In this document: positions 1 to 27,975 of the stretch, in pieces
Layout of the letters: each line of letters begins with the position of its first letter
How positions within the stretch are numbered: the stretch's first letter is position 1
DNA from: a virus
DNA: 27,975 nucleotides
Strand: one strand, 5' to 3'
IMG/VR virus record: IMGVR_UViG_3300032047_000100
Coordinates: 1 to 27,975 of that record
Notes under the pieces: model-generated
What the model was told of the DNA's origin: nothing
The model's database searches: none
Seen by the model: the letters and a program-made list of their open reading frames with translations, nothing else
Program-made: the position numbers and the translations under genes

Positions 1-67
1 ATTCTTCTTTCATTAATGCGCCATAACACATTGCAGTGATCAATATTAGTACTATCCATCCACCCAT
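1..67 (-). CDS. Partial small membrane peptide, runs off left edge
   Basis: The reading frame opens with ATG at 67 on the minus strand and is still open after 22 codons at the window edge. It starts MGGWIVLILITAMCYGALMK: one hydrophobic helix from about residue 3 to 18, then a charged tail. The ATG overlaps the stop of the upstream lipoprotein gene as TAATG, an arrangement typical of translationally coupled phage genes, so it is probably the last visible member of the leftward microprotein operon. Function unknown. A small membrane or spanin-like role is possible, but nothing in the visible part proves it. Confidence 0.5.
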   Translation of the reverse strand, partial: MGGWIVLILITAMCYGALMKEE

Positions 68-216
68 TATCTACACTTTTTCATGTATTGTTTATTTAGT
101 GGAGTAATACCACAAGCGTGGTGAGGTGATGTACTTGCACAACTTGATAGTAATATCATTGCTACTAATCCTACCATTATTATTTCTGCTACGTTTTTTT
201 CAATTGTTTTACTCAT
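67..216 (-). CDS. Small lipoprotein, 49 aa
   Basis: Minus-strand ORF of 49 codons, below the usual ORF cutoff. A short charged N-terminus (MSKTIEKN) is followed by a hydrophobic stretch, residues about 10-23, ending in LSSC at residues 23-26, a good lipobox for signal peptidase II with Cys26 as the lipidated residue. The mature part would be only about 24 residues and carries two further cysteines (35 and 48). The ATG lies one base after the stop of the 79-aa gene (TAA C ATG), and its own stop overlaps the next ATG. Known small phage lipoproteins serve as outer-membrane spanin subunits (o-spanins) or superinfection-exclusion factors. Either would suit a Gram-negative host, but the sequence does not decide between them. 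Confidence 0.7.
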   Translation of the reverse strand: MSKTIEKNVAEIIMVGLVAMILLSSCASTSPHHACGITPLNKQYMKKCR

Positions 217-217
217 G

Positions 218-457
218 TTACATTATTTTATTTATACTATTTTCTTCATCTATTTTCTTACATTCTTGTATTGCGTTGTACAATAGTTCTTGTGAGTTTA
301 CTGAGTTAAACCACTCTTCTTTTTCCCACACTTGATATATCCACTCATTTGCTTCATAAGCAGTTTCAAAGTAGTTATCATATTTGTTATCAAAACTATC
401 AGTTACTTTCGCGTGATACCACTCGCCTTCTTTTTTAGTTATGCTAAAATCTCTCAT
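218..457 (-). CDS. Hypothetical protein, 79 aa, acidic and aromatic-rich
   Basis: Leftward ORF with ATG at 457. The product is hydrophilic, with many Glu/Asp and Trp/Tyr residues (EGEWYHAKV, EANEWIYQVWEKEEW), no membrane segment and no signal peptide. The N-terminal half has alternating residues suggestive of a small beta sheet; the C-terminal half looks helical. I do not recognise the family. It sits one base upstream of the lipoprotein gene and just after a 17-codon ORF. A copy of the leftward promoter-like motif lies about 75-110 bp upstream. The compact composition and tight spacing favour a real gene over the plus-strand ORFs that shadow it, which are simple low-complexity hydrophobic sequences. 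Probably an early or accessory phage protein. Confidence 0.75.
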   Translation of the reverse strand: MRDFSITKKEGEWYHAKVTDSFDNKYDNYFETAYEANEWIYQVWEKEEWFNSVNSQELLYNAIQECKKIDEENSINKIM

Positions 458-458
458 A

Positions 459-512
459 CTATTTGTTTTTATTCTTGTTATATTCTTTCCAGTGTTCTAA
501 TGCTTCGTACAT
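459..512 (-). CDS. Possible 17-aa micropeptide
   Basis: A short minus-strand frame, MYEALEHWKEYNKNKNK, begins about 20 bp downstream of the -10-like part of promoter motif copy 1. Its stop (TAG) is one base before the ATG of the 79-aa gene. The peptide is an amphipathic helix with a basic tail. It could be a real microprotein or a leader ORF that couples translation to the next gene. At this length chance cannot be excluded; position and spacing are the only support. Confidence 0.3.
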   Translation of the reverse strand: MYEALEHWKEYNKNKNK

Positions 513-518
513 ATTTAT

Positions 519-641
519 TTATTTTATATTTATATTATCCGACTTGTGTCGTATTTTGTTTGTAATTACTTTACCTTTAGTTACTTTATACTCTGTTATT
601 TCAGTGTAATTTTTAGTTATATGTGTGTAAGTAAATTTCAT
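519..641 (-). CDS. Hypothetical protein, 40 aa
   Basis: Minus-strand ORF of 40 codons starting with ATG at 641, one base after the stop of the 26-aa membrane peptide (TAA T ATG). The product is basic and beta-like (KFTYTHITKNYTEITEYKV, then TKGKVITNK), soluble, with no recognised motif. Its last third overlaps the leftward promoter-like motif copy 1 at 528-565, so the 3' end is constrained both as code and as DNA signal. The chain of close gene junctions supports it, but no family is recognised. Confidence 0.45.
   Translation of the reverse strand: MKFTYTHITKNYTEITEYKVTKGKVITNKIRHKSDNINIK
528..565 (-). promoter_or_regulatory. Leftward promoter-like motif, copy 1
   Basis: On the minus strand this reads TTACAA-N3-AAATACGA-N8-GGATAATATAAAT, matching copies at 1151-1188 and 1357-1394 with identical spacing. 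It lies 16 bp upstream of the 17-aa ORF and about 70 bp upstream of the 79-aa gene. TAATAT resembles a -10 box, but TTACAA lies 22 bp away, too far for a normal sigma-70 -35 element, and the Bacteroidota pattern TTTG/TAnnTTTG is absent. The three copies fall in different reading frames of the small ORFs they overlap, which argues for a DNA-level signal. Confidence 0.6.
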
Positions 642-642
642 A

Positions 643-723
643 TTACTTTATTATTTGACTGATTGTGAATACTAATAATACTATATATGAGTAGTAAAAG
701 TATATTTTAATTATTTGTTTCAT
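643..723 (-). CDS. Possible 26-aa single-helix membrane peptide
   Basis: Minus-strand ORF with ATG at 723. The product MKQIIKIYFYYSYIVLLVFT and six further residues form one hydrophobic, aromatic-rich helix with Lys at both ends. It begins 16 bases after the tRNA-like hairpin at 739-777, and its stop is one base from the ATG of the 40-aa ORF. Such tiny membrane peptides are common in phage early regions. In AT-rich DNA a hydrophobic frame of this length can arise by chance, so confidence rests on its neighbours. Confidence 0.35.
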   Translation of the reverse strand: MKQIIKIYFYYSYIVLLVFTISQIIK

Positions 724-738
724 TTTATATATTTTAGT

Positions 739-777
739 TGTAGTGTGAGAATCGAACTCACAAAAACCATTACTACA
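739..777 (-). other. tRNA T-arm/acceptor-like hairpin (candidate tRNA remnant or attachment core)
   Basis: On the minus strand, TGTAGT (777-772) pairs perfectly with ACTACA (744-739). Inside, GTGAG pairs with CTCAC around the seven-base loop TTCGATT, an exact T-loop consensus of a tRNA. A ten-base linker (771-762) stands where the D and anticodon arms would be, so this is a minihelix and not a whole tRNA. I searched the 130-base gap by eye for D and anticodon arms and a matching 5' acceptor strand and found none. It could be a decayed tRNA, an attP core matching a host tRNA 3' end, or a tRNA-like processing signal. Confidence 0.4.
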
Positions 778-851
778 CTGTACTATTCATATTTGATTAT
801 ACGAGGGAATAGTGAACTAACTCGACTTTTGTTCAAGAAAATTACTTACTA

Positions 852-1103
852 TTATTCAGTAATTGTTTGAAGATTTCTACAAAATGCTGGAACTGCATTT
901 GTATTAGTATAACTTTTGTATTTAGCAAAACAGTTCATTGCTTCAAATTTCTCAGAATGTGCATTATACACTTCATCATGATTATAAGATACATTTTCTT
1001 GTTTTTTATTAGTAAATGTTATTACTACATTTTTACCAATTAATGATTTTCTAATTACAAATCTTTTAGTTTTAAGTTCTTCAACTTTGTTTAATTTTGA
1101 CAT
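852..1103 (-). CDS. Hypothetical protein, 83 aa
   Basis: Leftward ORF with ATG at 1103. The product is basic at the N-terminus (KLNKVEELKTKRFVIRKSL), continues with a beta-like stretch (GKNVVITFTNKK), and has two cysteines in the C-terminal half. There is no membrane segment or known motif. Promoter motif copy 2 lies about 48-85 bp upstream, and the leader between them is almost pure A/T, as at other starts here. The tRNA-like hairpin and a small membrane ORF follow downstream. Composition looks like a real soluble protein. Function unknown; the location suggests an early-expressed accessory gene. Confidence 0.7.
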   Translation of the reverse strand: MSKLNKVEELKTKRFVIRKSLIGKNVVITFTNKKQENVSYNHDEVYNAHSEKFEAMNCFAKYKSYTNTNAVPAFCRNLQTITE

Positions 1104-1150
1104 AATTTCAATTTTAAGTTATTTATTTATTTTTATTAGTTTGTTTGTTC

Positions 1151-1188
1151 ATTTATATTATCCATTTGCTGTCGTATTTACATTGTAA
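1151..1188 (-). promoter_or_regulatory. Leftward promoter-like motif, copy 2
   Basis: Minus-strand TTACAA-N3-AAATACGA-N8-GGATAATATAAATG, with the same spacing as copies 1 and 3. It lies 48 bp upstream of the 83-aa gene start with an A/T-rich leader between, the expected place for a promoter of that gene. Confidence 0.65.
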
Positions 1189-1275
1189 AAGTATATACTT
1201 TGTTTTGTTGATATTATTATAGTACATACATTGCTCTGCACTTGTGTGTTCACATATGTAAATTATATTGTACAT
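1153..1275 (-). CDS. Doubtful 40-aa ORF downstream of promoter motif copy 3
   Basis: A minus-strand frame starts with ATG at 1275 and ends at 1153, inside promoter motif copy 2. The product is rich in Tyr, Asn and Ile with four cysteines and has no recognised motif. It is the only frame of this size that copy 3 could serve, and the stretch 1190-1350 is otherwise unassigned. The composition is close to what random AT-rich DNA gives, so I list it only so the stretch is accounted for. An untranslated small RNA is an equally good explanation. Confidence 0.2.
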   Translation of the reverse strand: MYNIIYICEHTSAEQCMYYNNINKTKYILLQCKYDSKWII

Positions 1276-1356
1276 AGTTTACATTTGTAATGTCATTCGT
1301 ATTATTTATACTCGCTAAATGTACTCAACGACGAGTATTTGTTTGTTAGTTGTTAC

Positions 1357-1394
1357 ATATATATTATCCAAATGATATCGTATTTAGTTTGTAA
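1357..1394 (-). promoter_or_regulatory. Leftward promoter-like motif, copy 3
   Basis: Minus-strand TTACAA-N3-AAATACGA-N8-GGATAATATATATG, with the same spacing as the other two copies. It is the rightmost leftward signal and marks the edge of the divergent gap. No convincing gene follows within 250 bp, only a doubtful 40-aa ORF, so it may drive a leader or small RNA that reads on into the 83-aa gene. Confidence 0.55.
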
Positions 1395-1448
1395 AAATTA
1401 GTTGTTGTATTATATATATAAAATAGTAAAATGCAAAAACTTTTGACG

Positions 1449-1557
1449 TAACACGTTGATTATCAGGCCCGTGGGCTAAATGATTTTCGATTTTATAATG
1501 GGCTGGGTATCAGAGAGATAGGGGGCAGCACTATAATTCTATATTTACAACGTGTTT
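1449..1557. ncRNA. Candidate structured RNA in the divergent gap
   Basis: AACACGTTG at 1450-1458 and CAACGTGTT at 1548-1556 form a perfect nine-base inverted repeat closing an 89-base interior. The interior is the most G-rich stretch of the left end (1500-1530 holds GGGCTGGG and AGGGGGCAGC) and carries GCCCGTGGGC at 1467-1476 plus a second GGGC at 1500-1503 that could pair with GCCC instead. No ORF covers it. The base composition contrasts sharply with the surrounding A/T-rich DNA, as expected of a folded RNA or an origin/operator structure. Strand and class are unknown; I recognise no known riboswitch or ribozyme core. Confidence 0.4.
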
Positions 1558-1559
1558 TA

Positions 1560-1608
1560 TGTGACATTAGGTTGTTAATAAGGATACTAGTAACAGGCAA
1601 GTGTCACA
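1560..1608 (+). other. Two-part stem-loop upstream of the rightward operon
   Basis: TGTGACA at 1560-1566 pairs with TGTCACA at 1602-1608, extended by a G-U and an A-U pair. After a small internal loop, TTGTTA at 1572-1577 pairs with TAACAG at 1591-1596, leaving a 13-base loop. It ends about 60 bases before the start codon at 1671, so it would lie in the 5' leader of the rightward transcript if transcription starts upstream of it. There is no U-tract, so it is not a terminator. A leader regulatory element or operator is plausible. Confidence 0.4.
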
Positions 1609-1670
1609 CTTTAAAAATTCGCATACTACAAGTAACTATAAATATATAATACTAATTAAAAACAACAACT

Positions 1671-2174
1671 ATGAAAAAATATATCTTAATGCTTTTGATC
1701 CTATTTGGATTAAATGCTAGCGCGCAGGTTGATTGGTGTGATTCTATATCATACTCAGTACTACCAAACACTAACGGTGTCTTCAGTGTAATGATTGAGA
1801 CAACAGACTCTTTAGATAATTATTGTGATACTGTAAGTGTTGCATGGGCAGTTTGTAATCTGCAACTTTGCTTTCTTGGTAATGGAGCATGGGCATCATT
1901 TCCAATAATACAACTTACAGATACAGTGAAAGTGTGTTACACTGCTTATGTATCAGATACTACTTGGCAAACAATACATACGTGTTACGACGTGTGTGAG
2001 TGGATAGTGTACAATGGTACCGAGTGGGTAGAGTGGAATAATGTTCTCAGTGTAAATGAAGTCCCACTAAGACCTGTTGATAGCAGATCATATGATATTA
2101 TGGGTAGAGAGCTGTTCCATATACCTAGTGGTGTTATGTATATTAGAAATCAGAAATTACACATGAAGAAATAA
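1671..2174 (+). CDS. Secreted cysteine-rich protein with a T9SS-like C-terminal sorting signal
   Basis: 167 aa, first gene of the rightward block. Residues 1-19 are a clear Sec signal peptide (MKKYILMLLILFGLNASA, cleavage before Gln19 or nearby). The mature part has seven cysteines (23, 52, 62, 67, 89, 105, 109) and many Thr/Asp/Trp, like an extracellular beta-sandwich held by disulfides. After LSVNEV comes residues 141-167, YDIMGRELFHIPSGVMYIRN and a KK tail. This has the pattern of type A T9SS sorting domains: a YDxxGR strand, a PxGxYxIR-like strand and a basic end. It is shorter than a full domain of about 80 aa, holding mainly the last two strands. Inference: the infected cell may export this protein to its surface or medium. 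Superinfection exclusion, host-surface change or a captured host gene are all possible. Confidence 0.8.
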   Translation: MKKYILMLLILFGLNASAQVDWCDSISYSVLPNTNGVFSVMIETTDSLDNYCDTVSVAWAVCNLQLCFLGNGAWASFPIIQLTDTVKVCYTAYVSDTTWQTIHTCYDVCEWIVYNGTEWVEWNNVLSVNEVPLRPVDSRSYDIMGRELFHIPSGVMYIRNQKLHMKK

Positions 2175-2222
2175 TCTCCTTACCTAAGGATATTACCAAG
2201 GTAATATCTAAGGGTAGAGATA
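2175..2222 (+). terminator. Long stem-loop directly after the secreted-protein gene
   Basis: GATATTACC (2189-2197) pairs with GGTAATATC (2200-2208). The outer arms 2175-2185 and 2212-2222 pair with one mismatch, separated from the core by a small internal loop. It starts at the base after the stop codon and fills the gap to the next gene. There is no run of T after it, so it may attenuate, stabilise the upstream mRNA end or mark a processing site instead of acting as a strong intrinsic terminator. Confidence 0.55.
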
Positions 2223-2295
2223 GATTATTAGAGATAGATAGTAATAGGCTATTGTCATAGTGTAAATTACTTACTTACTATGTGATAATTAGAAT

Positions 2296-3204
2296 ATGGT
2301 AAAACAAAACTCACAACGCGCTTTAAAAAATACATCTATGGATGCCGACCCAAGTTTGATCAACCCGGTAGAAGTTAGTGCTAGTGAGGTTAATATACCA
2401 AACCATGGGGTTGAGGCGAGTCAAATGCAAAGCAATGATGGCTCTATGACTACTAACGATACTGATGACACGTTTAAAAAGTTTAAAGAGTTAACAGATT
2501 TCTCAAGTAAGCACTATGCAGACGCTTCTTTAGAAGATATAAATACAGATTTAAGTTACGACTATGAAGACACTACTAGTGAGACAGGCACTGTATCTTA
2601 TAAACCGAACCAAGATGGAAGTTTCACAATAAGCAGGGGTAGTGGTGACCAAAGATATGACGAAGTTTCTTCTGTTATAGATTTGTTCAATGAAGGCGAA
2701 TTCTCTACAGTCTTAGGCACCTTAACAGATGACTGGGGCTGGGACGTTAAAGCTAAATCACCTAATGGTAATAAAGTTGAGTTTTACAAGTATGGAAATG
2801 TTGAATGGTCTAAAAATAAAGATGGTAATACAGTTCAAAAAGTTACTATCACATCTAAAAACCATCCATTATATGGAAAGTCTTATAATACGGTTTCTAA
2901 ACAAGGCACAGAGCGAAAAACAATGAAACCCGTGTTAGATGCACAAGAACTTTTAAGCAACTATGGCACGGATGGTATTCCGGATGATTATGCAAGAGTA
3001 CTAGGCATTAAAAGCGTTGATGGAAAACCTGTATTCCCAAAAGGAGCACTCTCAGATATACAGCACCACATCTCCAAGGGATATTTAACCCATAAAAATG
3101 AGGAACCACTCACTGATAAGGAAAAAAATGATTTAATGAAATCTATTGAAAGTATATATAAAAGATTCCAAGGAAGACCGGTTAGATCAACAACGGAAGA
3201 ATAA
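2296..3204 (+). CDS. Hypothetical phage protein, 302 aa
   Basis: Soluble, acidic protein with no signal peptide or membrane segment. The first ~75 residues are low-complexity and Ser/Asn/Thr/Asp-rich, probably disordered. Residues about 95-200 look beta-rich (TVSYKPNQDGSFTISRG; NKVEFYKYGNVEWSKNKDGN), and the C-terminal 80 residues are helical and charged. ATG at 2296 follows an A/T-rich leader. The next gene begins 7 bases after its stop, and the two small basic/hydrophilic genes that follow look co-transcribed. I do not recognise the family. A disordered N-terminus plus beta domain, in a block leading to the structural genes, suggests a virion-associated or ejected protein, but this is inference from position only. 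Confidence 0.75.
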   Translation: MVKQNSQRALKNTSMDADPSLINPVEVSASEVNIPNHGVEASQMQSNDGSMTTNDTDDTFKKFKELTDFSSKHYADASLEDINTDLSYDYEDTTSETGTVSYKPNQDGSFTISRGSGDQRYDEVSSVIDLFNEGEFSTVLGTLTDDWGWDVKAKSPNGNKVEFYKYGNVEWSKNKDGNTVQKVTITSKNHPLYGKSYNTVSKQGTERKTMKPVLDAQELLSNYGTDGIPDDYARVLGIKSVDGKPVFPKGALSDIQHHISKGYLTHKNEEPLTDKEKNDLMKSIESIYKRFQGRPVRSTTEE

Positions 3205-3211
3205 AAATAGT

Positions 3212-3508
3212 ATGACACAAAAACTATCTCCAACCGCTAAACGAGCAAAAGCTATTCGCGACAAGAAAGCTGCGATGACACCAGATAGACGTGCGAAAAA
3301 AGCTGAGAATCAAGTAAAAAGGAGAAAAGCTATAAAAGCGGGTAAAGATATTAAAGGAAAAGACTATGACCATAAAGATCGTAGATTCAAGTCTGTTAAA
3401 GCAAACAGAGGAAATGATGGTCAAGGAACGAAGAAAGAGGGCTTTAGTACTAAGACAATGAAAAAAACATCAAAATCTAGAAACAAATCATCTAGATATA
3501 AAAAATAA
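3212..3508 (+). CDS. Small highly basic protein, 98 aa
   Basis: I chose ATG at 3212, 7 bases after the upstream stop; an earlier in-frame ATG at 3146 would overlap the previous gene by about 60 bases. The product is extremely Lys/Arg-rich throughout (TAKRAKAIRDKKAAM, QVKRRKAIKAGKDIKGKD) and ends in SRNKSSRYKK, with almost no hydrophobic core. The N-terminal half is probably a charged helix and the rest disordered. Such proteins usually bind nucleic acid or an acidic partner. In a phage structural block it could be a packaged, DNA-condensing or ejected protein. The composition also fits a ribosome- or RNA-binding protein. No family recognised. Confidence 0.7.
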   Translation: MTQKLSPTAKRAKAIRDKKAAMTPDRRAKKAENQVKRRKAIKAGKDIKGKDYDHKDRRFKSVKANRGNDGQGTKKEGFSTKTMKKTSKSRNKSSRYKK

Positions 3509-3511
3509 GAT

Positions 3512-4177
3512 ATGAGTGGATTTAAACTACCAGGATTCGGAGGAAAGAAAACAAATATAAAGAGAGACATGGATCGTAAATACGGTCATGGAGATTTTGC
3601 TTCTAAAGAAAAACGCATGAGGCCAGGTGAATCTAAGTTTAACTATGATGTTAGAATGAGGAAACAAGAGCGTGGAGCTACAACTACTCCAACTACAAAA
3701 CCAGGCTCTACATATCAAGCCCCAGATCCTAACGCAGTACTACCGACTATTGGTTCAACCACGGCATCATATAGAAATCCAGCACAAAAAAGTAGTCCAG
3801 GTGATTTAAGGGAGCAAGGAAGAACTACCGATATTCACTTACCTTCAGCGCCTGGTGATGAGTGGAGATACCAGTGGGATCAAAAAAACTGGCTAGAGTC
3901 AGGTAAACTGCGTGCCTGGGATAAAGACGGTAATTTACATAATGTTATCCCCGGAAGTAAAGCGGATAAAGCTATACGAAAAAGATATACAGGATCTGAG
4001 ACTGGAGATTTAAGTAGTTGGTACGGACACGATACAAAGGAATATACCTTCACGTGGGATGATACAATGGGTGATGAATGGAATACAGAAGATACTTATA
4101 CCGAAAAAAAGAGTTATCTACCATACGATTTAGCACAAAAACATTATAATCCTAAATATAAAGGATCAAAAAAATAG
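3512..4177 (+). CDS. Hypothetical phage protein, 221 aa
   Basis: Starts 3 bases after the basic 98-aa gene. The N-terminus is Gly/Lys-rich (MSGFKLPGFGGKKTNIKRDM), followed by a Pro/Thr-rich linker (residues about 55-110). The C-terminal half is rich in Trp, Tyr and Asp (DEWRYQWDQKNWL, YTFTWDDTMGDEWN) and ends in a basic KGSKK. No membrane segment, signal peptide or catalytic motif is visible. The tight spacing with the two preceding genes points to one transcription unit and perhaps one complex. The function is unknown; the modular, partly disordered make-up would fit a minor virion component. Confidence 0.72.
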   Translation: MSGFKLPGFGGKKTNIKRDMDRKYGHGDFASKEKRMRPGESKFNYDVRMRKQERGATTTPTTKPGSTYQAPDPNAVLPTIGSTTASYRNPAQKSSPGDLREQGRTTDIHLPSAPGDEWRYQWDQKNWLESGKLRAWDKDGNLHNVIPGSKADKAIRKRYTGSETGDLSSWYGHDTKEYTFTWDDTMGDEWNTEDTYTEKKSYLPYDLAQKHYNPKYKGSKK

Positions 4178-4223
4178 GGAAATACCCTAAACCAAGTCAA
4201 TATTAACCAAAAATAAAACCAAA

Positions 4224-4514
4224 ATGACTTATTTATACTACAAGACCAGCTCGACTGGCACAATTAAACCGAATGAAACAACAATTAAACATTGGAAACA
4301 CCTCTCTGAGAAGAAAAATTGGAGAATTACCCAATTACCTAACGGATTCTACCAAACAGAGTGCTTAAATCCCGATAAAGAGGATACTTGGCAAGATGTT
4401 ACACGAAGAGAAACTATAGAAGGTGCAGAAACCGCTATAAATGGCAGTGTTAAGCACTTTACGGATAAATTAGAGGCTACGAAAGGGCCAAAGGTTGTAA
4501 AAACTTTCGAATAA
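4224..4514 (+). CDS. Conserved-looking phage hypothetical protein, 96 aa
   Basis: Soluble small protein containing a segment around WRITQLPNGFYQTECLNPDK, EDTW and DVTRRETIEGAETAI, ending GPKVVKTFE. The pattern is familiar from marine phage genomes as an uncharacterised protein, though I cannot name a function. It has mixed alpha/beta character with a C-terminal helix. Its stop codon overlaps the ATG of a 38-aa membrane peptide (ATAATG), and the chaperonin gene follows, so it is probably co-expressed with the chaperonins. Confidence 0.75.
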   Translation: MTYLYYKTSSTGTIKPNETTIKHWKHLSEKKNWRITQLPNGFYQTECLNPDKEDTWQDVTRRETIEGAETAINGSVKHFTDKLEATKGPKVVKTFE

Positions 4515-4630
4515 TGAAGTTACTTGAAAAAATAGGGCTAATAACCCTGGGTTGGGTTGGAATAATAGTAACATGTTGCCTTTATTACATCTCAATCATG
4601 GGACTTTATATCTTATTTTTCACAAAATAA
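4514..4630 (+). CDS. Single- or double-helix membrane microprotein, 38 aa
   Basis: Small ORF whose ATG overlaps the stop of the 96-aa gene. The product opens MKLLEKIG and then has an almost unbroken hydrophobic stretch (LITLGWVGIIVTCCLYYISI) through MGLYILFF to the end TK, enough for one long or two short helices, with paired cysteines in the middle. Positive charges at both ends would anchor it. No family recognised. The overlap with the preceding stop is the main support. A membrane-targeting or holin-accessory role is possible but unproven. Confidence 0.5.
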   Translation: MKLLEKIGLITLGWVGIIVTCCLYYISIMGLYILFFTK

Positions 4631-4656
4631 TATAATTTAATCAAATTTAATCAAAT

Positions 4657-6219
4657 ATGGAATACAATCAACCAAGCGAGATTGTCAAAGACGTGAACTT
4701 TGGCGATAACGCTAATAAAAAAGTAGTTGCTGGTGTTGAAAAGCTAGCAAAAGCAGTGAAATCAACCCTAGGAGCATCTGGAAAGTGCGTTATCTACGAA
4801 GACGCCAGAGGACTCCCGGTCATAACAAAGGACGGTGTAACTGTAGCAGAATCAGTTGTCTTATTTGACCCGGTTGAAAATATGGGCGCTACCCTTATTA
4901 AAGAAGCTGCTAGAAATACAGTGAGAGAAGCAGGTGATGGTACTACTACAGCTACCGTCCTTGCTGAATCTCTGTTAAAAGAAGCAAATAATAGTGATAC
5001 AACTATTAGAGAAGTAAAAGACGGGATTAAATCCGGTCTAAAAAAGGTAAATGATTACCTAGATAAGATTTCTGTCAAGATCGAGGGCGATATGCTGGAA
5101 TCTGTTAGTTCAATTAGTTGCAACAATGATGCAGAACTAGGAAAGATTATAGCAGAAGCTTATACTAAAGTAGGTAAAGATGGTGTGGTATTAATGGAAG
5201 AGTCTCCAACTGAAGAGACATACGTAGAGGTAGTTGACGGCGTACAAGTAGATTCAGGACTCACATCTCCACATTTTGTTACTGATAAGGACAAGCAGAT
5301 ATGCGAGCTTGATAACCCATTAGTATTAATAGTATCTTCAGAAATCCCAAACATAAGAAAAATACAAACAGTATTAGAGCATGTTATAAAGACTAAGCGG
5401 CCATTACTTATAGTTGCTCCAGTAGACCAACAGGTTAAAGCTGCTCTTCTTATGAATAAAGTGAAAGGTAACATAAAAGTTAATATAGTTGACTTACCAG
5501 GCTTTGGTCCCACTAAAGATGACACAGTTGCTGACTTAGCATTCCTTGTTGGAGCTAAAGTAATCAATGAACAACTTGGTGATGATTTAGATCTTATAGA
5601 TGTGGATTGTTTAGGTCAAGCGTACTCAGCAATAACTGATGATAAAAATACAGTTCTTACTATAGAAACTCCAGAGGACGAAATGGAAGAGAGGATTGAG
5701 AGTATTAAGAAAACTATAGATAAGTGGGAGAAAAACCCGTTTATACAAAAGAAACATAGAGAGAGACTAGCTATGCTATCAGGTTCTGTTGGAATGGTGA
5801 AAGTAGGCGCTGATTCCAAAGTTGAACTCAAAGAAAAGAAAGATAGAATAGAAGATGCTATTTACGCTACAAAAGCAGCGTTAAAAGAAGGGATAGTTCC
5901 TGGTGGTGGTGTAGCACTATTAAATGCGTCTCAAAAAATTTCGACCGACTGCGTCGGTGAAGAGATACTGCTTAAAGCTATAACCGCTCCTTTCCATACT
6001 ATATTAGATAACGCTGGATTAAAAGCATCTACAGATCTTAGTGAAGGTACTGGTATCAACGTTATAACTGGCAAACCCGTTAGTATGATAGCTAGCGGGA
6101 TAATCGATCCGGTTTTGGTTACAAAATCGGCGCTCAAAAATGCAGTGAGCGTAGTATCAACAATTATATCTGCAGATTGTGTAATTTCAAATATGAGAAC
6201 AAATGAAAGCAATCAATAG
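4657..6219 (+). CDS. groEL: Phage-encoded chaperonin GroEL (Hsp60, group I)
   Basis: 520 aa against about 548 in E. coli, collinear over the equatorial, intermediate and apical domains. ATPase signatures are intact: KDGVTV with Asp59, EAGDGTTTATV with Asp94, RIEDAIYATKAA with Asp400 (E. coli Asp52, Asp87, Asp398) and the GIVPGGGVAL loop at 412-421. The apical segment DSGLTSPHF keeps part of the substrate and GroES-binding surface, but Tyr199 and Tyr203 of E. coli are replaced (Leu202, His206). The protein ends at NMRTNESNQ and lacks the GGM-repeat tail. It is highly diverged from typical bacterial GroEL, so it is a phage gene and not host contamination. It overlaps the GroES-like gene by 17 bases, as a groEL-groES order, the reverse of the bacterial groES-groEL. 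Likely role: ATP-driven folding of capsid or tail proteins. Confidence 0.96.
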   Translation: MEYNQPSEIVKDVNFGDNANKKVVAGVEKLAKAVKSTLGASGKCVIYEDARGLPVITKDGVTVAESVVLFDPVENMGATLIKEAARNTVREAGDGTTTATVLAESLLKEANNSDTTIREVKDGIKSGLKKVNDYLDKISVKIEGDMLESVSSISCNNDAELGKIIAEAYTKVGKDGVVLMEESPTEETYVEVVDGVQVDSGLTSPHFVTDKDKQICELDNPLVLIVSSEIPNIRKIQTVLEHVIKTKRPLLIVAPVDQQVKAALLMNKVKGNIKVNIVDLPGFGPTKDDTVADLAFLVGAKVINEQLGDDLDLIDVDCLGQAYSAITDDKNTVLTIETPEDEMEERIESIKKTIDKWEKNPFIQKKHRERLAMLSGSVGMVKVGADSKVELKEKKDRIEDAIYATKAALKEGIVPGGGVALLNASQKISTDCVGEEILLKAITAPFHTILDNAGLKASTDLSEGTGINVITGKPVSMIASGIIDPVLVTKSALKNAVSVVSTIISADCVISNMRTNESNQ

Positions 6220-6460
6220 ATATATTATAGTAGACAGAATAAAGACAGAACCTAAAAAGGTTGCTGGTCTTATAATGACGGACGATACTGATGTAGACAA
6301 CCGTTATATAAAAGCAAAAATAATATCGTGTGGAAATCTTGTAGAAGGTTTAAAAGATAATGACACGATATATTACGATAAACATGCTGGGCACGACATA
6401 TCATGGAGAGATACTCTTTATAGAGTCATTCGTGATGGTGACGTTGTTCTAGTAGATTAA
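6203..6460 (+). CDS. groES: Short GroES-like co-chaperonin (Cpn10), 85 aa
   Basis: The ATG lies inside the end of groEL. The 85 residues follow the Cpn10 pattern: NRYIIVDRIK (E. coli HDRVIVKRK), a mobile-loop region at about 15-34 with the hydrophobic tripeptide in AGLIMTDD (E. coli GGIVLTG), AKIISCGN (GEVLAVGN), then GLKDNDTIYYDKHAGHDI and a C-terminal strand DGDVVLVD. The stretch forming the roof beta-hairpin in E. coli (about ten residues after GNG) is missing here; the chain goes from CGN almost directly to the GLKDND turn. T4 Gp31 also lacks this hairpin and thereby enlarges the cage. The hydrophobic mobile loop should cap the adjacent GroEL. Divergence is high, but context and pattern agree well. 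Confidence 0.85.
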   Translation: MKAINRYIIVDRIKTEPKKVAGLIMTDDTDVDNRYIKAKIISCGNLVEGLKDNDTIYYDKHAGHDISWRDTLYRVIRDGDVVLVD

Positions 6461-6528
6461 CCTAAACCATAACCCCAAAACCTTAAACTTAAAACAAAAA
6501 AATTATTAATTAACAAAAAAAACAAAAA

Positions 6529-6957
6529 ATGAAAAAATTCTTATTTTTTAACGATGGCGATAATGACGCGGCATTGTACCCACTAGACAATTTATTGTCT
6601 ATATCACATGAAGCTAACGATACGGTAATGATGAGGTTTGCAAGCTCTAAGCCTTTATCAGAAAGAGTAGTTGCAACACCAGGTCTAACAGCAATAACAA
6701 CTGTTGATGAAGGAAGTGATGATATTCAAGGTAAAGCAGCTCAAACAGCGGCTATAACTGCTGGAGCGATTGCTTACGATGACGTTACTTTAACTGTGAC
6801 TGCTGGAACTTTGGCAAAAGACGCGGTTAGCGCGATATGCAGAGGTATTAACGAGGCTCCTCATTCAACTGGCTTTATAACTATATGTGATGATGTAAAC
6901 AGTGTGTTTATACATAGCTCAATTGCATCTTGTGCAATAACTTACGCAGTAGCATAA
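6529..6957 (+). CDS. Tandem paralog A, 142 aa, putative structural/decoration protein
   Basis: First of two adjacent 142-aa paralogs. It starts MKKFLFFNDGDNDA and ends SSIASCAITYAVA, with an Ala/Thr-rich centre (AAQTAAITAGAIAYDDV) and a conserved GFITICDDVNS. By hand the two copies align without gaps at 82 of 142 identical residues (about 58%). The composition is that of a compact Ala/Thr/Val beta-rich capsid or decoration protein, with two well-spaced cysteines in the C-terminal third (120 and 135) shared with copy B. The leader is a long run of A with scattered T and no Shine-Dalgarno. Function not known; abundance as a virion surface or filler protein is my inference from composition and from duplication next to structural genes. 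Confidence 0.8.
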   Translation: MKKFLFFNDGDNDAALYPLDNLLSISHEANDTVMMRFASSKPLSERVVATPGLTAITTVDEGSDDIQGKAAQTAAITAGAIAYDDVTLTVTAGTLAKDAVSAICRGINEAPHSTGFITICDDVNSVFIHSSIASCAITYAVA

Positions 6958-6984
6958 TTATTAACTAAAAAAAATATATATAAA

Positions 6985-7413
6985 ATGGAAAAATTCTTAT
7001 TTTTTAACGACGCCGATAACGACGCTACTACATACCCACTTAGCAACATGTTATCATTAACACACGAAGGAGATACTTCTCTTGAGTTTAGATTTAAAAG
7101 CTCTAAACCGCTTTCAAGTAGAGTGGTAAATACTTTTGCACAACCAGCTTACACTATAGACAACACGGGTGGTGACGCTACGGCTATTATGGCCGCTCAA
7201 ACTGCCGCTGTTACAGCCGGTGCAATTGCTTACGATAAGGTTGTATTGACTCTTGCCGCTGGAACTTTAGCCGAAGGAGTTATGAGAACTTTAGTTTCTC
7301 ACTTGAATTCTGGTCCAAACACAGATGGTTTTATTACTGTTTGTGATGATGTTAACTCAATACAATTAGACAGCTCAATTGCATCTTGTGCTATTACCTA
7401 CGGAGTAGCATAA
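6985..7413 (+). CDS. Tandem paralog B, 142 aa, putative structural/decoration protein
   Basis: Second copy, 27 bases after copy A, the same length and ungapped. The ends are the best conserved (KFLFFND, DNDA near the start; SSIASCAITY at the end), and the middle is most diverged (residues 51-70 and 101-110). Both keep AAQTAA, TAGAIAYD and CDDVNS. The opening stretch is identical in DNA too (AATTCTTATTTTTTAACGA in both), showing descent from a duplication. Both frames are intact with conserved core residues, so both are probably functional, perhaps forming a hetero-oligomer or occupying distinct lattice sites. No known family assigned. Confidence 0.8.
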   Translation: MEKFLFFNDADNDATTYPLSNMLSLTHEGDTSLEFRFKSSKPLSSRVVNTFAQPAYTIDNTGGDATAIMAAQTAAVTAGAIAYDKVVLTLAAGTLAEGVMRTLVSHLNSGPNTDGFITVCDDVNSIQLDSSIASCAITYGVA

Positions 7414-7414
7414 T

Positions 7415-7855
7415 TTGAGACTAACCGCGCAGGATCTGCGTGAATTAAATATCCTTAAGTATTACAGGCTCACTAGAAAGTGGGTCTGTAAAACTTACGG
7501 GTTAAAAGACGCAGATTTAGAATTATTAATTTATTTAGATTGTAAAGGAAGATTTACACGAAACGATTTTATCAACGGAGTTTATACATATTCGTGGGAT
7601 AAAGCAAGATGGGAGAGATTAAAAAGAGAAGGTTGGATAGAAACCTGGAGACATAGAAATCGTACGACGATAATGTACTCTGTATTTAAAACCTCTTGGA
7701 AATGCTCTCAAATGATTAGTAGGATATATAGAATCCTATTAGGTGAGGAAGACTTGCCCACTTCAGAACGAAGTGTTTTTTACAATAATAAATCATATAC
7801 AGATAAAGTTTATAATAAAGCTATAGATGATATGATTAAAGATAAAGATAGATAA
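7415..7855 (+). CDS. Winged-helix-like protein, 146 aa (TTG start)
   Basis: The only plausible start is TTG at 7415, one base after the stop of paralog B; the next in-frame Met falls within the fold. Residues about 30-100 have the layout of a winged helix: a helix with DLELLIYLDCKGRFTRNDF, then SWDKARWERLKREGWIETW as recognition helix, then RHRNRTTIMYSVF as the wing, followed by a helix ending RIYRILLGEEDLP. This resembles MarR-like or replication-initiator winged helices of phages, but I cannot assign a target. A transcriptional switch or a DNA-binding packaging factor would fit. It is followed by a zinc-knuckle ORF one base after its stop. Confidence 0.82.
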   Translation: MRLTAQDLRELNILKYYRLTRKWVCKTYGLKDADLELLIYLDCKGRFTRNDFINGVYTYSWDKARWERLKREGWIETWRHRNRTTIMYSVFKTSWKCSQMISRIYRILLGEEDLPTSERSVFYNNKSYTDKVYNKAIDDMIKDKDR

Positions 7856-7856
7856 T

Positions 7857-7952
7857 ATGCCAAGTAAAAGAGGATATGGAAACACAAGAAAAAAGAAATG
7901 TAGAAAGTGTGGTAAAAAGTACACGGGTTCTAAATGCTCTTGCAAAAAATAA
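7857..7952 (+). CDS. Zinc-knuckle microprotein, 31 aa
   Basis: A 31-codon ORF, below the usual cutoff. Its basic product contains CRKCGKKYTGSKCSC: a CxxC pair and a CxC pair separated by nine residues, a plausible four-cysteine zinc ribbon. Its ATG is one base after the winged-helix gene's stop and its stop overlaps the ATG of the next gene (TAATGG), so translation is probably coupled through all three genes. Such minimal zinc ribbons bind nucleic acid or protein; the partner is unknown. The regular cysteine spacing makes a chance ORF unlikely. Confidence 0.65.
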   Translation: MPSKRGYGNTRKKKCRKCGKKYTGSKCSCKK

Positions 7953-8164
7953 TGGAAATATTTAAAGACAATAACAGTTGGAATGAAAAATCTATCGTAG
8001 GATTCATTGCATTTGCAATAATGTGTGTGATTATGATAGTAGATCTTGTAACCGGTTGGTTAGGAAGAGATCTAATGATTAATGAATTTGTATATGATTC
8101 ATTTGTGCTTGTAGTGCTTGGATGCTTCGGTATAAGTGGTATAGAGAAATTCGCAAAGAAATAA
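7952..8164 (+). CDS. Small two-helix membrane protein, holin-like, 70 aa
   Basis: I chose ATG at 7952, which overlaps the preceding stop, instead of the in-frame ATG at 7934 inside the zinc-knuckle gene. The product MEIFKDNNSWNEKSIVGF has a soluble N-terminal segment, then two hydrophobic helices (residues about 16-36 and 46-64) separated by a short loop with Gly, Arg and Asp, and a basic tail KFAKK. The size, two helices and basic C-terminus are typical of holins or antiholins. A clearer 3TM-type holin follows 3 bases downstream, so this may be its partner. No endolysin is next to the pair. Confidence 0.7.
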   Translation: MEIFKDNNSWNEKSIVGFIAFAIMCVIMIVDLVTGWLGRDLMINEFVYDSFVLVVLGCFGISGIEKFAKK

Positions 8165-8167
8165 TAT

Positions 8168-8554
8168 ATGTTAGGTAAACTATTTTCAGGTGGAGCAGCA
8201 GACCTTGTAAAAGGTGTTGGAGGAGTAATAGACAACCTACATACTTCTGACGAAGAAAGATTAGAGGCAGAGGCAAAAATAAAAGAACTAATTGCTAACT
8301 ACGAGGTTGAGATGGAGAAGAATATAACCTCTCGCTGGGAAGCAGATTTAAAATCAGACTCTTGGCTAAGTAAGAATGTTAGGCCAATGGTCTTAATATT
8401 TTTAATAGTGTGCACCATGCTGTTAATATTTATTGACGCTGGTGCAATAAAATTCAATGTGAAAGATTCTTACATAGATCTTTTGCAATTAGTATTAATA
8501 ACTGTGATCGGTGCTTATTTTGGCGGTAGATCACTAGAAAAAGTAAAAAAATAA
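8168..8554 (+). CDS. Holin of the 3TM (GTA-type) superfamily, 128 aa
   Basis: The N-terminus has a weakly hydrophobic Gly-rich helix (FSGGAADLVKGVGGVID), then a charged helical region (EERLEAEAKIKELIANYEVEM). The signature W.ADLKSDSWLSKNVRPMVL leads into a membrane helix (LIFLIVCTMLLIFID), and a second helix lies at YIDLLQLVLITVIGAYFGG with a basic end. The WL..N.RP segment before the first strong membrane helix is the hallmark of the 3TM holin family of phages and gene-transfer agents. Inferred role: forming inner-membrane lesions late in infection to trigger lysis. It lies between lysis-like and virion genes in the late-oriented block. Confidence 0.8.
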   Translation: MLGKLFSGGAADLVKGVGGVIDNLHTSDEERLEAEAKIKELIANYEVEMEKNITSRWEADLKSDSWLSKNVRPMVLIFLIVCTMLLIFIDAGAIKFNVKDSYIDLLQLVLITVIGAYFGGRSLEKVKK

Positions 8555-8558
8555 AATT

Positions 8559-9155
8559 ATGGCAATAGTAACAAACGATTGGACTGGTAGAATAACGGGT
8601 GCCGCTTACTCAGATCTAGCCGCAAACAAAATTACGGCACCACACGGTAAATATATTATAGCTATCCGTGCAGTTGGATTAACAACAACGTCTAATGTAA
8701 TGACAAAATTAGTCGCAGCTGACTCTTCAATGTACCCAAATTCTGAAGCTGCAGCCCACATAGGAACTGCTAGTGACATTGTAGATCACGGAGCCTCTGA
8801 AACTATATCGGCAGGAACCGCTATAACAATGACTACTAGTTACGCAACAAAAGGTTATGCGGTTGGTTGGTACGTTGATGGTGTTGGTGTTCCTTATGGG
8901 ACAAAAGTATCAGCTGTAAATGTTGGTAGTGATGTAAAAGAGATAAAATTAGATACGGATTTTGTCTGTACTGATGGTCAAACAATATACTTCACTAACC
9001 CAAACGACACTGTTCACGGTACAGGTGGTCGCGCTACAACAACAGGCACAGACATGGCTTTAGTTGCTGAGGGTGAAACTATCTACGGTAGATGGTTGTC
9101 TTGTACGGTTGAAACAGAAGACGGTGGAGGTATCATAGCATACTTCGGAGAATAA
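8559..9155 (+). CDS. Putative virion structural protein, 198 aa
   Basis: Beta-rich, Gly/Thr/Ala/Val-rich protein without signal peptide or membrane helix, starting MAIVTNDWTGRITGAA after an A-rich leader 4 bases behind the holin. Residues about 86-148 contain a module (YAVGWYVDGVGVPYGTKV, then EIKLDTDF, CTDGQTIYF) that recurs as two insertions in the 451-aa connector-type protein at 20352: V-G-x-x-V, GT-x-V, a hydrophobic strand, and a T-x-x-x-I-x-F strand. That module looks like a small immunoglobulin/beta-sandwich domain as used on phage surfaces. It is probably a capsid decoration, fibre or other surface protein. The precise role is unknown. Confidence 0.78.
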   Translation: MAIVTNDWTGRITGAAYSDLAANKITAPHGKYIIAIRAVGLTTTSNVMTKLVAADSSMYPNSEAAAHIGTASDIVDHGASETISAGTAITMTTSYATKGYAVGWYVDGVGVPYGTKVSAVNVGSDVKEIKLDTDFVCTDGQTIYFTNPNDTVHGTGGRATTTGTDMALVAEGETIYGRWLSCTVETEDGGGIIAYFGE

Positions 9156-9179
9156 TAAAAACAAATTAAATTAACTTAG

Positions 9180-9902
9180 ATGAAATCAAACTACTTTAAT
9201 TCACCAGAAATAAAACCTACCGTTAAAGCATCAGCACAACACGCTGCTTTTGTAAACGGTGATATTGTTTTTGATTGGACTTCATTTGAGATACCAAGAG
9301 GAACAGCTAAACTATTAGGTGCTACTATCTCTATGAGATCAAAAGGAGACGCAGGAGCAACCGTGCAACCTGCTGGCATAGATTTATTATTTGCTAAAGG
9401 ACCAGTTCCAGATACATCGCCAACTTCACTTGGTACTGCAAACGGAGAGATAACAACTTTTAGCAGAACAGATATTATAGGTGTAGTACCTAGTGCAACT
9501 TCTGATATTGTAGGTATAAGAACAGCATATCAATCAACAATATCTTCTTGTGAACTAGTTTTAGTTCCAGAACCAAGTAGCGGTAGTAATGTTGGCTTGG
9601 ACAAATACTACATAGCTGGTTTAGCAGGTGGAGCAATTGATTTTCAATCTGGCATAATAACAGATGGTACTAATAGCACCTCTCAAGCAGATATAACGTA
9701 TGATGGTGTTGACGCTAGATTACACTTTGCTGTGGGTGATGTTATTGACGATCAAGATGACGTTAAATATGGAACAATTAGAACTATTGGTGATGACGAC
9801 GCGAACTTTACAATGACTGCGGAACTATTAAATACACAGGTTAATGATAAAAGCCTGTACAATGTCCATCCAATTAGAATAACACTGCATTTCGAAAAAT
9901 AA
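9180..9902 (+). CDS. Putative virion structural protein, 240 aa
   Basis: Beta-rich soluble protein starting MKSNYFNSPEIKPTVKAS, with few charged stretches and an abundance of Ser, Thr, Gly and Asp typical of virion surface proteins. It ends YNVHPIRITLHFEK, like a closing beta strand. It follows the 198-aa structural candidate by 24 bases with an A/T leader (ATTAACTTAG) that nearly repeats before the next gene (ATTAACTTAAATT), so the two junctions may be duplicated or similarly selected. A weak echo of the neighbour's beta module is visible near the end (FAVGDVIDDQDDVKYGTI). No family name assigned. Confidence 0.78.
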   Translation: MKSNYFNSPEIKPTVKASAQHAAFVNGDIVFDWTSFEIPRGTAKLLGATISMRSKGDAGATVQPAGIDLLFAKGPVPDTSPTSLGTANGEITTFSRTDIIGVVPSATSDIVGIRTAYQSTISSCELVLVPEPSSGSNVGLDKYYIAGLAGGAIDFQSGIITDGTNSTSQADITYDGVDARLHFAVGDVIDDQDDVKYGTIRTIGDDDANFTMTAELLNTQVNDKSLYNVHPIRITLHFEK

Positions 9903-9933
9903 AATAAATTAAATTAACTTAAATTAAATAAAA

Positions 9934-10236
9934 ATGGCAACAACAAAAACAAAGGGTACAAACTCTAAAATTAAAGAACTTAAAAGCGCTAAACCTGAAA
10001 AGGTTAGTGATGAGCAGTTGAAAAGAATTCAAGAAACTGTAGGTATTATAAACAGGGCACATTCTGAAATAGGCACTATAGAAACAAAAAAACACGCTTT
10101 AATGCACCAAGTTTCTGCTAGTCAAGAAGTGTTACATTCACTACAAACAGAACTTGAAAAAGAATATGGCACTGTTGATATTAATATTAACGATGGCACT
10201 ATAAACTACAAAGAAGATGGCGAAGCTAATTCGTAA
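9934..10236 (+). CDS. Coiled-coil phage protein, 100 aa
   Basis: The N-terminal 30 residues are Lys/Thr-rich and disordered. Residues about 28-80 are one long amphipathic helix with hydrophobic spacing (LKRIQETVGIINRAHSEIGT; KHALMHQVSASQEVLHSLQT), compatible with a coiled coil, followed by KEYGTVDININDGTINY as a short beta hairpin. The pattern is familiar from marine phages as an uncharacterised conserved protein. Its end overlaps the next start by 20 bases. It could be a tail chaperone, a virion assembly helper or a tether; the sequence does not decide. Confidence 0.78.
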   Translation: MATTKTKGTNSKIKELKSAKPEKVSDEQLKRIQETVGIINRAHSEIGTIETKKHALMHQVSASQEVLHSLQTELEKEYGTVDININDGTINYKEDGEANS

Positions 10237-10438
10237 GATTTCTGTAGGTAAGGACTATAAAAATGACGCTATGCACTATGCCGTGGGGCAAGAAGTGTAT
10301 GGTGGTCATACTATCTGTGATATATTAGAAGAAGATGAAAAGTATTCTATATATATTAAAAAGAATAAAGACGTTTTACCTTGGAAAGACTTTAATAAAA
10401 ACATGGCGGTGTCTGTAGAATATAATCTTGAGTACTAA
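10217..10438 (+). CDS. Conserved-looking phage hypothetical protein, 73 aa
   Basis: The ATG lies within the end of the coiled-coil gene, and the stop overlaps the ATG of the GroES-like gene (TAATG), so it is translationally linked on both sides. The product starts MAKLIRKISVGKDYKNDAMH and continues YAVGQEVYGGHTICDI, with charged residues in the middle and a C-terminal strand AVSVEYNLEY. It looks like a compact all-beta domain. It has the feel of a protein repeatedly seen beside the following gene in marine phages, but no function is known to me. Confidence 0.75.
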   Translation: MAKLIRKISVGKDYKNDAMHYAVGQEVYGGHTICDILEEDEKYSIYIKKNKDVLPWKDFNKNMAVSVEYNLEY

Positions 10439-11040
10439 TGAAAAGCGTTCACAACTTTGTTGTAACGCCAAAAGGAGAAAGATATAATAATACTACAAAA
10501 GTTGGTGATTCAGAATTAATACTTAATACTGAAATTTTTAATCATCAATATGTAAATAGAGAGGCAACTGTTATATCTACGCCTATAGCGGGACATACGG
10601 AAATACAAGCTGGAGACACAGTTATAGTGCATCACAATGTTTTTAGAAGATGGCACAATGTAAAAGGTATAGAGAAAAATAGTAGAAGCTATTTTAATGA
10701 GTCTACTTATTTTATAAGCCACGATCAAATATTTTTATACAAAAGAAAAGATAAGTGGACAGCTCCAAAAGGTTATTGTTTTGTAAAACCTTTAAAAGCA
10801 ATAGATCAATTTAATATTGAATCTGAAAAACCTCTACAAGGTATTGTTAAATATTCAGACGGTACAGTAGAAGTAAATGACTTAGTTGGTTTTAGACCAA
10901 GTAGTCAATATGAATTTATAGTTGACGGTGAAAGACTATATAGAGTTTTATCTAATTTTATTACAATCAAATATGAATATCAAGGAGACGAAGAAGAATA
11001 TAATCCAAGCTGGGCAGAGAGCAGTGGAAGAACTGATTAA
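10438..11040 (+). CDS. Double GroES-like barrel protein, 200 aa (second co-chaperonin candidate)
   Basis: The sequence can be read as two Cpn10-type barrels. Barrel 1, residues about 6-103: HNFVVTPKGERY, a loop region at 15-40 with hydrophobic ELIL (like GIVL in the GroES mobile loop), REATVISTP (GEVLAVG), IQAGDTVIVHHNVFR (VKVGDIVIFNDGYG), then YFISHDQIFLYKR as the closing strand. Barrel 2, residues about 111-180: KGYCFVKPL, PLQGIVKYSDG, VEVNDLVGFRP, YEFIVDGERLYRVLSNFITI. Barrel 2 lacks an obvious mobile loop. The C-terminal 20 residues are an acidic tail overlapping the next gene. Inference: a fused, asymmetric co-chaperonin or a GroES-fold protein reused for another job. The alternative is an unrelated beta-barrel virion protein. 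Confidence in the coding call is high, in the fold moderate. Confidence 0.65.
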   Translation: MKSVHNFVVTPKGERYNNTTKVGDSELILNTEIFNHQYVNREATVISTPIAGHTEIQAGDTVIVHHNVFRRWHNVKGIEKNSRSYFNESTYFISHDQIFLYKRKDKWTAPKGYCFVKPLKAIDQFNIESEKPLQGIVKYSDGTVEVNDLVGFRPSSQYEFIVDGERLYRVLSNFITIKYEYQGDEEEYNPSWAESSGRTD

Positions 11041-11248
11041 GGTCGCTAAAGAGCCTATTGTAGATTCTGACGACGATATATCAGCTGATAGATTAAAGAA
11101 TGCTGCGGCTACTAAAAAGCTAGCTATATTTGATGCATTTGAAATACTTAACAGAATCCAAGAAGAAGAGAACTTGCTTGAAGGCAAGGAACCTGAAGAG
11201 AAAAAGGAAACAGTTTTTAGAGGATTTGCAGAGGGAAGATCTAAGTGA
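10973..11248 (+). CDS. Small helical protein in the terminase-small-subunit position, 91 aa
   Basis: I take ATG at 10973, giving MNIKETKKNIIQAGQRAVEE; the earlier in-frame ATG at 10922 would add 17 residues in a different style and lengthen the overlap with the upstream gene. The product is all-helical and charged (RAVEELIKVAKEPI, DRLKNAAATKKLAIFDAFEI), ending FRGFAEGRSK. It directly precedes and overlaps the terminase large subunit (TGATG). The size, helical content and position match a terminase small subunit or part of one, which recognises packaging DNA, but no helix-turn-helix is obvious. Overlap with the GroES-like gene is 68 bases. Confidence 0.72.
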   Translation: MNIKETKKNIIQAGQRAVEELIKVAKEPIVDSDDDISADRLKNAAATKKLAIFDAFEILNRIQEEENLLEGKEPEEKKETVFRGFAEGRSK

Positions 11249-13461
11249 TGTACGAGCAAGATTTATTTAAAATAATAGAACCAATTAAAAAAACGACTAT
11301 TAGTCGTCTTAACAAAGGTAAAAAATGGAAATATGGATATAATAAAGAACATGATATTGTTGTTATCTCAAAGACGGGAAAAATTGGTGAAGTCATTGAA
11401 ATCCAAGGTTTGCGAATTGGCTTGCCGTTGGAACCAAAAGGAGTGTACGTGCACCCCAAAAACAAATGGGTAAAATTTGAACAACCTAAAGAATTATCTC
11501 GTTTAAAGAATATATTTGATTGGAGAAACTATCCTGAAGAGAAAAAAGATCAGTGGTACGATTATATAGACGAGGAGTTTAAAAGAAGAGACGAAGGGTT
11601 TTGGTTTATGAACAATGGTAAACCAACTTATATAGTAGGAACTCATTATATGTACTTGCAATGGAGCAAGATAGATGTTGGAGCTCCAGACTTTAGGGAC
11701 GCAAATAGATTGTTCTTTATATTCTGGGAGGCTTGTAAAGCAGACAAAAGATGTTACGGTATGTGTTATCTAAAGAACAGAAGATCAGGGTTTTCGTTCA
11801 TGTCATCTGCAGAAACAGTTAATTTGGCCACTATATCGAGTGATAGTAGATATGGGATACTATCTAAAACAGGTTCAGATGCGAAAAAAATGTTCACAGA
11901 CAAAGTTGTTCCTATATCGATTAACTATCCATTCTTTTTTAAACCTGTCCAAGATGGTATGGATCGTCCTAAATCCGAACTTGCTTATAGAGTGCCTGCT
12001 AGTAAATTTACAAGAAAGAAAATGTCAGCTACAGATGGCATGGAGGAAATTGAAGGGTTAGACACTACTATTGATTGGAAGAATACAGGTGACAATAGTT
12101 ATGATGGTGAAAAATTAGCATTATTAGTACATGATGAAAGTGGTAAATGGGAAAGACCAGATAATATATTAAACAACTGGCGTGTTACAAAAACATGTCT
12201 TAGATTAGGTAGTAGGATTATAGGTAAGTGTATGATGGGGTCAACTTCCAACGCCCTAGATAAAGGTGGAGATAACTTCAAAAAACTATACAATGCATCA
12301 GACGTCACTAAAAGAAATAGAAATGGTCAGACAAAGTCTGGTTTATACTCTTTGTTTATCCCAATGGAGTGGAACTACGAAGGATTTATTGACGAGCACG
12401 GAGTTCCAGTATTCACTACTCCTGACACAGATGTGTTTGCCCCAGACGGTGAACTAATAGATATAGGAGTAGTAGATAGTTGGCAAAATGAAGTAGATGG
12501 CTTAAAAGGAGATCAAGATGCTTTAAACGAATTCTACAGACAGTTCCCAAGAACTACAGAGCACGCGTTTAGGGATGAATCAAAAGGTAGTATATTTAAC
12601 TTAGTTAAGATATACGAGCAGATAGATTACAACGAAGAAATGTCTAGAACCCTAGGAGTTACTCAAGGTAATTTTCAATGGGTCAATGGAATTAAAGATT
12701 CACAAGTGATATTCTATCCAGATCCAAAGGGTAGATTTAAAGTTAGTTGGGTTCCACCTTCTAGCATACAAAATAGAGTGGTTTTAAAAAATGGTATAAA
12801 ATATCCTGGTAATGAACACATGGGGGCATTTGGTTGTGACTCTTATGATATATCGGGAACCGTAGATGGAGAAGGATCTAAAGGAGCACTACACGGCTTA
12901 ACCAGGTTTAGTATGGAGGACGCTCCTGCGAATAGCTTCTTTTTAGAATACTTATCAAGACCACCTACGGCTGAAATATTCTTTGAAGATGTTTTAATGG
13001 CGTTAGTGTTTTATGGAATGCCAATACTCGCGGAGAATAATAAACCTAGATTATTATACTATTTAAGAAGAAGAGGGTATAGAGGTTTTTCTATGAATCG
13101 ACCTGATAAAATATGGAATAAATTATCTGTAGCGGAGAAAGAAGTTGGTGGAATACCAAACTCTAGTGAGGATATAAAACAAGCTCACGCGGCAGCAATC
13201 GAGATGTATATTCAAGATCACGTAGGCGTGAAACAAGATGGAACTTTTGGAGACTTGTATTTCAATGCTTTGTTAAATGATTGGAGTAGGTTCGATATAA
13301 ACAAAAGAACGAAGTATGATGCGTCTATAAGTTCTGGTTTGGCTATTATGGCAAATAATAGGCATTTATATGCGCCAAACGCTAAGGTTGAAAAACCTAA
13401 ATTAAATATAAACATTTCCAAGTATAGTAATACTGGGACTAATTCACAAATAATAAAATAA
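11248..13461 (+). CDS. terL: Terminase large subunit (packaging ATPase-nuclease)
   Basis: I start at ATG 11248, overlapping the upstream stop (TGATG), 737 aa; GTG at 11245 would add one residue. Numbering counts from the GTG. The ATPase has a degenerate Walker A (LKNRRSGFSFMSS, 176-188; no GK[ST]), a strong Walker B ALLVHDES (292-299, Asp297/Glu298) and a coupling motif MGSTSN (331-336). RQFPRTTEHAF (432-442) is a familiar terminase segment before the nuclease. The nuclease half shows acidic clusters at FGCDSYD (529-535), FFEDVLMAL (579-587) and DWSRFDINKRTKYDAS (679-694) that could bind the metals. The length is at the upper end for the family. It powers DNA translocation into the prohead through the portal encoded next. 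Confidence 0.92.
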   Translation: MYEQDLFKIIEPIKKTTISRLNKGKKWKYGYNKEHDIVVISKTGKIGEVIEIQGLRIGLPLEPKGVYVHPKNKWVKFEQPKELSRLKNIFDWRNYPEEKKDQWYDYIDEEFKRRDEGFWFMNNGKPTYIVGTHYMYLQWSKIDVGAPDFRDANRLFFIFWEACKADKRCYGMCYLKNRRSGFSFMSSAETVNLATISSDSRYGILSKTGSDAKKMFTDKVVPISINYPFFFKPVQDGMDRPKSELAYRVPASKFTRKKMSATDGMEEIEGLDTTIDWKNTGDNSYDGEKLALLVHDESGKWERPDNILNNWRVTKTCLRLGSRIIGKCMMGSTSNALDKGGDNFKKLYNASDVTKRNRNGQTKSGLYSLFIPMEWNYEGFIDEHGVPVFTTPDTDVFAPDGELIDIGVVDSWQNEVDGLKGDQDALNEFYRQFPRTTEHAFRDESKGSIFNLVKIYEQIDYNEEMSRTLGVTQGNFQWVNGIKDSQVIFYPDPKGRFKVSWVPPSSIQNRVVLKNGIKYPGNEHMGAFGCDSYDISGTVDGEGSKGALHGLTRFSMEDAPANSFFLEYLSRPPTAEIFFEDVLMALVFYGMPILAENNKPRLLYYLRRRGYRGFSMNRPDKIWNKLSVAEKEVGGIPNSSEDIKQAHAAAIEMYIQDHVGVKQDGTFGDLYFNALLNDWSRFDINKRTKYDASISSGLAIMANNRHLYAPNAKVEKPKLNINISKYSNTGTNSQIIK

Positions 13462-13465
13462 ATAT

Positions 13466-15883
13466 ATGGCAGAGTCTGGCAATAGTTATTTTCCAAATCA
13501 AACTGTAAGTGACGCTGAAAAGCTGAGCTACGATTATGGTTTAAAGGTTGGTAAAGCAATAGAGCAAGAGTGGTTTAATAATGATAGAAGTCTTAATAGA
13601 TATAAATCTAATCAAAACAATTTTCATAGTTTAAGGTTGTACGCTCGTGGCGAGCAATCAATTCAAAAATACAAGGATGAATTATCTATAAACGGTGATT
13701 TGTCCTATTTAAATTTAGACTGGAAACCAGTACCTATTATATCTAAATTTGTGGATATAGTTGTGAACGGTATTGCTGAAAGAACTTATGACATAAAAGC
13801 GTTCTCGCAAGACCCACATGGTGTTGCCAAGCGAACAAAATATATGGAGTCCATACTTTCAGATATGAGAACAAGAGAGTTAAATGAATTTTCTAAAGAG
13901 GCCTTTGGAATATCTATAGCTGAGAATGATGAGGATACTTTGCCTGAAACAAAAGAAGAGTTAGAATTACACATGCAGTTAACTTACAAGCAGGCTGTAG
14001 AATTAGCAGAAGAACAAGCTTTAAATGTTTTAATGGAAGGTAATAAATACGAATTAATTAAAAAGCAGTTTTATTATGATCTAACGGTGTTGGGTATAGG
14101 TGCTGTTAAAACCTCGTTTAATACCTCTGAGGGTGTTGTTATAGATTATGTAGATCCAGCCAACTTGGTCTATTCTTACACTGAGTCACCTTATTTTGAC
14201 GATATATATTATGTTGGTGAGGTTAAAACTATCCCTGTAAATGAATTAGCAAAACAATTTCCTCATTTAACAGAAGTTGATCTTGAGGATATAATGAAAA
14301 ACAAACCCAACAACAGATCTAATTACAACTCTATACATGCCTATGATAAGGAGGACAATAATACTATTCAAGTTTTATATTTCAACTGGAAATCGTACAT
14401 GAACGAAGTGTATAAAGTGAAAGAAACTGGAACAGGTGCTGATAAAATTATACCTAAAGACGACACGTTTAATCCACCACAAGAAAAAGAGGGTGGATAT
14501 AGTAGAATGCTGCGATCTGTAGAGTGTCTATATGACGGCGCTATGATTTTAGGCACTGACAAACTACTTAGATGGGAAATGGCATCTAATATGATGCGTC
14601 CTAAAAGTGACTTTACTAAAGTAAAAATGAACTATGCTATTGTAGCGCCAAGAATGTATAATGGAAAAATAGATTCATTAGTGAAACGTATAACTGGTTT
14701 TGCTGATATGATACAGTTAACTCATTTGAAATTACAACAAGTAATGGCTAGAATGGTGCCAGATGGTGTTTATTTAGACGCAGATGGTTTGGCAGAAGTT
14801 GATTTGGGTAATGGAACTAACTACAATCCACAAGAAGCATTAAACATGTTCTTTCAAACTGGTAGTGTTATAGGTAGATCATTCACAAGTGAAGGCGACA
14901 TGAATCCTGGTAAAGTACCTATTCAAGAAATAACATCTGGATCTGGCGGTAACAAAATGCAAGCTCTTATAGGTAATTATAATTACTACTTACAAATGAT
15001 AAGAGACGTAACCGGACTTAACGAAGCTAGAGACGGTAGTATGCCAGATAAAAATGCTTTAGTGGGGGTGCAAAAATTAGCTGCTGCTAATTCTAATACA
15101 GCAACTAGACATATACTGCAGGCTGGTTTATATTTAACTGCTGAAACAGCAGAGTGTTTATCACTTAGAGTTTCGGACATTATAGAGTATTCTCCAACTA
15201 AAGACGCTTTTATTCAAGCGATAGGCGTGCATAATGTAGCTACATTAGAAGAAATGCAAGATCTGCATTTATATGACTTTGGTATATTTATAGATTTAAT
15301 GCCAGATGAAGAAGAAAAAATGATGTTAGAAAACAATATACAAATGGCGCTGCAACAACAAAGCATAGAACTTGAAGATGCTATTGATGTTAGGGATATA
15401 AAAAATGTTAAACTAGCAAACCAATTGTTAAAGATAAGAAGAGCTAAGAAACAAGAAAGAGACAGACAGTTGCAATTAGAAAATATCCAAGCGCAAGCCC
15501 AATCTAACGCTCAAGCAGCTCAAGCGGCTGCCCAGACTGAAGTTCAAAAAGAACAAGCATTAACACAAAATAAGGCTCAACTTGAGCAAATGAAAGCGCA
15601 AATTGACGCTCAGAAAATGCAACAAGAAGTTGCCATGAAGAAAGAGTTAATGGCCCTAGAATTCCAATACAACATGCAATTAAAAGGAGTTGAAGTTGAT
15701 GGAATGAAAGATAGAGAAAAGCAAAAGGAAGATAGAAAAGACGAGAGAACAAAAATTCAAGCAACACAACAATCAGAAATGATTGAACAAAGAAATAGTG
15801 GAAAACCACCTAAAAACTTTGAATCCGCAGGTAATGATACCTTAGGCGGGGGATTTGATTTAGGCGCGTTTGACCCTAGTTAA
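13466..15883 (+). CDS. Portal protein
   Basis: 805 aa, directly after the terminase and before scaffold and capsid genes, the classic portal position. The N-terminal and central regions are alpha/beta (SKFVDIVVNGIAERTYDIKA; VIDYVDPANLVYSYTESPYF). Residues about 390-440 contain NGKIDSLVKRITGFADMIQL with LQQVMARMVPDG, the stem/wing segment typical of large portals, and RDVTGLNEARDG is a characteristic portal motif. The last ~170 residues are a long Gln/Ala/Lys-rich helix (AQAQSNAQAAQAAAQTEVQK), probably the barrel or crown coiled coil reaching into the head. The extreme C-terminus has FESAGNDTLGGGFDLGAF. The large size resembles portals of podovirus-like and crAss-like phages. It forms the dodecameric DNA channel. 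Confidence 0.9.
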   Translation: MAESGNSYFPNQTVSDAEKLSYDYGLKVGKAIEQEWFNNDRSLNRYKSNQNNFHSLRLYARGEQSIQKYKDELSINGDLSYLNLDWKPVPIISKFVDIVVNGIAERTYDIKAFSQDPHGVAKRTKYMESILSDMRTRELNEFSKEAFGISIAENDEDTLPETKEELELHMQLTYKQAVELAEEQALNVLMEGNKYELIKKQFYYDLTVLGIGAVKTSFNTSEGVVIDYVDPANLVYSYTESPYFDDIYYVGEVKTIPVNELAKQFPHLTEVDLEDIMKNKPNNRSNYNSIHAYDKEDNNTIQVLYFNWKSYMNEVYKVKETGTGADKIIPKDDTFNPPQEKEGGYSRMLRSVECLYDGAMILGTDKLLRWEMASNMMRPKSDFTKVKMNYAIVAPRMYNGKIDSLVKRITGFADMIQLTHLKLQQVMARMVPDGVYLDADGLAEVDLGNGTNYNPQEALNMFFQTGSVIGRSFTSEGDMNPGKVPIQEITSGSGGNKMQALIGNYNYYLQMIRDVTGLNEARDGSMPDKNALVGVQKLAAANSNTATRHILQAGLYLTAETAECLSLRVSDIIEYSPTKDAFIQAIGVHNVATLEEMQDLHLYDFGIFIDLMPDEEEKMMLENNIQMALQQQSIELEDAIDVRDIKNVKLANQLLKIRRAKKQERDRQLQLENIQAQAQSNAQAAQAAAQTEVQKEQALTQNKAQLEQMKAQIDAQKMQQEVAMKKELMALEFQYNMQLKGVEVDGMKDREKQKEDRKDERTKIQATQQSEMIEQRNSGKPPKNFESAGNDTLGGGFDLGAFDPS

Positions 15884-15911
15884 AATTTATTAATTATTAT
15901 TATATTATATT

Positions 15912-17102
15912 ATGGAAGAAAAAGATGAACAAGTAGTTGAAGAGACTACCCAAGAAACAACTGAACAAGTTGATGAAAGTAAATTTGAATCTGCTGGTGA
16001 CGATAGTGTTATAAAAGTAGATTTAAACAAACCACCAACACCAAAAGAAGAGAAAAATGAAACTAAAGAAGATAACGCTGACGACAGCGGAGTGGTTGCA
16101 GGGTCTGAAAACGCCGAGCCCACACAAGAACAAGAAGAAGTACAACCGGAAGCTGAAACACAAGAAACTCCAGTATTAGAAGAAATTACTGAAGAAGAAG
16201 TTGAAGAGCAAGTTGAAGAAATGGCTACTGAAGCAGAAGAAGCTATTAAAGAAAACTTAGAAACCGGTAAACCATTACCAGAGAATATCCAAAAGTTAAT
16301 GGACTTTATGGAAGAAACTGGTGGAGATTTAAATGACTATGTAAAGCTTAACCAAGATTATTCAAAATTAGATGATCAAAATCTATTATACGAATACTAC
16401 AAGCAAACAAAACCTCATTTAAATAACGAAGAAATTAACTTCCTTATGGAAGATTCGTTCTCTTATGACGAAGAAGTTGATGAAGATAGAGATATACGAA
16501 GAAAGAAATTAGCGCTAAAAGAGCAAGTTGCCAGCGCTAGAGCCCATCTGGACGGGCAAAAGTCCAAATACTATGAAGAAATTAAAGCTGGTTCAAAGCT
16601 CACGGGTGAGCAGCAGAAAGCAGTTGATTTCTTTAATAGATACAACAAGGAGTCAGAAGCAACTAAAAAAACAGTTAAAACAAACTCTGACATTTTTACA
16701 CAGAAAACAAATAATGTTTTCAACGACAAGTTCAAAGGTTTTGAATATAACGTCGGTGATAAAAAATACAGGTTTAATGTAAACAACGCCGAAGAGGTTA
16801 AAAATACCCAGAGCGATATAAGTAATTTCACCAAAAAGTTTTTGGATAAGAATTCTGCTTTAACAGACGCTAAGGGTTATCACAAATCTCTATACACGGC
16901 GATGAATGCGGACGCTGTTGCAAAACACTTTTATGAACAAGGAAAAGCTGATGCTATGAAAGATAGTGTTGCTAAGGCCAAAAATGTTAATATGAATCCA
17001 AGACAAGCTCATGGAAAGATTGAAGCAGGTGGTTTGAAGTTCAAAGTGCTAGGAGAAGATTCTTCTGATTTTAAGTTTAAAATTAAAAACAAAAATAAAT
17101 AA
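15912..17102 (+). CDS. Putative scaffolding protein
   Basis: 396 aa. Residues 1-120 are extremely acidic and disordered (Glu/Thr/Gln-rich), the centre is helical (LLYEYYKQTKPHLNNEEINF; RRKKLALKEQVASARAHL), and the last third is basic, ending in FKFKIKNKNK. An acidic, helical protein with a basic C-terminus placed between portal and major capsid genes is the usual profile of a scaffold, which drives prohead assembly and binds capsid protein through its basic tail. Near residue 25 it has KFESAGDDS, matching the end of the portal (NFESAGNDT). The start follows a TATTATATTATATT leader almost repeated before 18620. No protease motif is seen, so it is not a fused maturation protease. Confidence 0.85.
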   Translation: MEEKDEQVVEETTQETTEQVDESKFESAGDDSVIKVDLNKPPTPKEEKNETKEDNADDSGVVAGSENAEPTQEQEEVQPEAETQETPVLEEITEEEVEEQVEEMATEAEEAIKENLETGKPLPENIQKLMDFMEETGGDLNDYVKLNQDYSKLDDQNLLYEYYKQTKPHLNNEEINFLMEDSFSYDEEVDEDRDIRRKKLALKEQVASARAHLDGQKSKYYEEIKAGSKLTGEQQKAVDFFNRYNKESEATKKTVKTNSDIFTQKTNNVFNDKFKGFEYNVGDKKYRFNVNNAEEVKNTQSDISNFTKKFLDKNSALTDAKGYHKSLYTAMNADAVAKHFYEQGKADAMKDSVAKAKNVNMNPRQAHGKIEAGGLKFKVLGEDSSDFKFKIKNKNK

Positions 17103-17122
17103 AAATTTAAAATTATTACAAA

Positions 17123-18544
17123 ATGGCAATTACAGGAGTAACGGCGGGTGCATTGACACCATCGCCAAGAAAACAGACGCTTGCGTCTGCATATATTGAC
17201 TTTGCTGACGGTTCCTCAGGGAATGACTGGTCGCAACAATACCTACCAGACTTGATGGAAAAAGAAGCAGAGATTTTTGGAAACAGAACTATCTCAGGTT
17301 TCTTATCACAAGTTGGAGCTGAAGAAGCTATGGCCTCTGACCAAGTTGTTTGGTCTGAGCAAGGTAGATTACATTTACATTACAAAAATTGTACTGTATC
17401 AACTAATACAATTACTATTGTTAACGAAACTGATGGTTCTGCATCTGTATCTACACACGGTATACGTAAAGGTGACATGGTATTAATCTCAGACGCTAAT
17501 GCAACTATTAGAGCTTTCGTTAATGACGTGGCTGCTGATACTATTGCAGTATTACCTTATACTCACGCGAATATCGCTGGTGCTGGTGTTGCTAGTACAA
17601 CTAACGTTAGTGTATTAGTTTACGGTTCTGAGTACGTTAAAGGTGTTACAGGAAGAGACGGGGCTAACGCGCCAACGTTCAAATCTTATAGCAACAAACC
17701 AATCATATTAAAAGACAAGTATGAGATCTCTGGATCTGATGCGTCTGCAATTGGTTGGGTTGAAGTTTCTGGTGAAGACGGTCAGAATGGATACTTATGG
17801 TACTTAAAAGCCGAAGGTGATACTAGAGCTAGATTTACTGATTATTTAGAAATGGCAATGCTTGAGTCTGTATCAGCAACTGTTACGGTTACTAATACTG
17901 ATTCAGCTACTGGTGGTACAATGACTGGTACTGAAGGTTTATTCGCTGCTATCGAAGCAAGAGGTAATCAAACTTCTGGTGTTACTGGTGTTAATGCTGC
18001 TACTGATTTAGCAGAATTTGACGCTATCTTAGCTGAGTTTGATAAAAACGGCGCTATTGAGGAGAACATGATGTTTGTTGATAGATCAACTGCTTTAGCA
18101 ATGGATGACATGTTAGCTTCTATGAATTCTTATGGGGCTGGTGGTACTTCTTACGGAGTATTCAATAACTCTGAAGACATGGCTTTAAACTTAGGTTTCT
18201 CTGGTTTCAGAAGAGGTTCTTATGACTTCTATAAGTCTGACTGGAAATATCTAAACGATGCAGCTGCTAGAGGTGGTATGATTGATACTGTTAGTAATAT
18301 TCGTGGGGCTATAATTCCAGCGGGTGTATCGTCTGTATACGATCAAACTTTAGGTAAAAACCTAAAACGTCCATTCTTACATGTTAGATATAGAGCTTCG
18401 CAAACTGAATCAAGAAAAATGAAAACTTGGGTAACAGGAGCGGTTGGAGCTGTAACATCTGATCTAGATGCAATGGAAGTACACTATTTATCTGAAAGAT
18501 GCTTAGTGGTTCAAGGTGCAAACAATTTCATGTTAATGAACTAA
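17123..18544 (+). CDS. Major capsid protein
   Basis: 473 aa. The position after portal and scaffold, the size, and the low-charge, Ala/Gly/Thr/Ser-rich composition identify the capsid subunit. Segments such as KSYSNKPIILKDKYEISGSD, RARFTDYLEMAM, ENMMFVDRSTALAMDDMLAS and FLHVRYRASQTESRKMKTWV have the helix/strand alternation of an HK97-type subunit. Residues about 95-165 form a Thr/Val/Ala-rich beta insertion (TDGSASVSTHGIRKGDMVLI), perhaps a surface domain. Codons are more uniform (many GCT, ACT, GGT) than in its neighbours, consistent with very high expression. An intrinsic terminator follows immediately. It is the likely main client of the phage chaperonin. Confidence 0.93.
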   Translation: MAITGVTAGALTPSPRKQTLASAYIDFADGSSGNDWSQQYLPDLMEKEAEIFGNRTISGFLSQVGAEEAMASDQVVWSEQGRLHLHYKNCTVSTNTITIVNETDGSASVSTHGIRKGDMVLISDANATIRAFVNDVAADTIAVLPYTHANIAGAGVASTTNVSVLVYGSEYVKGVTGRDGANAPTFKSYSNKPIILKDKYEISGSDASAIGWVEVSGEDGQNGYLWYLKAEGDTRARFTDYLEMAMLESVSATVTVTNTDSATGGTMTGTEGLFAAIEARGNQTSGVTGVNAATDLAEFDAILAEFDKNGAIEENMMFVDRSTALAMDDMLASMNSYGAGGTSYGVFNNSEDMALNLGFSGFRRGSYDFYKSDWKYLNDAAARGGMIDTVSNIRGAIIPAGVSSVYDQTLGKNLKRPFLHVRYRASQTESRKMKTWVTGAVGAVTSDLDAMEVHYLSERCLVVQGANNFMLMN

Positions 18545-18557
18545 GCACAATTATTTT

Positions 18558-18597
18558 AAAGAGACTGGGATTAATTTCCCAGTCCCTTTATTTTTAT
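18558..18597 (+). terminator. Rho-independent terminator after the capsid gene
   Basis: GACTGGGA at 18563-18570 pairs with TCCCAGTC at 18577-18584, extended across one mismatch by AAAG/CTTT (18558-18561 with 18586-18589), then a T-rich run (TTTATTTTTATT). This is the best intrinsic terminator in the window. It would separate the abundant capsid transcript from the connector and tail genes downstream, partly or fully. Confidence 0.85.
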
Positions 18598-18619
18598 TAA
18601 TTTTATTATATATTATATT

Positions 18620-19519
18620 ATGGCAAAAAAAGAAAACAAAGGCATTTTTAACAAAATGCAAGATGCTTTTACTAAAAATGAAAAAAGCGTTGATCAAACA
18701 TTAACTGTAGACAATACAGAGGTGGAAACAACTCCACCGGTTGTAAAACAACCAAAGATTAAAACTCCAGTTATGGACGTTCCACAACCAAAAAAAAATA
18801 CTTGGGAAATAAAAGATAGACTCTATGTTTTAAAAAACGATAGAGCACCATTAAGTTATTCGATCAAAACGTCTGGTATTTACTATTTTGACAAAGAGGC
18901 GGGTTATGAAAGAGAGTTAAAATACACGTCCAATCAGAGAACTGTATTTGTAGATGAGATGAAAGGAGAGCAGAGGCTAGAACATATTGTTTTTAGAAAT
19001 GGTAGTTTATTTGTACCTAAAAACAAAGTAACACTACAACAGTTATTATCCTTATATCATCCTTTAAAAGATAGGCTTTTTGAAGAAGTCAATAAAGAAG
19101 CTGAGGCTATAGATGAGATTGGTGATTTAGAAACCGAAATAGCGGCATTAAACGCTGCTCAATCTATAGATATAGATATGGCTGAGGCAGTTATGCGTGT
19201 TGAGGTTGGTTCTAAAGTATCAGAGATGAGTTCTAAAGAGCTTAAAAGAGATTTGTTACTATATGCTAAAAGAAATCCTAGATTATTCTTAGATTTAGTA
19301 AATGATGAAAACGTTGTTTTAAGAAACTTTGGTATTAAAGCAACGGAAATGGGGATAATTAAGTTATCTCAAGATCAAAGAACTTTTTCATGGGGATCTA
19401 ATGATAGAAAACTAATGAATGTTCCTTTTGACGAACACCCTTACTCAGCTTTAGCTGCTTGGTTTAAAACTGACGAAGGAATGGAGATTTACTCCAATAT
19501 TGAAAAACGATTAAAATAA
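18620..19519 (+). CDS. Phage protein of unknown function in the head module, 299 aa
   Basis: The first ~70 residues are charged and Pro/Thr-rich, probably disordered (KKENKGIFNKMQDAFTKNEK). Residues about 65-150 look like a beta domain (DRLYVLKNDRAPLSYSIKT; YTSNQRTVFVDEMKGEQRLE; IVFRNGSLFVPKNKVTLQQL), and the rest is helical and acidic. This layout is seen in marine tailed phages next to the capsid gene, but I know no function. Gene order between capsid and connectors suggests a head-completion, vertex or minor head protein. A leader of TATTATATTATATT type precedes it, nearly the same as before the scaffold gene. Confidence 0.8.
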   Translation: MAKKENKGIFNKMQDAFTKNEKSVDQTLTVDNTEVETTPPVVKQPKIKTPVMDVPQPKKNTWEIKDRLYVLKNDRAPLSYSIKTSGIYYFDKEAGYERELKYTSNQRTVFVDEMKGEQRLEHIVFRNGSLFVPKNKVTLQQLLSLYHPLKDRLFEEVNKEAEAIDEIGDLETEIAALNAAQSIDIDMAEAVMRVEVGSKVSEMSSKELKRDLLLYAKRNPRLFLDLVNDENVVLRNFGIKATEMGIIKLSQDQRTFSWGSNDRKLMNVPFDEHPYSALAAWFKTDEGMEIYSNIEKRLK

Positions 19520-19526
19520 TAATCAC

Positions 19527-19566
19527 TTGTAGATGCAGTCGCTCTACGGGGCGATTGCAAATACAA
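19527..19566 (+). other. Strong stem-loop with UACG tetraloop in an intergenic gap
   Basis: TTGTA (19527-19531) pairs with TACAA (19562-19566). After a 3x3 internal loop, GCAGTCGCTC (19535-19544) pairs with GGGCGATTGC (19549-19558) with two G-U pairs, closing the loop TACG. C(UACG)G is an exceptionally stable UNCG-type tetraloop. No T-run follows, so it is unlikely to be an intrinsic terminator. It sits 13 bases before the next start and may protect mRNA, guide processing or regulate translation. Confidence 0.6.
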
Positions 19567-19579
19567 ACAAAAAGAAATT

Positions 19580-20347
19580 ATGGTAAGTATAGATAGAGTA
19601 TATCAAAAAGTTTTGGCATTAGCCAACAAAGAACAAAGAGGGTATATAACTCCTCAGGAGTTTAACTTATTTGCCGACCATGCTCAGATGGAAATCTTTG
19701 AGCAATATTTTTACGATATTAATCAATTTATAAGATTACCTGGTAATAACACTGGCCACTCGGATGTGGTTACCAATATTGAAGAGAAAATTAGTATTTT
19801 TGAAAGATACGATCAAAACGTTAGGGTGGAAGGTGGTCTTGGAAATGTTATGATGTCGGAGATTGATAATCTGTATAGATTAGAGATGGTAAGAGTTGAT
19901 TACGTTGCTAATAGTGTTTTTGTAGTAGCTGAAGAAGTACAACTTAATGAATTAAATAAATATGGCACAGCGCCTTTAGCCACTTGGTCTAAAAAAAGAC
20001 CAGTATACACGAGATACAAGGGCTCTACAAATCCTCAAGCGCTAAAAGTATACCCTAACCCAGAAGATGCAGTTTGGGATGCTGATAATCAAGAGTATAT
20101 ATTTACAGATCGTGTTCTTATTAGTTATATACAAAAACCATTAAAACCAAACTGGTCTTATGTAGTTGTAAATGATAAACCGTTATATAATGCAACTAGT
20201 GCTGTTGACTTTGAACTACATGGCTCAGAGGAAATAGAACTGGTATATAGAATACTAGCGCTAGCTGGTGTTGCTATAGAAAAACCACAATTAACACAGG
20301 TTGCGGCTGGACTTCAAGGCGCTCAAATTCAACAAGAAAAACAATAA
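19580..20347 (+). CDS. Head-tail connector/adaptor-type protein, 255 aa
   Basis: It begins with SIDRVYQKVLALANKEQRGY followed by ITPQEFNLFADHAQMEIFEQ, a helical N-terminal segment that recurs in marine phage connector-region proteins. A middle beta region follows (LEMVRVDYVANSVFVVAEEV; PQALKVYPNPED). The C-terminal helix (ELVYRILALAGVAIEKPQLT) is followed by a Gln-rich tail. Together with the next gene it occupies the place of head-completion/adaptor proteins, which seal the portal and join it to the tail. A specific match to P22 gp4 or T7 gp11 cannot be shown by eye, so the role is inferred from order and architecture. The gene starts 13 bases behind the UACG hairpin. Confidence 0.82.
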   Translation: MVSIDRVYQKVLALANKEQRGYITPQEFNLFADHAQMEIFEQYFYDINQFIRLPGNNTGHSDVVTNIEEKISIFERYDQNVRVEGGLGNVMMSEIDNLYRLEMVRVDYVANSVFVVAEEVQLNELNKYGTAPLATWSKKRPVYTRYKGSTNPQALKVYPNPEDAVWDADNQEYIFTDRVLISYIQKPLKPNWSYVVVNDKPLYNATSAVDFELHGSEEIELVYRILALAGVAIEKPQLTQVAAGLQGAQIQQEKQ

Positions 20348-20351
20348 ATAA

Positions 20352-21707
20352 ATGGGATTATTAGACGGTACTACGCAGAGACAATATTATGAATCGAATA
20401 CATTTGGTGGTTATCAATTTACTTCTTTAGACGATATTATAACTCAATTTGAAATTGCTTATGTTGGTGAGAACAAAATAATATCAAAAATAAAAAGAGC
20501 TGATATCGCTTTTCACGCTCAAAGAGCTTTACAAGAATTATCTTTTGACACTTTAAAATCTGTAAAAGCACAAGAAATCACAGTTCCCGCTACATTACAA
20601 ATGACGTTGCCACAAGACTACGTAAACTATACTAAAATTAGTTGGGTGGACTCTGCTGGTATTAAACACTTATTATATCCTACAAGTAAAACTTCAAATC
20701 CATCTTCGGCCCCATTGCAAGATTCTGTGGGTGATTTTGTATTACAAGCGGTTGGAACGTTGAGCGACTCGTCAAGTAGTATTACTTTAGATGATGAATA
20801 TAAAGACATATTAGTTGGTATGGCGGTGACTGGTCCTTATGTACCAAGTGGGGCCGTTGTTACTGCTACATCAAACTTGGGCGGTATTACGATTATAACT
20901 ATAGACAATGACAACGATACTAGTACTGATTTTTTTCCAACGGAAAGCTTAACAAATGCAACTTTAACTTTTACAGCTGAAGATGGGTCTTTAATATTAC
21001 CACAAAAATCTTCCTATATAGTTGAAAACTTAACTTGGAATGCCTCGGGTTATCCCCTTGATAAAATAACAGCCAGCGCCGCCGCTGACATAGCAGATAT
21101 AAAAGTTGGTATGTTAGTTTCTCATGATCATTTTACAGTTGGAACAACGGTGGTTAATATTGACGGAACAACCATTATCGTCTCTAGTTCTGTGCTCGAT
21201 ACGACAGCGGTAACGGCTGGTGAAATAACATTTGTAGATCCGGATAAAGATACTACGACCTGGGCAAATTACAAATCAACAACACCATCTGAAAATAATA
21301 ATGATGATTACGAGGATGATACTTACTGGCCGGCTGAAGGATCAAGATTTGGATTAGACCCTCAACATGCCCAAGCTAATGGATCTTTTTATATAGATAA
21401 CATGTCAGGAAAAATACACTTTAGCTCTAATATTTCAGGAAAAACTGTGATCTTAGATTATATAAGTGACAGCCTTGGTACTGATGCTGAAATGCAGGTT
21501 CATAAATTTGCAGAAGAAGCAATGTATAAATTTATAGCGCACTCTATACTATCTACATCTTCTTTGCCAATCCACCAACAATTAGCGCCAAGATTTAAAA
21601 AAGAAAAATTTGCAGCTGTAAGGCAAGCAAAATTAAGATTATCTAATATTAAATTAGAAGAATTAACTCAAATACTTAGAGGTAAATCTAAGCAAATAAA
21701 ACACTAG
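20352..21707 (+). CDS. Connector/tail-tube-type protein with two inserted beta modules, 451 aa
   Basis: Residues 1-110 carry a well-patterned N-terminal domain (RQYYESNTFGGYQFTSLDDI; ADIAFHAQRALQELSFDTLK; LPQDYVNYTKISWVDSAGIK), and residues 375-451 are helical (QVHKFAEEAMYKFIAHSILS; KKEKFAAVRQAKLRLSNIK). These two parts probably form one adaptor/ring fold, as in tail tubular protein A-like or gp4-like connectors. Between them lie two related beta modules at about 143-209 and 238-296 (VGMAVTG and VGMLVSHD; a GT-x-V or GA-x-V turn; a closing L/I-TF strand). The same module occurs in the protein at 8559. Surface display of these inserts around the neck is my inference. The gene is 4 bases behind the previous one and 3 bases before the giant tail gene. 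Confidence 0.82.
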   Translation: MGLLDGTTQRQYYESNTFGGYQFTSLDDIITQFEIAYVGENKIISKIKRADIAFHAQRALQELSFDTLKSVKAQEITVPATLQMTLPQDYVNYTKISWVDSAGIKHLLYPTSKTSNPSSAPLQDSVGDFVLQAVGTLSDSSSSITLDDEYKDILVGMAVTGPYVPSGAVVTATSNLGGITIITIDNDNDTSTDFFPTESLTNATLTFTAEDGSLILPQKSSYIVENLTWNASGYPLDKITASAAADIADIKVGMLVSHDHFTVGTTVVNIDGTTIIVSSSVLDTTAVTAGEITFVDPDKDTTTWANYKSTTPSENNNDDYEDDTYWPAEGSRFGLDPQHAQANGSFYIDNMSGKIHFSSNISGKTVILDYISDSLGTDAEMQVHKFAEEAMYKFIAHSILSTSSLPIHQQLAPRFKKEKFAAVRQAKLRLSNIKLEELTQILRGKSKQIKH

Positions 21708-21710
21708 TAT

Positions 21711-24700
21711 ATGCCTGAGATAAAACACCAGTTTACCGCTGGTAAGATGAACAAGGATCTTGACGAGAGGCTTGTTCCAAACGGTGAATATAGAGACGCG
21801 ATGAACGTACAAGTGTCAACGTCAGAAGGCTCTGAGGTTGGTACCGTTCAAAATATATTAGGTAACTCTTTAGTTTCAGGGCAAGATTTTATTGAAAATG
21901 ATGCTTACTGTGTTGGTTCTGTAGCGGACGAAAAAAACGATACTTTATATTATTTTATTGTTAATGGCCAATCTTCTTACAAAGGCGATGTTATAATTCA
22001 ACATAATGTAAAAGACAATAGCATAAGTCCAGTATTAGTTGACACAAGTGGTGATGTGTTAAACTTTAAAAATGGCAGGACTAACGACCCCACTTATTAT
22101 ATAACTGGCGTTAATATAATTGACGGTATGTTATTTTGGACAGACAATTATTCCGAGCCAAAAAAGATCAATATTCCAAGATCAATCAATGGTACCAATT
22201 CCGGTGGCCTAACTCACACAGATTTTATTAACGAAAAGACTAGCGTTTCTACACCTATAGAAGAAAAGCATATTACTGTTATTAAGCAAGCGCCTTTATC
22301 AGCACCTAAAATAGAATTAATATCAGAAAGGGACGAGGATAAAACTTATACTGGCGTAATGCGTATCACAGGGCCATTTACTGGGGGTAATGCCAATAAT
22401 GAATCATCATTTAATTTTAGCGCCAATCAAGTTCAAACTAGGTATGATTTTTCTGGATTAAGGATTGGTGATAGTTTTCAAACTGAAATAGAAACTGATA
22501 TAAACGGTGAAAGTGATTTTACTTTAGAGTGGAATGATGGTGACACTGTCTTGTTTAAGGAGTTTATAGATGATCAAGCCCCAACGTTACCAATAACAAA
22601 TTACACTATAAAAGCTAGAGTAGCTGAAAAATTTAATAATAGTAATGAAAATAGGTTTACTGACAGTAGAAGTGAAGAGGCTATAAATGGTGATTTTATC
22701 ACGCCCGATGCTACTGGAACTTGGCCTGAGAGGTTCGACGCTTCTGGTGGGTCTGCTGCCGGTATTACATATAATAGCGCTCTTAATAGAGTAGAGTGGA
22801 ACTTTCCTACATCCAGCACTACTAGTTGGAAAGTTTTTAAGTATATTAGAGATGCTAGCAACAACCAGCCTAACTGGGATGATGGCGGCACGCCAAAGAC
22901 ATACAGAGTTACAGTTGAATTATCTGGAGTTACAGAAGGTCAGCTACGGCTTTATATTGTATCTTCCCAAACAAATAATGGCGGTTGGAACTACGCGTGG
23001 AAGACTGGTAATATGACCACTAATGGAACCCATGTTTTTGATATCACAACAGACATAAATGTAGGAGCTACTGTACATAATTGGAACCAATTTGCTGAAA
23101 ACTTCTTTTTCACAAACAGTAGTACTAGTATAGGTTTTGTAGGTAATATTGATTCTGTTTCTATAGAAAATCTAGATGCTACAAATGCTAGAGTTAGGTT
23201 TGAGGTACTAGATATAGAAGGCATCCCACCTATAGTTCAAGATGGTGATACAGAACTAAAGTATGCTATTGACAAACAAGAAACAGGTGACAAGCTTTAT
23301 GAGTTTAAGTTCCCTAGATTCGCTACAAGATACAAATATCAAGACGGTGAGTACTCTGCTTTTTCTCCCTTTACTTCAGTGGCATTTTTACCAGGCTCAT
23401 TTGATTATGACCCTATTAAAGGTCACAACGTTGGAATGACTAATAGACTTAATAGCGTTAACGTGTACCCTGGGACTAATATTGTTCCAGATGGCGTTAC
23501 GCTTATAGACGTTTTATATAAAGAAGAAAAATCGCCAAATGTTTATGTTTTAGACTCTATAAAGCAAGCAAACTGGAACAGTATGTACAGTGTGACGTCA
23601 GAAGCTGTTAATAGAGCCGTTCCATCTAACCAATTATTGAGGCCTTGGGATAACGTGCCTAAAAAAGCTTTAGCTCAGGACGTGACAGGTAGTAGAATTG
23701 TATACGCTAACTACGAGCAGGGCTATGACTTACTAGACAACAGCGATAATGAGTATGAGTCAAATATTACTGTTGATTTTGAAAGCGAGACAGTTGGTAG
23801 TAAGGTAAAACCGTCTATTAAATCGTCTAGAGATTATCAGGTTGGCATAACGTTTGTTGATCAGTATGGTAGAGAAACACCTGTTGTTGCTGGTCAAGTT
23901 CAAAATACATCTGACGCTAAAAGAGCCAGTAAAGAACTAGCCGACAAAGCAAATAAAATAAGTGTTGTTTTAAACAATAACGATTTTATGAAAGACGCTA
24001 AGTTCTTTAAATTTTTTGTTAAAGAGACTTCTGGAGAATATTATAACATGGCGATGGATAGATTTTGGAAAGCAGAAGATGGGCATGTTTGGGTGTCTTT
24101 TCCTTCGTCTGATGTAAATAAGATTGATATAGACTCTTATCTAATATTGAAAAAAGGTATTGATTCTAGCAGTTTAGTTGGAGATCCGGCTAGATATAAA
24201 GTTATAGCTATAGAAAACGAAGCGCCCGACTTTATTAAAACTAAAAAAACCGTAATAGCTGAAAACATGCACGTTGAAAGTGCTAGTTCTACAGATTTAT
24301 TTGGTAGCACTCTTGCGGGTACGCCGATTCCAGGTGTTAAAGAATTTAAACTAAAATACGAGCCTTTTAGAAACAGTAGTGGATCAAATTTGGATTTAGT
24401 TGATGACGGTAGCGTACATTACGTAGAGTTTACCAACTTAACATCGTCCTCTATTTCTCAGCGATATAGAATAAGTAAAATTGATACCAATTGGAGACAT
24501 CAAACGACTAGCAACCCTGTTTATATTATAAAACTAGACAAGCAACTTGGTGATGACGTTGATTTTATTAATGATGGTACCGAAATATTAGATAACACGA
24601 TAGTGAGGGTATATAAATACAAAAAAGAAAACTCACCAGAATTTGATGGTAGATTTTTTGTTAAAATAGTACAAGACAGTATCTTTAAAAGTAATGTGAG

Positions 24701-27700
24701 CACCAATCAAAGCGCCACCGACTACAAGGTTGTTGTTAGTAAAAAATTATATTACCTAAGTCCCTTTACTAATCACAATGCCATCCACTCAGCCGCTATA
24801 ACTGGACTAGGTAATAACGCTGCTATAGGCGAGGTAGCTAATATGTATGAAAGCACTAATACCAACGGTGCGTCAAATACTTTTGGCAGATTAGCGCCTT
24901 TTTTTAGAAACTACAAATACCCACCTAGCTCTGTGGAGCATAATGATGATAATGGTAATCCACAGCCTATTGGGCAATATCGTTTTGGATTAGGTGATCA
25001 TTGGAAAAATGAGTTTCTAGACTACACTTGTGGAGGGGCAAATTACTGGGACGGTGCTTGGAACAATAATCCGCACTATAGACAATACACCAACTTAAAA
25101 CAGGCAGATAAATATCCAAATCAAGATCCAGACGAAGAAGAAGTTTGGTTTATTGACGCTCATAAATACTTTGGATCTAGAAGCACTAACTATAATAGTT
25201 TACATTGGGGCTATGTCAGCCAATCAAATGGAAATAAAAGTGGTATATCGAACTATGCAGCGGGCTCACCCCAAGCCACATTGAGCATTGCTATTGGCGG
25301 TATATACCACGATGACGTATCAACTTCAAATGAACAGTCTATTGATAATTTTTTCAACGTTGGGTATGATGGTGGTAATTCATATTACCAAGACGACGCT
25401 ACAAAGAGTTTAGTTGGTCAATTTAATTCGAGTAAAAAGTTTAGATTTAGAGATGACCCAGAACAAACAGTATATACGGTGCAGTCCAAAGTGGATAGTC
25501 AACTGCTTAGGTTTAATGATGGTAACCCTACTGATGAAACACAAGGACATGTTAGTGGCGTTTACCCTTGGTCTAGTGGCTATAGTTGGAATTTACAAAT
25601 TGCTCAACTATCTCCAAACTTCACCAGAAATTGGGATTTAAGAGTTAAAAACCCAAACAACGATGGGCAAATGAACTGGGTGCCAACAGGGACTGCGGGC
25701 CCTATAACTGGTGGTTTAGAAATAACGATAGATCATAGTGCTTTTGCACCCACTAATACTCACGGAAACCTTATTGTTTCTGTTGCAAGTCCAATTGGAA
25801 TTGATCCCACTAGAGGCTCTTGGCCAATAAAAGAAGGAATGATATTGGTTAGCCATAGCGATGGTGGTACTACATACGATGGCACGAGCAACAAAGAGTA
25901 TCTAGCAATATGGAAAATCGAAAAACAAACCGCTACTAAGTATAATATTCATTTAACAGGATATTCTAAGTTACTGCAAAGCACCCATTTAATATTTGCT
26001 ACTGCACCAACGGTTAGTCAGTCAATGGTATTTAAGCAAGCAAAAATGAATGGTTATAGTCAATTTTCTGCTAATAGAATAAATGAGCAAAATGCTCCTA
26101 CATACGGTTTAACAAACCCAGGTCTATACGCGCTTGGTTATAGTATTGAGTTTTTAGAAGAGGTTGAAGCGGATAGCGTTCTGCCTGACAATCCAGCAAT
26201 ATGGGAAACAGAGCCAAAAGAAAATACACCTTTAGATGTATATTACGAGGCTAGTGGCTTAAATCCTGTTAAATTAGAAGATGACACTAAGCATTTAGCA
26301 ATCCCCATTGGCTCAACTGTGACCCACACTGGGAATTCCGCTAGTATTTCAGAAGGAACATTAGTTGCTAGTGTTGGCTTTATCCCATATAACGAACCAA
26401 TGAGTGCAAACGCTCAGAGCGGTTGGTACATGATACTTGGGTCGAAAATAGAACTACCAGATCCGTTCGTCGGAGCGCCTTATATAGTCGAGCAATCTAC
26501 CCTGCGCATTGCGAAACCCGACGGTAGCTCTGTAAATGTTGTAGTGACTGGTTGGGAGGGTTCTGATGCTAATGCTACTAAGTTTTTTATAGGTGAAGAA
26601 CTATACAATAAAAAATACACTCTAAATTGGCACAATTGCTTTTCTTTTGGTAACGGTGTAGAATCAAATAGGATTAGAGATACTTTTAATTTACCATTTA
26701 TTGACAATGGGGCTAGAGTATCTACAACATTAGAAGATGAAGAGGATTATAGATTAGATCGTAGAAAAAGTGGATTAATATACTCCGGGCTTTACAACAG
26801 TATTGGCGGTATTAATAATTTAAACCAATTTATAGCCGCAGAAAAAATAACTAAAGATCTAAACCCTGTATATGGTAGTATTCAAAAACTACACTCTAGA
26901 GATTCTGATTTAATAGCGTTATGTGAAGATAAAGTAGTACAAATACTAGCAGATAAAGACGCTGTTTTTGAAGCAGACGGTAGTCCTCAGTTGACTGCTA
27001 CAAATAGAGTTTTAGGGCAATCTAGACCTTTTGTAGGTGAGTATGGTATATCAAGCAATCCAGAGTCGTTTGCGTCTGAATCTTATAGAGCTTATTTTAC
27101 AGATAAAGTTAGAGGCGCTGTAATGAGATTATCAAAAGATGGGTTGACACCTATATCCGATGCTGGCATGAAAGATTACTTTAAAGATAATCTTAAAAAT
27201 AACGATTTATTAATTGGTAGTTATGATGATAAAAAAGATGAATACAACTTAACGCTACCAACCACGGGCACTACAGTTTCGTTTAAAGAAGACATAAGAG
27301 GTTGGGTTAGTTTTAAATCTTTTGTGCCTGACAATGCCATTAGTTGTGCAAATGATTATTTTACATTGAAAGATGGTAAGCTTTATAAACACCATGACGA
27401 GGGTGTAGATAGAAATACTTTTTATGATAGTTTTACAGAATCACATGTGGATGTGTTGTTAAACGACATGCCTAGTAGTATAAAATCATATCACACTTTA
27501 GATTATGAAGGTAGTCAATCTAGAGTTGAAGGTATCAAAAGAGTAGAGGTAACAGGAATAGAACACGCTGATGGCTCGTCTATTGATGGTAAATATTTCT
27601 TCTTTGAAGTGTCGGATATGGACGCGTTATTAGATAATTCAAATTGGCATACTACAACTGTTGAAGTAAAGCAATACCGTAATAGTATACTTATACGCGC

Positions 27701-27975
27701 GGGGTTAGTGAAAATCTGGGATAACACTTCTAGTAACTCGTTATTTCCTGCTTCAACTTCTGGAGGCCCAACAAAAGGACACGGGCGGTATAACACAGGT
27801 ACTGAGCCAGGGGACTTTGAAGTTGGAGATGTTATAACAACGCAACTCCAAGAAGAAAGTATTCACGCGATTGGTTCTAACCTATTTAATTCTACTCCAA
27901 CAGACGGTTGGTTCGTTAGTAATATTGAGACAAATAAAGAAAAAGGTAGTTTATCTGAATTTATAGAAAAAGAAG
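21711..27975 (+). CDS. Giant tail/stabilization-type protein, >2088 aa, partial
   Basis: The frame opens at ATG 21711 and stays open for 6265 bases to the window edge. The N-terminus (HQFTAGKMNKDLDERLVPNG, then EYRDAMNVQVSTSEGSEVGT) is the pattern seen at the start of propeller-like stabilization/tail-hub proteins in podovirus-like marine phages and recalls P22 gp10. Around 26630-27480 a conserved domain appears: NGVESNRIRDTF, ITKDLNPVYGSIQKLHSRDS, LCEDKVVQILADKDAVFEAD, RPFVGEYGISSNPESFASES, YRAYFTDKVRGAVMRLSKDG, GWVSFKSFVPDN, DYFTLKDGKLYKH and YHTLDYEGSQS. Between lie large variable beta-rich stretches that read like carbohydrate-binding or fibronectin-type insertions. Likely a tail hub/nozzle scaffold holding receptor-binding parts. 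The C-terminus is not seen. Confidence 0.85.
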   Translation, partial: MPEIKHQFTAGKMNKDLDERLVPNGEYRDAMNVQVSTSEGSEVGTVQNILGNSLVSGQDFIENDAYCVGSVADEKNDTLYYFIVNGQSSYKGDVIIQHNVKDNSISPVLVDTSGDVLNFKNGRTNDPTYYITGVNIIDGMLFWTDNYSEPKKINIPRSINGTNSGGLTHTDFINEKTSVSTPIEEKHITVIKQAPLSAPKIELISERDEDKTYTGVMRITGPFTGGNANNESSFNFSANQVQTRYDFSGLRIGDSFQTEIETDINGESDFTLEWNDGDTVLFKEFIDDQAPTLPITNYTIKARVAEKFNNSNENRFTDSRSEEAINGDFITPDATGTWPERFDASGGSAAGITYNSALNRVEWNFPTSSTTSWKVFKYIRDASNNQPNWDDGGTPKTYRVTVELSGVTEGQLRLYIVSSQTNNGGWNYAWKTGNMTTNGTHVFDITTDINVGATVHNWNQFAENFFFTNSSTSIGFVGNIDSVSIENLDATNARVRFEVLDIEGIPPIVQDGDTELKYAIDKQETGDKLYEFKFPRFATRYKYQDGEYSAFSPFTSVAFLPGSFDYDPIKGHNVGMTNRLNSVNVYPGTNIVPDGVTLIDVLYKEEKSPNVYVLDSIKQANWNSMYSVTSEAVNRAVPSNQLLRPWDNVPKKALAQDVTGSRIVYANYEQGYDLLDNSDNEYESNITVDFESETVGSKVKPSIKSSRDYQVGITFVDQYGRETPVVAGQVQNTSDAKRASKELADKANKISVVLNNNDFMKDAKFFKFFVKETSGEYYNMAMDRFWKAEDGHVWVSFPSSDVNKIDIDSYLILKKGIDSSSLVGDPARYKVIAIENEAPDFIKTKKTVIAENMHVESASSTDLFGSTLAGTPIPGVKEFKLKYEPFRNSSGSNLDLVDDGSVHYVEFTNLTSSSISQRYRISKIDTNWRHQTTSNPVYIIKLDKQLGDDVDFINDGTEILDNTIVRVYKYKKENSPEFDGRFFVKIVQDSIFKSNVSTNQSATDYKVVVSKKLYYLSPFTNHNAIHSAAITGLGNNAAIGEVANMYESTNTNGASNTFGRLAPFFRNYKYPPSSVEHNDDNGNPQPIGQYRFGLGDHWKNEFLDYTCGGANYWDGAWNNNPHYRQYTNLKQADKYPNQDPDEEEVWFIDAHKYFGSRSTNYNSLHWGYVSQSNGNKSGISNYAAGSPQATLSIAIGGIYHDDVSTSNEQSIDNFFNVGYDGGNSYYQDDATKSLVGQFNSSKKFRFRDDPEQTVYTVQSKVDSQLLRFNDGNPTDETQGHVSGVYPWSSGYSWNLQIAQLSPNFTRNWDLRVKNPNNDGQMNWVPTGTAGPITGGLEITIDHSAFAPTNTHGNLIVSVASPIGIDPTRGSWPIKEGMILVSHSDGGTTYDGTSNKEYLAIWKIEKQTATKYNIHLTGYSKLLQSTHLIFATAPTVSQSMVFKQAKMNGYSQFSANRINEQNAPTYGLTNPGLYALGYSIEFLEEVEADSVLPDNPAIWETEPKENTPLDVYYEASGLNPVKLEDDTKHLAIPIGSTVTHTGNSASISEGTLVASVGFIPYNEPMSANAQSGWYMILGSKIELPDPFVGAPYIVEQSTLRIAKPDGSSVNVVVTGWEGSDANATKFFIGEELYNKKYTLNWHNCFSFGNGVESNRIRDTFNLPFIDNGARVSTTLEDEEDYRLDRRKSGLIYSGLYNSIGGINNLNQFIAAEKITKDLNPVYGSIQKLHSRDSDLIALCEDKVVQILADKDAVFEADGSPQLTATNRVLGQSRPFVGEYGISSNPESFASESYRAYFTDKVRGAVMRLSKDGLTPISDAGMKDYFKDNLKNNDLLIGSYDDKKDEYNLTLPTTGTTVSFKEDIRGWVSFKSFVPDNAISCANDYFTLKDGKLYKHHDEGVDRNTFYDSFTESHVDVLLNDMPSSIKSYHTLDYEGSQSRVEGIKRVEVTGIEHADGSSIDGKYFFFEVSDMDALLDNSNWHTTTVEVKQYRNSILIRAGLVKIWDNTSSNSLFPASTSGGPTKGHGRYNTGTEPGDFEVGDVITTQLQEESIHAIGSNLFNSTPTDGWFVSNIETNKEKGSLSEFIEKE

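Follow-up and report, generated by a model that had tools for sequence, protein, structure and literature searches.

A phage-encoded GroEL-GroES pair with a roofless lid and a tandem GroES-like gene beside the terminase

The window analyzed here, a 27,975-base IMG/VR virus contig taken whole that may itself be a fragment, encodes a GroEL and a GroES in overlapping genes, together with a second, tandem GroES-like protein. It is likely that the pair serves the phage as its own group I chaperonin set, folding virion and other phage proteins with no need of the host GroEL, and that the missing roof of the lid and the missing GroEL tail are lineage traits. A claim made for one phage becomes a trait of a lineage, in that a phage group with many representatives in IMG/VR carries a full chaperonin set whose lid has no roof. 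The genes of the window that bear on this reading are the following.

4657..6219, + strand: groEL, 520 aa; subunit of a group I chaperonin that keeps its ATP site and lacks a GGM tail
6203..6460, + strand: groES, 85-aa roofless lid subunit with mobile loop GLIM
10438..11040, + strand: tandem GroES-like protein of Cpn20-like architecture, 200 aa, just upstream of the terminase gene
11245..13461, + strand: terminase large subunit (PHROG 6681, 1e-174)
13466..15883, + strand: portal protein (PHROG 6547), which groups the phage with Bacteroidota podophages
17123..18544, + strand: virion structural protein and candidate for the major capsid protein (PHROG 13704, 8e-103; 50.6 kDa)

The groEL product matched the Cpn60 family over its whole length. 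Residues 30-512 matched PF00118 above the cut-off (E 5e-51), and the protein also matched PHROG 5725 (E 8e-136) and, above the cut-off, the NCBIfam GroEL subfamily NF000592 (E 2e-139). The equivalog cut-off of TIGR02348, a naming threshold and not a biochemical feature, was missed (459 bits versus 582.1). Alignment to E. coli GroEL found the ATP-site residues G32, D52, G53, D87-T91, D398, G414-G416, and D495 kept, among them the ATP and Mg residues of group I chaperonins (D52, D87, D398, and D495, with GDGTTT), and the 10 ATP-site positions checked were unchanged in 75/75 close relatives. The protein ends in ...VISNMRTNESNQ, with no GGM tail. The original prediction of an ATPase-complete GroEL lacking this tail was therefore borne out by the family matches, the residue check, and the C terminus.

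Two other regions depart from the E. coli protein. Positions Y203, L234, and L259 of the E. coli apical groove bind clients and GroES alike; they are replaced by polar residues (Y203H, L234Q, and L259K) in 75/75 close relatives, without exception. The hydrophobic groove residues F204 and L237 are kept in the clade, and two others are exchanged for similar ones (V263L and V264M). The three polar residues could reduce the normal binding of clients or of the lid, and they may narrow the range of clients. The positions of the E. coli inter-ring contacts (K105, E434, R452, E461, and V464) are poorly conserved in the phage GroEL and its relatives; because they vary freely, the protein may not form a double ring.

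The groES gene overlaps groEL by 17 nucleotides and encodes a 9.8-kDa lid subunit, which matched PF00166 above the cut-off (E 4.9e-7) and missed the NCBIfam equivalog cut-off for GroES. Its mobile loop has the hydrophobic tripeptide typical of GroES/Cpn10 (in GLIM), and the mobile-loop stretch is within two residues of the length of that of E. coli GroES in the alignment. Between the equivalents of E. coli G44 and G62, the lid has 9 residues versus 17 in E. coli GroES. The AlphaFold2 model (pLDDT 86.7) is confident in the core and weaker in the mobile loop, with 10-residue blocks near 62, and no strand pair occupies the roof position in it. Neither alignment nor model thus contained a roof hairpin like that of E. 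coli GroES, as had been predicted for this overlapping 85-aa protein. The hairpin, present in E. coli GroES and absent in gp31, is not a universal criterion for GroES.

The comparison with Gp31 and Cpn10 structures that the original prediction proposed placed the lid model in both sets. Among Cpn10 chains the best match was 1wnr_G (Z 11.3, rmsd 1.6 over 75 residues), in agreement with a Cpn10 beta-barrel fold. T4 gp31, likewise a phage lid without roof loops, has the same fold (2cgt_O, Z 9.4; 1g31_A, Z 8.6), but it is larger than the lid encoded here (111 aa and 12 kDa versus 85 aa and 9.8 kDa), has longer mobile loops (PMC6318259), and uses the host GroEL. Roof counts for gp31 depended on the alignment (16 and 18 residues), and no residue count is claimed for it.

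The median dN/dS was approximately 0.10 for both groEL and groES, and the overlap recurs in 136 related loci (17 nucleotides in 91 and 14 nucleotides in 45), some of which lie on the same contig, so that 136 should not be read as the number of independent phages. These two observations indicate that the genes are real and do not arise by chance. In IMG/VR, 294 stretches encode a GroEL relative, and the best 80 of the 294 were kept. A second clade, consisting of relatives of the GroEL of podovirus ctfjg026 (35.5% identical to that of the window), has groES close downstream in 45/80 loci. No phage GroEL compared in either clade ends in a GGM tail, the sole GGM in the comparison being that of the E. 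coli control. All 165 distinct GroES relatives from the two phage clades are roofless, and all carry a G[LI]xx[TS] loop. The scan of IMG/VR found no relatives of the GroEL of Maribacter phage Panino.

Some phages are known to encode both GroEL and GroES (PMC7185714), and several phages deposited in GenBank resemble the window closely. Elemovirus, Panino, and ctfjg026 all have groEL followed by groES on one strand, a roofless lid (83-101 aa as annotated), a tailless GroEL, and a tandem GroES-like gene that closely precedes the terminase gene, with one short ORF between the two in ctfjg026. They differ from the window in that their GroELs are 35-38% identical to its GroEL, and in Panino a small ORF separates groEL from groES. 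The Cellulophaga phages phi38:1 and Calle (Pervagoviridae) also have a tailless GroEL and a single-domain Cpn10, and in phi38:1 the tandem co-chaperonin gene adjoins that of the terminase; in both phages, however, groES precedes groEL and a single gene separates them. The roof count for phi38:1 varied (9 and 16 residues). Bacteroides phage DAC16 combines a roofless lid with a GroEL lacking GGM in the order groES-groEL; its roofless GroES-like ORF lies at 1230-1493, ahead of the GroEL, and both are annotated as hypothetical proteins. Six further phage GroELs, that of DAC16 included, were read to their ends and none has GGM (0/6), those of Vibrio phages KT1024 and 207E48.1 and of Calle being wholly tailless. 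In phage immuto, also among these six, the roof segment of GroES is full length.

The roof and tail trims are thus common in phages, although not universal. The original prediction had considered it notable that one phage set should combine both, a view that does not hold given their joint presence in Panino, ctfjg026, Elemovirus, and DAC16. Likewise, the order groEL-groES was reported correctly, but it is common to the relatives and is not special to this phage. As far as sequence comparison can tell, the missing roof and tail appear to be traits shared by related phages and not an adaptation particular to this one. The structural facts stand and the adaptive story does not: the pair is an ordinary phage GroEL-GroES whose lid, like gp31, has no roof.

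The host is probably a member of the Bacteroidota. The portal protein is 54% identical to that of ctfjg026, 48% to that of Panino, and 42% to that of Elemovirus (Flavobacterium), followed by those of Cellulophaga phages. A GroEL relative at 75% identity lies in a contig binned to a Sphingobacteriales metagenome-assembled genome (MAG), although the binning of phage contigs is unreliable. This MAG contains three groEL and six Cpn10-like genes, and two of its groEL-groES pairs (contigs C26 and C28) look phage-type.

Bacterial lids provided a second standard for the length of the roof. The 30 GroES proteins that scored best among the sampled Bacteroidota genomes have a roof segment of 16 or 17 residues, but they are the top of a ranking and biased to canonical forms. 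Nine lower-scoring ones were readable, six of them measured at 12 roof residues by script and three by eye, and the Sphingobacteriales MAG likewise has a chromosomal GroES with a 12-residue segment. Against such proteins, the phage lid is shorter by only approximately three residues.

The roof is already shorter in some possible hosts, which favors a reading of the trims as neutral or economy-driven shortening, unneeded parts having been lost from a dedicated chaperonin with few clients while the size of the cage stayed unchanged or did not matter. The fixation of both trims across divergent clades and the partial function of E. coli GroEL lacking its last 16 or 27 residues (PMC11978752) agree with it. 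However, the length of the roof segment is identical in 165/165 distinct lids, which suggests constraint rather than drift, and we regard neutral or economy-driven loss as a possible but not the favored account.

The original prediction offered a different explanation, in which the loss of both roof and tail served to make room in the cage for a single bulky client from the virion, in the manner claimed for T4 gp31. The set does lack both parts, and gp31, also without roof loops, forms a complex whose chamber is 8% larger; nevertheless, that gain is credited to the bigger, heavier subunit and the longer mobile loops of gp31, the missing roof being associated instead with a wider opening (PMC6318259). 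The lid of the window is smaller than gp31. The candidate major capsid protein, so assigned from PHROG 13704 and gene order, has a mass of 50.6 kDa versus 56 kDa for gp23 and would not require a larger cage on size alone. Moreover, GroEL tails without GGM are common in phages and in bacterial paralogues, and a 12-residue roof already occurs in some Bacteroidota GroES. Both trims could be read equally well as making the chamber leakier. Neither the enlargement nor the bulky client is supported; we rejected the larger cage as the default reading and consider it improbable.

Under the preferred reading of the pair as a self-sufficient chaperonin set, the phage GroEL would bind unfolded phage proteins and ATP, in a ring that may be double or single. 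The roofless GroES would dock on it through the GLIM loops and close the ring, probably with a hole at the top of the dome. The clients would most likely be virion and other phage proteins, folded independently of the host GroEL. The opposite view, that GroEL acts mainly without a lid as a holdase or as a single-ring chaperonin like phage EL gp146, can draw on the unconserved inter-ring contacts, the partly polar groove, and the activity of gp146 without GroES (PMC7185714), but it is very unlikely, as a groES with its docking loop is kept beside groEL under purifying selection and the groove retains hydrophobic residues at F204, L237, V263L, and V264M. Phage EL resembles the window phage in encoding a GroEL-like ATPase and differs from it in having no known lid, gp146 being unresponsive to E. 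coli GroES (PMC7185714).

The part of the window most worth testing is the tandem GroES-like protein. Over residues 1-123 it matched PHROG 13932 (co-chaperonin GroES; 8e-17), it is homologous to phi38:1 gp089 (E 7e-15), and most of its sequence can be aligned to proteins of Elemovirus, Panino, ctfjg026, and phi38:1, several of which are annotated as co-chaperonin GroES. Its dN/dS is 0.11. The protein itself had no Pfam match, Cpn10 included, and a PDB sequence search yielded no direct match; profile comparison gave weak probabilities of 30-38%. The C-terminal halves of the homologues in phi38:1 (gp089) and Cellulophaga phage phi19:3 score above the Pfam Cpn10 cut-off. GroES-like loops are present in both halves among the homologues, with GLIL in the N-terminal half in Elemovirus, GLRVI in the C-terminal half in phi38:1, and one in each half (GLEL and SLIYI) in phi19:3. 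Matches in Pseudomonas syringae and Pectobacterium phages were rejected as homologues, being partial, at E 0.1 or worse, and absent with a related query.

A single PDB entry matched the model of the protein (pLDDT 77.9) at E below 0.001, namely, that of the tandem co-chaperonin CPN20 (7ekq_R; Z 9.7, rmsd 3.5, 156 residues), with an alignment spanning residues 1-180. The structure match points to two GroES-like domains, with Cpn10 in the C-terminal half recognized only through homologues. Like chloroplast CPN20, the modeled protein has the two domains head to tail, but it is encoded by a phage gene and its sequence lacks a direct PDB match. The model supports the fold, and the protein probably acts as a second lid.

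Single and tandem lid genes occurred together in 6/6 phages examined (the window, ctfjg026, Panino, Elemovirus, phi38:1, and phi19:3). The tandem type of co-chaperonin has been called chloroplast-specific, and chloroplast lids are mixtures of both types (PMC5780408); in a narrow literature search, this plant review was the only paper found that joined tandem, GroES, Cpn20, and phage. We tentatively raise the idea, which we think more likely wrong than right by a wide measure, that these phages have a two-type lid independent of chloroplasts, with single and tandem subunits in a mixed seven-domain ring (e.g., three tandem and one single) on the phage or host GroEL. Such a chloroplast-style ring would be new, and a working tandem lid would change the chloroplast-specific view of the type. 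Phage phi19:3 lacks groEL but has genes for both lid types, the single-domain GroES gp082 and the tandem GroES-like gp101, and it is a culturable test case for the phage tandem lid.

Elsewhere in the window, two adjacent ORFs of 142 aa directly follow groES (6529-6957 and 6985-7413); they share 58% identity and have no confident family match. An ORF of at least 2088 aa occupies 21711-27974 and is cut off by the end of the window.
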